Shown: positions 1 to 64,000 of the stretch, piece after piece | How positions within the stretch are numbered: position 1 is the first letter of the stretch | Layout: every line of letters starts with the position of its first letter | Assembly: GCF_001895925.1 (NCBI RefSeq) | Contig: NZ_MPPI01000001.1 | Span: forward strand, 252,099-316,098 | DNA length: 64,000 nucleotides | Origin: Phormidesmis priestleyi ULC007 | GTDB lineage: Bacteria; Cyanobacteriota; Cyanobacteriia; Leptolyngbyales; Leptolyngbyaceae | Reading direction: 5' to 3' | The notes under the pieces: model-generated | Database searches by the model: none | What the model saw: the letters and a program-made list of their open reading frames with translations, nothing else | What the model was told of the DNA's origin: nothing | Translations under genes and position numbers: made by a program

Positions 1-48
1 GATCGCGCCACTTTGATCACGTTTCTTGAGCAACAAACCAATCGATAA
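1..48 (+). CDS. Possible 3' end of a gene entering from the left edge
   Basis: Frame 1 is open from the first base and ends in TAA at 46-48, giving a 15-residue tail ending EQQTNR. The other two forward frames hit stops within 30 bases. This fits the C-terminus of a gene that begins outside the window, but 15 codons are too few to identify it and chance openness is possible. Confidence 0.3.
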   Translation, partial: DRATLITFLEQQTNR

Positions 49-104
49 GCTTGCGAGCGATGCTCAGTTTTGACAGAACTTTTGACAAATCGTGTTTGTC
101 AAGC

Positions 105-194
105 TATAGCAATCCTATTTCAATTGCCAGAGTGGAAAAGGCTTCCAGCCTGTACGGGCAAGATGCCCATCCCACAATTCATTTAGGATGCTAT
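105..194. repeat. Interspersed repeat family C, copy 1
   Basis: About 90 bp with inverted ends (ATAGCAATCCTA at the left, TAGGATGCTAT at the right). The interior reads in part TTCCAGCCTGTACGGGCAAG. It matches copies at 5667-5758 (opposite orientation) and 47249-47334. It has no coding potential and fills most of the space between the left edge and the MFS relic. Confidence 0.75.
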
Positions 195-200
195 GGGCGG

Positions 201-572
201 CTATGGTAGCACTTGTTCAGACGGCGAATGGTGGACTAACCAGCGATGCAGCCCAATCATCACGATCGCCAACGGCACCAAAAAAGCGGGAATGATTTCT
301 AACCCTGCTCGATCGGCAACCCACCCCACGATTGTTGGAATCGACGCAGAACCTAAACTGCCGACACTTGCGAGAAACCCGATCGCATATCCCGTCACTT
401 GACTGATAAACAAAACCGTCACCGTTGCTGGGGTCAGATGATAAGTTTCCAGAATCGAAGGCAGCAACACTCCTAATCCGCCTTCAGCAATGCCGATCGA
501 AATAAAGGCATAAAAGGCTAAAGCGATGCCGATCCAATGGGGATGATTTGGGCGCGATCGTGACGAAATCAT
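201..572 (-). pseudogene. Internally deleted MFS transporter relic
   Basis: This 123-codon frame carries the start and end of a major facilitator protein with the middle missing. Residues 12-40 look like the first membrane helix (IGIALAFYAFISIGIAEGG), and residues 50-66 like the second. From about residue 68 the sequence (GSLGSASIPTIVGWVADRAG) instead resembles the last two helices, ending in a basic cytosolic tail. MFS proteins usually have about 400 residues and 12 helices, so roughly 270 residues appear lost by an in-frame deletion. With four helices it cannot be a normal transporter. The substrate class cannot be told. A short membrane protein may still be translated. Confidence 0.7.
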
Positions 573-682
573 TCAGACAACGGTAGCGACTAACAAGACT
601 CCGAATGTATCTGATCTTCCTGCCGCTATCATCCTCTATCAGATTAGATTCCCGACATTCCTAAAATGGACAAATGATTTAG

Positions 683-792
683 GTAGGGGCAATCCCCCCG
701 TGGTTGCCCTCCATATTCTCCATATTCTCCCGTATTTCTCCATCTTTCGTTATTCCGTGAGTCAAGGGTAGGCACGGGGGCGCTACCCCTAC
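683..792. repeat. Interspersed repeat family B, copy 1 (long form)
   Basis: The element begins GTAGGGGCAATCCCCCC and ends GCGCTACCCCTAC, so the ends form an inverted repeat. Other copies lie at 9933-9995, 16267-16328, 24707-24769 and 34772-34833 and are 62-63 bp long. This copy is longer because about 47 bp of TATTCTCC-type tandem sequence lies in its middle. It occupies most of the 333-bp gap between the MFS relic and the GTPase gene; no gene is seen there. Confidence 0.8.
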
Positions 793-905
793 AATCATTT
801 CATTTCCTCATTCTGCAATGCCGCAGATTGGATTTCCTACACACTGATATTAGGTACAAAATAGAGCAAGTCTCTCCGTTGTACCCATTTTATTGGTCAA
901 CTATT

Positions 906-2828
906 ATGGTGCGCCTCAAACTTTGGCAGTGGGCAGTTTTAGGATTGCCGATCGCGTTCGTCGCTAGTTTTCTGCTGATCGCCGCTGGGTTTCAAATTCA
1001 CGCCTGGGGCATTAGCTGGATCTGGGCGATCGTCGGCTTAAGTCTTGTGGGCTGGCGCTGGCTTTTGGTGAAATGGACTCAGCCCGCCCTCGCCCAAGTC
1101 GAAGCCATTGTCACCGAACTCTCTGCCGACTTGCAGACAGAAACACCCACCACTGAGCCTGCCAATACGTCGTTTCAACAAGCCGAAGCAGCGCTTCAAA
1201 ACACCCTGCAAGTCTCTCGCACCGATCCCGCGCTCTGGGAAGACTGGAACGTATTTTGGCAACGCTGCCAGACTTTGATCAGCGACATCGCTCAGGTCTA
1301 CTATCCTCAAACTAAGCAGCCGCTGCTCAACATCTACATCCCCCAAGCTTATAAGCTGATGCGCGGCACGATCGACGACCTCGATCAGTGGATGCAGCGG
1401 TTGACTCCGGCATTAAATCAAGTGACGATCGGGCAAGCTTATCAGGCATACGAGGTTTATCAAAAGCTAGAACCGTCTGCCCGTAAGATTTGGCAAGCCT
1501 GGAATTGGGCGCAGTGGCTGCTCAACCCGGCGGCGGCGATCGCTAAAACGGTCACTCAGCGCACCAGCAACCGCGCCACTCAAGAGCTATTGTCTAATCT
1601 CAGCCAACTGATGCGAGAAGCGACTCTGAGAAATTTAGGCAGACAAGCGATCGCGCTCTACAGCGGCAGTGCCAATCCTGGATTAGAGGAGATGCCGCTC
1701 GCCCAACCAGTCTTGCCCAAGGCTCAAACGCAAACCCTGCGAGAGATTATTTCACAAGCGAATCCATCTCAAACCGTCGAACAATCGCCCGTTAACTTGC
1801 TCTTAGTGGGTCGCACCGGAGCCGGAAAAAGTAGCCTGATCAACACCTTGTTTATCGAAGCTCAAGCCGAAGTCGATGCCCTGCCCAGCACCGATCGCAT
1901 TCAAGATTATCACTGGCAAACCGCCACTGGAGAAACATTGACGCTGTGGGATTCTCCTGGCTATGAGCAAATCGATCGAGAAGACTTGCGCGATCAGGTG
2001 CTTGATCATGCCGCCCACGCCGATCTCGTTTTGCTGGCGACTCCTGCCCTCGATCCTGCCTTGCAGATGGACTTAGATTTTCTCAAAGACCTCCAGTCTG
2101 AGATCTCAGATCTGCCGATGATCGCCATTGTCACTCAGGTCGATCGGCTCCGTCCGATTCGGGAATGGCAACCGCCTTATGATTGGCAACACGGCGATCG
2201 TCTTAAAGAAGTCTCGATTCGAGAAGCCACTCAATATCGAGCCAGTCTTCTCGGTCAAATCTGTCCACTAGTGCTGCCGATTGTGACGGGCAGTGAAACC
2301 CGCCAACCCTGGGGCACAGAAGCGCTATCGCTGGCAATTTTGGACTCGATCGCGCCTGCAAAGCAGCTTCGTCTGGCTCGCTTCTTTAAAAATCTCGATG
2401 CCCGGACGATCGGCGCGGCAAAAATTATCGACCATTACACCTTTCAGATGGCAACCACCCAAGGTCTAGCCGCTTTTCTCAAAAGTCCCGTGCTGAGTTT
2501 CATCTCGACGTTAGCCACCGGGTCGCCCACTCTGGCGCTTTTACTCGCTGAGAAGATTCCAGTTGAGCAGCTTCCGGTCGTAATTGGTAAGCTGCAACTC
2601 GCTTATGACCTATTCAATCTGCTGACCGCCGACCAACTCAATCCGCCCAGTTTTGACTTTGGGGCAATTTGGGGATTATTAATCGAAAATTCTGCCTCAC
2701 CAGAACACAACGCTTGGGCATTTGGACACGCGCTCACCGAATATTGGACACAATCACTCACCGCAGAGCAACTGCGATCGCGATTTGAATACTACATGAA
2801 GACAGCCGACCCGAACGTCAGAAATTAG
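906..2828 (+). CDS. Membrane-anchored Era/dynamin-like GTPase
   Basis: A 640-residue GTP-binding protein. Two hydrophobic helices near residues 8-45 should anchor it in the membrane. A G1 loop (GRTGAGKSS) lies near residue 301, a G3 motif (DSPGYEQ) near 348 and a G4-like TQVDR near 410. The C-terminal 200 residues are helical with hydrophobic patches, as in DUF697-type or dynamin-like cyanobacterial GTPases. The ATG at 906 is preferred: the reading frame extends to a TTG at 828, but that lies at the edge of a repeat, and the helical anchor follows the ATG directly. Substrate and partner are unknown. Roles in membrane remodelling or ribosome maturation are only family-level possibilities. Confidence 0.8.
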   Translation: MVRLKLWQWAVLGLPIAFVASFLLIAAGFQIHAWGISWIWAIVGLSLVGWRWLLVKWTQPALAQVEAIVTELSADLQTETPTTEPANTSFQQAEAALQNTLQVSRTDPALWEDWNVFWQRCQTLISDIAQVYYPQTKQPLLNIYIPQAYKLMRGTIDDLDQWMQRLTPALNQVTIGQAYQAYEVYQKLEPSARKIWQAWNWAQWLLNPAAAIAKTVTQRTSNRATQELLSNLSQLMREATLRNLGRQAIALYSGSANPGLEEMPLAQPVLPKAQTQTLREIISQANPSQTVEQSPVNLLLVGRTGAGKSSLINTLFIEAQAEVDALPSTDRIQDYHWQTATGETLTLWDSPGYEQIDREDLRDQVLDHAAHADLVLLATPALDPALQMDLDFLKDLQSEISDLPMIAIVTQVDRLRPIREWQPPYDWQHGDRLKEVSIREATQYRASLLGQICPLVLPIVTGSETRQPWGTEALSLAILDSIAPAKQLRLARFFKNLDARTIGAAKIIDHYTFQMATTQGLAAFLKSPVLSFISTLATGSPTLALLLAEKIPVEQLPVVIGKLQLAYDLFNLLTADQLNPPSFDFGAIWGLLIENSASPEHNAWAFGHALTEYWTQSLTAEQLRSRFEYYMKTADPNVRN

Positions 2829-2962
2829 CAGCAAACCCCATAGAGTGCTATAAACAATTGCGCGACCGAGAAAAGTTTGGGGCATACTAGCAAGCGCCCT
2901 CCCACCCTTTCTCATTCACCAGAAACGCCCGGTCAGATTGACGAAGTAGGTAAATTTAGCAT

Positions 2963-3340
2963 ATGTCTATCGAGCAACTACAGCCCGCGCCTCCCCAGCA
3001 AGTTGGGGTCTATGTCCCCTACTATCCTCAGGCAAACAAGAAACAGATGTTGCCCTTTGCCATCAGCCTGCATCACAAAGGTGCCCTAGAAGGTCAACGC
3101 AAAATCGAGGGAGGTGAAAGCATTCCCTTCATCGCCACCTGGAATGTCTCTTCGCTGCCCGCCGATCTCTGCCGATGCCGCATCCAATTTGACGGCAATG
3201 CTGAACTGAGCTATGAAGTGCTGATGGCAAATTTTGAATTCATCGATTTTTTGATCGAAGTGATTATGAACTTCAGGCGCTCTCGTCTAGCTGATTTCTC
3301 TCAATCGTTTTATCGCAAACTGCTAAAACTAGAAGACTGA
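2963..3340 (+). CDS. Conserved-looking hypothetical protein, 125 aa
   Basis: I do not recognise a named family. The protein is soluble, with a proline-rich start (QLQPAPPQQVGVYVPYYP), a mixed beta region to about residue 80, and a helical C-terminus rich in Phe and Arg. The ATG at 2963 is chosen over other frames because its codon use resembles neighbouring genes. The gene stands between the GTPase and the BioD-like gene in the same direction, with gaps of 134 and 209 bp, so it is probably transcribed separately. No signal peptide or membrane segment is seen. Confidence 0.65.
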   Translation: MSIEQLQPAPPQQVGVYVPYYPQANKKQMLPFAISLHHKGALEGQRKIEGGESIPFIATWNVSSLPADLCRCRIQFDGNAELSYEVLMANFEFIDFLIEVIMNFRRSRLADFSQSFYRKLLKLED

Positions 3341-3549
3341 GCCGTAGTGGTTGAAACGTCAGTAATTGTGTGGCGAATATTACAATAGTGGTACTGAATT
3401 CTCTTAAACGTAAGGCAGGTTTTGCTTAGAGTCATGATTACAGCTATTTTTTATAGCTAGAAGTATTTGTATCACTCTAGAATAAGCATTGAGCTACTCA
3501 GTAGTTTAACTTGACCTTTGCCCACTAAGCATTTAAACGGAGCCAGGAC

Positions 3550-4638
3550 GTGCCAAAGTCCGCGAAGCATTTACTGATTGGATCGCTAGAAGCTTACAGC
3601 GGTAAGTCAGCAACGATTTTAGGTATCGCTCATCAACTCAAAGCCAGAGGGCTAGATATCGCCTACGGAAAGCCGATCGCAGGCGGCTGGGGGCAATCTA
3701 AAATGGATGACGATGATGGGGATGTCCAGTTTGTTGCCCAAACTTTAAAGCTTCCTAAAGATCGGCTGCAACCGACTCTGTTAACGCTCGACAACGTAAC
3801 CGTTCAAAAGCGGCTGCTTGAAGAGGATCAAACCAACTACCAGGAACTGCTAGCGCAACAAGCCCAGCAGCAGCAGGGCGATCTGATGATTCTAGAAGGC
3901 TCAGGCACCTTAGACGAAGGCAAATTATTTGACCTGTCTATCCTTCAAGTTGCTGAAACCATTAATGCGTCGGTGCTTTTGGTGGCTCGATTCCATTCAC
4001 TGCTGCTGCTAGATGGGTTGATTTCAGCCAAGCAGCAACTCGGCGATCGGCTCCTCGGCGTGATCATCAATGATGTGTCTAGCGACCAAATTAATGTGAT
4101 TAATACGCTAATGCTGCCCTTTCTAGAAAAGCAGGGCATTAGAGTATTTGGCGTGATGCCTAGCAGCAACCTGCTTCGCAGCGTCAGCGTCGGTGAGTTG
4201 GTGCGTCAGCTTAAAGCAGAGGTGCTATGTCGCGCCGATCGCATGGATTTAATGGTTGAAAGCCTGACGATCGGGGCAATGAACGTCAACTCAGCCCTAA
4301 AATACTTCCGAGCGCGTCATAACATGGCGGTGGTGACGGGGGGCGATCGCACTGATCTGCAACTTGCGGCGCTTGAAACGTCAACCCAATGCTTGATTCT
4401 GACGGGTCATATTCCGCCCTCAAAAACCATTATCAGTCGGGCTGAAGATTTAGAAATTCCGATTTTGTCGGTGGATTTAGATACGCTATCTACCGTCGAA
4501 ATCGTGGATCGCGCGTTTGGTCAAGTTCGCTTGCATGAGCCGATTAAGTTTCAATGTGTCTGTCAAATGGTTGACGAATATGTGGATAGCGATCGCTTGC
4601 TTTTAGAGTTGGGCTTAGAACCTGCTAATGCGTTGTAA
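3550..4638 (+). CDS. AAA_26/DRTGG phosphotransacetylase-like protein
   Basis: A 362-residue protein with two domains. The N-terminal half is a dethiobiotin-synthase-like P-loop fold (GSLEAYSGKSATILGIAHQL near residue 11). The C-terminal part is a DRTGG domain from about residue 225, with VTGGDRTDLQLAAL near 263. The same pair forms the N-terminus of long-form phosphate acetyltransferases, but the catalytic PTA_PTB domain is absent, so acetyltransferase activity is unlikely. It is probably a nucleotide-binding regulatory protein. The start is GTG, preceded by GGAGCCAGG. Stand-alone versions of this kind are known in cyanobacteria and usually labelled phosphotransacetylase family. Confidence 0.8.
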   Translation: MPKSAKHLLIGSLEAYSGKSATILGIAHQLKARGLDIAYGKPIAGGWGQSKMDDDDGDVQFVAQTLKLPKDRLQPTLLTLDNVTVQKRLLEEDQTNYQELLAQQAQQQQGDLMILEGSGTLDEGKLFDLSILQVAETINASVLLVARFHSLLLLDGLISAKQQLGDRLLGVIINDVSSDQINVINTLMLPFLEKQGIRVFGVMPSSNLLRSVSVGELVRQLKAEVLCRADRMDLMVESLTIGAMNVNSALKYFRARHNMAVVTGGDRTDLQLAALETSTQCLILTGHIPPSKTIISRAEDLEIPILSVDLDTLSTVEIVDRAFGQVRLHEPIKFQCVCQMVDEYVDSDRLLLELGLEPANAL

Positions 4639-4655
4639 TCAAAGCATACTGTTGT

Positions 4656-4680
4656 ATGGGCATGGCACTGCCGTGTCCTC
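4656..4680. repeat. Short palindromic repeat family D, copy 1
   Basis: The segment GGGCATGGCACTGCCGTGTC is partly self-complementary. It matches the inverted sequence at 58457-58487 and a weaker version at 18606-18630. It sits just after the BioD-like gene. Function unknown; it could form a small hairpin. Confidence 0.45.
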
Positions 4681-4781
4681 ATATAGATTTGTCGCGTCAA
4701 TCAAATCGGCATGATATGCGATCGCAATTTTGGGATGTAGATTGCCAAAAGATCCGATCGTGGTGACAACAATTCGACTCA

Positions 4782-5549
4782 CTAGCTTTGCTCCGTTTGC
4801 TTCGTGGGCAAACCTTCTACAAAGGGAAGTGGGTTGGTCTGCTCGGCTGCAACAAGGGTTGAGGGTGAAGCTTGACGAGTTTCTTCTGCTAAATATTGTC
4901 CTGTGTGAATTGGCGGAACAACTCTCATTGTGTGCATTCGGCTGTAATAGCGGTGAGTCGGTTCAGTTTGACGATACTCTTGTAAACTTTCATTCGCAAT
5001 CTTTTTTCGCAGCTTGATAATTGCATCTAAAATCGCTTCCGGTCGTGGCGGACATCCCGGCAAGTAAATATCGACTGGAATCAGCTTATCGACTCCGCGC
5101 ACTGCTGTTGGAGAATCAACGCTAAACATTCCGCCTGTGATCGTGCAAGCGCCCATTGCAATCACATATTTAGGTTCTGGCATTTGTTCATAGAGTCGAA
5201 CTAATGCCGGAGCCATTTTCATGGTGATTGTTCCCGCTGTAATCAGCAGGTCAGCTTGACGTGGGCTGCTGCGGGGAAACATGCCAAACCGCTCAAAGTC
5301 ATGTCGTGACGCAATCAACGCCGCAAACTCAATGAAACAGCAGGCCGTTCCAAATAGTAAGGGATATAGGCTGGACATTCTTGCCCAGTTATAGAGATCA
5401 TCGACAGTAGTGAGAATGACGTTTTCAGACAGATTGGATGTGACGGCTGGAAAGGAAATCGGGTTCGCGATTTTTGCGGAGTTGAGCTTTGCGCGGGTCG
5501 CGATTTCAAGGTTTGATTCAGAATTTGTCGTCAGGTGCGAGGAATTCAT
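4782..5549 (-). CDS. ndhK: NAD(P)H-quinone oxidoreductase subunit K
   Basis: This is the 20-kDa subunit of photosynthetic complex I (NDH-1), which carries the terminal [4Fe-4S] cluster N2 near the plastoquinone site on the thylakoid membrane. The ligands are visible: the CC pair at residues 70-71 ([10 protein letters not shown]), Cys135 (MGACTITGG) and Cys166 ([10 protein letters not shown]). The core from about residue 40 to 180 is highly conserved. The protein is 255 residues, with a Ser/Asn-rich N-terminal 40 residues and a long polar C-terminal tail of about 75. The usual ndhC-ndhK-ndhJ operon is absent: both neighbours are unrelated, so this is a solitary or second copy. Codon use is normal for the window. 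Confidence 0.95.
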
Positions 5550-5666
5550 AAAAGTTCCTTGGCGCTAGATTTAGCCGATAGAAGGTGCGAAATGGCGCAG
5601 ATTGGCTGCTAGTTGTTGTTGCGGTGTAGCGATCGCAGAGAGCATGAATTCATATCATGTTTATTG

Positions 5667-5758
5667 TATATCAATCCCCAATGAATTGTGGGATGGACAT
5701 CTTGCCCGTACAGGCTGGAAGCCTGTCCCACTCTCACACCTGAAATAGGATTGCTATA
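5667..5758. repeat. Interspersed repeat family C, copy 2
   Basis: Inverted copy of the element at 105-194: it reads GAATTGTGGGATGGACATCT and ends GAAATAGGATTGCTATA. It lies between ndhK (leaving leftward) and the 3' end of the SWIM gene. Nothing else is seen in this 254-bp gap apart from a possible ndhK promoter. Confidence 0.75.
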
Positions 5759-5803
5759 TGAGTCTGATTCATGTTCGTCATAAGTCTAGATCAAGAAAAT
5801 GGG

Positions 5804-6643
5804 TCAAAGCAAGTCTTTGTTTTTGGATTTGACACGATCGTAAACTTCTTCCATTACCGCAACGAACGACTGATCTTTATTCCAAAACGGCGGAAAATCT
5901 CCCTGCTTCTTCACCAAAATTCCAGAGACGCTGCTTTGAGGCGGACGCTCAATCTCTTTCGGTAAAGGTTTAGCACCTTGCCAGAAGTCCTTTACCGTCG
6001 TCTGGGTAGGTACTGACAGGAAAGTGGGTCGAGTGTAGAACGAGTCTGTCGATCGAGAGGGTGTTGCTTGGATATCGAGTTCGGCGGCAAGAGCTTGTCC
6101 GAGGGGCGTTTTTGCCAGTTCAGACCGCAGCTTTTCGCGAGAAATTCCCCGAAGTTCAAACAGTAAAAAGGGATCGCGATCGAGTTCTGCGGCAACTCGA
6201 TAGTAAACTCCTGCAATATGTTTGCAAGGATTACTGTAGTCAGGACAAGAACAATCGGTGCTAAAATCTTTTTTCGATTTGGGTAACAGATTGAGATTCA
6301 GTTGCGTGAATGCATCCTCAATGTTATCGGGCATCTCATTCAACAACAGTTTAGAAATGAAACTGGCTTTAGAGGCAATATAAGCGATCGCTGCCGTCCA
6401 CTGGGCTGGACTGATCGAATGCACCACAATCTCAGTCTTATAAATCGGCTCTTTGTATACCCCAAAGTAGGGATTCACATTACCTCGGACTTCAGCAGTA
6501 ATCACACTATCGGTGATATCGAGTTTGCGAATGCGATCGCTATTGCGATACGATCGTCCTCGACTCAAGCGCCCGGAATCGGTGAATGTTTCCAGCGCTG
6601 TGATAAATTTGTTGCCCCACCAAGTTTTGGATAATTGCGCCAT
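5804..6643 (-). CDS. SWIM zinc finger protein
   Basis: A 279-residue protein with a SWIM zinc-binding motif (CxCx7CxH: CSCPDYSNPCKH) near residues 127-140, embedded in a conserved N-terminal module beginning AQLSKTWWGNKFI. The C-terminal third is polar, with a conserved FWQGAKPL segment. SWIM domains bind nucleic acid or protein partners. The gene follows the SNF2 helicase with only 5 bp between them, the standard pairing in many bacteria, so the two are co-transcribed and probably act together in chromatin-like DNA remodelling or repair. The exact role of the pair is not established. Confidence 0.85.
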   Translation of the reverse strand: MAQLSKTWWGNKFITALETFTDSGRLSRGRSYRNSDRIRKLDITDSVITAEVRGNVNPYFGVYKEPIYKTEIVVHSISPAQWTAAIAYIASKASFISKLLLNEMPDNIEDAFTQLNLNLLPKSKKDFSTDCSCPDYSNPCKHIAGVYYRVAAELDRDPFLLFELRGISREKLRSELAKTPLGQALAAELDIQATPSRSTDSFYTRPTFLSVPTQTTVKDFWQGAKPLPKEIERPPQSSVSGILVKKQGDFPPFWNKDQSFVAVMEEVYDRVKSKNKDLL

Positions 6644-6648
6644 GATCT

Positions 6649-9600
6649 TTACTCCAATACCGTCTTACGATTGAGGGTAATCAGTTGTTTGAAAGCTTCG
6701 TTGTTCAGTTCGGTGAGCCACGATTCATCAGAACCGACGATCGCACCTGCGAGTTTCTTTTTATCTTCAATCATTTGATCGATGCGTTCTTCGAGGGTGC
6801 CGATCGCCACGAATTTATGCACAAAGACATTCTTCTTTTGTCCAATCCGAAAGGCGCGATCGGTGGCTTGATCTTCTACTGCCGGATTCCACCAGCGATC
6901 GAAGTGAAAGACATGATTCGCTTTAGTGAGTGTAATCCCGACTCCGCCTGCCTTGAGCGACAGAATAAAGATCGATGGTTCGGTGTCGGGATCTTGAAAC
7001 TCTGCAATCATTTTTTCGCGTTTCGGTCTAGCGGTGCCTCCGTGTAGATAGTATGTTTTGTAGCGTTGGTGTTTGAGATATTTTTCCAATGCAGCTCCGA
7101 TTTCTGCAAATTGAGTGAAGACGAGTAAACTTTCTCCTTCGTCGATCGCTTCTTCAATCATTTCGCTGAGACGTTGGAGTTTATGCGATCGCTCCGGTGA
7201 AAACTCGCTTCCATCTTGAAGAAACTGCATCGGATGATTGCAAATCTGTTTGAGTTTCATTAACGTTGCCAACATCATGCCCTTACGCTGAATTCCTTCT
7301 GCATCTTCTAACTGCTTCACGACATCTTTCACGACTGCTTCGTAGAGTGAGGCTTGTTCTTTAGTCAGATTGCAGAAGAGTTTTTGTTCAACTTTATCCG
7401 GCAAATCTTGAATGATCGCGGGATCAGTTTTCACTCGTCTGAGGATGAACGGCTCGACGAGTTGCTTTAAGGCTGCCGATTTCAATCGATCGTTGTTCTT
7501 CTGAATCGGAGTCTCAAACGCTTGCCGAAACTGCGTTTCTTTGCCTAAATAGCCGGGGTTGAGGAAGTTGAGAATCGACCATAAATCTAATAGCCGATTT
7601 TCTACGGGTGTTCCGGTTAATGCGAGTCGGTGTCGCGCTGGAAGTTTGAGAATCGCTTTGGTTTGCGCGGCTTTGGGATTCTTGATGTTTTGAGCTTCGT
7701 CAATCACGATTCGCTGCCACGTCATGGCTGAAAGAAAGGTGATGTCTTTGCGAATTAAAGTGTAAGAGGTGATGATTACGTCGTGGTCTGCGATCGCCCG
7801 TCGAAACTCCTCGGCTGTTTGAACGCGATCGCTGCCGTGATGGAGCAGCGATCGTAAATGTGGTGCAAATTTTTCAATTTCCTTTTGCCAATTTCCAACA
7901 ACCGACGTGGGCGCAATCAACAAAGTTGGCGGAATCGGCGAAGACTTCTGACGAGTTTTCGGTAGTGCTTCCCGTTCCTGCACTAACCGCGCAATCACTT
8001 GAAAAGATTTGCCCATCCCCATATCATCTGCAAGACAGCCGTTTAATCCTAAACTTTCGAGATAGTGGAGCCAAGAGACACCTCGTTTTTGATAGGCTCT
8101 CAAAGTGCCATTTAACTGTTTGGGATCGGGCAACACTTCGAGTTGACTTTTATCGTTGAGTTGACTCAACATTGTGGATAAAGTAGAGTCATAAGCCACT
8201 TCTAATTCAATTCCGTCGCTGCCTTCTGCGGATAATTTCATCAAGTCAAGCAAGCTCAATTCTGGATTGTCGTTCTTGTGTTTTTTCCAGAACTCTAGCA
8301 TTTGCTGCATTTTATCTTTATCGAGTTGAATCCACTGTCCGCGAAATTGCACCAGTGATGATTTTGATTGCACAAGCTGTTGCCATTCCTGTTCTTTGAC
8401 AGGTTCGCCATCGATCGACAACTCGTATTGATAGTCAATCACAGATGCGGCTGAAAAATAGCTTTTACTTTTGCTACTGCCGCTCACTTTGCGACCACCC
8501 GCCCGCATTCTGATTTTGGCTCGTCTCCATCCTTGCGGTGTCCACCAAGCCGGAACAATCACTTTATAGCCCGCATCTTCTAGCACCCAAGCCGTCTCTT
8601 GCAGAAAAGCAGTGGCATCTTCGAGACTGAGTAAGATTTGGATCGGACGATCGGTATCAAGTCCTGCCCAAAGTTTAGGATAGACTCGTGCGGCGTAACC
8701 GAGTTGCATTAACAACTGTTGTTCAAAGTCTTGTCCAAACTGTTTTAGCAGTGTTTTTTGTTGGGTCGATCGCGCGTTCCAATAATCTGCCAAGGGCACT
8801 TTGACTGAGGGATCTTGCCGTGCAGCAACTTGGAACTCCAGCACCCAAGGATCATTTGATTCTGGAGGGGACTGAAGTTGGAAACACAGATGAAAGGGCA
8901 GGTCAGCTTGACTTTGAGCAATTCGGTTGCGCCAGGTTTGCCATTGCTGATACTGTTCTAAATCTTGATTACGTTGAGGTGCTTCTCCTTGAAGACAACG
9001 GCTAATGAGAGTGTTTGCGATCTGTTTCTCAAAGGCTGCCGTGATTGGAGTATGAGTGATGATTTCGTGGAGGATGACTTCAGAGAAATGGCGAAGCAGA
9101 GTAGCGCGATCGTGCATCTGCGGCTGAGTAGGCAACGTGTGAAAGCCCGTCGTACACAACAATGGCATCCACTCAGCATATTGTCCCAGTTCAGACTCAT
9201 AATCCATCGATAGGATTTCCCAACCCGGATATAGTTCAAACTCTGATGCAGATTTACTTTTACGTTTTGGGATAGGTAGCGATCGGTACTTCAGCGACGG
9301 AATATAGCGATCGTTGAGAATCACATGCTTGAAGAATTGCGTGTAGTGATACCAAAAGAGTAAATCTGCTCCAAATTGCACATCTGCGAGATTGTGCAAC
9401 GCCAGGAAATGTAGCTCATTCAGGAGTTTAATCACATTGGGAACAGTAGTACTCTGAGTGCCACTGGTCTTAATCGGAACAACACAGCGATAGCAATCGA
9501 TCGCCCAATACTGCCAGTCCCAAGTTTCGGGCGAATCGGTTTCGAGATATCGCGCCAATTCAGGCGAAGGACAAGGATGTTGATCTACACTCGGCAATAG

Positions 9601-9849
9601 AAAGAAGGGTTTGTCGGTGCCTGCGGAGTTGCGCTTTGTGCTAATCGCGATCGGAGTCAGATCTAGTCCAAGTTCCTGCGTTAAAAAGATGGACAGCGGC
9701 TCTTTCTGCAAGTGATGTGGATGCAGGAAAGGCTCTGATTTGCGCGGTTTGACGCTTTCTAGGGTTTCCACCCACAGGTAAAAGTTGCCCCGCTGTACAA
9801 AGTCAGTTGTGTCTTCTGGAATCCAAGTGCCATGTAGAATGTGCATCAT
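6649..9849 (-). CDS. SNF2-family DEAD/DEAH helicase
   Basis: A SWI2/SNF2 ATPase of 1,066 residues. The N-terminal half contains an SNF2-associated bacterial domain (about 1-560). The helicase motor follows: motif I ADDMGMGKS near 615, motif II DEAQ near 717, motif III LTGTPVEN near 745, then the helicase C lobe with LVFTQF and the motif V/VI region (DRAFRIGQ near 1000). Such proteins translocate on double-stranded DNA without strand separation. The SWIM protein gene lies 5 bp downstream. GTG at 9855 and ATG at 9849 or 9846 are all possible starts; ATG 9849 is chosen. No nuclease or methylase domain is seen and no defence genes adjoin, so a phage-defence role is not supported. Confidence 0.92.
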   Translation of the reverse strand: MMHILHGTWIPEDTTDFVQRGNFYLWVETLESVKPRKSEPFLHPHHLQKEPLSIFLTQELGLDLTPIAISTKRNSAGTDKPFFLLPSVDQHPCPSPELARYLETDSPETWDWQYWAIDCYRCVVPIKTSGTQSTTVPNVIKLLNELHFLALHNLADVQFGADLLFWYHYTQFFKHVILNDRYIPSLKYRSLPIPKRKSKSASEFELYPGWEILSMDYESELGQYAEWMPLLCTTGFHTLPTQPQMHDRATLLRHFSEVILHEIITHTPITAAFEKQIANTLISRCLQGEAPQRNQDLEQYQQWQTWRNRIAQSQADLPFHLCFQLQSPPESNDPWVLEFQVAARQDPSVKVPLADYWNARSTQQKTLLKQFGQDFEQQLLMQLGYAARVYPKLWAGLDTDRPIQILLSLEDATAFLQETAWVLEDAGYKVIVPAWWTPQGWRRAKIRMRAGGRKVSGSSKSKSYFSAASVIDYQYELSIDGEPVKEQEWQQLVQSKSSLVQFRGQWIQLDKDKMQQMLEFWKKHKNDNPELSLLDLMKLSAEGSDGIELEVAYDSTLSTMLSQLNDKSQLEVLPDPKQLNGTLRAYQKRGVSWLHYLESLGLNGCLADDMGMGKSFQVIARLVQEREALPKTRQKSSPIPPTLLIAPTSVVGNWQKEIEKFAPHLRSLLHHGSDRVQTAEEFRRAIADHDVIITSYTLIRKDITFLSAMTWQRIVIDEAQNIKNPKAAQTKAILKLPARHRLALTGTPVENRLLDLWSILNFLNPGYLGKETQFRQAFETPIQKNNDRLKSAALKQLVEPFILRRVKTDPAIIQDLPDKVEQKLFCNLTKEQASLYEAVVKDVVKQLEDAEGIQRKGMMLATLMKLKQICNHPMQFLQDGSEFSPERSHKLQRLSEMIEEAIDEGESLLVFTQFAEIGAALEKYLKHQRYKTYYLHGGTARPKREKMIAEFQDPDTEPSIFILSLKAGGVGITLTKANHVFHFDRWWNPAVEDQATDRAFRIGQKKNVFVHKFVAIGTLEERIDQMIEDKKKLAGAIVGSDESWLTELNNEAFKQLITLNRKTVLE

Positions 9850-9932
9850 GTTCACACCAACGCCTGCTTTGACTCTATCAAACCCTCGCAGAATGGCACA
9901 CTTTTTTTGTCCGTTGTTGCATAGAGAGATGG

Positions 9933-9995
9933 GTTAGGGGCAATCCCCCTATGGTTGTCCTCCGTCAGGGGTATGTACGGGGGCACTATCCCTAC
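9933..9995. repeat. Interspersed repeat family B, copy 2
   Basis: A 63-bp copy beginning GTTAGGGGCAATCCCCCTAT and ending ACTATCCCTAC, with matching inverted ends carrying a few mutations. It lies between the divergently oriented 5' end of the SNF2 gene and the 3' end of the secreted protein gene. Confidence 0.75.
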
Positions 9996-10038
9996 AGCCA
10001 CATCCCCTCATTCTGCAACGTAAAAAATCATTTTGTTA

Positions 10039-10737
10039 TCAGTAAATCGATTTCCAAGCTTTCACCGTTCCTACGCCAATTTCACTATCCAACGTCTCAC
10101 CATTATCTGCAATTAATCGAATTCTTACATTCTTCTCTGGCGCATTTTTTAACGCTGCGGCTAACTCTTCAGTAACCAGAAACGCATTACCTTTTTCTTT
10201 GAGACGAAACACGCGATCGCCCAGTTTCAGCGACAAGTCGACAATCTTCTGAGTGTCGCTAGAAGTGATGCAAACTGAATCGGCAAAGTCATCATCAAAA
10301 AACCGAAAAGGATCACGATCAGATCTGAAAAAATTAGTGTGAAGCCGCAACCCATAAGACCCACGGACTGACGCACACTCTCGCCCACGATATGCCAACA
10401 GCAAGCGGACTGAGTTTTGACTCCACAAGCTGACGACCTTGACCTGACTGTTTTTATTGCCAAACGATCGAGAAAAATAATTCTGATCAAAGACTGCTAA
10501 ATAAGTTCCTTCAAATGGGTCAACGACTTGCACAGGCTGTGACCAAGGCACACTTAAATCTGGTTTGAGCAGCGACGATCGCACTACAGGAAACCCTGAT
10601 GAAACTGCTGCCAAAACACGCCTCTCAGCCGTGATCGCAGCCGTTGAAACTTGTGCGATCGCGGCAATAGAAAGCGTCATTAAACAAAACTTTCTAATCG
10701 CCTTTTGAACGCAGAAACCCTTAGCGTGAGTCAACAT
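10039..10737 (-). CDS. Secreted protein of unknown function
   Basis: A 232-residue protein that I do not recognise. It has a basic start, then a hydrophobic stretch (FCLMTLSIAAIAQVSTAAI) typical of a signal peptide. The mature part is mostly beta-like with charged segments (SRSFGNKNSQVKVVSLW) and two cysteines (ECASVRGSYG and DSVCITSS) that could form a disulfide. The ATG at 10737 is preferred because it puts the signal peptide at the N-terminus; the frame is open upstream to 10833. It likely acts in the periplasm or outside the cell. It is divergent from the YjdF gene. Confidence 0.65.
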   Translation of the reverse strand: MLTHAKGFCVQKAIRKFCLMTLSIAAIAQVSTAAITAERRVLAAVSSGFPVVRSSLLKPDLSVPWSQPVQVVDPFEGTYLAVFDQNYFSRSFGNKNSQVKVVSLWSQNSVRLLLAYRGRECASVRGSYGLRLHTNFFRSDRDPFRFFDDDFADSVCITSSDTQKIVDLSLKLGDRVFRLKEKGNAFLVTEELAAALKNAPEKNVRIRLIADNGETLDSEIGVGTVKAWKSIY

Positions 10738-10972
10738 GGCTACATCACAAAATCGCAGACTATAGCTCGATTCTAGCGATTCATAGACAAGATCGTGCAG
10801 CATATTCCACGCGGCTGAAATACAAATTAACATCGTTTCGATGATTGATCCGATGTAAGGCGCATTGATGTCAATAATACTGTTTCAAATCATTTTGAAG
10901 CGCTATCTTAAACAAGAGCGTGGACGGTTTGAAGCAGAATCGGTGATTGAAAATACAATCTCTTGTTGGGTC

Positions 10973-11386
10973 ATGAAGCTGACAGTCTTTTTTAATGGTC
11001 AATTTTGGGAAGGTGTCATTGAGGTCGATCACGACGGCGTATTAAAAGCGGGACGACATCTATTTGGTGCAGAACCCAGCGATATTGAGGTGCTGTCGTT
11101 TGTGTCAGACAATCACGCCACAACCTTAGTTCAGCAAACTCAATGTACGGGTGTGGCTCCAACTGATCATAAGCCGATCAACCCCAAGCGACGATCGCGC
11201 GAGGCGGCTAAAGAAATGGCAGTGCGAGGAGTCTCCACAATGGCTCAAATGGTCTTACAGCAAGAGCTTGAGCAACACAAAAAAGAATCAAAGAAGCGCT
11301 CAAAAGCAGAAGACGAAGCCAAGGAAGCCGAAAAACGACGACTGAGCCGCGAAAAAGCGAAAGCACGGCATCGCGGAAAAGCTTAA
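10973..11386 (+). CDS. yjdF: YjdF-family protein (DUF2992)
   Basis: A 137-residue protein. The N-terminal 45 residues (MKLTVFFNGQFWEGVIEVDH, then LKAGRHLFGAEPSDIEVL) match the YjdF family. The C-terminal 60 residues are a highly charged Lys/Glu/Arg coiled-coil-like tail. The start at 10973 is chosen from the family consensus; the frame extends upstream to 10865. In Firmicutes yjdF genes are often preceded by an aza-aromatic-sensing riboswitch, but no such structure was recognised here. The biochemical function of the family is unknown. Confidence 0.85.
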   Translation: MKLTVFFNGQFWEGVIEVDHDGVLKAGRHLFGAEPSDIEVLSFVSDNHATTLVQQTQCTGVAPTDHKPINPKRRSREAAKEMAVRGVSTMAQMVLQQELEQHKKESKKRSKAEDEAKEAEKRRLSREKAKARHRGKA

Positions 11387-11444
11387 CTTAGATCTTGCAC
11401 CTCTGGTATCTGGACGATGAGAACCTGTGGTTCATAGCATTCTC

Positions 11445-11750
11445 CCACCCTGAACTGAAGTTCGGGCTAACGGGGAAAGTCCGTTAACGTCAGTTCGACA
11501 GAAGTGATTGGCTACGATTGTGAATCCGGGAAGCCCCCTAAATCCCCCATTCTGAGGGACTTTGAACCGGAAATCTTGGCTCAAAGTCCCCCAATTTTGG
11601 GGGATTTAGGGGGCTGAAGCCGCTCAAAACGAAACGAAAAGCCTCGTCGAACTCACGTTCCGTTAAAACGGACTGAAGAACTAGCTGGGACTCGCTTTTA
11701 GTCCGTTTTAACGGACTTGAACTATTAGCCCGAACTTCAGTTCAGGGCGG
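11445..11750. repeat. Palindromic repeat family E, interrupted by a family A MITE
   Basis: The ends form a 26-bp near-perfect inverted repeat: the left starts CCACCCTGAACTGAAGTTCG and the right ends CGAACTTCAGTTCAGGGCGG. A second inner inverted repeat involves AAGTCCGTTAA and TTAACGGACTT. Without the inserted family A element and its duplicated target the unit would be about 127 bp. It fills most of the 413-bp gap between yjdF and clpB, where no gene is seen. Confidence 0.8.
11488..11658. mobile_element. MITE family A, copy 1
   Basis: This 171-bp element is flanked by the exact 8-bp duplication TCCGTTAA at 11480-11487 and 11659-11666. Its ends are inverted (CGTCAGTTCGAC against GTCGAACTCACGT). 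The interior contains the family core, CCCCCTAAATCCCCC followed by GGGGGATTTAGGGGG. It carries no coding sequence, so any movement must have depended on a transposase elsewhere. It is inserted into repeat E. Confidence 0.88.
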
Positions 11751-11799
11751 GTCAGCAGACTGACTCAGAATGCTGCAAGATTTCAGTTAAGCTTCACGT

Positions 11800-14454
11800 T
11801 TATGAAACGATCGGAGATAACTGGGCGGTGACCGTTTTTTTGTTAAATGACAGTTTACCCTTTACTAGATCAACCAAAATAGTATCGCCATCGACAAACG
11901 TATTTTCGAGCAGTTTGGTGGCGATCGGGTTCTGCAATTCTCGCTGAATGGCCCGCTTTAACGGACGAGCACCATACACCGGGTCGTAGCCCAAATCAGC
12001 CAGGTGATTTCGAGCCGCCTCAGTCAGTTCGATCACGATCTTTTTGTCGGCTAACATTCCCTGAATGCGTTTGAGTTGCAGCACGACAATTTCGCCCAAC
12101 TCAGCCCGACTGAGCGGATGAAAGAGAATCGTGTCGTCAATGCGATTGAGAAACTCAGGACGAAAATGCTTTTGCAGGGCAATCATCACGCGCCGTTGCA
12201 TCTCGTCATATTGAGAATCATCGCCCGCAACATCGAGAATGTGTTCACTACCGATGTTGCTCGTCATCACAATGACCGTGTTGCTGAAGTCGATCGTTCT
12301 GCCTTGAGAATCGGTGATTCGTCCGTCGTCCAACACTTGTAGCAAAATGTTAAACACATCGGGGTGAGCTTTTTCGACTTCATCCATCAACACAACCGAG
12401 TAAGGTTTGCGTCGCACTGCTTCCGCGAGTTGTCCTCCTTCTTCGTAGCCGACGTATCCGGGAGGTGCCCCAATCACTCGCATCACCGAGCTTTTGTCCA
12501 TATATTCGGACATATCCATTCGCACCATTGCATCGTCGGCATCAAACAAAAATTGCGCTAATGCTTTGGCAAGCTCAGTTTTTCCGACCCCTGTCGGCCC
12601 CATGAAGAGGAATGATCCGATCGGGCGACCGGGATCTTTCATGCCCGATCGAGCGCGACGAATGGCGGCTGAAACTGCTTCGACGGCATCTTGTTGCCCG
12701 ATGACTCGGTGATGCAGATGATGTTCTAAAGTCAATAATTTTTGACGCTCTGACTCTAGCAAGCGATTGACTGGAATGCCCGTCCATTTAGCGACAATTT
12801 CAGCGATGTCAGATTCAGAAACCTGCTCTCTGAGCAGCGTCGAGCCATTGGTCTGCATTTCTAGCAGTTGAGCTTCTTGAGTTTCTAAACTACGCTGAAC
12901 GGTGCTGAGACGATCGTATTTCAGCTTGGCAGCCGTGTTCAGATCATAGGCACGTTCGGCTTGGTCAATTTGCACCTTGAGATGTTCTTCTTCTTCTTTG
13001 AGATGGTTAATCTCTTCTAAAATTTGCTTCTCATTTTCCCATTGAGAACTCAGCCCTTGCTGCTTGTCTCCCAACTCTTCAATCTCTTGATTAATGCGCT
13101 CTAACCGATCTTTTGAGGGACGAAATGCTGCCCCGGTTAACGTCGCCTTGCCTTCCCCTTCTAGAGACAGTTTCTCCATTTCTAGCTGTCTCAAGCGCCG
13201 TTCGGTCGTCTCTAACTCGACGGGTTTTGAGGTGATCTCCATTTTGAGTTTGGCGGCGGCTTCGTCTACAAGATCGATCGCTTTGTCGGGCAAGAAGCGA
13301 TCGGCGATATAGCGACTCGAAAGCGTTGCCGCAGCGACCAGGGCAGAATCGGTAATTTTCACGGCATGGTGAACTTCATAGCGATTCTTGAGTCCCCGCA
13401 AAATCGAGATCGTGTCTTCGACTGAGGGTTGCTCAATCAGAACCTGCTGAAATCGTCGCTCTAGGGCGGCATCTTTTTCGATATATTTGCGATATTCATC
13501 CAGCGTGGTTGCCCCAATACAGCGCAGTTCGCCTCGTGCCAACATCGGTTTCAAGAGGTTGCCAGCATCCATGTTGCCTTGAGTGGCTCCGGCTCCGACG
13601 ACGGTGTGAAGCTCGTCGATGAAGAGTACGACTTGCCCATCGGAGTTGATTACTTCTTTGAGAACCGCACGGAGACGGTCTTCAAATTCGCCGCGATATT
13701 TTGCTCCGGCGATTAGAGAACCCATATCGAGCGAGATCAAGACGCGATTTTTCAACGATTCGGGCACGTCGCCGTTAATGATCCGTTGAGCGAGTCCTTC
13801 GGCGATCGCAGTTTTGCCCACGCCTGGTTCACCGATCAACACCGGATTATTCTTCGTCCGGCGAGACAGCACTTGAATGACGCGACGAATTTCTTCATCT
13901 CGCCCAATCACCGGATCGATCTTTCCGGCTTTCGCCTTCTCAGTGAGATCTTGCCCAAATTTTTCTAGCGCCGAGTAGCGAGATTCGGGGGTTTGATCGG
14001 TGACTTTCTGACTGCCCCGCACCTCTTTAATCGCGGTTTCTAATTTTGCGGTATCGAGATTAAATCCGCGAAATAGCTTCATCCCCAACCGAGGATCGTT
14101 AGCAAACCCGATTAAGAAATGCTCGATCGAGATAAAGTCATCTTGCCAATTGTTGCGCGCCAGCTCAGAGCGATCGAGCAGCGTATCTAAATAGCGACCC
14201 AAATAAAGCTGTTCAGTGTTGCCCACTTTGGGCTGTCGTTTGGCATAGTCATCGACCTGCTGACCCAACTGCTGCACATCGACCCCAGCCTTTGTGAGAA
14301 TCTTATTGGCCAGCCCATCTTTCTGCTCGATGACGCTGGTGATCAGATGCTCAACTTCTAAGTTTTGGTGTTTATAGCGCCGGACAACATCCTGTGCTTG
14401 TACGATCGCCTCCCATGCTTTGTCAGTAAATTTGCTTGGGTCAGTGGGTTGCAT
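11800..14454 (-). CDS. clpB: ATP-dependent disaggregase ClpB
   Basis: An 884-residue Hsp100 chaperone that extracts polypeptides from aggregates together with DnaK. Order: Clp-N repeats (1-150), first AAA+ module with Walker A GEPGVGKT near 205 and DEAAAKLK near 395, a coiled-coil middle domain (about 410-530), and a second AAA+ module with GPTGVGKTE near 608. The C-terminus has the conserved [17 protein letters not shown]. The coiled-coil M domain distinguishes it from ClpC. Cyanobacteria usually have ClpB1 (heat-induced) and ClpB2 (essential); which this is cannot be settled from one sequence. No CIRCE element was noticed upstream. Confidence 0.95.
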
Positions 14455-14543
14455 GTTCTCCAGTCAGTCTCTATAAATCTGCTTCTCTGTAGATCCCATT
14501 GTAGCCTTTAGCGATGGGCTGTTCGCTGTTAGTAACGAGCTTT

Positions 14544-16091
14544 CTAAAACTCAAACCCAAATCGAATCACCCACTGCCAAATCATCGGACTGGGACGATT
14601 GTTAGGGTTAGAAACGACCAGAAATCCGGGGCTGATATTGAGATGATCACTCAGCGCTAACCCAAAATAGCCTTCTAGATTAGTTTGAGTTGCGCTGCCG
14701 ATTTTATTCTCTATAAAAGGTTGACCGAGGGCAATTCCCGCCCTAGACCCTGGGATCAGAAAATTGCGGACGGCAAAGCCCAGTGCCCAGCTTTTGGGAT
14801 TGAGGTCTAAATCCTCTCCTAAAGCTGTATTGAAGCCGTTGTAATTGCCAAACCCCAATCTTCCAAACACCCCAAATGGACGCTTGATCGCCCATTCTGC
14901 ATTGATGCCGCCTGCGTTGATGGTGCTGCCATTAATCTCTGCGTGGGTGTATTGCAGCCGCACTGTGATCGGCTGTTGAGGTAGTGTATATTCAGCCTCT
15001 AACGTGCCCTGGTAGCGATCGCCAAACAGCCCTTTAGCCGGATCTCCGGCATCGGCAGCCGCATAAAATCCGCGCAAGATTAAATTGTCGCGAACCGTCC
15101 ACGCAACAGCAGCGCCCGCTCCACCAATGCGATCGATTTCGTTTTGCACGATTAAAGGATTGTTGGCAAAAAAGCTAGAGTTGAAATTATCGCCCGCTTG
15201 ATTGGCGAAACTATTGCGATCGACAAAATCACTAGGCGGCAGTTTAGACCCAACGGCAACTTCAAGGTTTGAGGATGGCTGAAACACATAATAGAGCTTT
15301 CTCAAGCGCACCGTGGGAGGAACTCCGACATAATCTAAGCCGCCCCCATCTGCCAAAATGCCCGTTGTGCCCAATAAATTTTGCTGGCGATTTTGAGCCG
15401 TCGAAATCGCGTCTCTGCCGTTATTTCCGGTTTCTAATTGACTGACTAGACGATCGCGACCGTTAAAACTGGTGATCAGATTTAACCGAGTCCGAGATGC
15501 CAGACTTAGGGTGTCTCTAGAGCCATTCGTTCCAGCGAAAATGGTTTGTCCGTTGAGCTTGGTGGTGGTCGAAAATTGGCGATCGTCTAGCTGAAGATTG
15601 CGGCTAGTGATGTTGTCGAGTCGCGATCTCAAATCGTTCAGCGCGTTGCCATAAGCTGCGATTAACCGTCGAATCGTCAAGACATCTTGTTGAGCCGTGC
15701 CGCTGACATCTCCGGCGAGAAGCTGTTCTTCAACTTTGCCCAGCACTGCATTCAGTGCCGCACTAAACTCAAACCGACTCAGCGATCGGTTGCCGCGAAA
15801 CGTGCCGTCTGGATAACCAACAATCACGCCATAGCGCTCAACCAGAGATTGCAGTGCTTTAAAGGCCCAATCACTCGGCTTGATATCCGATAGCTGCGAA
15901 ACCGACGTAACCTGCGCCATCGGATCTTCGACGATCTCAGAAGTCTGTAAATCTTCCACAGAAGCAATCTGTGAAATTTCTGACGGTGGGGAGAGTGAGC
16001 TTGTGTCATTTGCCCACCCAGGCAGAGGTGCCAGAACACTGAGGCTCCCTAAACTGACTGCTAACCATTCAACCTTCTTCACCAGTCTCAC
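14544..16091 (-). CDS. SLH-domain OprB-type porin (iron uptake porin family)
   Basis: A 515-residue outer-membrane protein. A signal peptide covers about residues 1-28 (cleavage after GWA). A single SLH domain lies near 68-125 (DIKPSDWAFKALQSLVERYG and YPDGTFRGNRSLSRFEF) and should tether the protein to peptidoglycan. A short coiled coil follows, then an OprB-like beta barrel from about 170 to the C-terminal aromatic residue (FGFEF). This is the SomA/SomB architecture of the major cyanobacterial porins, which pass small solutes and inorganic ions. It stands alone, leftward, between clpB and gloA. Confidence 0.92.
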   Translation of the reverse strand: MRLVKKVEWLAVSLGSLSVLAPLPGWANDTSSLSPPSEISQIASVEDLQTSEIVEDPMAQVTSVSQLSDIKPSDWAFKALQSLVERYGVIVGYPDGTFRGNRSLSRFEFSAALNAVLGKVEEQLLAGDVSGTAQQDVLTIRRLIAAYGNALNDLRSRLDNITSRNLQLDDRQFSTTTKLNGQTIFAGTNGSRDTLSLASRTRLNLITSFNGRDRLVSQLETGNNGRDAISTAQNRQQNLLGTTGILADGGGLDYVGVPPTVRLRKLYYVFQPSSNLEVAVGSKLPPSDFVDRNSFANQAGDNFNSSFFANNPLIVQNEIDRIGGAGAAVAWTVRDNLILRGFYAAADAGDPAKGLFGDRYQGTLEAEYTLPQQPITVRLQYTHAEINGSTINAGGINAEWAIKRPFGVFGRLGFGNYNGFNTALGEDLDLNPKSWALGFAVRNFLIPGSRAGIALGQPFIENKIGSATQTNLEGYFGLALSDHLNISPGFLVVSNPNNRPSPMIWQWVIRFGFEF

Positions 16092-16206
16092 TCCTCGAAG
16101 AGGGGTTGTCTGCCCGATCGAGCATCACAACCGCTCACACTCCTTCCATCAGGAGTATAAACGCTCAGTGAGATCAGGAAAAAGAAAAGGGAGAAATACG
16201 CGATAT

Positions 16207-16241
16207 TAGACCTCCGATGTCTCGAAGAAATCGGAGGTCTA
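16207..16241. terminator. Perfect 12-bp hairpin upstream of the porin gene
   Basis: TAGACCTCCGAT and ATCGGAGGTCTA pair perfectly around an 11-base loop. It lies downstream of gloA and 116 bp before the porin start. It may stop gloA transcripts, but no run of T follows on either strand, so this is not a classical intrinsic terminator. Confidence 0.4.
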
Positions 16242-16266
16242 TGCCTAACGAGGGGATGAAATGGCT

Positions 16267-16328
16267 GTAGAGGTAGCGCCCCCGTGCCTACCCCTGACGG
16301 AGGGCAACCACAGGGGGATTGCCCCGAC
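16267..16328. repeat. Interspersed repeat family B, copy 3 (inverted)
   Basis: A 62-bp copy in reverse orientation: it begins GTAGAGGTAGCGCCCCCGTG and ends GGGGGATTGCCCCGAC. It is placed just 3' of gloA. Confidence 0.75.
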
Positions 16329-16354
16329 CCAAATCATTGCCAAAAAACGTTTCT

Positions 16355-16783
16355 CTAGACCGTTGCTGCGGAGGGTGCCTTTTCGGAAGCAGTTGCGATC
16401 GCTTTTTGCTGAATCAACTCGACTTTATAGCCGTCAGGGTCTTCAACAAACGCGATCACGGTTGAGCCGTGCTTCATCGGCCCAGGTTGGCGAGTGACTT
16501 TGCCGCCACGATCGCCAATCTCTTTACAAGTCGCGTAAATATCATCGACTCCGATCGCGATATGCCCATAAGCGTCACCCAAACTGTAGTGATCTTTGCC
16601 CCAGTTATAGGTCAGTTCGATTACAGTATGGTCTGACTCGTCACCATAGCCGATGAATGCTAGTGTAAACTCGCCGCCCGGATAATCTTTCTTCCGCAGC
16701 AGCGTCATGCCCAAAAGCTCACAATAAAATTTCAGCGATCGGTCTAAATCGCCGACTCTCAGCATGGTGTGTAATAGTCGCAT
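16355..16783 (-). CDS. gloA: Lactoylglutathione lyase (glyoxalase I)
   Basis: A 142-residue cytosolic metalloenzyme that converts the hemithioacetal of methylglyoxal and glutathione to S-lactoylglutathione. It starts [20 protein letters not shown], with metal-ligand His at residue 5. Later motifs include LIELTYNWG-type glutamate (VIELTYNWG), GHIAIGVDD with a second His, and the C-terminal [14 protein letters not shown] with the last Glu. Length is normal, with a short alanine-rich tail. It is divergent from eno, separated by 177 bp that must hold both promoters. Confidence 0.93.
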
Positions 16784-16957
16784 CGTGGTTTCTCCGTTCT
16801 TTTTGAGTGTTCGTTACCATTCTGACAAAACTCACCAGACTCTCTCAATAATCTTGAGACACCCTGAATATCCTTACAGAATGCTCTACAAGAGCGTATT
16901 CTAAGCGATGGGTAAATGCTGCCATTCATCCTTCCCCTTTCTATCTGAGGTCTATAG

Positions 16958-18250
<1,293 letters not shown>

Positions 18251-18332
18251 CGATTAACCTGGCATCAAAGACCCAGCGTGAAGCGGTAGGGTGTACCCGC
18301 AAGTCCTTTGATCTGTCATCGCCGAGATCTTT

Positions 18333-18420
18333 GCCCCCTAAATCCCCCACGAGTGGGGGACTTTGAGCCAAGACTCCAGTTTCAAGGTCCCCTAAAATGG
18401 GGGATTTAGGGGGCTGAAGC
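18333..18420. repeat. Degenerate MITE family A core
   Basis: The core is recognisable (CCCCCTAAATCCCCC and GGGGGATTTAGGGGGCTGA) and a GAAACGAAGCGA stretch follows as in other copies. The terminal inverted repeats are not clear, and a possible GTGTACCC/GTGTACTC duplication is imperfect. This looks like an older, decayed copy. Confidence 0.6.
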
Positions 18421-18562
18421 CGACTGAAACGAAGCGACGAACGACTGTGTACTCACCCGACGCGATTAGCGCAGAGCGCAACTCTGAAGGAACCGCTCCA
18501 ATCCGCACAAACAATCGTTGCCAGGTTAATAGTTGGGCATTGCTAAATGCAACACCGATTTT

Positions 18563-18598
18563 CCCTCATTTCCAAAAGTTGGAAGTGAGGGTTTTTTT
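18563..18598 (+). terminator. Rho-independent terminator
   Basis: CCCTCATTTCCAA pairs with TTGGAAGTGAGGG (one wobble) around a short loop and is followed by seven T. It is the first strong terminator after eno, 313 bp downstream, but it may belong to a separate short transcript starting near 18440. Of the 622-bp gap 18251-18872, the rest holds the degenerate repeat A, a trace of repeat D near 18606, and presumably the devB promoter. Confidence 0.8.
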
Positions 18599-18872
18599 GC
18601 CCATACAGCATGGCACGCCGTGCCCCGTCAAATGGAACGATCAGCCACAATTGCCTCCGAAATTGGTATGAAATCCAAAATTTCTCTATCAAACCTATCG
18701 AGACCAGAGGGTGCTCTCAGGTGAGTTCTCACGCTATAATTCGCTCAATTCAGTCAGGCATCTCTACGGTTAGTCAGGAATCCATCCAGGGTTTTAACCA
18801 GAGCTTAAGCGTTTTGTCAAACCCTCAACCAAATCCTGATTAAATCCTCGTTTCTTTTCCAGGAGTCTTGCT

Positions 18873-20030
18873 TTGAGCGCTAAACCATTGATGAAACCTT
18901 CTGGAATTCGAGCCGTTGCGATCGGGTCAGCGATCGCGGTTGCGGTTGCGGGTTTCGGCATTTTCTCCTATTTCATGCTGCGGTTTCCGTCTCAGTCATC
19001 GGTGGCTATCTCGCCATCGCCTCCTAGTGAAACGGTCGATGCGGTTTCGGCGCTCGGTCGCTTAGAGCCAGAGGGCGGCGTAATGAAAATCGCTGCGCCA
19101 TCATCAGGATTTGGCAGTGCGCGAGTGGAGCGATTGTTAGTTAAAGAAGGCTCGATCGTCAAGCCAAAACAGCCGCTCGCCGTGATGGATAACTTCGATG
19201 CGCTTTACGCTGCGGCATTGCAGGCAGACGCACAGGTGAGAGAAGCTCGATCGCGGCTTTCTCAGGTGCAATCAGGAGCCAAAGTTGGAGACGTAAACGC
19301 CCAACGTGCCAACGTGCTAAAAGCAAATGCTGGGTTGCCCAAAGCAGAAGCCGAAGTGTTAAAAGCTGACGCAGAACTCAAAAATGCCCAATGGGAATAT
19401 GAACGCTATCAAAAGCTGTTTAAAGACGGCGCAGTGTCAGAATTAGACCTGCAAAATCGGCAATTAGTTTACGAAACTAAAGTCAAGCTGAGAGAGCAAG
19501 CAAAACAAGCATCAGAGCAAGCAAAGCTGGAGCTAGAAGGAGCCAAGCAAGTTTTAAGCAGCGTGGCTGAAGTGCGCCCAACCGACGTGCAGCAAGCCAT
19601 TGCCCAGGTGCAGGTGGCAGATGCCAATTTGCAAAAGGCAAAAGCTGAGTTAGAGAAAGCGGTGGTGCGCGCGCCGATCGAAGGTCAGGTTCTAAAAATT
19701 CACACCGATCCGGGCGAGACAGTCGGCAACGACGGCATTTTAGAGCTAGGCAAAACCGGACAGATGTATGTCGTCGCAGAGGTTGACGAAAACTATATCA
19801 ATCGCATCAGACCTGGACAGAAAGCCAAGATCATGAGCTATGCTTTTCCGGGAGAGATCACCGGAACGGTCGATAAAGTGGGGCTGCAAATTCGTAAAAA
19901 CGAAGTCTTAAACACCGATCCGGTTGATAAAACTGATACCCGTATCGTGGAAGTTAAAGTGCGGTTAGACAACAGTCAAGCCGTTGCAGGGCTGACCAAT
20001 CTTCAAGTTAAAGTTGCGATCGTCCCTTAA
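18873..20030 (+). CDS. devB: DevB-type membrane fusion protein of an ABC exporter
   Basis: A 385-residue HlyD-like periplasmic adaptor. It has one N-terminal membrane anchor (about 12-34), a biotinyl-lipoyl-like beta segment (RVERLLVKEGSIVKPKQPLA near 86), a long alpha-hairpin rich in Ala/Glu/Lys (about 115-260), then the returning half (VRAPIEGQVLKIHTDPGETV near 265). The start is TTG at 18873, supported by AGGAG seven bases upstream; the first ATG is six codons later. It overlaps devC by one base. With DevC, DevA and a TolC-like partner it would export a lipid or protein, as DevBCA does for heterocyst glycolipids in Anabaena. The cargo here is unknown. Confidence 0.9.
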   Translation: MSAKPLMKPSGIRAVAIGSAIAVAVAGFGIFSYFMLRFPSQSSVAISPSPPSETVDAVSALGRLEPEGGVMKIAAPSSGFGSARVERLLVKEGSIVKPKQPLAVMDNFDALYAAALQADAQVREARSRLSQVQSGAKVGDVNAQRANVLKANAGLPKAEAEVLKADAELKNAQWEYERYQKLFKDGAVSELDLQNRQLVYETKVKLREQAKQASEQAKLELEGAKQVLSSVAEVRPTDVQQAIAQVQVADANLQKAKAELEKAVVRAPIEGQVLKIHTDPGETVGNDGILELGKTGQMYVVAEVDENYINRIRPGQKAKIMSYAFPGEITGTVDKVGLQIRKNEVLNTDPVDKTDTRIVEVKVRLDNSQAVAGLTNLQVKVAIVP

Positions 20031-21268
20031 TGTTTGCGATTCCTCTCGCCTGGTTACAGCTTAAGCGTGAAACCATTCGTTTGCTCGTGGCACTCGCGGG
20101 CATCGGGTTTGCGGTAATTTTAATGTTTCTGCAACTGGGGTTTCAAGACGCTCTGTTTGAGAGTGCCGTCACCCTCCATCAAAATTTAGATGGCGATATT
20201 TTTCTGATCAGTCCGCAATCGACTTCGCTGATTGCGATGAAGAGTTTTCCCGATCGGCGACTCTATCAATCGATGGGGTTTGCTGGCGTTGAGTCGATCA
20301 GCCCGATCTATTTAGGGTTTGGCATCTGGAAAAATCCTTTTTGGGAAGGGCCGCCCACGTCACAAACCCGCAGCATTCTCGTGATTGGGATGGTGCCTGG
20401 CGATAGTGTTTTTTTGTTGCCAGAGGTTAAGGCAAATCAGGCCCAACTGCGGCTCACTGACGTGGTGTTATTTGATCGTGCCTCTCGCACAGAATTTGGA
20501 CCGATCACTGAAAAGTTTGAAGCGCTGAAAGCGACGGGCGGCTTAGTTAAAAGCGAGATCGAAAGCCGTCGTGTCGAAGTCGGTGGACTCTTTAATCTGG
20601 GTGCTTCATTTGGGGCGGATGGCAACTTGATTACGAGCGATTTAAACTTTCGTCGCATCTTTTCCGATCGCAAAAAGGGTCTGATTGATATTGGTTTAAT
20701 CAAGCTAAAGTCAGGAGCAGATCTTGAGAAAACATTAGAGCGATTTAAGCAAAATTTACCTGGTGAATTGAGAACCGATCCTAAGAAGACGACTAACCAG
20801 ACCCAAGAAGATTTTGTGGTCGGAGATGTCAGAGTGTTGTCTAAAAAAGCTTTTATCACGCTTGAGGAAAATTATTGGAAAGAAAGCACGGCGATCGGGT
20901 TTATTTTCACGTTAGGAACGGCGATCGGGTTCGTCGTCGGAACGGTAATTGTTTATCAAATTCTCTACACCGATGTCACCGATCATCTAGCTGAATATGC
21001 CACCCTGAAAGCAATGGGTTATAAAAATCGCTACCTCTTATCCGTTGTGTTTCAAGAAGCGATTATCTTAGCTGTGATGGGCTTCATTCCTGGATATATC
21101 TTGTCTATTGGGTTATATAATCTGACTCGCAATGCCACCGCTTTACCGATCGCAATGACGCTCAATCGCGCAATTCTGGTTCTCTGTTTAGCGATTTTAA
21201 TGTGTGTAATTTCTGGATCTATTGCCGTTCGCAAAGTTCAAGATGCTGATCCAGCAGATATCTTTTAA
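20030..21268 (+). CDS. devC: DevC-type ABC exporter permease
   Basis: A 412-residue MacB/FtsX-like permease. It has an N-terminal helix (about 14-36), a large periplasmic domain (about 37-285), then three helices in the C-terminal quarter (FTLGTAIGFVVGTVIVYQIL, the FQEAIILAVMGFIPGYIL region, and AILVLCLAILMCVISGSIAV). This four-helix plan is standard for DevC. Start and stop overlap with devB (TAATG), and devA follows after 12 bp, so the three genes form one operon. Confidence 0.92.
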   Translation: MFAIPLAWLQLKRETIRLLVALAGIGFAVILMFLQLGFQDALFESAVTLHQNLDGDIFLISPQSTSLIAMKSFPDRRLYQSMGFAGVESISPIYLGFGIWKNPFWEGPPTSQTRSILVIGMVPGDSVFLLPEVKANQAQLRLTDVVLFDRASRTEFGPITEKFEALKATGGLVKSEIESRRVEVGGLFNLGASFGADGNLITSDLNFRRIFSDRKKGLIDIGLIKLKSGADLEKTLERFKQNLPGELRTDPKKTTNQTQEDFVVGDVRVLSKKAFITLEENYWKESTAIGFIFTLGTAIGFVVGTVIVYQILYTDVTDHLAEYATLKAMGYKNRYLLSVVFQEAIILAVMGFIPGYILSIGLYNLTRNATALPIAMTLNRAILVLCLAILMCVISGSIAVRKVQDADPADIF

Positions 21269-21280
21269 GCATTACCGTTT

Positions 21281-21985
21281 ATGTTGCAACCGATTATCGC
21301 CATTGAGAACGTCAGCCATTATTTTGGGGCAGGGCGGCTCAGAAAACAAATTTTGTTTGATATAACAACGATCGTCGAACCGGGCGAAGTCGTAATTATG
21401 ACGGGGCCGTCTGGCTCTGGCAAAACCACCTTGCTGACCCTGATCGGAGCGTTGCGATCGACCCAATCAGGCAGTCTTAAAGTCTTGGGACAAGAGTTGC
21501 GGGGCGGCTCAGAAAATAAATTAGTCGAACTGCGGCGCAACATTGGCTATATCTTTCAGGCGCACAATTTGCTCAACTCGCTGAGAGCTTGGCAAAACGT
21601 GCAAATGTCGATCGAGTTACACTCCGAGATTCCTGCTAGCGAGTCACGCGATCGGGCAGAGTCCATGCTCGAAGCCGTCGGACTTGCAGATTGGGCAACT
21701 CAATATCCGAGCGAATTATCGGGCGGGCAAAAGCAGCGAGTCGCGATCGCCCGTGCTTTAGTCTGTAACCCCAAACTCGTTTTAGCTGACGAACCCACCG
21801 CCGCTCTCGACAAAAAATCGGGACGCGATGTGGTAGAAATCATGCACGATTTAGCAAAAAAACAGGGTTCCGCGATCGTGCTTGTCACCCACGACAACCG
21901 CATTTTAGATCTCGCCGATCGGATCATTCACATGGAAGACGGTCGGCTATCATCACTCGATGTCACCCCCCTAGCCAATGGGTAG
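21281..21985 (+). CDS. devA: DevA-type ABC exporter ATPase
   Basis: A 234-residue ATPase with Walker A GPSGSGKT at residues 42-49, Q-loop IFQAHNLL near 91, signature LSGGQKQRVAIARAL near 145, Walker B LVLADEPTAALD near 165 and H-loop VTHD near 204. It powers the DevBC exporter. All key residues are present. The operon stands outside any visible glycolipid synthesis cluster, so a heterocyst role cannot be inferred. Confidence 0.93.
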   Translation: MLQPIIAIENVSHYFGAGRLRKQILFDITTIVEPGEVVIMTGPSGSGKTTLLTLIGALRSTQSGSLKVLGQELRGGSENKLVELRRNIGYIFQAHNLLNSLRAWQNVQMSIELHSEIPASESRDRAESMLEAVGLADWATQYPSELSGGQKQRVAIARALVCNPKLVLADEPTAALDKKSGRDVVEIMHDLAKKQGSAIVLVTHDNRILDLADRIIHMEDGRLSSLDVTPLANG

Positions 21986-22099
21986 CGGCACTGCTGGCTA
22001 ATTTCATACATAGGATAGATTTAACTCTCTAAGCGCTGAAGCTATGCTATTCACACTTCTCAATAGAATAGTTAGCTTTAATTGCTAGGAGACTCGATC

Positions 22100-22834
22100 G
22101 TGATTGTTAACCCTGCCAAAGACGGATGGGACGTGATCTACCACCGTGCCCACGCCTTACTCGCTGCTCAACTGGGTGGACAATGGCGCAGAAAAGATGC
22201 CCCACCCCGTTTATATGAAACGATCGCCGCCATCTCTCACCACGATGACCTCGAAAAAGAGTGGGAAGAATATAACCTCACCGAAGCAGGTGCCCCAATG
22301 GATTTCACCCTGAGCGAAGGCACAGACTACAAACAGCTAAGAAAGCATCTAGAAGGTGCCCTTTATCGCGGTCGTTGGGTAGCGTTGTTGAACTCAATGC
22401 ACCAAAGCCGATTAGGTGAAAGCAGCCGAGGCGAATCAAAAGAAGCAGACGATTTTTTAGATGAACAATTAGAAACCCAAAAACGCTGGCGCAAAGAACT
22501 CGGCATTTCTAAAGAAGACGCTCAGAGCGCTTACGACTTTATGCAGTGGTGCGATCGGCTTTCTCTCATCCTCTGTCAACAACAACTTCCCGACGACGAA
22601 CGGGCGCTAGAAATCAGCAAAGGCCCCGACGGAAAGCGCTATGACATTCGGCAATTTAGCGACGAGTCAGTCACCGTCGAGCCGTGGTGTTTTGAAGACG
22701 ATCGCTTCGTGGTAAACGTCGAAGTGTCGCACCTGTCGCAAGCCAAATTTGACGATAACGCCAGTCTAACGGTTGCTCTTAAAGAAGCACCTCGCAGCCT
22801 TTTAGAATGGACATTTGTCAAGGAGAAAGCGTGA
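22100..22834 (+). CDS. DUF3891 family protein
   Basis: A 244-residue cytosolic protein matching the DUF3891 family, with conserved VNPAKDGWDVIYHRAHALLA at the start and ISHHDD near residue 52, plus CDRLSLILC near 152. The His/Asp pattern (AHALLA, HHDD) recalls an HD-like fold, but this is inference. The start is GTG at 22100, with AGGAG eight bases upstream; the longer TTG frame from 22082 lacks this spacing. It overlaps the next gene by four bases, so the two are translationally coupled. Function unknown. Confidence 0.85.
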   Translation: MIVNPAKDGWDVIYHRAHALLAAQLGGQWRRKDAPPRLYETIAAISHHDDLEKEWEEYNLTEAGAPMDFTLSEGTDYKQLRKHLEGALYRGRWVALLNSMHQSRLGESSRGESKEADDFLDEQLETQKRWRKELGISKEDAQSAYDFMQWCDRLSLILCQQQLPDDERALEISKGPDGKRYDIRQFSDESVTVEPWCFEDDRFVVNVEVSHLSQAKFDDNASLTVALKEAPRSLLEWTFVKEKA

Positions 22835-23352
22835 ATATTGCCCAAATCCAGACTTCTCAAAACCTCGATGCCTTCTTTACGAAACTCGTAGCTGACTTAG
22901 GAAAATCATTGCAGTGCGATCGCTGTTTCCTCTATCTCCGTCACCCACAAACCAAGTTAGGCAAAGTTCCTTTTTGTTGGGTTCGCAGTTCAGAAATTCC
23001 CACAGTCTACGATGAGCAATGGAAACCCGAACCCGCATCCTTAGCCAGCGAAGACCCGATGTTTGCCGCCGCTCTGCGAACCGATCCCTCTATTTTTGTC
23101 GAAGATGTTGAAGCCGCCGATCCGCAGGTTTTAAACCAACAGTTTGAACAAGAAAACTTTGGGCATCGCGCCTTAATTCACGGTCACTTGTGCCAAGACG
23201 GACAGCTCTGGGGCGTTTTGCAGCCTTGCATTTTTGGGAGACCTAGAGTTTGGACAGATGCCGATCGTCGCACGATCGCTGAAGTGATTGCTCAAATCAC
23301 GCCTACTGCAATCATCTATATTCAAGCGGCACAACCCAAAAATCTCCCGTAG
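22831..23352 (+). CDS. GAF domain protein
   Basis: A 173-residue protein made of a single GAF-like domain (CDRCFLYLRHPQTKLG near residue 24, WGVLQPCIFGRPRVWTDADR near 128). It has several Cys residues (CDRC, FCW, HLC, QPC) but no clear bilin-binding Cys-His pair, so a small-molecule sensor is more likely than a phytochrome-type photoreceptor. The start is GTG at 22831, whose GTGA overlaps the stop of the DUF3891 gene; AGGAG lies five bases upstream. A response regulator/kinase follows 78 bp later in the same direction. Confidence 0.8.
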   Translation: MNIAQIQTSQNLDAFFTKLVADLGKSLQCDRCFLYLRHPQTKLGKVPFCWVRSSEIPTVYDEQWKPEPASLASEDPMFAAALRTDPSIFVEDVEAADPQVLNQQFEQENFGHRALIHGHLCQDGQLWGVLQPCIFGRPRVWTDADRRTIAEVIAQITPTAIIYIQAAQPKNLP

Positions 23353-23430
23353 GAATGAGGCAAATTAATGACCATTAAGGTTGACTAGATCAGTGATTTG
23401 CACAACATTTCGTGCCCTTGTCTGAACTGC

Positions 23431-24543
23431 ATGAACCACCCGTCCTTCCCAAAACCAGCTAGAGTCGATCGCATTTTGGTGGTAGACGACACTCCTGACA
23501 ACTGCTTACTAATTCAAGCTATTTTGCAAGACGAGGGCTATGAAGTTGAGCTTTCCGAGAGCGGTAAAGATGCGTTAGCCAAAATTGATCAATCGCCGCC
23601 CGACCTGGTTTTGCTAGATGTGATGATGCCAGGAATGGATGGTTTTGAAGTGACGCGCCGCATTCGTCAAAATACTGCGCTGCCCTTTATGCCCATCTTG
23701 CTGACCACTGCTTATGATCAGCCTAGCGTTGCCCAAGGCCTGGATCTTGGCGCAGATGATTTCATTCGTAAGCCCGTTCACTTTGACGAGCTGCTGGCAC
23801 GAGTGAGAGCATTGCTGCGACTCAAGCATAGTGTCGATGAACGCGATCAAATTGCTCGTCAGCGAGAAGATTTTGTCTCTCGTCTGACCCACGATTTGCG
23901 GACTCCTTTAGTTGCAGCCGATCGCATGCTTGATCTGCTGATCCAGGGCGTAATGGGCGAATTGTCAGCAGATGTGCTCGAAATCATGGTGACGATGGTT
24001 CGCAGCAACCAAAACCTGCTGACGATGGTCAACATGCTGCTAGAGGTCTATCGCTACGAAGCCGGGCGTAAGTCTCTCGTCTTTTCACCCGTTAACCTCT
24101 CAGAGATGCTGAATGAAGTCATTGAAGAGCTTTCTTCGCTGGCGATCGACAAAGGGTTGGCGCTCGATTTTCACCCTGATCCGAACATTGATTTTAAGAT
24201 TAAGGGCGATCGGATTGAGCTACATCGGGTTTTCACTAACTTGATTGGCAACGCCATTAAGTTCACCGAGGAGGGCGCGGTGCACGTTCAGATCTCTTTG
24301 ATTGATGATAATTCTGACAATCCTCAAGTTGAAGTCAGAATCAAAGATACGGGGCCCGGCATTCCACCAGAGGAGCAGCCAACACTGTTTGAAAGCTTCT
24401 CTAGCGGGAAACACAAGCGCGCGGGCAGTGGGTTAGGTCTGCAACTGTCTCGCCGCATTGCAGAAGCGCACAACGGCACGGTCAGCGTCGAGTCAGAGAT
24501 TGGACAGGGCAGTTGTTTTATCGTCAGATTGCCGATCGGTTAA
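23431..24543 (+). CDS. Response regulator-histidine kinase hybrid
   Basis: A 370-residue cytosolic protein. An N-terminal REC domain (RILVVDDTPDN near 14; phospho-acceptor Asp near 61 in LLDVMMPGMDGFE; Lys in FIRKPVHF) is followed by a HisKA helix pair with His near 154 (RLTHDLRTPLVAA) and a HATPase domain (N box NLIGNAIKFTEEG, G1 DTGPGI, G2 GSGLGLQLS, final GQGSCFIVRLP). There are no membrane segments, so input must come through the receiver or partner proteins, possibly the GAF protein upstream. The ATG at 23431 is preferred over TTG at 23398. The TAA stop lies inside the target duplication of a MITE. Confidence 0.92.
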   Translation: MNHPSFPKPARVDRILVVDDTPDNCLLIQAILQDEGYEVELSESGKDALAKIDQSPPDLVLLDVMMPGMDGFEVTRRIRQNTALPFMPILLTTAYDQPSVAQGLDLGADDFIRKPVHFDELLARVRALLRLKHSVDERDQIARQREDFVSRLTHDLRTPLVAADRMLDLLIQGVMGELSADVLEIMVTMVRSNQNLLTMVNMLLEVYRYEAGRKSLVFSPVNLSEMLNEVIEELSSLAIDKGLALDFHPDPNIDFKIKGDRIELHRVFTNLIGNAIKFTEEGAVHVQISLIDDNSDNPQVEVRIKDTGPGIPPEEQPTLFESFSSGKHKRAGSGLGLQLSRRIAEAHNGTVSVESEIGQGSCFIVRLPIG

Positions 24544-24548
24544 ATTAA

Positions 24549-24697
24549 CGTCAGTTCGATGAGTTCTTTCGCTTCGTTCTTCAGCGCTTCAGCCCCCTAA
24601 ATCCCCCAGAATTGAGGTTCAAAGTCCCCCAATTTTGGGGGATTTAGGGGGCAGCCTAGATTTGCAACCGTAGCGAAAAGCTTCATCGAACTGACGT
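24549..24697. mobile_element. MITE family A, copy 2
   Basis: This 149-bp element is flanked by the exact 8-bp duplication TAAATTAA at 24541-24548 and 24698-24705. Its ends are CGTCAGTTCGATG and CATCGAACTGACGT. The left duplication includes the TAA stop of the histidine kinase, so the protein end is unchanged. It carries the family core and no coding sequence. Confidence 0.9.
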
Positions 24698-24706
24698 TAA
24701 ATTAAC

Positions 24707-24769
24707 GTAGGGGCAATTTTCCCTGGTTTGCCTGGTGGGTGTGGGTAGGCACGGGGGCACTACCCCTAC
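24707..24769. repeat. Interspersed repeat family B, copy 4
   Basis: A 63-bp copy starting GTAGGGGCAATTTTCCCTGG and ending GGGGGCACTACCCCTAC. It begins one base after the right target duplication of MITE A copy 2, so the MITE apparently landed at its edge. Confidence 0.75.
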
Positions 24770-24786
24770 GGTCAACCAAAATTTAT

Positions 24787-25383
24787 TTAGCGATCGCTAT
24801 ACCGTTCTTCTGCCCAGGGTTCTCCGCGACGATGATAGCCGTTGCGCTCCCAGAAGCCGAGTTCTTCGTGCGTCAAAAACTCTAGCCCATTGATCCATTT
24901 AGCACTCTTCCAGGCGTAGATGTGGGGCACAACCAACCTCATCGGCCCACCGTGTTCTGCTGGAAGTGGCTCACCAAATAGTGTGTGAGCAAAGAAATTC
25001 TCTTCTCTCAAAAAGTCATCTATTGAGATATTTGTAGTGTAACCACCGTAGCAGTGTTCTAAAACATACTTGGCGGCGAGGTCTACCTCAATGTGCTGCA
25101 TAAAATCGGTCACTTTGACCCCTGTCCACTGCACGTCGAGCTTTGACCAGGTGGTGACACAGTGAAAATCGGCAGTGAAATCACTTTGGGGCAGATTCAT
25201 AAAATCTGACCAGCTAAAAGTTTTTTCTTGCGCCAATCCCCAAACTTTAAATTGCCAGGTTGCTCGATCGACGTGGGGCGTATCGCCATAAGTCAACACC
25301 GGGAACCCGTTGGTCAAATGCTGACCGGGAGGCACTCGATCGCCATATTCTGCTTCTGGTTTGCGAAAAAACTTCCCCAGCAT
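24787..25383 (-). CDS. Sulfite-oxidase-like molybdenum cofactor protein
   Basis: A 198-residue soluble protein of the oxidoreductase molybdopterin-binding family. The probable Mo-ligand Cys is residue 75 (DFHCVTTWSKLDVQWTGV); further conserved motifs are CYGGYTTNIS, GEPLPAEHGGPMRLVVPHIY and SAKWINGLEF. It is half the size of full sulfite oxidase and lacks the dimerisation and heme domains. No Tat signal is visible, unlike MsrP. The ATG at 25383 is preceded by AGGAA; the upstream extension is unsupported. The substrate is unknown. Confidence 0.9.
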   Translation of the reverse strand: MLGKFFRKPEAEYGDRVPPGQHLTNGFPVLTYGDTPHVDRATWQFKVWGLAQEKTFSWSDFMNLPQSDFTADFHCVTTWSKLDVQWTGVKVTDFMQHIEVDLAAKYVLEHCYGGYTTNISIDDFLREENFFAHTLFGEPLPAEHGGPMRLVVPHIYAWKSAKWINGLEFLTHEELGFWERNGYHRRGEPWAEERYSDR

Positions 25384-25455
25384 CGCTTTTTTCCTACAAA
25401 GTCTTTCTCTAACTGTGTAGCAAACTGTTTGCAATTATGTCTCTGCTCAAAGAAT

Positions 25456-25495
25456 GATGAATGATGAATTGAGGGTTTCGCATCCATCATTCATC
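25456..25495 (-). terminator. Hairpin 3' of rpmF
   Basis: GATGAATGATG pairs perfectly with CATCATTCATC, 11 bp, three bases beyond the rpmF stop on the minus strand. The sequence after it (ATTCTTTGAG) has only a short T run, so termination is probable but not certain. Confidence 0.5.
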
Positions 25496-25498
25496 GCT

Positions 25499-25672
25499 TT
25501 ATTCTTCTTCAGTTTCTTCATCGGTGGGGTAGACAAAGCCTTGAGCGCGTCCGGTCAAAATCGACTTGCCGATCGACAGTGCCTTTTGAGCTTGCACTCT
25601 GGCTTTGGCTTTCCAGGTGGCTTTGCGCTTGTCACGCTTAGATTTGGAGGTTTTCTTCTTAGGAACTGCCAT
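25499..25672 (-). CDS. rpmF: 50S ribosomal protein L32
   Basis: A 57-residue protein that starts [20 protein letters not shown] after Met and ends in an acidic DEETEEE tail, as in cyanobacterial and plastid L32. The basic N-terminus binds 23S rRNA at the subunit surface. The zinc-binding cysteines found in some bacterial L32 proteins are absent, as is usual in cyanobacteria. It is monocistronic. Being under 60 codons it is easily missed by length-filtered ORF calling. Confidence 0.95.
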
Positions 25673-25780
25673 GATTTTAGACCGTGGTCGTTTTTAGTCA
25701 ACTTTCCTATCCTACGCTATTTCTCGACTTGTAGCGATCCAGCGTTTGACAGAAGTTTAGACTTCCTGCATCAATACTCC

Positions 25781-25962
25781 GCCCTCCCCTAGCCCTCTTC
25801 TGGGCAGGGCTGATTCATTCTAGAAGAAGGGAATTTACATCTCCCATTCTTTCGTTTGCAGTGCTTTCAGCAATCAACGAGAAAGAAAGCTTACAGCTTT
25901 CCTCTTATTAGAATGAATCAACCCTGCCCCAAAATGGGGGATTTAGGGTTGGGGATGAGGGC
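25781..25962. repeat. Palindromic repeat family F
   Basis: A nested inverted repeat: the inner arms are GGGCAGGGCTGATTCATTCT (25802) and AGAATGAATCAACCCTGCCC (25910), and the outer arms GCCCTCCCCTAGCCC and GGGTTGGGGATGAGGGC. The right arm contains GGGGGATTTAGGG, which is shared with MITE family A. No gene is seen in the 625-bp gap between rpmF and the protease; 25963-26297 holds only unassigned sequence and presumably the protease promoter. Confidence 0.7.
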
Positions 25963-26297
25963 AGCAATCTCAATGATTCCTGAGTTAATAGCATTAAGGG
26001 TGCCCAGAAGTCAGAGCATTGCTGAATTGCGGTATGAAGGAGAGACGCGAAATTTCGCTACAGGAGTTTTGGCATTACACAAAATCATTCTCATACCTGA
26101 AATCAGCAACGCCGAAGTCAGAAGACTTGAACCGCAATCAAGGGCATCAAATTGTCTTGAAAACATCGAGAGCTTGACATTTCTTTGTCACACGAAGTAA
26201 TCACAATAGTAAATGTGAGCGTTGATCTCAAGGGAAATCCCGACCGCAACGATTCGGTTTTAACCATCCATCCATCCTTTTTCTGGATAATTCTGAA

Positions 26298-27413
26298 ATG
26301 GCTGCTAATCATCTTCTAAAAAAGTCGATCGCTTCTCTCTCTCTAGTCTCAGTTGGCGCAGTGTCTGCCTTGATTGGAACGCAGCTTAACCCAACTAACG
26401 CTGTGCAGACACAGCCATTAGTGGCTCAAGTGCCTTCGGCTGTCGGCAATGGCGCTAACGCAAACTTTATTTCGGCGGCAGTTGATAAAACAGGGGCAGC
26501 CGTCGTGCGGATTAATTCTTCGCGCACGCGATCGTCAGGTTCAGGGCAAAGGGTTGCACGAGGCACTGGGTCGGGGTTTATTGTCAAATCAGATGGGTTA
26601 GTGATGACCAATGCCCATGTGGTTGATGGAGCCGATCGCGTCACTGTCAAGCTTAAAGATGGTCGTGAATTCACTGGGCAGGTGGTTGGCGAAGATAAAC
26701 TAACCGATGTGGCGGTGGTCAAAATTCAGGCTAATAATCTTCCGATCGTGGCGATCGGCAACTCTGATCAACTGCGACCGGGTGAATGGGCGATCGCGAT
26801 CGGCAATCCGTTAGGGTTAGACAACACAGTCACCGCAGGGATTGTCAGTGGCACCGGACGATCGAGTAGCGAAATTGGATCGCCCGATCGCCGCACCAAC
26901 TACATTCAAACCGACGCGGCAATCAATCCTGGCAATTCGGGCGGGCCGCTCTTAAATCAAAGCGGACAGGTGATTGGCATTAACACGGCGATTATCGGCG
27001 GCGCTCAAGGTTTGGGGTTTGCGATTCCGATCAATAAGGCGCAGCAAATCGCCGACCAAATCATCGCTAAGGGATCGGCTGCTCACCCCTATTTAGGGGT
27101 TGAGATGACTGATCTGTCTGCGGCAACGAGAGAACTTCTCAATCGCGATCAAGACTTGGGAATCAATGTCCAGACTGATCGAGGAGCGCTGATTACCAAC
27201 ATCGTTCGCAATTCTCCTGCCGCTCAAGCAGGGCTGCAAAAAGGCGATGTCATTCAGACGATTAATGGTCGAGCGATCGCTTCCACCAATGAGGTGCAGC
27301 AAGCCGTAGAAGCGAGTACGATCGGGAGTGACTTATCACTTCAGGTCAATCGCAGCGGTAAAACAGTGACGCTTTCGATCCGACCGGGAGAGTTTCCGGT
27401 CAACGCGGGTTAA
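26298..27413 (+). CDS. HtrA/Deg family serine protease
   Basis: A 371-residue periplasmic or envelope protease/chaperone. The first 30 residues include a hydrophobic signal or anchor (IASLSLVSVGAVSALIG). The trypsin-like domain has the complete triad: His near 105 (TNAHVVDGAD), Asp near 136 (LTDVAVVKI) and Ser near 213 (NPGNSGGPLL). One PDZ domain lies near 275-365 (AAQAGLQKGDVIQTINGRAI). This matches the cyanobacterial HhoA/HhoB/HtrA group that degrades misfolded envelope proteins; which paralogue is unclear. Monocistronic, with a hairpin just after the stop. Confidence 0.93.
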   Translation: MAANHLLKKSIASLSLVSVGAVSALIGTQLNPTNAVQTQPLVAQVPSAVGNGANANFISAAVDKTGAAVVRINSSRTRSSGSGQRVARGTGSGFIVKSDGLVMTNAHVVDGADRVTVKLKDGREFTGQVVGEDKLTDVAVVKIQANNLPIVAIGNSDQLRPGEWAIAIGNPLGLDNTVTAGIVSGTGRSSSEIGSPDRRTNYIQTDAAINPGNSGGPLLNQSGQVIGINTAIIGGAQGLGFAIPINKAQQIADQIIAKGSAAHPYLGVEMTDLSAATRELLNRDQDLGINVQTDRGALITNIVRNSPAAQAGLQKGDVIQTINGRAIASTNEVQQAVEASTIGSDLSLQVNRSGKTVTLSIRPGEFPVNAG

Positions 27414-27428
27414 TCGATCTTAAAAACA

Positions 27429-27463
27429 AAGATCTCCAACTTCTCAAAGAAGTTGGAGATCTT
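27429..27463. terminator. 15-bp hairpin after the protease gene
   Basis: AAGATCTCCAACTTC pairs perfectly with GAAGTTGGAGATCTT around a TCAAA loop, 15 bp after the protease stop. There is no strong T run on the plus strand; on the minus strand TTTGTTTTTA follows. Probable terminator or mRNA 3'-end stabiliser. Confidence 0.65.
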
Positions 27464-27667
27464 AAACTCAGCGATCGTGCCTATGTTAGACGCTACCAGA
27501 GAGGAACCTCTCTTAGGAAAGATTCATTGTTCGCTTTATCGGTGAATGATTAACAGGAATTGCACAAGCCAATTGAACCTACACTAGAGAAAAGCGTCGA
27601 AAAAGATTAGTCTATTCTCAACGCGAGAAAAAGCCCCTTATGTGGCGATCTTTAGGAGTTTCTGATT

Positions 27668-30600
27668 GTGGCGTTGACGTTACCTAACTGGTCGATCGAG
27701 GGTCTGCTGCAAGAGGGCGCAAAAGCCATCCTCTATCGCGGGTTTCGCATCGAAGATCAAACTCCAGTCATTATCAAAGGGTTACGTCCTGAGCGCTGCA
27801 CTCCTCAAAATGTCGCCCAGCTAAAACACGAATATGCGATCGCTCGACGGCTAACCACATCAGCTACGATTCAAGCCTATGGGTTAGAGACTTATCAAGG
27901 TATTCCCTATTTAATCTTGGAAGATTTTGGCGGACGCGCACTCGATCAAGTCCTCAGCCGTTTTCAAGAGCCGATTCAGTTCTTAAAGATTGCGATTAAA
28001 ATCACCGCAGCGCTGGCAGATATTCATCATCACAGCGTCGTTCACAAAGACATTAAGCCTGCCAATATTTTGATTAACCTCGACACCGATCGGGTTAAAA
28101 TCGGCGACTTTGGCATTGCTGCGTTCATTCCCTATGAGCAGCAGATGGTCAGCAGTTCTGGCCAGATTGAGGGCAGTTTAGCTTATCTTTCACCAGAACA
28201 AACCGGGCGGATGAATCGTGGCATTGATCACCGCAGCGATTTCTATTCTCTAGGCGTTACATTCTACGAGATGCTTACGGGTGAATTGCCCTTTAATGGG
28301 AAAGACCCCTTAGAGTGGGCACACTATCACATTGCAAAATCGCCAACTCCCCTACAGCAGGTAGTTGCAACCATTCCACAAACGCTGTCAGACATGGTGC
28401 TCAAACTCATGTCAAAGGTAGCAGAAGATCGCTATCAAAGTGCTTTAGGATTGCAGTTTGATCTAGAACGATGTCTACAAGAATTAGAAACCACGGGACA
28501 AATTTCTGATTTTGTACTCGGCGATCGTGACGTTTCAGAGCGATTTCAGATTCCACAAAAGTTATATGGGCGAGAACCGGAAATTGCACAATTATTAAGC
28601 GGATTTGATCGCGTCGTCACACAGGCAACGCCCGAACTGATGCTCGTGTCGGGCTATGCTGGCGTGGGCAAATCATCATTGGTGAATGAACTGCACAAAC
28701 CGATTGTGCGCGATCGTGGCATCTTCATCTCTGGGAAATTCGACCAATACAAACGAGGTATTCCTTATGCCACGATCGTGGAGGCATTTCAAACGCTAGT
28801 TCGACAGCTTTTAACAGAAAGTGAAACCGGGTTGGCACACTGGCAACAAACGATTCAAGCCAGTTTAGGAAACAACGGTAAGCTAATCACCGATGTGATC
28901 CCAGAAGTCGAACTGATCGTGGGCGAACAGCCTGCCGTTCCTGAATTGGCACCTGCCGAATCTCAGAACCGCTTTAATTTGGTGTTTCAAAACTTTATCG
29001 GTGCCTTTGCTCAGAAAGAGCATCCGCTGGCAATCTTTTTAGATGACATGCAGTGGGCAGACAGCGCCACGTTGAGCTTGATTCAAACCCTCGTCACCGG
29101 GTCAGCGCTGCGGCATCTCTACTTTATTCTGGCTTTTCGCGACAATGAGGTTGATGAAAGCCATCCGTTTCGATTAATGGTCGAAAGGTTGCGGCAAAGC
29201 GGAGCCAAAACAACTGACATTCGGCTAACTCCGCTCAATCTTGCTTACGTTAATCAACTGATTGCAGAGACACTGCACTGCAATCTCAAGCGATCGACCT
29301 CGCTGGCTCAGGTCGTGCTGCAAAAAACCGATGGCAATCCTTTTTTTGTCAATGAGTTTCTCAAGGCGCTCTATCAAGACGGGCAGCTAACCTTTGGCAG
29401 CACTGAGCAAACCTGGCAATGGAACGAGGCTGACATTAACGCGCACGGCATGACCGATAACATCGTGACGTTAATGGTCGGACGAATGCAAAAACTGCCG
29501 TCTGACACTCAGCAAGTGTTAAAGCTGGCATCGTGTGTGGGCAGTCGCTTTGACTTAGAGATGTTGGCGATCGTTGCCGAGCAGTCGCCGCGACAAATCG
29601 CCGATGCCCTACTCGAAGCCGTTCTCAGAGGCTTGGTTGTGATCACCGATGCCGAAAAGAGCTATCGATTTTATCACGATCGCATTCAGCAAGCGGCTTA
29701 CACATTGATTGCTGATCAAGAGAAGCAAACCGTTCACCTCAGCATGGGTCGGTTATTGCTGAAAAGCATTGCTCCCGAACACTTAGAAGATCAGATTTTT
29801 GAAGTCGTTAATCAACTCAATCGCAGCATTAATTTAATCACCGACGCAACAGAAAAAGAAACGTTAATTCGATTAAATTTATTGGCAGGCAAAAAGGCAA
29901 AAGCTTCGACCGCCTATGCCCCAGCTCAAAAGCTGCTCTCGATCGCGACCGATCTGTTAACTGAGACCGCGTGGAGCGATCGCTATCACCAGACTTTTTT
30001 TCTATTCAAAGAGCGCGCCGAATGCGAGTTTTTGGCAGGCAATTTAGACCAAGCAGAGGCGCTGTTTGGCAATCTCCTACTTAATGCTCAATCTGCGCTC
30101 GATCAAGCAACGGTTTATATTCTTCAGCTACGGCTCTATCAGGTGGCGGGGCGCTATGAAGAAGCGTTAACCCTGGGACTAGAAGCGCTAGAGGTTTTTG
30201 GGGTAGATTTTCCAGAAACAGCCGAGCAGATGCAAGCCGCGATCGAGCGCGAAAAATATTACGCGGCAGTGAATTTGGGCGATCGCTCAATTAACAGTCT
30301 CATTGATGCGCCAGTGATTCAAGACCCAACTCTTAAAATGTTGGTGAATTTATTAACAGCGCTCGGCCCGATTACTTATTTTAGTAAGCCTAGCGTTTTT
30401 CCACTGATTGTATTGACGGCGCTGAACTACTCACTCAAGCATGGCAACACCGAGGATTCTTGCTTTGCTTATAGTATGTATGCAATGTTGCTGGTTTCTA
30501 TTTTTAGTGATATTCCTACGGGTTATGCATTTTCTGAAATGTCGATTCAATTAAATGAGAAATTTAATGATTTAAGGTTAAGAGGAACCGTTCTGCACAT

Positions 30601-33133
30601 TCACGGAAACCATATTAATATTTGGTGCAATCCCATTACGACTAGCATTTCTTATCTCGAACGGGCATTTATCGCCTGTGTTGAGACTGGGGATATTTCG
30701 ATGGCAAACTACACTGGGTTTCAAGGCGCTTGGCAAATGGTTGAAATCGGTGCCTCGATCGTAGACACAGAGCAATCAATCCTCAAGTACGCGAGATTTG
30801 CTCAACAGTCAAAACATCAGGCCGCTTATCAAACCATTCGCCTAGAGCAGCAGCTACTAACCAATCTACGCGGGTTGACCTACACGCCTGAGACGCTGAG
30901 CGACGACGACTTTAATGAATCTAAAGCGTTAGCCACGATCGCGGAAGCCGGGTTTGAGAGCGGCATCGTTTTCTATCACATCATTAAAACGATCGTGTTT
31001 TTTACGTGCGATCGCTATTCAGATGCGTTGAATTCGGCGCATCAAGCTTCTCAGTTTTTGCAAGCAGCGTTAGCGTTGCCGATTCAAGTCAATTATGTAC
31101 TCTATCATTCGCTAGTGTTAACCGCACTCTATTCGCAATCGTCTCACGATCAACAAATCAGTTCTTTAGCAATCCTTGAACAACATCACCAGCAGTTGCA
31201 GTATTGGGCAAATCACTGTCCAGCAAACTTTTTGCACAAAGCGAAATTAGTCGCGGCTGAGATTGCTCGTATTGAAGGGCGCGATTTAGACGCAATGCAC
31301 TTATACGAGGAGTCGATTCAGTCAGCGCGTGAACATGGATTTGTGCCATATAAAGCGTTAGCCTATGAGCTTGCAGCAAAATTTTATCTCGATCGCTTAT
31401 TCGACACGATCGCCAAAGCCTATCTCGAAAATGCTCGAAAATGCTATCAGCGATGGGGCGCGATCGCTAAAGTTAATCATCTCGAAGACCGCTATCCGAC
31501 ACTGCTGCCAAAACCGATCGTCAACTCAAACGAGACGTTTTTGAGCAGTAACGATCAGCTCGATTTCTTATCCGTTGTCAAAGCGTCACAAACGATTTCA
31601 AGTGAGATTGTGTTTCCTAAATTGCTCAAGACGCTGATGCGGATCGTGATTGAGCAAGCAGGGGCAGACATCGGTTATTTATTGCTTGGCTCTGAGCAAA
31701 CGTTAACGGTCTCGGTTGAAGCGAAAATTAATCAAAAAGACACGATCGCTGTCTCACAAATTGCTCAGGCTGAGAACGCACAAATTACGCCTCAGTCAAT
31801 GCTCAATTATGTGCAGCGCACTCAAGAAACGGTCATTTTAGATGACGCTACTAAAACCAATCTATTCTCAGAAGACGATTATATTATTCAACATCAGCCT
31901 AAATCAGTTCTCTGTTTACCGATCGTCCGTCAATCTCAGTTGCTGGGCATTATTTATTTAGAAAACAATCTGATCACGGGCGCATTCACTCACGAAAAGC
32001 TGATGGTGTTAGAAACCCTCACTACGCAGATTGCGATTTCGCTAGAAAATGCTCGCCTTTATCAGGGGCTTGAAGACAGTCAAGAACAGCTTAATCTCGT
32101 CCTCAAATCGGCTCAGATTGGCATCTGGAGTTGGAACATTCTCGCCAATCGCTTAGAAGGTGATGATCAGGTGCATCTACTCTTTGGTCTGACAGTTGAG
32201 ACCTTTGACGGCACGACGGTGATCAATCAGGTGCATCCCGACGATCGGGCGGCGCTTCGACACTCGGTGCAGCGCGCGATTGCTGAAGGCACTGAGCATG
32301 ATTTAGAATCTCGCATCGTTCGGGTAGATGGAACGATTCGATATATTGCGGGTCGCGGTCGCGCCTTTTTTGACGAAACCGGAAAAGCGACCCGGATGAG
32401 CGGCGTAGTCATGGATGTGACTGAGCGCAAACAGGCAGAAGAACAGCGCCTACAGCTTCTGCAAGAGCAAGCCAAACGAGCCGAAGCAGAAACCGCCAAC
32501 CGAGCCAAAGATCAGTTTCTAGCTGTGCTTTCTCACGAACTGCGAACGCCCCTAAACCCGATCTTGGGCTGGGCAAAACTGCTGCGATCGCAGAAACTCG
32601 ATCCCGCAAAAACTGCTCAGGCACTAGAAACGATCGAGCGCAACGCCAAACTGCAAACTCAACTGATCGAAGATTTGCTCGATGTCTCGCGGATTATTCA
32701 GGGCAAACTGCATCTAAACATTGCGCCTGTCGATTTAGCTTCAACGATCGCCGCCGCTCTCGAAACCGTTCATCTCGCCGTCGAAGCCAAATCGATCGAC
32801 ATTCAAACTGATCTCCATGCGATCGGGCAAGTCTTAGGCGATGCCAATCGGCTTCAGCAAGTTGTGTGGAATCTGTTGTCAAATGCGGTGAAATTTACGC
32901 CTACGGGTGGAAAAATTACGGTACGTTTAATGCAGGTCGATGGGTTTGCCCAACTGCAAATCAGTGACACTGGGCAAGGCATTCTCCCCGAATTTTTGCC
33001 CCACATCTTTGAAGCTTTTCGGCAAGCAGACAGCACCAGCACCCGTGCCTATGGAGGACTCGGACTCGGACTCTCGATCGTACGTCACATCATCGATCTG
33101 CACGGGGGCACCGTCACTGCCGAGAGTTTATAG
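27668..33133 (+). CDS. Ser/Thr kinase-AAA-GAF-PAS-histidine kinase, C-terminally truncated
   Basis: An 1,821-residue signalling protein. Order: Ser/Thr kinase (1-270, with HKDIKPANI and DFG; Lys replaces Arg in HRD), AAA ATPase (Walker A GYAGVGKS near 327), a long TPR-like helical region (about 700-1280), GAF (about 1310-1460), PAS/PAC (1475-1590), HisKA ([15 protein letters not shown] near 1620) and HATPase ([25 protein letters not shown]). This is the HstK-type architecture common in filamentous cyanobacteria. The start is GTG with AGGAG eight bases upstream. The stop TAG is created by a 91-bp element inserted after codon Leu1821; the original last 30 codons lie downstream at 33224-33316. 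The loss removes the final ATPase strand with its GTTFTVRLP motif, so kinase activity may be impaired. Confidence 0.9.
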
Positions 33134-33221
33134 CGGTTCCCGCATGAATGAAGTACATCAGATCCTTACTGCACAGGCATTATAGATGCGATGCCGTACC
33201 TCACTCTAGTGAAAACTGCTA
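33131..33221. mobile_element. 91-bp MITE-like element with TA duplication
   Basis: The element begins TAGCGGTTCCCGC and ends GAAAACTGCTA, imperfect inverted ends, and is flanked by TA at 33129-33130 and 33222-33223. Removing the element and one TA restores an uninterrupted reading frame (TTA GGC GAA GCT). TA duplications and such ends are typical of MITEs mobilised by IS630/Tc1-mariner transposases; no transposase is present here. Confidence 0.8.
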
Positions 33222-33223
33222 TA

Positions 33224-33316
33224 GGCGAAGCTCAGGGCACAACGTTTACGGTGAGGCTGCCGTTCGTGAAAGCCGGAGGTGATTTAAGCGACTCGATCGC
33301 TCAACAGCTTGGGTAA
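33224..33316 (+). pseudogene. Severed C-terminal end of the giant kinase
   Basis: Thirty codons ending in TAA encode GEAQGTTFTVRLPFVKAGGD and a short polar tail. This is the standard last strand of a HATPase domain and continues exactly the frame and fold of the kinase cut at 33133. It has no start codon of its own and is presumably not translated. Confidence 0.88.
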
Positions 33317-33696
33317 ATTTCAGGGCGATCGCCTTGCTTTGTCGTCAGGTGCGAACGGTTAAGATGCCGCAACTGAGTCAATTGGTGCTAGACTTTCCAA
33401 GTCTTGGAATCAGTCATTGACTGACATCAACTCACCCAGAAACTGCGCTTTTGCTGAAGGGTCAGCACGTTCTGGAACTATCCACCATTCAACCCTGTCA
33501 CCCATTGCTGAGGCTCCAACCCTGTCAACTTAGAAACGCAACCCAGTTGTAATTTTGAGTCTGCTAAAGATCTGAGTCGATCGGTGAGTGTGATTTCATC
33601 AGTTCATGCGTTGATCAAATCCAGCCGAGCGTTGCAATCGTTGAATAAGAGGAGTAAAACCAGCAAAATGAGGAGATTAGCCTACTATGTCAAAGC
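33317..33696. other. Intergenic stretch with possible decayed coding remnant
   Basis: No intact gene is seen. On the minus strand two short frames of 32-41 codons run in adjacent registers between about 33400 and 33600 (including DRLRSLADSKLQLGCVSKL and RVEWWIVPERADPSAKAQF). They may be parts of one frameshifted gene. No family was recognised. Confidence 0.3.
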
Positions 33697-33704
33697 TAAA
33701 TTGA

Positions 33705-33898
33705 TGTCAGTTCGACAGAAGCAGTTTGCTCCGAACAGCTTTGCTGAGCCGAAGGCAGTGTGAATTCGGGAAGCCCCCTAAATCCCCCAATTTTGGGGGA
33801 CTTCAAGATAAATTTTTCGGTTCAAAGTCCCCCAAAATGGGGGATTTAGGGGGCAAAAGCCGCTGACAACGAAGCGAAAAAAACCGTCGAACTGACGT
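33705..33898. mobile_element. MITE family A, copy 3
   Basis: This 194-bp element is flanked by the exact 8-bp duplication TAAATTGA at 33697-33704 and 33899-33906. Its ends are TGTCAGTTCGAC and GTCGAACTGACGT. Its left arm (TCAGTTCGACAGAAG, GGGAAGCCCCC) is closest to copy 1. No coding sequence. Confidence 0.9.
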
Positions 33899-33970
33899 TA
33901 AATTGATTTGACAGATTACTCCCTCATTTTTACCTGAGTTTTGATGTCGTTTTTAATGCTAGGAGCAAAC

Positions 33971-34753
33971 ATGAAATCATTGATTCGTTGGAGTGCTACG
34001 GTTGGTTTAGTTGGAACGACGATCGTCGGTTCTCTATTGGGAGCGGGTCTGCGAGTGCTGGCATTAACCCCAGAGCAGATCGTGCAAAAGCTACGCCCCG
34101 TGCCAATGTTTACGATCGCCAATGCTCAAGGTGCGCCTTTGGTGGCTTCTCCTCCTAATGGTCAAAAGGGTGCCCCCGTTGCCGGAGTTTTTGTCAGCCA
34201 AAGAGACGCTCAAGCGTTTTTAGAAACGCTGAAAAGCAAAAACCCTAACCTGGCGAAAGAAGTCAAAGTAGTGCCAGTGTCACTGGCAGAAGTCTATCAA
34301 CTCGTTCAATCAAACCAGGGCAAGCCCGATCAGCTAGATTTTGCCTACGTGCCGACCAAGCAGCAGTTAGCCTCGGCGGTCGCAGTGATGAAGGTATCAG
34401 ATAAAAAGGTCACTCAGTTTAACGGCACTCCGCTGTTTGTGGCGCGGGCTGGCAAAGAAAAGGGATTTCTCACCATTCAGCAGGGTGACAAGTCGGTGAT
34501 TCCAATGTTCTTTAACAAAGAAGAACTGCAATCGCTGCTCGATCGCTTCAAACAACAGCAACCCAATCTGGCTTCTAGTATTGACATTCAAGTCTTTCCG
34601 CTAGAAGGCGTAGTCGAAGCGATGAAAAAGCAGAACGACCCACAGCTCGACAAAATTGTGTTGATTCCGCCGAGAGAGTCGATCGAGTTTGTGCGATCGC
34701 TCTCACCGCAAGGCAAACCTCAAACGGCTCCAGCAGCGCAGCCCAAGAAATAG
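33971..34753 (+). CDS. tic22: Tic22-like periplasmic protein
   Basis: A 260-residue protein of the Tic22 family. A signal peptide covers about residues 1-32 (ATVGLVGTTIVGSLLGAGL). The mature part has two repeated halves with similar motifs: PMFTIANAQGAPLV then VFVSQRDAQAFLETL, and TPLFVARAGKEKGFL then MFFNKEELQSLLDRF. In cyanobacteria Tic22 is a periplasmic chaperone-like protein for outer membrane biogenesis; the plastid homologue serves protein import. The ATG at 33971 with AGGAG five bases upstream is a better start than 33941. Confidence 0.9.
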   Translation: MKSLIRWSATVGLVGTTIVGSLLGAGLRVLALTPEQIVQKLRPVPMFTIANAQGAPLVASPPNGQKGAPVAGVFVSQRDAQAFLETLKSKNPNLAKEVKVVPVSLAEVYQLVQSNQGKPDQLDFAYVPTKQQLASAVAVMKVSDKKVTQFNGTPLFVARAGKEKGFLTIQQGDKSVIPMFFNKEELQSLLDRFKQQQPNLASSIDIQVFPLEGVVEAMKKQNDPQLDKIVLIPPRESIEFVRSLSPQGKPQTAPAAQPKK

Positions 34754-34771
34754 CGGACGGGTTCACATTGG

Positions 34772-34833
34772 GTAGGGGCAATCCCCCCGTGGTTGCCCTC
34801 CGTCCGGGGTAGGCACCGGGGCGCTACCCCTAC
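34772..34833. repeat. Interspersed repeat family B, copy 5
   Basis: A 62-bp copy starting GTAGGGGCAATCCCCCCGTG and ending GGGGCGCTACCCCTAC. It occupies the gap between tic22 and prmC. Confidence 0.8.
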
Positions 34834-34902
34834 AGTCATTCCTTCTTTCTGCAACGCCGAAATAGCGCTGTCTCACGGGTCATTCTTAAAGAGCAAAAAC
34901 AG

Positions 34903-35844
34903 ATGACCTGTGAGATTTCTGGATTAGACCTATGGCAGTGGCGACAAGAAGCTCAAACTTCTGCGATCGCCGCTGCCATTTTGCCGTCTGAGGTTGATTG
35001 GCTCTTACAAGAATTAGCAGGACTCGATCGCTTATCGCTGCGGCTAGAATCTTTTAAACATCAGCCTCGAATCACCTTAAAGATTCCGTTCTCAGAATTA
35101 AAACAACGCTGGCGACAACGAGTTGAACAACGAGTTCCGATTCAATATTTAGCGGGTGCGACTCCCTGGCGAAACTTTACGCTCACCGTTTCTCCGGCGG
35201 TGTTGATTCCTCGCCCTGAAACTGAGCAGTTGATTGACTTCGCAGTAGCGGCGATCGTTGCCAATCCAGATCTGCAAACCGGAGCGTGGGCAGATTTGGG
35301 CACTGGCAGCGGCGCGATCGCGATTGGTCTAGCCGAGGCGTTACCCTACGCGATCGTTCATGCGGTGGATCAGAGTCGTGAGGCATTGGCGATCGCGCAA
35401 CAAAATGCTCAAAAGTTGGGGTTTGGCGATCGCATTCAGTTCCATCAAGGTAACTGGCTAGAACCTCTAGAATTTCTCAAAGGCAACCTGAGCGGATTGG
35501 TGTCGAATCCGCCTTATATTCCCAGTCAAATGGTGCGAGAACTTCAGCCAGAAGTCACCAACCACGAGCCACACCTCGCGCTAGACGGTGGATCTGATGG
35601 GTTGGATTGCATTCGTCACCTCGTCACAACGGCTCCTGAATATCTGCGTTTTGGTGGCGTTTGGATAGTTGAAATGATGGCAGGTCAAGCAGATGCCGTG
35701 ACTCAATTACTCAAAGATCACGGGAGCTATGGCAAGATTCAAATTTACCGAGATTTAGCAGGGGTTGAGCGATTTGCAACGGCGATCGTCACTCACCAAC
35801 ACGGCATCATTCTGGATAAACCCATCTCCATAACGGATGGCTAG
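34903..35844 (+). CDS. prmC: Release factor glutamine N5-methyltransferase
   Basis: A 313-residue enzyme that methylates the GGQ glutamine of release factors RF1 and RF2 using S-adenosylmethionine. An N-terminal helical substrate-binding domain (1-100) precedes the methyltransferase fold, with motif I DLGTGSGAIAIGLAE near 131 and the catalytic NPPYIPS near 202. Length is slightly above the usual 280-295 because of a tail (residues 296-313) that runs over the opposite-strand gene by 38 bp. Confidence 0.93.
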   Translation: MTCEISGLDLWQWRQEAQTSAIAAAILPSEVDWLLQELAGLDRLSLRLESFKHQPRITLKIPFSELKQRWRQRVEQRVPIQYLAGATPWRNFTLTVSPAVLIPRPETEQLIDFAVAAIVANPDLQTGAWADLGTGSGAIAIGLAEALPYAIVHAVDQSREALAIAQQNAQKLGFGDRIQFHQGNWLEPLEFLKGNLSGLVSNPPYIPSQMVRELQPEVTNHEPHLALDGGSDGLDCIRHLVTTAPEYLRFGGVWIVEMMAGQADAVTQLLKDHGSYGKIQIYRDLAGVERFATAIVTHQHGIILDKPISITDG

Positions 35845-36229
35845 ATCCTTGCTCACGAATCTTGAGCACCTGTTTCTCTAATCGCTGCTGCTCCACTTTG
35901 GGCAAGCCTACCAAAATGTTGCGGCTCTGCCAGACGAGAACGGCGAGAGTCATCGCCACACATAGCCCCAAACCGATCGCGGGTAGAGGCTGAAAGACTA
36001 TCGCCCAGCGTACCGCCGCCCAAGTGAAATAGTCTTGAAGCAGCGAAATAGGATAGCGCAAACTCCAGAGGCTCACGCTTCCCACTGTCAGCCACAGTCC
36101 CAACACCGTCAGCCATCTGCCGTAGACCGTTACCTTATGGAGTCGCTGCACAGCCGCCTGAAAATTTGGGTCTTTTTCGGGCAGCGCGATCGTCAATTCT
36201 GACTCACCTGGATGCTCTCGATCGCTCAT
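35807..36229 (-). CDS. Small membrane protein encoded with secDF
   Basis: A 140-residue protein with a polar start and two membrane segments ([19 protein letters not shown] near 40 and [20 protein letters not shown] near 82), ending in a basic/charged helix and a Trp-rich tail. Its ATG overlaps the secF stop (ATGA), so it is translationally coupled to secF. I do not recognise a named family. The coupling suggests a link to protein translocation or membrane insertion, but this is inference. Its 3' end overlaps prmC tail to tail. Confidence 0.75.
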
Positions 36230-37188
36230 GGCTCTATGCTATTCACTGGCTCGGCTGACCCCGAAATCGTGTTTCCAGTCCGTTCTCGCCAGAGTGCCAG
36301 CAAAGTGCTAGCGATAAAAATGCTGGAATAAGCCCCCATTGTGAAGCCGATAATCAGTGCCAGAGCAAAGGTTTTCAGCGTTTCTCCCCCAAAAAAGAAG
36401 AGGGAAAGTAGCGTCAGCAAAACCGTCAGCGTGGTGTTGATCGATCGCGTCAAAGTTTGGTTGACCGCATCATCAATTACATCGTCAATATGGCGACCGG
36501 GATTCAATGCGATCGTTTCTCGCACTCGGTCATAAATCACTACCGTATCGTTAACCGAAAATCCGACGATCGTCAGCAGTGCCACGATAAACAAACTGTC
36601 TACTTCCATATTTAGCACCAGCCCCAAAATGGAGAAAATGCCGACCGTGATCAGAACGTCATGTAGAAGCGCGACGATCGCAAACGCCGCATAGTCAAGC
36701 TGAAATCGAAAACTGAGATAGATCGCAATGCCCGCAAACGAGACAATCAGCGCCAATAAACCAGACGAGAAAAGCTGTTTCCCTAGCGTTGGCCCAACGG
36801 TATCAATTTGAGTAGTTTTGGGATTAAATTTACCCACTTTTTCAGATAAAGCGGCTTGTAGTTTCGATCGCTGGTCAACATCTAAAGTCACCGTGCGAAT
36901 CGAGACGGCGCGTTGCTCTGATCCGACGATCTGGACGCTGCTGCCGCCCAAGCCCTGGGCATCGAGCACCGATCGCACCGCGTCTAAATTGATCGGCTTG
37001 TCGCAATTATTAGGCTGAGTGCAGTCGAGTTCGATTTGCAGCCGAGTGCCGCCCACAAAATCTAAACTCGGACGCAGCGGCGCGCCAATCTGCTTCCAGG
37101 AAATCAGCATTGCAATGATGCCCGCAATAATAATCGTTGCAGAAATCGTCCACCAAATCGCCCGTTGGCGAATCACTTGCAGTTTCAT
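36226..37188 (-). CDS. secF: Protein translocase subunit SecF
   Basis: A 320-residue subunit of the SecDF complex, which uses the proton gradient to pull preproteins through SecYEG. It has a first helix ([20 protein letters not shown]), the [11 protein letters not shown] domain, and five more helices in the C-terminal half with conserved [11 protein letters not shown] near 205 and [20 protein letters not shown]. The start is ATG 37188 with GGAGGT upstream; it overlaps the secD stop by ATGA. The longer frame to 37227 lies inside secD. Confidence 0.95.
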
Positions 37189-38591
37189 GAAGCGACCTCC
37201 GAAGTTTTTGCGGGTAGGTTGGGGCAAAACAGTTCTGGTTTGCGGAGTCCTTGAACGCCTAAAGACGCTAGTAGTAGAGTGCGGCTACAGGTCAGAGCCG
37301 TAAACATACTGATGCCCACACCCAACGCCAGCGTTAGGGCAAATCCTTTCACCAGTCCTGCACCGAGCCAAAACAGCGCCCCACACGCGATTAAAGTTGT
37401 GACGTTGCTATCGAGAATGCTAGAAAAAGCGCGGAAAAAGCCAGCTTCGACCGATCGATACAGGGTTTTTCCAGCCCGCAGTTCTTCACGAGTGCGTTCA
37501 AAAATCAGCACGTTGGCATCGACTGCCATGCCAATGCTAAGAATGAATCCGGCAATTCCCGGTAGGGTGAGCGTCACTCCTAACAAAGTGAAGGCAGCAA
37601 AGGTGAGCAGCGAATAGATGACGAGCGAGATCGAGGCGATCGCCCCCGGCAACCGATAATAAATCACCATAAACAACAGCACTAACATCAAACCGCCAAT
37701 GCCTGCGTAAATGCTGCGCTGAATGCTATCTCGTCCTAAGGTCGCTCCCACAGTGCGGTTCTCAATGATCTCGACTGGGAGCGGTAATGCACCTCCGCGA
37801 AGCTGCACGGCCAGGTCATTCGCTTGTTCGGCGGTGAATCGCCCGGTGATGGTTGCGCCGCCGCCAGTGATGCCCGTCTGAGCAAACTCTACGCCCACAC
37901 TGGGGGCGCTAATCAGCCCATTATCCAGAAAAATTCCTAAACTGCGTCCGGTGCCTGCTAGATTTTTGGTCAGCGTCGCGAATTTCTCGCCGCCTTCTTG
38001 ATCAAACCGAATCGCCACACTCCAGCCATTTGAGTTTGGCGACGTTTCGGGAAAGGCATCTTTGAGATTCTTACCTGTGATGCCCGACGACTCAAACAGA
38101 GTGCCAATTTTTTGATCGGTGGCTTTGAGTTTGGCTTGGTTATCGTCGATCGCCGCCTGATCGCCTGCTTTTCTCAATTCAGCTTGTTTGGCAACCAATT
38201 CTTGACGATATTGCTGCTCGATCCCCAGCCCTGCTTCAGTTCCAGGCTTTTGAGCTTTAAATTCGAGTTGAGCCGTGCCGCCAAGAACCCGCTCGGCTTG
38301 CTGCGGATCGCTGACTCCGGGCAACTGCACCAAAATTTGGTCGTCACCCACCGTTTGCACAACAGGCTCAGACACGCCCAAGCCATTAATTCGTCCTTCA
38401 ATGACGCGCTGAACGGCTTCGAGTTCACGCGATGTAATTTTTTTAATCTCTGCGGTGGGCTTCACCTGAATCGTTAACTGTGAACCCCCTTGCAAATCCA
38501 ATCCTAGCCGCACTGGCACCTTGACGATTACGAAGATCGCGACGGCAACCAAAGCCAGGATGAACAGTAGTAATGAACGCTGCCTTGCCAT
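37185..38591 (-). CDS. secD: Protein translocase subunit SecD
   Basis: A 468-residue subunit with an N-terminal helix ([19 protein letters not shown]), [15 protein letters not shown] near residue 30, a large periplasmic P1 domain (about 50-290), and five C-terminal helices with the conserved [20 protein letters not shown] near 352, whose Asp takes part in proton coupling. Length and motifs are normal for cyanobacteria. First gene of the secD-secF-140 aa operon, divergent from hslO. Confidence 0.95.
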
Positions 38592-38663
38592 ACTGAAACC
38601 TGTTGTGACAAACGTTATGATAGCGCTTTGTTAACGCCCTCGTGCAGGTCAGTCACGATAGCT

Positions 38664-38687
38664 CTTCCTCATTACCTGCGGAGGAAG
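38664..38687. promoter_or_regulatory. Small inverted repeat between secD and hslO
   Basis: CTTCCTC and GAGGAAG form a 7-bp stem with a 10-base loop, midway in the 150-bp divergent promoter region of secD and hslO. It could be an operator or an mRNA leader hairpin of hslO; no known site was recognised. Confidence 0.25.
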
Positions 38688-38741
38688 CAGCAAGCCTTCT
38701 AGAATAGAGACAGAACTCGTTAAGAAATGTAAGGTTTTTTC

Positions 38742-39644
38742 ATGGCTGATCAGTTAATCAGAGCAACTGCGGCTGACGGAGGCATCCGGGCTGTGGGAGT
38801 AATTACGACTCGTCTCACCGAGGAAGCGCGACAACGGCACAAGCTTTCCTATGTCGCGACGGCAGCGTTAGGTCGAACGATGGCAGGTGGGCTGCTGTTA
38901 GCATCGAGCATGAAGCGGGCAGAATCGCGGGTGAATATTCGGATTCGAGGCGATGGTCTGTTAGGCGGGGTTTTGGCAGACGCGGGGCTAGATGGCACGG
39001 TGCGCGGCTATGTCGATCGCCCAGAGGTTGAGTTGCCACCCAATGCTAAAGGCAAACTGGATGTCGGCGGCGCGATCGGGCAAGATGGCTATGTCTACGT
39101 CGTCCGAGATGTGGGCTATGGCTATCCTTACTCCAGCACTGTCGAGCTAGTGTCGGGTGAAATTGGCGACGATCTGACCAATTATTTAGTGAACTCTGAG
39201 CAAACCCCATCGGCGCTAGTGCTGGGCGTGTTTGTGGGGGCAAATGGCGTGACGGCAGCCGGGGGAATCTTAATTCAGGTGATGCCAAAAGCGGCGATCG
39301 ACGATGAGCTAGTTGCCTTACTCGAATCTCGAATCGAGTCTCTACAAGGGTTTACGCCACTGCTGCAAGCGGGTAAAACTTTGCCGATGATCTTTGAAGA
39401 TTTGTTAGGAGACTTAGGGTTAGAAATTCTGCCAGAAATACAGATGGTGCGGTTTCACTGTGGATGCTCAGTCGATCGCGTGTTAGGAGCCTTAAAGCTG
39501 TTAGGCGAAGTAGAACTGCAAGACATGATCGAAAAAGACGAAGGAGCGGAGGCAATCTGTCACTTCTGCGGCGAAGTCTATAAAGCGGATAGCAATCAGT
39601 TGACTCAGCTAATCGGTGAACTAAAGACCGATTCTGGAAGTTAG
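38742..39644 (+). CDS. hslO: Redox-regulated chaperone Hsp33
   Basis: A 300-residue holdase chaperone that is activated by oxidation. The N-terminal substrate-binding domain begins ADQLIRATAADGGIRAVGV. The zinc/redox switch is intact: CxC near 236 (HCGCSVDRVL) and CxxC near 273 (CHFCGEVY). When oxidised, zinc is released and the protein binds unfolding clients. Length is normal. Divergent from secD, monocistronic. Confidence 0.95.
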   Translation: MADQLIRATAADGGIRAVGVITTRLTEEARQRHKLSYVATAALGRTMAGGLLLASSMKRAESRVNIRIRGDGLLGGVLADAGLDGTVRGYVDRPEVELPPNAKGKLDVGGAIGQDGYVYVVRDVGYGYPYSSTVELVSGEIGDDLTNYLVNSEQTPSALVLGVFVGANGVTAAGGILIQVMPKAAIDDELVALLESRIESLQGFTPLLQAGKTLPMIFEDLLGDLGLEILPEIQMVRFHCGCSVDRVLGALKLLGEVELQDMIEKDEGAEAICHFCGEVYKADSNQLTQLIGELKTDSGS

Positions 39645-39721
39645 ACAACCGCAAACGGAGGGCATGGCGATCGTGTTGTGCCCTTTGCCAAAAAGTATTT
39701 ATGGGTCGCTTCCAGAATGTA

Positions 39722-40144
39722 CTACTGGTCGAAGTCTCCCGCTTTGATGCCCTCTCGAATATCCTCTGCAAACCTCAACATAACCTGAGCTTTGTCAGGT
39801 TCTCCTCTAGCATTAAGCAAATCCGCAGCTTTCTTTATATCTTCGATCGCTTTTAGGGGCTGATTGCTCAAACCGAAAGCAGTCCCCCGATAGCAGTAAG
39901 CCTCAAAGTAGTCAGGATTCAACTCAATCGCCTCGGTGAATGCAGCAATTGCCTCTGTATTGTCTTGATCTACTCCTGTCAACTTGCGTCCACGTTCTAC
40001 AAGATCTTGAGCGTTCATAGATGGTAAATTTTGGCTGTACAAATCTTGAGCATCGGCAGCCCTGTAAGGGACTGCTGATGAACAGATAGCAGTTACATAA
40101 GCTAATGTAGCGATTGAACGTAGAAATCTGCAAGTCAACTTCAT
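39722..40144 (-). CDS. Secreted TPR protein
   Basis: A 140-residue protein with a signal peptide (IATLAYVTAICSSAVPYRAA) and about two tetratricopeptide repeats (AIAAFTEAIELNPDYFEAYC near 65, then KAIEDIKKAADLL). It should bind a partner protein in the periplasm. It is the last gene of a putative three-gene operon, 22 bp after the 213-residue gene. Codon use and base composition are more AT-rich than the flanking housekeeping genes. Confidence 0.75.
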   Translation of the reverse strand: MKLTCRFLRSIATLAYVTAICSSAVPYRAADAQDLYSQNLPSMNAQDLVERGRKLTGVDQDNTEAIAAFTEAIELNPDYFEAYCYRGTAFGLSNQPLKAIEDIKKAADLLNARGEPDKAQVMLRFAEDIREGIKAGDFDQ

Positions 40145-40166
40145 CTGATTTCATTCCTAATTTAGT

Positions 40167-40808
40167 TTAAGACAGTGTTTTGTAGAGATAATCCATGCGT
40201 TCAATTTCAGTTGGCATGAGATTCTCAATATGCAGGGTTACTTGTTGAACCTTCAAAGCGCTGTAACGCATTTTGAGAGCAGGAATATAGGCATCTTGCT
40301 CACGAATAAAGTTTAGTGTGAAGGTGTAAGCATCCTTAATGTCTTTAGCTGTAAATCCACGTTGTGATTGAAATTCAAGATTGCCATCTCTGTCATATTC
40401 TTCAAAGCGAAGTCTTTCGTCTAGCCTGCCTTGATTGCAAAACAAGTATCGAAACCAGCCGCCTGTATTGCTTCCTACATAATCAATCACGGCAGCAGAC
40501 AGCAGATCTGAAAGTGACAGGGCATCGGCTTCTGATAACCGCATAGGATGAGTGTGACCAAACGGCTGGCATACATAACTCCAAGAATGCCCTCGAAGCT
40601 TGAAGATGAGAGTGCCTTCATTGGATGGAACTGATTGACCATAAGCATTGGGTATCCAACCATCCCACGGTTTTAGCTGAGTCAGAGCTTGAGCGACTTC
40701 CTCAACGTCCGCTTTTACTAGAATCAGCACGATATTAATATCAATAGACTCAATACCTCTGCTGACTTCCAAGGAGGAGTTATCAGGTTTCATCAAGAAA
40801 ATGCTCAT
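40167..40808 (-). CDS. Unknown protein, 213 aa
   Basis: No family recognised. A soluble, acidic mixed alpha/beta protein with aromatic-rich motifs (LKPWDGWIPNAYGQSV near 44, GHSWSYVCQPFGHTH near 74, NTGGWFRYLFCNQGR near 113) and a C-terminal helical part. It has no signal peptide or membrane segment. It lies between two secreted-protein genes, with gaps of 13 and 22 bp. Its size and location would fit an immunity or regulatory protein, but there is no direct support. Confidence 0.65.
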   Translation of the reverse strand: MSIFLMKPDNSSLEVSRGIESIDINIVLILVKADVEEVAQALTQLKPWDGWIPNAYGQSVPSNEGTLIFKLRGHSWSYVCQPFGHTHPMRLSEADALSLSDLLSAAVIDYVGSNTGGWFRYLFCNQGRLDERLRFEEYDRDGNLEFQSQRGFTAKDIKDAYTFTLNFIREQDAYIPALKMRYSALKVQQVTLHIENLMPTEIERMDYLYKTLS

Positions 40809-40821
40809 AGTGACAATCTAA

Positions 40822-41544
40822 TCAAGGTCTGACTCTTCCGGGAGAACCCGGTGGAGACGGGAAAGGAAAGCTTATGTTTAAGATGTATACCTCAGGGTTT
40901 ACCACAATAGCTGCACCCATCTGAAGATTATTTTCCGTGGGTAGGACATCAGGGATCTCACAAGCGATTGTGTGAAGAATTCCCACACCTTGCACAGTGG
41001 CTAAGAGTCGTGTTTTCTTGCTGATCGCCTTCACATCTGATGTTGTCATGAAAACAATTGCAGGCACAAAGCTTCCTTCACTCCCTGCGGGGCTATGTTC
41101 AAGTGCATCTAAAAAACCTAAAATTTGATATTTTTGGTAGCTCGGCGGTAAGCGAGTGCGCCGCACTGCTTTTGACTCGTAGAACACACTATTTGAATGG
41201 ATAAAAGTCTTTAAGGGAATGGCAGTAATCGTAATCAGGGGTATTACGCCATCCGGCACTACGTTAGCAATACCAGCCTTGGCTCGTCTGTCCGCAGAGA
41301 AAAAGAAACGATTGTTGTGTGGAATTGGGAGACCTGGTCTAACTGTCTCTAGCGCGAAATCCTCAAATCGCAATTCGACATCGTTTGTTCCTATGCCTAC
41401 TGCACTGGCGATTTCTTCAAGCTTGACTTTAGTTAAGGGAACCTGATCTGAATTAGCACAGCTTTGGCCATGAGAAACGGCAGCAGAAAGAACCAGTGAA
41501 CTGAACGTTCCCAGGAATAGGAATGCACGATGGAGATGCGTCAT
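40822..41544 (-). CDS. Secreted unknown protein, 240 aa
   Basis: No family recognised. A signal peptide covers about residues 1-26 (FLFLGTFSSLVLSAAVSHG). The mature protein is largely beta, with two Cys (Cys29 and one in HTIACEIPD) and a proline-rich C-terminus (FPFPSPPGSPGRVRP). It is the first gene of a tight leftward three-gene operon. The 229-bp upstream region, which also serves thioredoxin, holds its promoter. Confidence 0.65.
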   Translation of the reverse strand: MTHLHRAFLFLGTFSSLVLSAAVSHGQSCANSDQVPLTKVKLEEIASAVGIGTNDVELRFEDFALETVRPGLPIPHNNRFFFSADRRAKAGIANVVPDGVIPLITITAIPLKTFIHSNSVFYESKAVRRTRLPPSYQKYQILGFLDALEHSPAGSEGSFVPAIVFMTTSDVKAISKKTRLLATVQGVGILHTIACEIPDVLPTENNLQMGAAIVVNPEVYILNISFPFPSPPGSPGRVRP

Positions 41545-41773
41545 AATTGCTCAGTACAAGTGAAACTTTATACTTTTACAGCTTACTTGTTCTTTTTTTT
41601 ACATTTCTTCCGTACTGGCACTGATCATTCGCTTGTTTCGCCCATCCCCATCTCATCGTCGTGAGTATTTAGCACAAAATAGGTTTTAAAACCCAAAATT
41701 TTCTAACGGTTGGTTCCGAAATTTTATCTAGGCGCTAGGCTTAGAGAACCCCTAGAAATGAAGGTATCAAAAA

Positions 41774-42091
41774 ATGGTCGCTAAACAGGAATTTGGCAGT
41801 TTTCAAGAACTACTCTCGACCTCTGAAGTGCCGCTAGTCGTCGATTTCTATGCGCCTTGGTGTGGCCCCTGCCAGTTAATGGCATCGATTTTAGAGCAGG
41901 TCAACGACGAGATGAAGCAGCAGATCAAAATCGTCAAGATCAACGTCGATAATTACCCTGATTTAGCAAGTCAATATCAGGTTCACGCCTTGCCCACAAT
42001 CGTTGTCTTTAAGCAAGGACAACCCGTGAAAAAAATTGAGGGCGTTGTGAAATCGCAACAACTCGTTCAACAACTGCAAGCGATCGTTTAG
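41774..42091 (+). CDS. Thioredoxin
   Basis: A 105-residue cytosolic disulfide reductase with the standard active site WCGPC (Cys30 and Cys33) and the cis-proline segment ALPTIVVF near 75. Residues FYAPWCGPC and KINVDNYPDLASQYQV match canonical thioredoxins. Electrons would come from ferredoxin- or NADPH-thioredoxin reductase. Which thioredoxin type (m, x or other) is not settled. Confidence 0.95.
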   Translation: MVAKQEFGSFQELLSTSEVPLVVDFYAPWCGPCQLMASILEQVNDEMKQQIKIVKINVDNYPDLASQYQVHALPTIVVFKQGQPVKKIEGVVKSQQLVQQLQAIV

Positions 42092-42103
42092 TCTGGCTCG
42101 TTT

Positions 42104-45100
42104 CTAAAACCGCGCTTCATACTCCACCACAGCGCGATTGTCTCCAGAGAAGTCAGTTGAGCTACGCAAAAGCAACTGATCATTAATGCGATAGACAATC
42201 CCGACTTGCGTTGGCTGATCAGACGTTAAAACTCTCAAGACCGAGGCAGACAGATTTTGGGTGATATCGACCCCTAATTCGGCTGCAAGACCCAGAGTCG
42301 AACTGCCTCTTCGCTCATTGTTCAGCACCGTCGGAAAGAGACGAAACTCACCAAACCCCAGGGCATTGCCAATAAACCCTTGCACATTGGTTAAGAGCGC
42401 AGACCCCGCAAGGTTGGCGATGCCTAAAGTGCTATCGCCTCGACCCAGAGTGTTGACAAAGCCGCCGCCAATTAGCCCGATAATCTCGTTTTGACTTCGA
42501 CTAGGGCTGCTCGTCAGTTCTAAATTGTCAAACAACTGACTGGCAGGCCCCGTCACGACCGCTTGAACGCGAACTGTTTGCAGGGCCCCTAAACTGGTTG
42601 CCAGCAGCGAATCATCGCGCACTTCACCCGACGCATTTCCGGTCGAGATGCGGTTGCGGGTGACTTCGGGCACCGAAGCAATGAGACGAATATTAAGCGT
42701 GGGATCAAGCCCTTGCCTCCGCCTAAACTCTGCGGTCTGACGATAGCCTCTTGCCAGCACAAACTGAGTCGTGAATAGGTTGACCTGCCCTGCCGTCAGA
42801 TTAATCACGCCTTCGGGCTGAAGATTGTTGAGCGTGCCGTTAACGTTTAAGCTGCCTCTGGCGAGGAAATTGATGATTGGGGCACGAGTCACCCGGACGC
42901 GATCGGCCAATTCTAATTTCAAATTTCTAAACTCGACGGATGGCTCTGCTTGAGCTTCGCCCGGTGCCGCCGTTCCGCCTGCTGTAGCAGCTTCATCTGA
43001 GAGCAACACCTGCCCATCGGTTAAGCGAATCTCGCCGCCAATTTTTGGACTGAGCGCAGTTCCGGTGACTGCGACATTGCCGTTTACGCCCCCTTGATAG
43101 ATGCCTTTGAGGTTGAGCGCAATCTGATCGAGCGAGACAGCAAGCGGTTTAGTGAGATCAGGATCGTTAGCTTCTAGCGCCGAAAAAATCGGCAACACGC
43201 CCTGCGCGACGACTTGCCCCTTGCTGAACTGACCTTGCAGAGATTCAACATTGATGCGATCGTTCAAAAATCGAATCGTGCCGTTCACCTCAGTCAACGG
43301 TTCGGGCAGAGCTTGAGCGGCGATCGTGGCGTTGGCAATCGTGGCAAACCCAGTCACCTTGGGCTGCAATAAGGTGCCGTTGACTTGAACCTGAACCTGT
43401 CCGGTGCCGCCTTGCCACGCGATCTGCGGAGTCAGCAGATTTAACAGCGTTAACCCTTCGTTTTTGACATCAAGGGTCACATTAATCTCATTGCTGTCAG
43501 GAAAAACGGTGGAAAAGGGCAGTTTAATCGGAATGTCTCCCGCAATGCGGAGCGGTTCAGGACTCGAAATGTTGATGGTGCTGCCAAAATTTAGCCGAGC
43601 GTTGGAATAATTAAAACTGCCCGTCGCTGATTGAATGGGCGTGCCGTTGAGATCGCCATCTGCCAGCGTGACTTCTCCGATCGCAAAGGGGTTATCGGGT
43701 GTGCCTGACAGCGTAGCAGTACCGTTAAGGTTGCCGCTCACGCCCAGAGGCAGCGGATAGAAATTATTCAGTTGCTCGATCGGCACGTTAACGACTTGCA
43801 ACTGTCCCGATTGTTTTTCGCCCCCTAAACTGCCAGAGAAACTAATAGATGACTGCCCCGACTTAAGCTGCAACGGCAGCAGAGTGATCACGCCATCTTC
43901 AAAGCTGCCTCTGATGATCGCTTGTTCGGCGCTCAAGACTCGATTTGGGTTTTGCCTCACTTGATTTTGATAGACTTCCGCAAACGCAGGAAAAGGTCGC
44001 CATTCGACGTTTTGCCCCTGCAAGTCAAATTCGGCTTTGACTCCGGTTTGCAGAGATGCCGCAAAGCTGATGGTGCCGTTATAGATGCCGCGTACGTCTG
44101 CTAACTCTGGAGTCGTCAGGTTTTGGCGTTGATTAGCCACCTGAACCAGCAGGGCGTTGATTTCAGAAAAGCGCCGCAGTTGATCCAAAAGCGAAGATTG
44201 AGGCAACCCAACCGGAACCGGAGTTACTTCTGCCGCACTGGTATAAGTCGGTGCCTTAAATCCTCTTGAAAAATCGCTTATGTAGAAAATTTGCAGGGTT
44301 CTGAGAACATCTTCAAGGTTGCCCTGGGCGATCGCGACTTTGCCTTCAAACCGGGGACTCGATCGCAAATCTAAATTGCCTGCCAGAGTATATCGACTGT
44401 TGCCGTTCTGCAAACTCGTCTCCGCAAACCGAATCACCTTGCCGTCATTCACAAACTGGGTTTGAAGGCTCTCACCCTTAAATGCCCCGATGCGCGGGTT
44501 AGCCACCGCTAGTCTGCCATCAATCACTTGAAGGCGATCGGTGTCGATATTTAAGTTGCCAGAAAGTTGCCCCCCTAGCGGGTTCAGCCGCGCCAGTTCT
44601 ACACCGGGAATAGTCAAGCCGTCTAGCGGCACCTGCTTCAGGTCAAGGCTGAAAACATTGCCGCGCGCTATGCCGACTATGGTTGCTTCTCCCCGTATAA
44701 CATTGAGCGAAATGGGCTTGAAATTGGGATTGAGCGCGAGGGCGATGCGATCGCGATTTCCCCTCACGTCGATACTAAACCCCTGAGTCGGGGTGAGCCG
44801 CAGATCGCCCGCGAGAATGGGGTCAAACGTGATGCCATTGAGCGACAGCCCTCGCACGGTCACATCACTGGCTACGCTAGGAGCAGCCGGGGTGCCAGTT
44901 AGCCTGCCAGCAAAATCGACGGAACCCGTTAAGTCAGTCACCGGAGGACGAGGAATCGGTAAGGCGGCGAGGTTATAGTCGGTAGCTCTGATGTTGAGAT
45001 CCAGCGCCGTGATTTCCGGGGTTCCTTCCAGGTTGGCAAAAATTGAGCCATTGGCGCTAAACCCAGGAGCCGTCGCGTTTTGAAGATTGATTTTACGCCC

Positions 45101-47098
45101 ATCCCACTGAAGTTGAGCGACGATCGGCTGGGTGATCAGTGAGATGCCTTCTGACAATCGCACCTGTCCAGCGGCCCGAATCGCAGACGGGTTAAAGGAA
45201 TTCACCGATCCAGTTAGGGCAACATCGCCGCTTAATAAACCGCGCAAATCGGGTGAAAAGCGATCGAGTTGAACGCCTTCTCCCTGCACCTGAGCTTGCC
45301 AGCGCCCAGCATTTGAAGCGATTTGAGCGTTGACAGTGCCGTTACCCTGGGTGAGTTGTGCCTTCCCAGTGGTCTGAATATCGGCTAACTGAAACGAACT
45401 CGTCGAACCCGACAAATTGAAGTTGCCGCTCACCAATCCCTGCACTTGTGACGAAAATCGACTGGCTTGAATGCCGACTGCCTGCACGGTTCCTTGCCAG
45501 CGATCGCCGCTACTTCGAGCGTTTGCGGTCACGGTGCCGCCTGCGACTTGAGCCACCACGTTTCTTAAAAAGCGCTTCTCCCCGACGATCGCGACTTCTC
45601 CAGTCGTAGGATAAGTGGCTTCGGAAGCTTGAAACTGGGCAACGGTTTGGACATTCTCGATCGCGCCAGAAATTCGGGCTTGAGCGTTGACTCGTCCGAC
45701 GGTGATGGGCGGTGCGGTGCCATTGTTATAGAGCTTCGCGATTTCATCACCCGGCACGTTCGTCGCCCGAAAATTTAGGTCGAGCGATCGCGGTTCACCC
45801 AAACTGGCTTGTCCTTTACCAACGACCTGCCCCCCGACTGTAGGCGTTGCTCGAATATTCGTGACCGCTAAACTCAGCGCACTGGCATCGAGTTTGAAAT
45901 CAGCGCTAACCTTGCTGAGAGCGACGCGATCGAGCTTGGCAGGTTTTGTGTTAGTGACCGTTCCAGTCAGAATCGGCTTTTCTATCGCGCCCGTGATCTT
46001 TGCGGTTGCCTGAACTTCACCCGACGCAGAAAACGGAAGCTGAATCGCAAACGTTTTGAGAAAATCTTCAACTTTGACGGCTTTGACTTTCGCGGCCAAA
46101 TTAAAGCCTTTTTTCGTGTCAACCGTCCCGTTTGCCAAAAAAGGGATTTTGCCGAGGGAAGCCGTGACTTTCTCTAGCGTGATTTTCGTTCCGTCTAGCT
46201 GGAGGTTTCCGGCAGCGCCAGTAAAGACTTGAGGCAGTTCTGGCACTCTCATCGTTACGTCTTTGAAATCTGCCGTTCCGGTTACTAACGGCTGATCGTC
46301 TCCTCTCAGTTTGACGTTAACGTTCCCATTCACGCGACCTTTTTCAAGATCGATCGGAAGTTTAACTAAGCGATCGATCTCCGATACGAGAAAATCCTGT
46401 CCTTGAATCTGTAAATTTGATTGCAATTTCTGATCTCGGAGCGTTTCACCTTTGAGATCAAAACTGCCTTCATTGGCAGAGATTCCGCTGGCTTCGTAGG
46501 CAAAACGACGATTGTTATCCGCCGGTCTGAGTTCTCCTGCCACCTCTTTGAGCGTGATCGGCATCCGTTTGTTTCCCCGCTTAGGGGCGGGAGACAACTC
46601 CACTTGGGCATCACTTAACCGCAGTGCATCAAGCTGAGTTTTAATAAATCCGGTGTCTTCTTGCTCTTTAATTGCGGTAGAAATCCAGACCCCATTTTTA
46701 TCTTGCTCAATGTAGGCGGTCGGTTTAATCAGCGTCACATCTAACTTTAAAGTGCGACTGAGCAAAAGCTGAATCGGATTAAACTGAACCTCAACGGCTT
46801 CAACCGAGGCATGATCGGGGTCTGTTGCCGTTGCCGGAATGCCACTTTTGCCAAACCGCAAACTGTTGAGTGAAAAGCGTTCAACCTTGCCCAACTCAAC
46901 CGGACGATCGAGCAATTCCGTTAGATTGGTCTGCACGAGGGGCGCTAACTGCTGATTGACGAAAACGTTGGCATACCAAATTCCTGCCCCAACGCCCACC
47001 ACAGAAGCAACCCCTATCGGAATGGCAACGCGAGAAAGCAGCGATCGTCGTCTTAGTGGGCTAGGAGGCGGGCTACCTTGCTCAGGGGAATTCGTCAT
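42104..47098 (-). CDS. tamB: TamB-like translocation/assembly protein
   Basis: A 1,664-residue envelope protein. The N-terminus has a Pro-rich cytosolic leader and one membrane helix (about 22-42, VAIPIGVASVVGVGAGIWYA). The remainder is AsmA/TamB-type repetitive beta structure with many VNGN/GNLNG motifs, and the last 400 residues form the TamB (DUF490) domain, ending NRAVVEYEARF. Such proteins form a hydrophobic groove from inner to outer membrane that carries lipids or assists Omp85-type assembly. Length is normal for cyanobacteria. It is convergent with thioredoxin, 12 bp apart. No Omp85 gene adjoins. Confidence 0.92.
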   Translation of the reverse strand: MTNSPEQGSPPPSPLRRRSLLSRVAIPIGVASVVGVGAGIWYANVFVNQQLAPLVQTNLTELLDRPVELGKVERFSLNSLRFGKSGIPATATDPDHASVEAVEVQFNPIQLLLSRTLKLDVTLIKPTAYIEQDKNGVWISTAIKEQEDTGFIKTQLDALRLSDAQVELSPAPKRGNKRMPITLKEVAGELRPADNNRRFAYEASGISANEGSFDLKGETLRDQKLQSNLQIQGQDFLVSEIDRLVKLPIDLEKGRVNGNVNVKLRGDDQPLVTGTADFKDVTMRVPELPQVFTGAAGNLQLDGTKITLEKVTASLGKIPFLANGTVDTKKGFNLAAKVKAVKVEDFLKTFAIQLPFSASGEVQATAKITGAIEKPILTGTVTNTKPAKLDRVALSKVSADFKLDASALSLAVTNIRATPTVGGQVVGKGQASLGEPRSLDLNFRATNVPGDEIAKLYNNGTAPPITVGRVNAQARISGAIENVQTVAQFQASEATYPTTGEVAIVGEKRFLRNVVAQVAGGTVTANARSSGDRWQGTVQAVGIQASRFSSQVQGLVSGNFNLSGSTSSFQLADIQTTGKAQLTQGNGTVNAQIASNAGRWQAQVQGEGVQLDRFSPDLRGLLSGDVALTGSVNSFNPSAIRAAGQVRLSEGISLITQPIVAQLQWDGRKINLQNATAPGFSANGSIFANLEGTPEITALDLNIRATDYNLAALPIPRPPVTDLTGSVDFAGRLTGTPAAPSVASDVTVRGLSLNGITFDPILAGDLRLTPTQGFSIDVRGNRDRIALALNPNFKPISLNVIRGEATIVGIARGNVFSLDLKQVPLDGLTIPGVELARLNPLGGQLSGNLNIDTDRLQVIDGRLAVANPRIGAFKGESLQTQFVNDGKVIRFAETSLQNGNSRYTLAGNLDLRSSPRFEGKVAIAQGNLEDVLRTLQIFYISDFSRGFKAPTYTSAAEVTPVPVGLPQSSLLDQLRRFSEINALLVQVANQRQNLTTPELADVRGIYNGTISFAASLQTGVKAEFDLQGQNVEWRPFPAFAEVYQNQVRQNPNRVLSAEQAIIRGSFEDGVITLLPLQLKSGQSSISFSGSLGGEKQSGQLQVVNVPIEQLNNFYPLPLGVSGNLNGTATLSGTPDNPFAIGEVTLADGDLNGTPIQSATGSFNYSNARLNFGSTINISSPEPLRIAGDIPIKLPFSTVFPDSNEINVTLDVKNEGLTLLNLLTPQIAWQGGTGQVQVQVNGTLLQPKVTGFATIANATIAAQALPEPLTEVNGTIRFLNDRINVESLQGQFSKGQVVAQGVLPIFSALEANDPDLTKPLAVSLDQIALNLKGIYQGGVNGNVAVTGTALSPKIGGEIRLTDGQVLLSDEAATAGGTAAPGEAQAEPSVEFRNLKLELADRVRVTRAPIINFLARGSLNVNGTLNNLQPEGVINLTAGQVNLFTTQFVLARGYRQTAEFRRRQGLDPTLNIRLIASVPEVTRNRISTGNASGEVRDDSLLATSLGALQTVRVQAVVTGPASQLFDNLELTSSPSRSQNEIIGLIGGGFVNTLGRGDSTLGIANLAGSALLTNVQGFIGNALGFGEFRLFPTVLNNERRGSSTLGLAAELGVDITQNLSASVLRVLTSDQPTQVGIVYRINDQLLLRSSTDFSGDNRAVVEYEARF

Positions 47099-47248
47099 GT
47101 ATAGAAAGGTGGAAGAATCTACATTAAGCCTCTATATAGTTACCACACAGCCAATTGTTTGTTTTAACAAATTTCTATAGAAACGCACTGAAATGGGACT
47201 CAACCGAGTTTGAGCGAGGTTAAGCTGACGACGCGATCGTGACACTAC

Positions 47249-47334
47249 AGCAATCTCATTGCAGTTGTAAGAGTGGGAAAGGCTTCCAGCCTGTACGGGC
47301 AAGATGCCCATCCCACAATTCACTTAGGATTGTT
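47249..47334. repeat. Interspersed repeat family C, copy 3
   Basis: Same orientation as copy 1, with GGCTTCCAGCCTGTACGGGC in the interior and inverted ends (AGCAATCTCA, TTAGGATTGTT). It ends ten bases from the tRNA-Pro gene. Confidence 0.75.
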
Positions 47335-47343
47335 TGAAATCAA

Positions 47344-47417
47344 TCGGGATGACAGGATTCGAACCTGCGGCATCCTGCTCCCAAAGCAGGCGCGCTACCA
47401 AGCTGCGCTACATCCCG
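47344..47417 (-). tRNA. tRNA-Pro (anticodon TGG)
   Basis: The minus strand folds into a full cloverleaf: acceptor CGGGATG/CATCCCG, D arm GCGC/GCGC, anticodon arm CCTGC-TTTGGGA-GCAGG with TGG, and T arm GCAGG-TTCGAAT-CCTGT. Discriminator A at 47344; CCA is not encoded. 74 nt. Confidence 0.97.
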
Positions 47418-47518
47418 TTACTCGCCTAATCAGTATAGCTTGCTTTTTACCACTGAAGAGATCGACTTGAAAAGTCCGCTAGACTAGTACTCTGTCAAAG
47501 ATAAATTGGGGCATATTT

Positions 47519-47929
47519 GTGAAAACCACCTCAGCCGATTGGTCGATCGACCAGCTTCCTGGCTTAAGCACCGACGACCACAGCCGCTTAATAACCTGTG
47601 GCATTCACACAACCCTACAACTGCTGCAACAGGGCAAAACACCAGAAAAGCGAGGCATTTTAGCCAGTCAGCTACAAATTCCGATTCGCCATGTCAACAA
47701 GTGGGTGGCGCTCGCAGATCTGGCAAGAATTCCCGGCGTGGGCTGTCAGTATTGTGGCTTGTTGCTACACGCAGGGGTGGCATCACCGACACAACTTGCC
47801 AGAACGCCGCTCGATCGCCTGCATCGCCAAATGCTCAAGCTGCAAGTCGCAACGCTACAACGTCGAGATTTATGCCCTGCGATCGGCGAGGTCGAACAGT
47901 GGAGCCAACAGGCACGGGTGCTGTCCTAG
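47519..47929 (+). CDS. DUF4332 helix-hairpin-helix protein
   Basis: A 136-residue protein with the DUF4332 pattern: two helix-hairpin-helix-like units (DQLPGLSTDDHSRLITCGI near 11, ADLARIPGVGCQYCGLLLHA near 66). Such modules usually bind DNA without sequence preference. The start is GTG at 47519. Function unknown in cyanobacteria. Confidence 0.85.
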   Translation: MKTTSADWSIDQLPGLSTDDHSRLITCGIHTTLQLLQQGKTPEKRGILASQLQIPIRHVNKWVALADLARIPGVGCQYCGLLLHAGVASPTQLARTPLDRLHRQMLKLQVATLQRRDLCPAIGEVEQWSQQARVLS

Positions 47930-47983
47930 CTCAAAATTCTTCTCCACTACGTATTCCTGCGATCCAAAATAGGGAACCTTTAG

Positions 47984-48505
47984 TTAGTCTGGATACCAAA
48001 ACATTCCTTTGATTCCCTCTGGGTCAGACATAAAACCTAGATTACGATAAAAATTAACGACTTGAGGATCGGCAAAAAGCGTAATGTTGCTAATGTCTTC
48101 GCCGCGCAACTTCTTAATCATGTATTTCATCAGAGCTTTACCCATCCCCTTCCCTTGGAAATCTGGATGGATGACGACATCCCAAATCGTGGCGTTGAAT
48201 GCGTGGTCAGACGTAGCACGAGAAAACCCAATCAGTCGCCTTTGTGCGCCTCGCTGTTCCCACATTGTGACGACGAGAAAACTATGCTGAATGGCTTTTT
48301 TGACCTTTCGCAGGGGGCGACGCGACCAGCCGACCGCATCACACAACTCTTCTAGCTCATACAGATCAAGATCCCGTTCGGTGCTAAAGAAAATGCGGTT
48401 GGTGGTGCGATCGTCGGTCTCATCGCCGACATAGCGATCCATTGGGGCTGCTTTTGAGGCAGCAGGGGCATCAGTACCACTAAATAAGCTCTTCCAGAAA
48501 CCCAT
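47984..48505 (-). CDS. GNAT N-acetyltransferase (Ycf52/NSI-like)
   Basis: A 173-residue acetyltransferase with acetyl-CoA motif [21 protein letters not shown] near 110 and the C-terminal [14 protein letters not shown]. The N-terminal [20 protein letters not shown] matches the cyanobacterial/plastid Ycf52 group, whose plant relatives acetylate chloroplast proteins. The substrate here is unknown. Monocistronic, leftward. Confidence 0.88.
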
Positions 48506-48734
48506 GCAAGCGTGTGGTGAAGGTAGTAAATATGAAGCAGTACTAGATAGTATATCGCTCGGACTCTCTCACGACCGCTTCCTCAAAGGCAGCAAATGAT
48601 TTCAGTTAAACACATGCTTATAAAAACAAAGGCATTCATTCCGATTTGTAACAATTTGACGCTAAGTTGCTCTGATAACCCGCGGCTTTCTTTTCTTTCC
48701 TCTATTCTCTTATAGCGAAGTCTCCCTGCACCCT

Positions 48735-49460
48735 ATGGCTCCGGGCTTAAAACCAACCACTCTAGAACTGTTAAAGCGCTTCAATCGGGCGTTCCCCCAG
48801 TTTTATGAGCAATTTGTCAGTAGCGAAATTCAACTACAAAATCTTCGGCTCGCCTACCATCTCTATAAGACGCGTCAAGCTGTCATTGAGTTAAAAGCAG
48901 AAGGAAGCAAAAGCGCCCTACACTTTGCCTATCGCAATCAATCTTTTTTGTTGAGCGATATTTTCGGGGTGTTAGCTGCTTATGGTTTGACGATTCACAG
49001 CTTGAGTTTATATGGGCAAATCTACCCGCCCATGCTGGTTTTTATCAAGCTAATTGTGTCTCGAAGTGGCAAAGCCCTGACCGATAAAACTGCTGAAAAC
49101 GTCTGTCGAGCAGTTCGAGAGGCGTTAGCGGGGCGGTTTGAGGTGGAAGAAATGTTAGCAGTCGAGTTTAACCTAGATGCTGGATTAGAGCAAGTCGAAG
49201 CCGAATTTTACGTCGATCCCGTGTTTCATTTGCCTGCGTTATTGATCGAGGCTGACAACCAGCCAGGGCTATTTTATAAGGTGATGTATGCGATTTGGCA
49301 AGAAGACTTACTAGTCGTTAACGCAAATTTATTGGTTTGGCGAGGGCGAACGCGATTAATTCTTTATCTTCTGGGCCCGAATGAAAGTTTGATCCCTGAA
49401 TATTTGGGGCAAAAAATTGCAGAAGGGGTGAAGCAGCGACTATTGGGAAGGAGATTTTAG
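48735..49460 (+). CDS. ACT-like domain protein
   Basis: A 241-residue cytosolic protein. Two segments resemble ACT domains: SFLLSDIFGVLAAYGLTIHS near 75 and LIEADNQPGLFYKVMYAIWQ near 175, the second also like the C-terminus of GlnD. ACT domains bind small ligands, often amino acids. No catalytic domain is seen, so a sensor or regulator is likely. The ATG at 48735 follows a 229-bp gap. Confidence 0.65.
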   Translation: MAPGLKPTTLELLKRFNRAFPQFYEQFVSSEIQLQNLRLAYHLYKTRQAVIELKAEGSKSALHFAYRNQSFLLSDIFGVLAAYGLTIHSLSLYGQIYPPMLVFIKLIVSRSGKALTDKTAENVCRAVREALAGRFEVEEMLAVEFNLDAGLEQVEAEFYVDPVFHLPALLIEADNQPGLFYKVMYAIWQEDLLVVNANLLVWRGRTRLILYLLGPNESLIPEYLGQKIAEGVKQRLLGRRF

Positions 49461-49549
49461 GGTTCTAGGATCAGGATTCTGAAGTCGGGTCAGCATAGGG
49501 CAAATGACTCAGGACAAAAAGCGAATCTGCTTCAGGGTAGGATAAAATC

Positions 49550-50407
49550 ATGCCTACTATTCACGTAATGGGTTCGCCGCACACTTATGACTTGACGGCT
49601 CCCACAAATTCATCTGAGGTTTTGGTTTTCATTCATGGCTGGCTGTTGAGCCGCAATTATTGGCAGCCTTTGATTGAGCAATTGGCGATCGAGCATCAGT
49701 GTCTCGCTTACGATCTGCGCGGGTTTGGTGATTCGCAGCCCTGCCAGAGTGAGGCGGGCTATAGTTTGCAGGCATACGCGCAAGATCTGGGCGAGTTGCT
49801 CGATCGTCTAGGTGTTGAAACCGCCTGGTTAGTCGGTCACTCTCTAGGGGGGAGTGTGGCACTGTGGGGAGCCGATCTACTGCCCGATCGCGTCAAAGGG
49901 GTAATCTGCGTGAATGCGGGGGGCGGAATTTATCTCAAAGAGCAATTTGAGCGCTTTCGCAATGCTGGCAGGCAAATTGTCAGATTGCGCCCTGGCTGGT
50001 TAACTCAGGTGCCGTGGCTCGATCGGTTGTTTGGGCGGGCAAGTGTGGTCAAGACGCTCGATCACACTTGGGCAAGACAGCGTTTAATCGATTTTGTCGC
50101 GGCAGATACAAAGGCGGCACTAGGTTCATTACTAGACTCTACAACCGAAGCCGAGGTGCATTTGCTGCCTCAAGTGGTGGCTCGACTCAAGCAGCCCGTC
50201 TATTTTATTGCTGGGTCTCAAGATCCGATCATGGAGCCTAAGTATGTTCAGCATCTCGCCAGTTTCCATCACTTATTTGGGTGCTGCGGCGACAACGTGT
50301 TAGAAATTGCTGACTGTGGACACATGGCGATGGTTGAGCAGCCCGGTGAGGTTGCCGATCGGATTCGACTAATCCTTAAGGGTGAAGGGCATGAAGGGGA
50401 GGTTTGA
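49550..50407 (+). CDS. Alpha/beta hydrolase
   Basis: A 285-residue alpha/beta-fold hydrolase with a complete triad: nucleophile Ser in GHSLGGSVAL near 101, Asp in AGSQDPIM near 223, and His in IADCGHMAMVEQP near 261. The oxyanion region is VFIHGWLLSRNYWQPL near 27. No signal peptide. The substrate is unknown; esterase, thioesterase and lipase are all possible. Its 3' end overlaps the next gene by 17 bp, suggesting coupling with the glycosyltransferases. Confidence 0.9.
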   Translation: MPTIHVMGSPHTYDLTAPTNSSEVLVFIHGWLLSRNYWQPLIEQLAIEHQCLAYDLRGFGDSQPCQSEAGYSLQAYAQDLGELLDRLGVETAWLVGHSLGGSVALWGADLLPDRVKGVICVNAGGGIYLKEQFERFRNAGRQIVRLRPGWLTQVPWLDRLFGRASVVKTLDHTWARQRLIDFVAADTKAALGSLLDSTTEAEVHLLPQVVARLKQPVYFIAGSQDPIMEPKYVQHLASFHHLFGCCGDNVLEIADCGHMAMVEQPGEVADRIRLILKGEGHEGEV

Positions 50408-52142
50408 GCGCTCGATCGCAGCCATCGTTAAGTCTGGACGATCGCGGCAAGTTGCCCATTTTCTGCCGATTTTGTGGATCTTGCTGCTGAGTTGGCTAGT
50501 TTTGTTTAACCACTTGGGCAGCACGGGGCTACTCGACGAAACCGAGCCTCTGTTTGCAGAAGCCGCTCGTCAAATGCAGGTGACGGGAGACTGGATCACG
50601 CCCTACTTCAATGGAGTGACTCGATTTGACAAACCTCCGTTGATCTATTGGTTGATGGCGATCGCTTATCACACGATCGGGGTCAACGAGTGGGCGGCGC
50701 GATTGCCCTCGGCCATTTCAGGAACGCTATTAATCGGGTTCTGCTTCTACACTTTGAGGTTTTTTGAGAATCAACTCAAACCGCACACCGTACATCTCAA
50801 AATCCTGCCCTTTCTGGGTTCTGCCATTTTTTCCCTAAATTTGCAAACGCTATTTTTTGGCCGATTAGGCTACTCAGATATGCTACTGAGTGTGTGCTTT
50901 GGTGGAGCATTGTTTAGCTTTTTTTTGGGGTATGCCCAACCTGAGAATCCTAAAGTTCAGACTCGTTTTTATCTGGCATTTTATGGATTGTTAGCGCTGG
51001 CAGTGTTGACCAAAGGGCCAGTGGGCGTAGTGTTGCCGGGGACGATCGTGCTGATCTTCTTAGTCTGCGTCGGCAAAGTCCGGGAGGTTTTACGAGAAAT
51101 CAAGCTCGTGCCAGGAATTGCGATTTTCTTGGCTCTCAGTGTGCCGTGGTATGTGCTGGCATATCTACGAAATGGAGAAAGTTTTGTTAATTCGTTTTTT
51201 GGCTACCATAATTTAGAGCGATTCACTCATGTAGTCAACCAACATCAAGGTGCCTGGTATTTTCACATTTTGATTGTGCTAGTCGGCTTCTTTCCGTGGT
51301 CGATTTATTTGCCTGCTGCGATCGTTCATAGCTTCCAACCCCGATCGTGGCGACAGTCACCACGATCGAGCCATTTAGGGTTATTTGCGCTGATCTGGTT
51401 TGCAGTTGTGCTGGGGTTTTTTACGATCGCGGCAACAAAATACATCACTTACACGCTGCCTTTAGTTCCGGCGGCGGCTATCCTCGTGGCACTGTGGTGG
51501 CACCATCAGATGCAGCAAGACGCACCAAAATGGGACTTAAAGCTGAGTGTGTATGTCAGCCTTGGGTTGTGCATCACGCTGGCGGCGGTGACGTTCTACA
51601 GTCCTCATTGGTTAAATGGCGACCCTTCGATGCCTCGTTTAGGGCTGCGAATGCAAGAAGCTGGACTGCCGCAAATCGGCTTTTTGATTTGGCTAGGTGG
51701 CGCGATCGCTGGCACTTTTTTGATTTTTGGGCGCAAGATGCGTTGGTTTTGGGCAGTCAATCTGGCGACTTATGCCGCGTTTATTCTGTTTTTCATCACG
51801 CCATTTGTGGGAGTTCTAGACACAGAACGTCAACTTCCCTTGAGAGAAGTGGCTCAGACGGTAATTCAGGTCAGACAGGCAAACGAACCGATCGTGATGG
51901 CAACCGATTCTTTTGAGAAGCCAAGTCTGGTTTTTTACACCCAACAGCCGATTACTTTTTTTAATCGCTCTGCAAAAATTAAACCTTATTTAGAACAAGT
52001 TCGTCAACAAAAGACACAGCGATCGATCCTCATGGTGACAACACTCAGCACGTTAAATGAGGCAAAAATTTCGCCCCAAGCTTATCAACTGCTGAAACAA
52101 ATTGGCGTTTATCGGGTCATTCGTTTTTTGGTGTCGAGCTAG
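50391..52142 (+). CDS. GT39-type membrane glycosyltransferase
   Basis: A 583-residue ArnT/PMT-like integral membrane enzyme with about 11 helices. The acidic catalytic loop is LLDETEPLFAEAARQM near 47, and FNGVTRFDKPPLIYWLMAI near 73 is the second family motif. It transfers a sugar from a polyprenyl-phosphate donor to a lipid or protein on the periplasmic side; donor and acceptor are unknown. ATG 50391 is preferred to GTG 50382. It overlaps the hydrolase gene and the second glycosyltransferase starts two bases after its stop, so the three form an operon. Confidence 0.9.
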   Translation: MKGRFERSIAAIVKSGRSRQVAHFLPILWILLLSWLVLFNHLGSTGLLDETEPLFAEAARQMQVTGDWITPYFNGVTRFDKPPLIYWLMAIAYHTIGVNEWAARLPSAISGTLLIGFCFYTLRFFENQLKPHTVHLKILPFLGSAIFSLNLQTLFFGRLGYSDMLLSVCFGGALFSFFLGYAQPENPKVQTRFYLAFYGLLALAVLTKGPVGVVLPGTIVLIFLVCVGKVREVLREIKLVPGIAIFLALSVPWYVLAYLRNGESFVNSFFGYHNLERFTHVVNQHQGAWYFHILIVLVGFFPWSIYLPAAIVHSFQPRSWRQSPRSSHLGLFALIWFAVVLGFFTIAATKYITYTLPLVPAAAILVALWWHHQMQQDAPKWDLKLSVYVSLGLCITLAAVTFYSPHWLNGDPSMPRLGLRMQEAGLPQIGFLIWLGGAIAGTFLIFGRKMRWFWAVNLATYAAFILFFITPFVGVLDTERQLPLREVAQTVIQVRQANEPIVMATDSFEKPSLVFYTQQPITFFNRSAKIKPYLEQVRQQKTQRSILMVTTLSTLNEAKISPQAYQLLKQIGVYRVIRFLVSS

Positions 52143-52144
52143 TG

Positions 52145-53926
52145 ATGCAATCAATTCAGAAAAAGTGGAGTCAAGCCCACCAAATTCACCAACTCCAGCG
52201 ATCGGTCGTTTGGATTCTTGGCATCGGCTTGGCGTTTAGAAGCATGGTTGCTTTCTGGCTGCCGCCTGGGTTTGACGAAGCTTACTACTATATCTATACG
52301 CTGCATCCTGCCTGGAGCTATTTTGACCATCCGCCGCTAGTCTCGCTGTCTACGGCGTTTGGGGTTTGGCTCACTGGCAACGTCTCGCCGTTTACGATTC
52401 GACTCGGCACACTCTTGCTGTTTACGGCAGCGTTGTATTTTCTATATCGGGCGACGACGCAATTATTTTCTCAACGGGCAGGAATTTTAACGCTGGCGAT
52501 CGCCTCGATCGCGCCCATTTTTCAGATCGGCTTTGGCATTTTGACGCTACCCGATGCCCCACTCATGGCGTTTTGGTCACTAACGCTTTGGGTTGCTGCC
52601 TGTGAATTTTTTCCGCAGGATGATGTACCTTATCGCCCTAGCTATCGAGTCGCGGTGATTGGCTTGCTGGTCGGTTTAGCCTGTCTGAGCAAATATCACG
52701 GCGTTCTTTTAGGCGTTGGGCTACTCGGATTTTGTCTCACCAGTGTGTCTCATCGAGCCGCCCTGCGATCGCCCTGGATTCTTCTCAGCGTTGCCCTGTT
52801 TACGATCGCAGTTTCCCCCGTGCTGTATTGGAACTGGCAGCACGACTGGGTTTCTTTTCTATTCCAAAGCAATCGCGGCATTCCTGCAAAGCGCTATAAC
52901 TTCGTGAATGTGATCAACACAGCGCTGATTCACAGTGCCTATCTGTTTCCGACTATCGGATTGCCGCTTTGGTGGGTCAGTCTCGCAGCTGGGATTCGAG
53001 CTGGACAATCCACAGTTCGATCGTGGTTTAACGTGAGTTCGATGCACCTTGGCGAACCTCCCCCCAACCCCCAATTCTGGGGGAGACAAATTTCAAAGTC
53101 CCCCAGAATTGGGGGATTTAGGGGGCGCGATGGACTGGTAACGAAGTCGTCGAATTCACATTGGTTTAAACCTAGAATCCGCACCGAGTCCGAACTGCGC
53201 GATCGTCAATGGCTGGTGGTTTGGGTTTCGGTGCCAGCTTTTCTCGTGTTTACGCTCATCGGTGGCTATCAGCAGATTTTGCCCACCTGGACAATGCCCG
53301 GATTTTTTGCTGCGACTCCTCTCCTCGGTCAACAAGCTGCCCTCTGGCAAGAACGGCACCCAAAACTCGTGAAGCGATGGTTAGTGGGATCGGCGATCGC
53401 GATCGTGATGCTCCTGCTCACAGCGCTCTCGCACATCACTCTAGGAACGCTCCAAAAACCGAGTCATTATGGAATATTTGGAGGTTTTTTAGCGCCTGAA
53501 AATGATGCCTCGATCAGCCTGGTAGATATCGTGCAACTGCGCCAAAATTTTGCCGCTTCTCCTCAGCTTTTAGCGGCTCTTAAAGACGCTGATTTTGTGT
53601 TTAGCAATCGCTTTCACATGGCAGGTCATGTGGGTATGGCATTAACACCTTTAGCGCCAATTCCGGTCACTTGTTTTGATAAAAAAGATGTGCGCGGCTT
53701 TGCGTTTTGGTCAACGGCTGAACAATGGGTCGGCAAAGATGGGCTATATCTAACCTCGAATAAGTTCCAGACTGAGGGAGATTCTGCGGCAGAATATGCG
53801 CCCTACTTTCAACAGTTTGAAAAACTGGGAGAAGTGCCGCTACGACGGGGTGGTGTCATCGTTGACAAATTTCACGTCTATCGCGGCAAAAATTTGCTAA
53901 AACCCTATCCTCGTCCTTCACTGTAA
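52145..53926 (+). CDS. GT39-type glycosyltransferase with in-frame MITE insertion
   Basis: A 593-residue membrane protein of the same family as its upstream neighbour. The catalytic region is FDEAYYYIYTLHPAWSYFDH near 42 and about 10 helices follow. Residues about 297-342 are out of character: polar, Pro/Gly/Ser-rich (EPPPNPQFWGRQISKSPRIG), and encoded exactly by a MITE plus its 8-bp duplication. Without them the chain would read SWFKPRIRTESELRDRQWLV and have 547 residues. The insert falls between helices, near a loop, and no stop or frameshift is introduced, so the protein may still work. ATG 52145 is used; GTG 52142 is one codon earlier. Confidence 0.88.
   Translation: MQSIQKKWSQAHQIHQLQRSVVWILGIGLAFRSMVAFWLPPGFDEAYYYIYTLHPAWSYFDHPPLVSLSTAFGVWLTGNVSPFTIRLGTLLLFTAALYFLYRATTQLFSQRAGILTLAIASIAPIFQIGFGILTLPDAPLMAFWSLTLWVAACEFFPQDDVPYRPSYRVAVIGLLVGLACLSKYHGVLLGVGLLGFCLTSVSHRAALRSPWILLSVALFTIAVSPVLYWNWQHDWVSFLFQSNRGIPAKRYNFVNVINTALIHSAYLFPTIGLPLWWVSLAAGIRAGQSTVRSWFNVSSMHLGEPPPNPQFWGRQISKSPRIGGFRGRDGLVTKSSNSHWFKPRIRTESELRDRQWLVVWVSVPAFLVFTLIGGYQQILPTWTMPGFFAATPLLGQQAALWQERHPKLVKRWLVGSAIAIVMLLLTALSHITLGTLQKPSHYGIFGGFLAPENDASISLVDIVQLRQNFAASPQLLAALKDADFVFSNRFHMAGHVGMALTPLAPIPVTCFDKKDVRGFAFWSTAEQWVGKDGLYLTSNKFQTEGDSAAEYAPYFQQFEKLGEVPLRRGGVIVDKFHVYRGKNLLKPYPRPSL
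53032..53161. mobile_element. MITE family A, copy 4, inside a coding sequence
   Basis: This 130-bp element is flanked by the exact 8-bp duplication TGGTTTAA at 53024-53031 and 53162-53169. Its ends are CGTGAGTTCGATG and CGTCGAATTCACAT. The core (CCCCCAGAATTGGGGGATTT, then AGGGGG) is present. Insertion plus duplication is 138 bp, exactly 46 codons, and the reading frame through it is open. Confidence 0.92.
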
Positions 53927-54016
53927 TGCGATCGTTAAACGAGTGACTAAAATCACAAGATGGGAACCCGTACTCGTAATCTCCGTCTACGAGAAGTGTT
54001 GTATAAAAGCTTCACC

Positions 54017-54562
54017 ATGCTAAGACCTCTTTTGTCTGGAGCGACGATCGCAAGTTTAGCGATCGTGGGCAGTCTAGGATCTTCTTTGTCTGCTCGAAGC
54101 CACGCAACTTTGACAAAACCGACATCAGCAGCGCCTACAGCTTCGGTCAATTTGATCGCTCAAGCAAATTCGACGACGCAATCCCTTGAGCAAGCTGTCT
54201 ATCAGAAAATTAATCAATATCGCGCCAGCAAAGGGCTTCCGGCTTTAAAGCTTGCCGCGAGTCTGACTCAGCAGGCTCGGCAACACAGCCAAAATATGTC
54301 CACTGGAAAGACCGCTTTTGGTCATCAGGGCTTTGAGCAGCGAGTTAAAGAAATTGCTAAGTCGGTGCCTTATCGCGGAGCTGCCGAAAACGTTGCCTAT
54401 AACATGGGCTATCAAGACCCCGTTGCTCAAGCGGTGCAGGGCTGGCTCAAAAGCCCCGGACATCTCAAAAACATTCAAGGAAATTATGGGTTAACGGGTA
54501 TTGGGGTCAGCCGTAATGCTAGGGGAGAGATCTACTTTACGCAGATCTTCATCCGTAAATAG
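54017..54562 (+). CDS. Secreted CAP (SCP/PR1) domain protein
   Basis: A 181-residue protein with a signal peptide (LSGATIASLAIVGSLGSSLS) and a CAP domain from about residue 56. Typical features: VYQKINQYRASKGLPALKL, the metal-site His in QQARQHSQNMS, the pair GAAENVAYNMG, and WLKSPGHLKNIQG near 147. Bacterial CAP proteins are extracellular and of uncertain activity, some binding lipids or polysaccharides. The ATG at 54017 places the signal peptide correctly; the extension to 53960 passes through a tRNA-like hairpin and is rejected. Confidence 0.9.
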   Translation: MLRPLLSGATIASLAIVGSLGSSLSARSHATLTKPTSAAPTASVNLIAQANSTTQSLEQAVYQKINQYRASKGLPALKLAASLTQQARQHSQNMSTGKTAFGHQGFEQRVKEIAKSVPYRGAAENVAYNMGYQDPVAQAVQGWLKSPGHLKNIQGNYGLTGIGVSRNARGEIYFTQIFIRK

Positions 54563-54643
54563 CAGGTCACAGCTAAGTTTTCGCGCTGGGAAGTCGGTAA
54601 TATGGGATCGGTCTAATCCTTTTTGCTGCTTCCCACCCCCTAA

Positions 54644-55273
54644 ATGGAACCCAAAGATTTTCAGATTTGTGACGGTGATCTCCCCACAGACTGGTTAGAG
54701 CGTTATTTGCAAACAGACGCGATCGCAGTTGACACCGAAACGATGGGCTTATTGCCTCAGCGCGATCGTCTGTGTTTGGTGCAGTTGTGCGATGGTGACG
54801 ATCGGGTTGCCGTCGTGCGAATTGCTCAAAAACAGACCGCAGCGCCCAATCTCAAAAAGCTGCTAGAAGCCGCCGCGATCACCAAGATTTTTCACTTTGC
54901 GCGGTTTGACATCACAACCCTGCGTCACTATTTAGGAATTCGCGTCACGCCGCTATTCTGCACCAAAATCGCCAGCAAACTAGCCCGGACTTACAGCCCC
55001 AAACACGGTTTAAAAGATCTGATTCAAGAATTAGAAGGGGTGGAGTTAGACAAAAGCGCTGGAAGTTCTGACTGGGGAAACGCCGCAAATCTGTCAGAAG
55101 CACAACTTCGATACGCCGCAAATGATGTTCGCTATTTGATTAGCGCTCGTCAAAAATTGATGGCGATGCTAGAGCGAGAAGACCGCTTAGAACTCGCCGA
55201 GCAGTGTTTTCAGTGTCTACCCGTGTTTAGCGCTTTGGATCTGATGCAGTATCAGGGCATTTTTGAACACTAA
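54644..55273 (+). CDS. Ribonuclease D-like 3'-5' exonuclease
   Basis: A 209-residue DEDD-family nuclease. ExoI motif AVDTETMGLL near 28, ExoII KIFHFARFDITTLRHY near 82, and ExoIII with Tyr in QLRYAANDVRYLI near 154, giving a DEDDy active site. It lacks the HRDC domains of E. coli RNase D, as is usual for the short cyanobacterial form. Likely role is 3' trimming of tRNA or other RNA. Confidence 0.92.
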   Translation: MEPKDFQICDGDLPTDWLERYLQTDAIAVDTETMGLLPQRDRLCLVQLCDGDDRVAVVRIAQKQTAAPNLKKLLEAAAITKIFHFARFDITTLRHYLGIRVTPLFCTKIASKLARTYSPKHGLKDLIQELEGVELDKSAGSSDWGNAANLSEAQLRYAANDVRYLISARQKLMAMLEREDRLELAEQCFQCLPVFSALDLMQYQGIFEH

Positions 55274-55355
55274 ACCTGGTATAGATCTCATCCCACGAAA
55301 ATTAGAGATTATGGATGTGGGGCTTCCCGTCTGCCCAACTAAAGCAGATTTGAAA

Positions 55356-55898
55356 TTACTTCAGCTTTTGTTTGATAAACGCCATAATCTGCCCCTGTTG
55401 CTTCTTCAACGCATCGATCTCAGCCTGCATTTTGGCAATTTTGGCATTGAGTTGTTGAACATCTGCGTTGCCCGTCGTGTCGATCGCAGCAGGAGCAGCA
55501 GGGACACCACCAGCCGGACGGCGTTTTGCCTTAGTCATCGCCATTTTAATCGCAGTGATCAAAATCTTCTGATCAAAGGGCTTCTGCACAAACTCAAAAT
55601 ATTCAAACGGCTCTTGCAGCTTTTCAGCGACTTCCTCTTTGCGCCCAGACATCAGCACCAGCGGAATGCTCTGCAACTCTGGCTGAAGCTGAATCTGCTG
55701 AAAAACTTCCCAACCACTCATGCGCGGCAACAAGAAATCGAGCATGATCAGGTTGGGGCGCTCTTGCCGAATCAGATTGATGCCCTGAATGCCGTCTTTG
55801 GCTTCTAGAACCTCAAAATTGCCCTTCGGCAACATATCACGCACCATGTTGCGGATAACAGCGCTGTCATCAATGACGACGATTTTATGACTTGCCAC
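55356..55898 (-). CDS. CheY-like response regulator with coiled-coil tail
   Basis: A 180-residue protein: REC domain 5-125 with acidic pocket VVIDDS, phospho-Asp54 (LIMLDFLLPRMSGWE), Thr/Ser switch in VLMSGRK and Lys in VQKPFD. A linker rich in Ala/Pro follows, then a short C-terminal coiled coil (LNAKIAKMQAEIDALKKQQG) likely to mediate dimerisation or partner binding. No DNA-binding or enzymatic output domain. The cognate kinase is not adjacent. Confidence 0.9.
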   Translation of the reverse strand: MASHKIVVIDDSAVIRNMVRDMLPKGNFEVLEAKDGIQGINLIRQERPNLIMLDFLLPRMSGWEVFQQIQLQPELQSIPLVLMSGRKEEVAEKLQEPFEYFEFVQKPFDQKILITAIKMAMTKAKRRPAGGVPAAPAAIDTTGNADVQQLNAKIAKMQAEIDALKKQQGQIMAFIKQKLK

Positions 55899-56244
55899 AA
55901 CTGAACTCCTCTAGAGTGACGAAAAACGAAGGAAGTGAACGGAGACGAATATCACAAGGGTTTTAGAGGCTTAATCTAAACAGAAGGTAGAGATCCTGAA
56001 CGTCATAGCTGACCGATTCGAGGAGTGGGAGTCAACCCATTGTGGCTTCGCGTTACGAAGTCAGATGAACTTGAGCGTGACTTACTTGGCTGAACGTCAA
56101 AATAACATGCCCTAGTGTACCCTCTATGATTAATAAATTGCGGTGACTCTGATCATCTAAGAAAAGCCGCTTTACAGAACGATTTCTATCGTCGCTTACC
56201 TCTTTCTACCCCGAACCTGCACTAGACCCAGTATTCCCACTTCT
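55899..56244. other. 346-bp intergenic region without a recognised gene
   Basis: The region separates the divergent response regulator and lipA genes and must carry both promoters. No ORF, repeat family member or known RNA was recognised. Confidence 0.5.
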
Positions 56245-57192
56245 ATGCCGACTGAAACGAATCGAAACTTAAGTTCTGAATCTGAATCGTCGCGATCGCT
56301 CAACCGATCGGACATAACAGTAATGCCAGACTGGCTGCGCCGCCCGATCGGGAAAGCTAGCGAGATTTCGACAGTGCAGCGCATTATTAAGCAGCGTCAA
56401 ATTCACACGATTTGTGAAGAGGGGCGCTGCCCTAACCGAGGAGAGTGCTATGCCCAAGGCACTGCCACGTTTTTACTCATGGGCCCGGTTTGCACTCGCG
56501 CTTGCGGCTTTTGCCAAGTGGATAAAGGACACGCCCCAATGCCGTTAGATGCTGAAGAACCGCAAAAGGTTGCCGAATCAGTGCGACTGTTAGGGTTGCG
56601 ATATGTCGTTCTCACCTCAGTGGCGCGAGATGATTTGCCTGATCAGGGTTCTGGCTGGTTTGCAGCAACGATGAATGAAATTCGTCGAGTTAACCCCTCG
56701 ACCCAAATTGAGGTGCTGACTCCTGATTTTTGGGGCGGACGCGAAGACAATTTGACTCCTGAAGCGTTGCAGTCTCAGCGAATTGCCACGATCGTAGCTG
56801 CCCACCCTGCTTGTTATAACCACAATGTTGAGACGGTGCGCCGTTTACAAGCGCCTGTGCGACGCGGGGCAAAATACGATCGCTCTCTCAAAGTTCTGCA
56901 AATCGTCAAGGATTTGAACCCGGCTATTCCCACAAAGTCGGGCTTGATGCTAGGGCACGGCGAAACGGAAGCCGAAGTGATCGAAACGCTGGCTGCTTTA
57001 AGAGCGGTGAACTGCGATCGCCTGACGATCGGGCAGTATATGCGTCCATCGCTAGAACATTTGCCTGTTCAGAAATATTGGCACCCCGATGAGTTTGATC
57101 ACTTGGGGGCGATCGCCCGTGAAATGGGATTTTCTCACGTTCGCTCGGCTCCGTTAGTCCGCAGTTCTTATCATGCTGGGGCCGAAGAATAA
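56245..57192 (+). CDS. lipA: Lipoyl synthase
   Basis: A 315-residue radical SAM enzyme that inserts two sulfur atoms into protein-bound octanoyl groups. The auxiliary cluster ligands are Cys57, Cys62 and Cys68 ([12 protein letters not shown]), the SAM cluster CxxxCxxC is Cys83, Cys87, Cys90 (CTRACGFC), and the C-terminal RSSYHA supplies the Ser ligand. The core resembles the cyanobacterial second-type LipA ([16 protein letters not shown]). The first 26 residues are a Ser-rich extension; an internal ATG at 56323 fits the family start better, so the true start is uncertain. psaX lies 94 bp downstream. Confidence 0.93.
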
Positions 57193-57286
57193 GCCTCGTT
57201 TACAAACTGCTTAATCGAAATTTACCTTTAGAGGTGCCCTTGTTTTGGTATCCCTTAAGAAGGTCACTAAATCTGGAGAATCGCTT

Positions 57287-57430
57287 ATGGCAACTCAAAC
57301 AGCAAAAAATCCGACGGGGGCAACCGTTAAAACGAGTAAACCGCCCTACCCGTTCCGTACAGGCTGGGCATTATTGCTTTTGGGCATTAACTTTGTGGTA
57401 GCCGCTTACTACTTTGGGATTCTCAAGTAG
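57287..57430 (+). CDS. psaX: Photosystem I subunit PsaX
   Basis: A 47-residue protein with one membrane helix. The C-terminal sequence FRTGWALLLLGINFVVAAYY closely matches PsaX, the small peripheral PSI subunit seen in thermophilic and some filamentous cyanobacteria. The N-terminal 15 residues are polar and stromal-side. The ATG at 57287 is preceded by GGAGAA; the longer frame to 57245 has no family support. PsaX is absent from many cyanobacteria, so its presence helps taxonomy. Confidence 0.88.
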   Translation: MATQTAKNPTGATVKTSKPPYPFRTGWALLLLGINFVVAAYYFGILK

Positions 57431-57469
57431 TCGCTGCTAGCAAATTCCCTTTTATTCACACCTTGAGGA

Positions 57470-57514
57470 TTCTCCCTAGTTTTTTCTCGATCGCTGAGAC
57501 GAGATTAGGGAGAA
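57470..57514. terminator. Probable bidirectional terminator between psaX and trpA
   Basis: TTCTCCCTA and TAGGGAGAA pair perfectly, and an inner CTCG/CGAG stem may extend the structure. It lies between the convergent psaX and trpA genes. T runs are present (GTTTTTTC within the loop side) but not ideally placed. Confidence 0.5.
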
Positions 57515-57518
57515 CCCT

Positions 57519-58319
57519 TTATTCAGGTGAGATTGCGGCTCTTAGACTTTTGCAAAACTCCTCGATCGACTTCAACCCCTCAGCCGGAGTTCCTTCTGCT
57601 AGACGCTTCACAAAAGCACTGCCGACAATCACAGCATCCGCACCCCAATCCATTACTTGGCGGGCGTGTTCGGGCTGAGAAATGCCAAACCCAACTCCGA
57701 TCGGCTTATCGGTGACGTTTCGCAGTTCCACGACTAAATCTTTGACTCGTGCTTGAATCTGAGTCCTTACGCCTGTTACGCCCGTAGTGCTGACTAAGTA
57801 GATAAACCCTTGAGACTGAAGCGCGATCGCGGCAATGCGCTCTTGAGGGCTTGTAGGCGCGACTAGCAGAATCACTTCAATTCCGCGAACCGCCGCAGGC
57901 TTTAACAGGCTGTCAGACTCTTCTAGGGGCAAATCAGGGACAACTAGACCCTTAATTCCTGCGTCGGCGATGTCTTGCAAAAATTGATCGATGCCACGGT
58001 TAATAATCGGATTGTAGTACATGAAAAGAATCAAGGGCGATCGCAGCGTCGGTGCAACCTCTTTAACCATTTTCAACACGTCGTCTAGTCGAGTTCCTCG
58101 TGCGAGTGCCCGTGTTGCGGCAGCTTGAATTACTGGGCCGTCTGCTAACGGATCAGAGTAAGGGACTCCCAATTCGATTAAATCGGCACCAGAGCGATCG
58201 AGAACGCGCAATGCTTCAGCCGTCGTCTCTAAATCAGGATCGCCTGCGGTAATGAAGGGAATCAAGGCGCATCGAGCATGATCCCGCAGATGCTCAAAGC
58301 ATTGGGAAACTGAAGTCAT
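57519..58319 (-). CDS. trpA: Tryptophan synthase alpha subunit
   Basis: A 266-residue TIM-barrel enzyme that cleaves indole-3-glycerol phosphate to indole. Visible: [11 protein letters not shown] near 25, catalytic Glu in [16 protein letters not shown] near 47, Asp in the VVPDLPLEE segment, and the phosphate-binding [11 protein letters not shown] and VIVGSAFV loops. The ATG at 58319 fits the family start; the extension to 58358 does not. It lies downstream of DUF3007 and ndhL in the same direction, a synteny common in cyanobacteria. Confidence 0.95.
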
Positions 58320-58456
58320 TTCTGTCCTTAACGGTGAAGTAAAAATAAGGGAATGCAAATAATTAGTTTAAGCCGATCGAGGGCAGGGTGTGCAGGCAGG
58401 CGATCGCTAATTTGATGCTTAGGGTCGTGAATTAAATAGTGTCTGTTACTTGCAAA

Positions 58457-58487
58457 GGCACTGGGCACGGCAGTGCCATGCCGCTAC
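58457..58487. repeat. Short palindromic repeat family D, copy 2
   Basis: GGCACTGGGCACGGCAGTGCC is partly self-complementary and matches the inverse of the element at 4656-4680. It lies between trpA and the DUF3007 gene. Confidence 0.5.
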
Positions 58488-58518
58488 AGAACCTTTGGCT
58501 TTATTTAATTTACGATCT

Positions 58519-58833
58519 TTAACCTTTTGCTCGTTGATTTTCCTGCTCAATTTCGGCTTGCAGGGTTGCCAGTTCTTCGGGGGTCAACTCTTCTAGACGC
58601 TTTTGCAGAACGGCTTCTTCGTAGTCTCTTAGCTGCTTGTCATAGGTCATATCTTTAGACAGCACCCGCGTTAGGTAGCTAAAAACCCAGACGACCAGGG
58701 CACTGATCAAGAACACCTGACTCCAGATCCCGGCGTTCATACTGTCTAGCCCAACGAGTTGCAAAACCAGATAGACCAGTCCGCCAGCCGCAAAAACGCC
58801 TAGACTTATTCCGATCGCGTCAATTCGTCGCAT
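58519..58833 (-). CDS. DUF3007 family membrane protein
   Basis: A 104-residue protein with two membrane helices (IGISLGVFAAGGLVYLVLQL and FLISALVVWVFSYLTRVL) and a charged helical tail (LEELTPEELATLQAEIEQEN). It matches DUF3007, usually encoded beside ndhL. The ATG at 58833 gives the typical MRRIDAIG start; ATG 58845 is possible. The conserved neighbourhood suggests a thylakoid NDH-1-related role, which is inference. Confidence 0.88.
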   Translation of the reverse strand: MRRIDAIGISLGVFAAGGLVYLVLQLVGLDSMNAGIWSQVFLISALVVWVFSYLTRVLSKDMTYDKQLRDYEEAVLQKRLEELTPEELATLQAEIEQENQRAKG

Positions 58834-58856
58834 CCACCAACCCATTCATGAACAAT

Positions 58857-59069
58857 TCAGGCTTCAATTTCTCGGCGCTTCGGTCTAAAGTTTAGAAACG
58901 GCGCAAGCAACAGCATTCCGGGGAAGAAGAGAAACACCAGAAAATACATAAAGGTGCGCTCGATCGAGCTAACCACATACCAGCGTTTTTGCAGATAGAG
59001 ATATAGCGCAAATGGCATTACCACTAGATAGGCTCCGCCCAGAACTGAATATAAGAGTGCAACTTCCAT
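58857..59069 (-). CDS. ndhL: NAD(P)H-quinone oxidoreductase subunit L
   Basis: A 70-residue small membrane subunit of cyanobacterial NDH-1 with two helices ([20 protein letters not shown] and [19 protein letters not shown]) and the conserved FRPKRREIE tail. In Synechocystis the homologue (IctA) is needed for inorganic carbon uptake. The DUF3007 gene follows closely, forming an operon. Confidence 0.93.
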
Positions 59070-59193
59070 AGGGTTACAGGAATAATGAGGATCGGACTAC
59101 CCTACTATCGTACCGTTATTTCAGCCAGGGCAAAAGAGAGTTGCACATCGGGTCAATTAATGATGGAATAGAGGTCTGAGATTAACCGATCGC

Positions 59194-59276
59194 GGGGGCA
59201 TGGCGGAATGGTAGACGCAACGGACTTAAAATCCGTTGACTGCAAGGTCGTGAGGGTTCAAGTCCCTCTGCCCCCA
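59194..59276 (+). tRNA. tRNA-Leu (anticodon TAA), no intron
   Basis: Full class II cloverleaf: acceptor GGGGGCA/TGCCCCC, anticodon arm ACGGA-CTTAAAA-TCCGT, long variable arm, T arm GAGGG-TTCAAGT-CCCTC, discriminator A. CCA is not encoded. The group I intron found after the anticodon T in many cyanobacterial trnL(UAA) genes is absent. Confidence 0.97.
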
Positions 59277-59589
59277 TTAGTCGAGATTTAGCTCTGAGCG
59301 CTCCGAACGAGACAAAGTTTGGGGCGCTTCTTGTAGCAGATCATCGTTTTTGGTACATTAGTATGATTCCTTTGGTAAGAGGATTTCTTGAACCTTCTGA
59401 AAAGTGCATTCTACGAAGTCCTTAATCAAAAATTCCGACTAATAGACGATGACGGGTCTTGATCGTCAGGAAGAATCAGATAAAAGTTTGATGAGTTCCG
59501 ATAAAATTTGTAATTGCATCAGTATCATCTCTTAAGGACTATATTTTCTTTAAAAGCTACCCTGCTTCACCAACTTGGTGTTGATACCC
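59277..59589. other. 313-bp intergenic region after tRNA-Leu
   Basis: It contains a weak terminator-like hairpin just after the tRNA (AGCGCTCC with GGGGCGCT, about 59297-59334) and otherwise no recognised gene or repeat. The promoter of the 492-residue gene must lie here. Confidence 0.4.
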
Positions 59590-61068
59590 ATGAACGGAAC
59601 GCCCAATCGGGATTTGAGCAAGCTTCAGTCAGAATCCGTTGGAATGCAACCCCTCTCAGATCGTCTTTCTGTCCCATCTTTGGGCACTCTGACTAATGGA
59701 ACGATCGGAGAAGTTCAGATGAGTGGGCACCCTTCAGAACCGTCTAAGCAGGTTTCTCGCTCAGGGCGAAACCTTCACCAGGCTCAAGAAACGGTTTATC
59801 GATTTCTGCTAGACATCGTTAAAACCTGGCCTCCCGAAGAAGTGCTATTGGAGTTTAAGCATCTCTTTCTCTATCACGTTGAGACCACTAGCGCTGGAGC
59901 CATTCATGCGGTCTACGAAATTGTCTTTAGCAATAACGAAGAAGAATTTAGAAATACGCTCAAGCGATCGTGCTATATTCTCGTCAACAATTGGGATGCG
60001 AGTCGTAACTTTAAGCCCATTCAAGAATTAATCAAAGTCTTTGAAGACAGCAGTCTCGATCGACAAACAATTTCTCCGACGCTGAAGCGATTAAGAGTCT
60101 GGATCGACACCTTTAGGAGGGGCAAAGACTATGAAGAGCTAAAGCTTTTTGCGTCGAGATATGACGAGTCTCCCGAAGCACCGTGGTCAAATCGCTACAC
60201 TTCTTATTTGCTCGTTCCTCAATATATTAATTCGGCAAACCCGATCGAGCAGCGAGAAGCCGCAAGAGCTTTATCAATGCAGCTTAAAGATAAATTTAAG
60301 TTTAGGTTAGCGATGTATATTGCTAAATCTCAGTCTGCAACCTCGCCAGAAAGATTGCCCGAAAACCCGACCGTGTTAGGCGATAACGTCTTGCAGTTGA
60401 TTAAAACGATCGTGGCAAAACGCGGTCAATTTAGCTATGCAAACTTAGCCAATATTTTCATCAATCAGACGCATCAGTTGAGCTATAAAGAGTTTAAACG
60501 TGAGCTAAAACGATATTTAATTGTGTCAATCGATGGCAATGAATTGACTGAAACTCTCCAAGCAAGGTTCACCGAAAAACTAGACCCTCTCTATCTAGAC
60601 TACGACCATGAGACGCTCAATGAAGCGTTGATCTTGAGAACGTGTAATCGCATTATTGAACATCTCACCACCGAAAATCGGCAAGATCCCTCGCCTTTGT
60701 TTGTGCTGCTCGTGTCTCAAGGAAGCCCGCTGACTTTAGTGATTGTGCTGCTTAAGTTAATCTTGATTTGTAGAAATGCACGAACTCATTTAGAAGCACA
60801 AATCGCTGAACTGATTCGCTATTATAAAAACTTTCCAGAAGATGAGTGTCGGTGGGTCGTTAACTTTTTAGAGATCTTTAATGTCACGTTTGCGATCTAT
60901 GCCGAAAACGTGCAATACAACTTGATTAAAATGGATAAAACTCAAGAACCGCTCCATATTCCCAAAGCGTTGCAAAATCTGGATGCTTACCGCGTTTTTT
61001 CGCAGCTTAAGCGCGAGGTTATGCCCAAACTCTCTGACGAAGTTGAGTTAACCGAAACATTTGAATAA
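59590..61068 (+). CDS. Large unknown cytosolic protein, 492 aa
   Basis: I do not recognise a domain. The first 60 residues are Ser/Pro-rich and probably disordered. The rest is mainly helical, with many charged and aromatic residues, for example TVYRFLLDIVKTWPPEEVLL near 70 and a hydrophobic segment (LTLVIVLLKLILICRNA near 380) that could be a buried helix. The start is ATG 59590; the TTG at 59575 is less likely. Convergent with the flippase-like gene, only 4 bp apart. HIP1-type GATCG sites and codon use are normal, so it looks native. Confidence 0.7.
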   Translation: MNGTPNRDLSKLQSESVGMQPLSDRLSVPSLGTLTNGTIGEVQMSGHPSEPSKQVSRSGRNLHQAQETVYRFLLDIVKTWPPEEVLLEFKHLFLYHVETTSAGAIHAVYEIVFSNNEEEFRNTLKRSCYILVNNWDASRNFKPIQELIKVFEDSSLDRQTISPTLKRLRVWIDTFRRGKDYEELKLFASRYDESPEAPWSNRYTSYLLVPQYINSANPIEQREAARALSMQLKDKFKFRLAMYIAKSQSATSPERLPENPTVLGDNVLQLIKTIVAKRGQFSYANLANIFINQTHQLSYKEFKRELKRYLIVSIDGNELTETLQARFTEKLDPLYLDYDHETLNEALILRTCNRIIEHLTTENRQDPSPLFVLLVSQGSPLTLVIVLLKLILICRNARTHLEAQIAELIRYYKNFPEDECRWVVNFLEIFNVTFAIYAENVQYNLIKMDKTQEPLHIPKALQNLDAYRVFSQLKREVMPKLSDEVELTETFE

Positions 61069-61072
61069 TTTT

Positions 61073-62017
61073 TTAGCGACGATCGTCCAGAGTGACCAAT
61101 CCGGCTCCTGCAAGTTCAGCCAGAGTATTCACAAACCGATAGAGCGCGACCACACTCAACAGTTCGCCTGTCGAAAAATCCTGTTCTAGCGGGGCACTTC
61201 CGCTAGAGAGCAATGCGACCATAACCGCCTCAAAGACTCCAATTCCACCCGGTAGCCCCGGAATCACAAATCCGGTCAGCCAAGCTAACCCAAACGCTGC
61301 TATCACGATCGCAAACTGACTAGCAGGAAGAGGCGCGATCGCCAGAAATGTCAGGATAAATCCGAGGCTTCTCAGTCCTAAAAACCCAATCTCACCCAAG
61401 AGAGGTTTGATCGGATAGCGCTTCATGGGCAAAGTCATAGGCTGAGATGCACCCACCGCTTTCTGCTTGAGTTTAGCAAGATAACCGATCAGTGGATTGA
61501 GAAACCGGGGATGCACGATCGCTAAACCTAAACCCAAACCGACGATCGGGATCAGTTGAGCAAGCCAGCCATAAGCCGATAAGATTTGCTGTACGCCAAT
61601 TAGAGCCAATAACAAGGCGGCAATCGCCATGAGCAACGGTTCTAGCAAGACGCTGACGATCGCGATTTCTGTCGGAATTCCTCTTTTTGTTGCGGCTGAG
61701 ATGCGCCCATAAAAATGCCAAATGTTGCCCGGTAAATATTTGGCAATGTTAGTTTGCAGATAGACTTTTATGCTCCAAGCTCCGGGGACAGAGTGGTTAA
61801 GCGTTTGCAAAATCCAACTCCAGACCCAGCCCGCAAAAATGTGAGCTAAGAGCGTCATGCCGAGCGCGATCGCGAGACAGGCATATCCAGCGGCATCGAT
61901 CCGAATCGCGACAACTTCTTGCCAATGATCTTTGAGAGTCTTGATCAAAAAGAACAGCACTAGACCCAAAATGAGCCAACGTAAAGAAGCTTTGAAGCGC
62001 GATCGAACTGCTTGCAT
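61073..62017 (-). CDS. Lysylphosphatidylglycerol-synthase-TM/flippase-like membrane protein
   Basis: A 314-residue protein of the UPF0104/AglD-like family with about eight helices. Typical motifs are KYLPGNIWHFYGR near 93 and FVIPGLPGGIGVFEAVMVAL near 252. The synthase domain of MprF is absent. Family members act as lipid flippases or in envelope lipid/glycan assembly; the substrate here is unknown. Monocistronic. Confidence 0.88.
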   Translation of the reverse strand: MQAVRSRFKASLRWLILGLVLFFLIKTLKDHWQEVVAIRIDAAGYACLAIALGMTLLAHIFAGWVWSWILQTLNHSVPGAWSIKVYLQTNIAKYLPGNIWHFYGRISAATKRGIPTEIAIVSVLLEPLLMAIAALLLALIGVQQILSAYGWLAQLIPIVGLGLGLAIVHPRFLNPLIGYLAKLKQKAVGASQPMTLPMKRYPIKPLLGEIGFLGLRSLGFILTFLAIAPLPASQFAIVIAAFGLAWLTGFVIPGLPGGIGVFEAVMVALLSSGSAPLEQDFSTGELLSVVALYRFVNTLAELAGAGLVTLDDRR

Positions 62018-62291
62018 AAACTGAAATTAGTTTTTTCCTTCAGTTCAATTTAGTTCAATCTGCGGCTCGTAATGGCGCTGAACAGCGAAACGATTGCAAT
62101 CTCTCTAGAGTTAGAGAAGCTCTAACATCGGTTTAATGATGAATGAGCCTTTCGCTAGAGGCGATCGGAGAGCATAGATTTGTAATGTTGATAGGCGATT
62201 TAAATTGATGAGAGTCTAAATCTTATGAGACTTCATCAACCCTTGTAGTAAAGATTTCAAGCCTATCGGTTTGAAGCAAAAAGGAGTATTT

Positions 62292-62903
62292 ATGAATAAA
62301 CTTGTTTCTGTCATTAAATCAATTCGTTTAGGTCAGGTTTTGACTGCTTTTCTGGCTGGGATTTTATTGTTCGTTAGCACGGCTTGTGCAGGAAACGCCC
62401 AAGCGAGAGTGCCCCAGAGCGAAGTGTCTAGAGGTGCAGGCTCTAACCCAGTTGGACAAAACCAACCCTATGAGGGCGGCATGAATAACTTTAGCGACAC
62501 GGCTCCGGGTCAAGCCGCTAAAGGAACTGCTGGAAAAACTAAAGCGCTTGTCGATCGAGCAGAGCGCGACATCAACACCAAGGGGATTGATAGTGTTGAT
62601 CAATATGTTGACAATTACCGCTCTGGTGCCCCACTCGGTGAGAGAACGAAAAAGCTGACAGACAACGTAAAAGGAGCAGCTAAGAACACGGCAGATGATG
62701 CAAAAGCGATCGGCGATCGAGCCTCTAATGCTAGTGAAAACACACTAAAAGGCGCAAAGAACGCGGCTGGAAATATCAAAGACAATACTGAATATGCTGC
62801 GAAGGATGCTGCTCGTAGCGCTAAGGGTGTTGCTAAAGAGGCTGCACAAGCCACTGAAGATGCTGTCAAAAGCACCAATCGCAGGGTTCAACACGCAGAC
62901 TAA
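62292..62903 (+). CDS. LEA-like lipoprotein
   Basis: A 203-residue protein. The signal peptide ends in a lipobox (LFVSTAC, Cys near 32). The mature part is hydrophilic: a Gly/Asn/Gln-rich segment, then from about 130 an Ala/Lys/Asp-rich amphipathic region of 11-residue-like repeats (AAKNTADDAKAIGDRA, NAAGNIKDNTEYAAKDAARS) resembling LEA or low-temperature-induced proteins. Such regions fold on drying or membrane contact. The ATG at 62292 has AAGGAG upstream. A strong terminator follows. A role in stress tolerance is inference. Confidence 0.8.
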   Translation: MNKLVSVIKSIRLGQVLTAFLAGILLFVSTACAGNAQARVPQSEVSRGAGSNPVGQNQPYEGGMNNFSDTAPGQAAKGTAGKTKALVDRAERDINTKGIDSVDQYVDNYRSGAPLGERTKKLTDNVKGAAKNTADDAKAIGDRASNASENTLKGAKNAAGNIKDNTEYAAKDAARSAKGVAKEAAQATEDAVKSTNRRVQHAD

Positions 62904-62945
62904 TCCACAGCGATCGTACTTGTAGACCACACGATTGTTAAGACG

Positions 62946-62976
62946 AAAAAAGCTAGGAGATCATCCTGGCTTTTTT
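62946..62976. terminator. Bidirectional intrinsic terminator
   Basis: AAAAAAGCTAGGA pairs with TCCTGGCTTTTTT (one wobble) around GATCA, giving a stem with A/T tracts on both sides. It separates the convergent lipoprotein and larC genes; its last base touches the larC stop codon. Confidence 0.88.
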
Positions 62977-64000
62977 CATGACTGCCGAAGATACCAGGTC
63001 TGTAGAGCAATTCGATGGATTTCTCGCCAAGCGACATTGTGCTGACGGGCAAGCTGGGCACAGTCTTCATATTCTGGCTGCACGTTGACGATCGTGCCGT
63101 CTTTTTGCCGCGCTACTTTGATCTGAACGGTTCCATACTCGGTTTCGACGGGGTGAAATGCCCGATCGAGCCATGATCGCCGCTGAACCGTGTGACGAAT
63201 TCCCAAAGTGCTAGTCTCTCGAAACAAAACTGTTTCACAGGCAAGCTCTTTTTCGGTTGGGCAAATTACCGTCAGCAAGACCCCCGGACGCGATTTCTTC
63301 ATGCCGATCGCTTGAGTAAACACATCCACTGCACCGACCGCAAACAATGCATCAAACACATACCCGATCGCCTGTGGGTTCAGGTCATCAATCTGAGTTT
63401 CGAGAACCGAAATGGTTTCAGAATTGGCAACCAATTGAGGAACGATCGCATCGGACAAAGAATGGGTGTGATGAACCGAATTCTCGTGGATATCTTTCGC
63501 CCCGCCAATCCACAGTCGCAAAATGTTGGGAATTGGCAAATCACGCGATCCGGCACCCAGTCCAATCTTCTGCAACGTCATCGCCGGGGGCGCACCAAAC
63601 TGAGTTGCTAGAGTGGTGACGATCGCTGCCCCGGTCGGGGTGACTAGCTCTCGATCGATGCCATTGCTATAAATGGGTACGTTTCGCAACTCATAGAGCT
63701 TTAGCACGGCTGGCACTGGCACTGGCAACCGACCATGCGCTGCGCGAATCGTTCCCCCTCCCGTCGGCAGTGACGAACAGTAAATGAGATCGAGATCCAG
63801 CCAGTCGAGTCCTAAACAGGTGCCCACTACATCGACGATCGCGTCGATCGCTCCGACTTCGTGAAAATGCACCTGTTCTGCCGGAACTCCATGCACCGCC
63901 CCCTCTGCGTCTGCCAGTTGCCGAAAGATCTTGAGACTCCAGGCTTCAGCCCGTCGAGGCAACTCTGCCCGTTGGATCATCTGCTCAATTTCGGGCAGGT
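62976..64000 (-). CDS. larC: Nickel-pincer cofactor insertion protein LarC (C-terminal part)
   Basis: The frame is open to the right edge; 341 codons are present and the N-terminus is missing. Conserved segments are AEQVHFHEVGAIDAIVDVVG, LPTGGGTIRAAHGRLPVPVP and LETQIDDLNPQAIGYVFDAL near the middle, then the C-terminal nickel-chelatase region. LarC uses CTP to insert nickel into the pincer cofactor of lactate racemase-type enzymes. The ATG at 63980 is internal, because the upstream codons (LPEIEQ) continue the family sequence. LarB, LarE and LarA are not visible in the window. Confidence 0.92.
   Translation of the reverse strand, partial: LPEIEQMIQRAELPRRAEAWSLKIFRQLADAEGAVHGVPAEQVHFHEVGAIDAIVDVVGTCLGLDWLDLDLIYCSSLPTGGGTIRAAHGRLPVPVPAVLKLYELRNVPIYSNGIDRELVTPTGAAIVTTLATQFGAPPAMTLQKIGLGAGSRDLPIPNILRLWIGGAKDIHENSVHHTHSLSDAIVPQLVANSETISVLETQIDDLNPQAIGYVFDALFAVGAVDVFTQAIGMKKSRPGVLLTVICPTEKELACETVLFRETSTLGIRHTVQRRSWLDRAFHPVETEYGTVQIKVARQKDGTIVNVQPEYEDCAQLARQHNVAWREIHRIALQTWYLRQS

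Follow-up and report, generated by a model that had tools for sequence, protein, structure and literature searches.

The usual view is that MITEs are degenerate copies of a single insertion sequence, and classification goes by their ends. Bacterial MITEs, among them the cyanobacterial Nezha, are short, lack an ORF, carry terminal inverted repeats, are flanked by target repeats and are present in many intergenic copies. The elements described here are alike in all of these respects, but differ in that a single structured core is common to several end types. Tiny repeats of Nostoc, termed SDR, were reportedly described by Elhai et al. in 2008 as having a length of 21–27 nt, showing compensatory changes and often lying inside minitransposons. 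Units of that length would be unlike the present core, which spans about 116–151 nt and contains four hairpins; some of the core hairpins may nevertheless be SDRs, and an overlap with that work is possible.

REP and REPIN sequences also form mirrored hairpin pairs and are distributed in Cyanobacteria and Chloroflexi (PMC3733652, PMC3116915), with GTAG repeats reported in both phyla (PMC3733652) and REPINs in Nostoc (PMC3116915). The cores differ from them in lacking an enrichment of GTAG or CGTC, in having four hairpins instead of two, and in being surrounded by ends of DDE-type insertion sequences. TIMEs of the Tn3 family are likewise non-autonomous and mosaic in structure, but are reported to retain Tn3-type ends around varied cargo (PMC4133298), whereas here the cargo is constant and the ends vary. 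In the literature screened by title and the start of the abstract, no report of one core under different ends was found, which is not proof of absence; studies of SDR, Nezha or Anabaena insertion sequences may overlap. Should the core persist while its ends are replaced, naming MITE families after their ends would conceal a second line of descent, and a route must exist by which non-coding DNA switches the enzyme that moves it. The covariation of the hairpins further raises the question whether the core serves itself or the host. It is the covarying core with exchanged ends that is of specialist interest, while the nested pair is an ordinary event, well resolved.

Two nested elements between DUF2992 and clpB

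The window, i.e. the whole stretch of 64,000 nt that was analysed (G000:C30:252099-316098), derives from a cyanobacterial genome of 5.68 Mb. Within it, the gene of a DUF2992 protein (PF11208; 10865–11386, forward strand) and that of a ClpB-type chaperone (11800–14454, reverse strand) converge on a gap that is almost wholly occupied by two nested mobile elements, E and A. The whole of element E, including the inserted A, extends over 11387–11786 and measures 400 bp with A and 221 bp without it. It is delimited by the terminal inverted repeats CTTAGATCTTGCACC (11387–11401, forward) and GCTGCAAGATTTCAG (11772–11786, reverse) and by 4-bp TTAA target repeats at 11383–11386 and 11787–11790, which agree with the repeat statistics of its end class, class I. 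The DUF2992 gene stops at the left edge of E, with the TAA of the left target repeat as its stop codon, while the clpB stop codon (11800–11802, on the opposite strand) lies 13 nt from the right end. No ORF of at least 80 aa was found in 11387–11786. In uninterrupted copies of E the homology extends outward to CTTAGATCTTGCACC and its inverted partner, and one such sister copy, L032, is 224 bp long with a TTAG repeat. A preliminary description of the locus had taken 26-bp inverted repeats at 11445 and 11750 as the ends of E. The inverted arms exist (11444–11487 against 11708–11751, 44 nt, 86% complementary), but they lie inside the element, whose TTAA-flanked ends are at 11387 and 11786.

For the 15 class I copies with both ends, the 4-bp target repeats are identical at 0.88 of positions compared with 0.65 after shuffling, and are exact in 10 of 15; TTAA, TTAG and CTAA are common, and TTGA, TCTC and TAAA occur too. 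IS701 is defined by a 4-bp YTAR target repeat. In the same genome, the 1.3-kb element L071 (C65:2456-3750) has CTCAGATCTTGCAC ends around an ORF for a 398-aa transposase with a DDE_Tnp_1 match above the Pfam cut-off. Among NCBIfam families it matches IS701 best (65.7 bits; cut-off 150), yet no family of that collection is reached at its cut-off, so that the naming of the presumed parent of E stops at a loose “IS701/IS4-like.” Ends like those of an insertion sequence of this genome that bears a transposase, the 4-bp repeat and the many copies together identify E, on sequence grounds, as a non-autonomous transposon (MITE). A further class I insertion sequence, L072 (G000:C38:1-2450), harbors a gene for an IS982-type transposase (167 bits, over the cut-off) and represents nesting among full elements.

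In G001, a sister genome of the same genus, clpB is 95% identical over the queried part, no E lies behind it and a different neighbor is found instead, while a truncated relative of the DUF2992 gene is sited elsewhere. The clpB locus of G001 would thus fit an absence of E, yet does not provide a clean empty site. With respect to a possible excess of E between convergent genes, 6 of 21 E positions are convergent, 11 lie between genes of the same direction, three are divergent and one falls within an ORF; among the gaps of the window, 6 of 31 are convergent.

Element A, a MITE of 172 bp (11487–11658), sits at the tip of the second hairpin (H2) of E, so that the earlier statement that A splits an inner stem of E holds, with direct repeats on either side. 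Its terminal repeats are ACGTCAGTTCGAC (11487–11499, forward) and GTCGAACTCACGT (11646–11658, reverse), and an inner palindrome with the arms AGCCCCCTAAATCCCCCA and TGGGGGATTTAGGGGGCT lies at 11532–11615. In the flanks of 36 copies of the genome, the seven middle positions of nine agree in 78–92% of copies each, and none do so beyond, while the outermost two are nearly fixed as A and T and are part of A's own ends. The target repeat of A is therefore 7 bp, TCCGTTA at 11480–11486 and 11659–11665, and of the 8-bp duplication described before, the duplication stands but its eighth base belongs to A. At least 40 places of A were scored in the genome, from 346 first-look candidates. An autonomous parent was not found among pairs of A ends, with the first 100 motif places of 381 covered. 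Three pairs were rejected as the parent, each explicable by a chance end motif or a diverged A copy: C52 and C54, whose ends are 3–4 kb apart and of which C52 encloses a dnaK-like gene, and C43 (530 bp), which contains an ordinary ORF. In another genome, a class IV MITE with an E core, L171 (G014:C1:731750-732450), holds a further MITE in its left arm. The palindrome of this insert is A-like, whereas its ends (GAGAGCATGTCAC) are different, and its repeat, CTCAAGTC, measures 8 bp; the core of A may thus be modular, too.

After removal of A and one copy of its repeat, the window E can be aligned with the uninterrupted copy L032/L092, and the core restored in this way shares 90% identity with L092, which belongs to the L032 element. 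Among 29 other A copies (L002–L030) whose flanks were inspected by eye, only L019 sits in an E copy (L062), at a different place, the tip of the first hairpin. Because uninterrupted E copies exist and the only other E copy, among those examined, that carries A received it separately, the alignments place E before A at the window locus, as had been proposed, and A appears as the younger element at both nested loci; A as an integral part of E was not encountered among these copies. The order may fail at other loci, given L077, where E-type ends bound a short element between CCCCC-palindrome arms. The preliminary description had also suggested that hairpin DNA is a preferred target of A. Across the 29 A target sites, the folding rank relative to neighboring DNA averaged 0.60 and none of the 29 fell into the lowest 5% (KS p 0.30), which does not support such a preference; both insertions into E are at a hairpin tip, and the AT-rich TTA target is located there as well.

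Structure of the four-hairpin core

The core of E spans 11444–11751 with A included (matches of the core model R1 fall within C30:263542-263849) and amounts to 129 nt once A and one copy of its repeat are subtracted. In the consensus structure it consists of four hairpins: H1, CCCTGAACTGAAGTTCGGG (11448–11466); H2, split by A into AGTCCGTTA (11478–11486) and AAACGGACT (11666–11674); H3, AGTCCGTTTTAACGGACT (11700–11717); and H4, CCCGAACTTCAGTTCAGGG (11729–11747). Full cores in sister copies measure 116–151 bp. The uninterrupted copies foreseen earlier thus exist, while the length of 127 bp expected for them follows only from the former bounds (306 bp minus A and one repeat copy).

Both-sided changes were seen in 11 of 28 base pairs in an alignment of 14 cores (A1), from which the window copy and L033, a partial core, are excluded, and in 21 of 28 pairs in an alignment of 52 of 83 cores from 12 genomes (A2), chosen by eye to exclude near-copies. 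In A2, 91.4% of cells are paired, although the alignment is poor in part of H4, where one helix has 71% of its cells paired. The covariation score of A2 is 0.375, compared with 0.142 for shuffled alignments and at most 0.073 when the structure is slid. By contrast, for the alternative of a single long stem like that of L092 the score is 0.139 (0.121 shuffled), and for a linker stem it is 0.150 (0.116 shuffled). Since these stay near the shuffled level, the structure kept by evolution is that of four short hairpins rather than one long stem. No relevant Rfam family was found above the gathering score, the 16 core loci returning the RNase P gene alone and the window stretch nothing.

These scores bear on the original picture of the locus, in which 26-bp ends close a single 127-bp palindrome, E, and A is drawn to hairpin DNA. 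In the window copy the long inverted arms do exist, and A did split hairpin tips in two E copies. However, the long stem hardly covaries, the target repeats of E lie outside the proposed ends, past more element sequence, and A shows no preference for hairpins, so that this picture is very improbable.

The hairpins may be maintained by structural selection or by the repair of imperfect palindromes. Template-switch correction is known for quasi-palindromes, and several copies of E form almost perfect palindromes, as would be expected if the covariation were mutational, arising from template-switch repair, and not functional. The long stem, which should be equally correctable, shows little covariation compared with the short hairpins; this is not decisive, since short hairpins may be better substrates, and a mutational origin is accordingly a serious possibility, if not the favored one.

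Cores under different ends

In a first survey, 62 of 83 cores had at least one end matching one of six end motifs. Under stricter limits and with eight motifs (null rate at most 0.7% per 76-nt stretch), 32 of the 83 carried the same class at both ends, 26 had one recognizable end and 24 none, while a single core combined two classes (II and III, which are mutually similar). Where both ends were found, the end begins about 25–59 bp from the core. Class I ends, CTNAGATCTTGCAC, are associated with 4-bp repeats, and class IV ends, CTGRTTGACTGACAAA, with 9-bp repeats (identity 0.74 against 0.31 shuffled, 8 of 20 exact); for class IV, a full-length element, L165, encodes an IS4-type transposase (135.7 bits, cut-off 152). 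Class II ends, GAGGATGTTTGAAAAG, have 3-bp repeats that are exact in 8 of 13 cases, an excess that is small against shuffles keeping the TNA bias, as the targets are all TNA-like. Class III ends, GGGCGTGTTTTAAAC, suggest a TA repeat, from five copies only, and class VI is represented by one end only, in five copies. Two further end motifs were found in other genera, and one core, L112 of G021, bears the same ends as A but lacks a matching target repeat. By comparison of these copies, cores are capped by at least five kinds of ends with differing target repeats. No autonomous parent of classes II and III was found, in that no pair of ends lay at insertion-sequence distance among the motif places listed; the place C104 contained no ORF that could be taken for a transposase, and the ORF at C82 matched no NCBIfam family. 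Three class II MITEs of G006 (L166, L167, and L168) are only 55–82 bp long, with the core reduced to a remnant or gone.

Cores with different ends are 85–90% identical over about 130 nt. The window core, which has class I ends, is 0.896 identical to the class III core L103 of G001, while the ends of the two do not align. In a tree of the 38 of 84 cores with both ends classified (127 columns), the window core and L092 fall together with the three class III cores from G001, at a support of 95/81. The tree requires nine changes of end class, a number that is not exact given the few well-supported branches, and class I as one clade is rejected (p-AU 0.0044). The conclusion that the ends were exchanged, and have not merely diverged, rests on the identity between the window core and L103, the grouping with class III cores, and the nine changes together with this rejection.

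The same identities bear on the possibility that the cores are unrelated, i.e. independent look-alike palindromes picked up by a permissive model. AT-centered hairpin palindromes are common, and weak matches do occur in unrelated bacteria. Against this stand the 85–90% identity between cores with different ends, the unpaired linkers common to the aligned cores, and best scores above 100 bits in a covariance-model search that matched 16 of 23 genomes of the family and left 7 of 23 empty, so that common descent is far more credible and independent origins can be given next to no weight.

Origin and spread of the core

The account considered probable is that E is a MITE with an independent four-hairpin core that is capped by various ends, into which A was nested later. 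E would have entered between the convergent DUF2992 and clpB genes, directly after the DUF2992 stop codon, with an IS701/IS4-like transposase of the L071 type presumably acting on it in trans, and A, with its different ends and 7-bp target repeat, would later have entered the tip of the second hairpin. More generally, the palindromic core could serve as cargo for any transposase acting on short ends. As a preferred guess, new matched ends may be acquired by recombination or template switching at the hairpins, involving neighboring or nested MITEs such as A in E; intermediates of such an exchange, with two end classes, are nearly absent (1 of 83 cores).

According to the main rival, the core moves as a unit in its own right, in the manner of a REPIN or an SDR, and was inserted into existing MITEs of different families. 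The sharp edges of the core across end classes would be expected of such an insert, and GTAG-15 REP dimers inserted in long palindromes are described for Anabaena variabilis (PMC3733652). Furthermore, half an E core lies directly after a decayed Y1 transposase gene (L302; G006:C1, near 1776063). However, GTAG is present in 24 of 84 cores, compared with 33 after shuffling, and CGTC in 8 compared with 31. A RAYT link was not found either: around the 8 Y1 transposase loci of three genomes, a full core is absent to a distance of about 1.5 kb, and weak matches occur at two of these loci, one being a half core. An insertion of the core would also predict MITEs of the same families that never held it, whereas the short MITEs examined that lack a full core mostly retain pieces of it (L166, L167, L043, and L077), which favors deletion, with L168, in which no piece was found, as a possible exception. 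Insertion of the core into existing MITEs is therefore judged unlikely, and the reading of a core that changes its ends is preferred. A bolder extension of it is put forward tentatively, as possible rather than probable: the core, of about 120–130 bp, could be an independent genetic parasite, maintained throughout cyanobacteria and perhaps in Chloroflexota by adopting the ends of active insertion sequences from at least five transposition machineries, with nests such as A in E as raw material.

In the window genome, the covariance model of the core gave 67 matches at an E-value of up to 1 on both strands, or 33 places by count, and the matches in the family extend over 13 of 18 genera. A pattern scan of one hairpin returned at least 115 stretches, mostly from cyanobacteria among those listed. 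The core model was run on 80 of these at least 115 loci, with 38 places inspected, and full-length cores were found in many of the 80 stretches, including Fischerella, Microseira, Desmonostoc, Symploca, and Coleofasciculus. Phages gave no core match, and plasmids only short matches in five records. A few metagenome bins, of Chloroflexota and other groups, gave weaker matches, for which misbinning is possible. Two Anaerolineales bins, which are GC-rich Chloroflexota bins, contain core-like hairpin arrays of at most 70 bits (L221 and L190), and L221 has inverted ends of its own that are unrelated.

The window contains further repeats. A family around GGGTAGGCACGGGGGCGCTACCCCTAC is intergenic and occurs at 679–817, 9929–10002, 24703–24776, and 34767–34840, as well as inverted at 16242–16332, and a third family, around CCTGTACGGGCAAGATGCCCATCCCAC, is found at 91–189, 5672–5758, and 47232–47332.

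Follow-up and report, generated by a model that had tools for sequence, protein, structure and literature searches.

The locus described here raises the question of how a short mobile element came to lie inside the coding sequence of a membrane glycosyltransferase gene without closing its reading frame, and whether the interrupted gene still yields a working protein. The gene lies in a 64,000-nucleotide stretch (the window) of the genome of Phormidesmis priestleyi ULC007, an axenic Antarctic cyanobacterium (PMC5313606), in an open reading frame at 52142–53926 that comprises 594 codons (593 from the ATG at 52145) and is stop-free through the element (Table 1). A profile search matched the product to PF13231 (Pfam PMT_2; E=2.7e-22), and its AlphaFold model (pTM 0.85) found its best PDB matches in ArnT (5ezm and 5f15, E about 1e-6), so that the label 'GT39', applied in a first-pass annotation of the window, is a loose one.

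Table 1. Positions in the window of the interrupted gene, the inserted element and its parts, and further copies of the element family
Feature	Position	Strand	Basis
Host gene, membrane GT-C glycosyltransferase (PMT_2, ArnT-like fold), 593 aa from ATG	52145..53926	+	ORF, PF13231, AlphaFold
MITE, 131 bp, terminal inverted repeats (TIRs) ACGTSARTTCGAYG	53031..53161	+	TIR pair and genome-wide copies
Left target-site duplication (TSD) TGGTTTA	53024..53030	+	7-bp TSD over 43 copies; single in sister
Right TSD TGGTTTA	53162..53168	+	Window sequence; 43-copy TSD definition
Left TIR ACGTGAGTTCGATG	53031..53044	+	Sequence
Right TIR ATGTGAATTCGACG	53148..53161	-	Sequence
Perfect 17-bp hairpin stem of the element (CCCCCAATTCTGGGGGA / TCCCCCAGAATTGGGGG)	53068..53115	+	Fold
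46 added codons, NVSSMHLGEPPPNPQFWGRQISKSPRIGGFRGRDGLVTKSSNSHWF (residues 296-341)	53030..53167	+	Translation; mostly pLDDT <50 in model
Full-length intergenic copy of the MITE family, TSD TCCGTTA	11487..11658
Full-length intergenic copy of the MITE family, TSD TAAATTA	24548..24697
Full-length intergenic copy of the MITE family, TSD TAAATTG	33704..33898

Re-reading the window letters returned the sequence previously described at 53024–53169. That description had divided the insert into a 130-bp element and an 8-bp duplication; its total of 138 bp is correct, but the parts measure 131 bp and 7 bp. Across 43 genomic copies, the left and right flanks match in 38–42 of them at each of seven positions, as opposed to 10–16 at the outside positions sampled; position 8 agrees in just 16 of 43, which rules out an 8-bp duplication. 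The apparent eighth base is a coincidence: the target is followed by an A, and the inverted repeat ACGTSARTTCGAYG also has A as its terminal base. This correction leaves the 138 bp, and hence the proposed in-frame gain of 46 codons, unaffected. Deleting these 138 bp rejoins STVRSWF directly to KPRIRTESELRDRQ, bearing out the claim that removal of the element restores continuity, and the residue numbers given earlier for the insert (297–342) are right if counted from the GTG, shifting by one from the ATG. The 594 codons contain no other lesions. As nucleic acid, the whole insert folds at -66.6 kcal/mol (z -6.25), and an Rfam search of the region matched no RNA family.

The element belongs to a large family. 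In the ULC007 genome (5,684,389 bp in 118 contigs) the TIR pattern CGTSARTTCGAYG occurs at 423 sites with up to one mismatch, against 55 for a reversed control pattern. Within the sampled loci, 79 distinct paired copies of 116–195 bp were found dispersed through the genome, roughly 40% of the family as judged by the 423 sites. With terminal inverted repeats, a fixed 7-bp TSD, a short length, many dispersed copies and no transposase gene, the element is a MITE. The sampled loci contained no longer element combining matching ends with a transposase ORF; a 507-bp pair considered as an autonomous partner was unconvincing (three TIR mismatches; TSD 6/7). Two of the 79 copies are intragenic, where lying inside an ORF means at least 45 codons on either side and at least 150 codons in all, and both keep the frame: the glycosyltransferase copy and one in menE. 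Copies elsewhere are intergenic, often at gene 3' ends; in a subsample of 50, 22 lie between convergent genes and 4 between divergent ones. Beside seven copies (among loci L054–L113), the neighbouring ORF stops right where the element borders it, with an apparent one-base overlap between stop and element. At 11444–11751 in the window, a copy is nested in another inverted-repeat element with 44-nt arms, and a different dispersed repeat family of about 85–100 bp (GGCTTCCAGCCTGTACGGGCAAGATGCCCATCCCACAA) occurs at 91–189, 5674–5758 and 47232–47330.

The state before insertion is preserved in a sister strain of the same species, P. priestleyi BC1401, the closest relative compared, whose glycosyltransferase orthologue is 83% identical. 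Here the site reads GATCGTGGTTTAACCCTGGAAGCCACACCGAG, with the target unduplicated, against GATCGTGGTTTA, then the element plus TGGTTTA, then AACCTAGAATCCGCACCGAG in the window. The MITE segment was found in none of the 29 aligned orthologues, so the expectation that orthologues would lack exactly these residues was borne out. Taken together, the empty site and the orthologues indicate that the insertion most likely arose on the ULC007 branch after the split from BC1401. The event had been called datable; the comparison yields an upper bound, the ULC007/BC1401 split at a synonymous divergence (dS) of about 0.68, rather than an actual date. The exact TSD, the exact empty site, the dozens of element copies and the single-copy state of the adjoining gene segment (G000; a control strict for the window's own genome only) together amount to more than chance. 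The same observations bear on whether a short-read assembly wrongly joined a repeat into the gene, as might be feared of a draft genome built from Illumina reads and merged from two assemblers (PMC5313606). Such a misjoin would hardly produce an exact 7-bp TSD and an exact empty site in BC1401 with the frame intact on both sides; moreover, the 131-bp copy is unique in the genome (next best match 85%), reads from the second run, at 250 bp, could bridge it, and menE provides an independent second case. We therefore give an artefact almost no credence.

Turning to that second case, another copy of the 131-bp subtype lies on contig 36 at 52033–52160 (G000; L003, L054), inside a gene identified as o-succinylbenzoate-CoA ligase, menE (NCBIfam NF005662, above cut-off), and the sole good MenE match found in the ULC007 genome. 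Its orientation and reading frame are those of the glycosyltransferase copy (NVSSTHSDEPPPNPQVWGSRSSKSPKLGGFRGQDGLVTKPSNLRF), its TSD is TTTTTTA/TTTTCTA (6/7 match), and the sister comparison showed the MITE to be absent from BC1401 menE. This copy also has a perfect 17-bp hairpin stem of different sequence (CCCCCAAGTTTGGGGGA versus CCCCCAATTCTGGGGGA); stems that differ and yet are both perfect are as expected of elements apparently shaped as nucleic acid, not protein. The peptides encoded by the two copies are clearly alike. At 0.52, their frame-0 dN/dS lies only slightly under 1, with base pairing in the stem as a confounder, and gives no convincing sign of protein-level selection on the inserted peptide. 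Four further long open frames with this peptide, found elsewhere in the same taxonomic order (G031 C305, G031 C351, G059 C275 and G007 C123) were not accepted as clear inserts because they are stop-to-stop frames adjoining or overlapping other genes.

Frame-keeping is a rare property of this family: 19 of 474 combinations of element, orientation and phase (4%) preserve the frame, so the chance that two of two genic copies would do so is about 0.002. The host genes themselves look constrained at the level of sequence. Between ULC007 and BC1401, over the whole branch, dN/dS on either side of the insert is 0.14 and 0.15 in the glycosyltransferase gene and 0.16 and 0.15 in menE, and relative-rate tests with several outgroups detected no excess of changes on the ULC007 branch. 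Since these measures span all the time since the sister split, loss of function right after a very recent insertion would still be compatible with them. Conceivably, then, the glycosyltransferase gene is a fresh pseudogene, inactive and open in frame by luck: the insertion may be recent, no difference has yet arisen between its TSD copies, and so stable a hairpin may lower translation. Against this stand the absence of further lesions, the low dN/dS on both sides of the insert without rate acceleration, the presence of the same kind of insert in the only good menE, and the occupation of the same loop by other repeats in other genera. We consider inactivation improbable and infer, from the intact frame and the constrained gene, that the glycosyltransferase insert is translated.

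The preserved frame in both genic copies might alternatively reflect a 131-bp subtype specialised for genes, that is, a protein-compatible selfish element of the kind proposed for Rickettsia RPE-1. Its length plus TSD and the loss of a stop-forming TAAAT arm would give such compatibility; both 131-bp copies are genic and share orientation and frame, two of the six frames are open in each, and their peptides resemble one another. However, only two such copies are known, their 128- and 123-bp relatives are intergenic, the peptide dN/dS noted above lends little weight, and a survivor effect accounts for the pattern equally well. Specialisation is thus in our view unlikely, though less so than inactivation of the host gene.

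The position of the inserts offers a simpler account of their survival. In the glycosyltransferase model, residues 311–345 almost all have pLDDT <50 and lie between helices 272–295 and 348–372, in agreement with the earlier placement of the insert between membrane helices; in the MenE model, residues 106–158 form low-confidence coil, and the remainder of both models is mostly confidently folded. Both inserts are thus predicted to fall in disordered loops. The glycosyltransferase loop spans 12–58 aa in the 29 aligned orthologues versus 76 in ULC007, and the menE loop likewise varies in length between genera. Long glycosyltransferase loops in two other genomes (G020 and G009) are occupied by different dispersed repeats, each genome giving about 40 matches; a third genome (G006) has the same menE loop filled by a palindromic repeat with 68 matches, and in a fourth (G010) the menE loop holds a repeat with 54 matches that shares the CCCCCTAAATCCCCC core with the ULC007 family but is read in another frame, a likeness assessed over the core. 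Occupation of these loops by other repeats elsewhere indicates that mobile repeats land in both loops time and again and are tolerated there. In other genera, GT-C orthologues L010, L023, L032 and L028 carry unrelated repeats, dispersed or tandem (for example GACGCGGAGACACGGAGAC and CAATCTGCAATCTGC units), in the loop that the MITE entered, and different repeats occur in the MenE loop that immediately precedes the nucleotide-binding motif (L146, L152 and L153; G006, G010 and G005). The stable mRNA hairpin and the variable loop lengths could also be read as signs that the added loop is adaptive, for instance that the hairpin slows translation between helices or that the loop binds a partner. 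The unrelated repeats in the same loops fit tolerance better than a specific function, and the insert is predicted to be disordered; we regard an adaptive role as very improbable.

The reading we favour, and hold with high confidence, is MITE transposition followed by purifying selection that spared frame-keeping insertions in flexible linkers, the insertions being neutral or nearly so. A non-autonomous MITE of the 7-bp-TSD family would have jumped into the glycosyltransferase gene of the ULC007 lineage after the BC1401 split, presumably mobilised in trans by the transposase of an autonomous element with the same ends. The reading frame would survive because element and TSD add up to 138 bp and one frame through the element is stop-free. 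Since the loop hit by the element is flexible, varies in length and joins two membrane helices, folding of the protein is most likely preserved despite the added stretch of 46 disordered, basic residues; its activity would probably be retained as well, leaving the insertion neutral or nearly so. Purifying selection would have purged the frame-breaking majority of genic insertions and left these two. The sample behind this case covers about 40% of the family and includes just two genic copies. The same process would account for the menE insertion and, with other repeats, may explain why some other genera have long forms of these loops. A broader proposal, which we put forward tentatively and consider somewhat less probable than not, is that in cyanobacteria the flexible linkers of ordinary enzymes act as recurrent catchments, in which different mobile repeats are time and again converted into protein sequence in different lineages, and that the present MITE lineage includes a gene-compatible subtype. 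This would be a cyanobacterial counterpart of the Rickettsia system and a general source of loop-length variation. The different repeats in the same GT-C and MenE loops make this a testable general explanation for part of that variation in cyanobacteria. For annotators they are also a warning that lineage-specific Pro/Gly-rich stretches in such loops may be repeats.

Compared with known systems, the earlier interpretation of non-coding DNA becoming protein sequence is supported, yet the event is less unusual than it had appeared, because palindromic elements inserted in frame have been recorded both in Rickettsia and in further bacteria (PMC10969869, PMC3733652). Rickettsia palindromic elements (RPEs) are about 150 bp long and inserted in frame, with 44 integrations in R. 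conorii, and RPE-1 in particular resembles the present element as a non-autonomous palindromic repeat sitting within the reading frame of metabolic genes, where the protein tolerates it (PMC10969869); the in-frame genic location known from RPEs is found here in two genes. The host differs, as presumably does the sequence, nearly half of RPEs are genic compared with 2 of 79 MITE copies here, and the present element is a clear MITE with TIRs and TSD, likened to RPEs by mode of insertion alone. REPs of the GTAG/CGTC type are likewise palindromic, lie mostly at gene 3' ends and between convergent genes, and are listed inside ORFs of several bacteria, where they encode 20–82 residues (PMC3733652). 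REPs measure 20–40 bp, however, and are linked to tyrosine transposases, whereas our element, at 131 bp and with inverted ends ACGTSARTTCGAYG and a 7-bp TSD, is not a REP. Among cyanobacterial MITEs (Nezha, those of Anabaena PCC 7120 and the mcy-inactivating element), some contain ORFs or interrupt genes, the likeness being by description only; the mcy MITE differs in that it inactivates its gene (PMC10969869). A 2024 review of prokaryotic MITEs calls a process similar to that in Rickettsia 'conceivable' in other prokaryotes (PMC10969869). The ULC007 glycosyltransferase is a clean new example of this already known principle: owing to the empty site, the exact target duplication and the same-species comparator, it provides a clean before-and-after case outside Rickettsia of non-coding mobile DNA joining an open reading frame, and the menE insertion adds an independent second case from the same genome.
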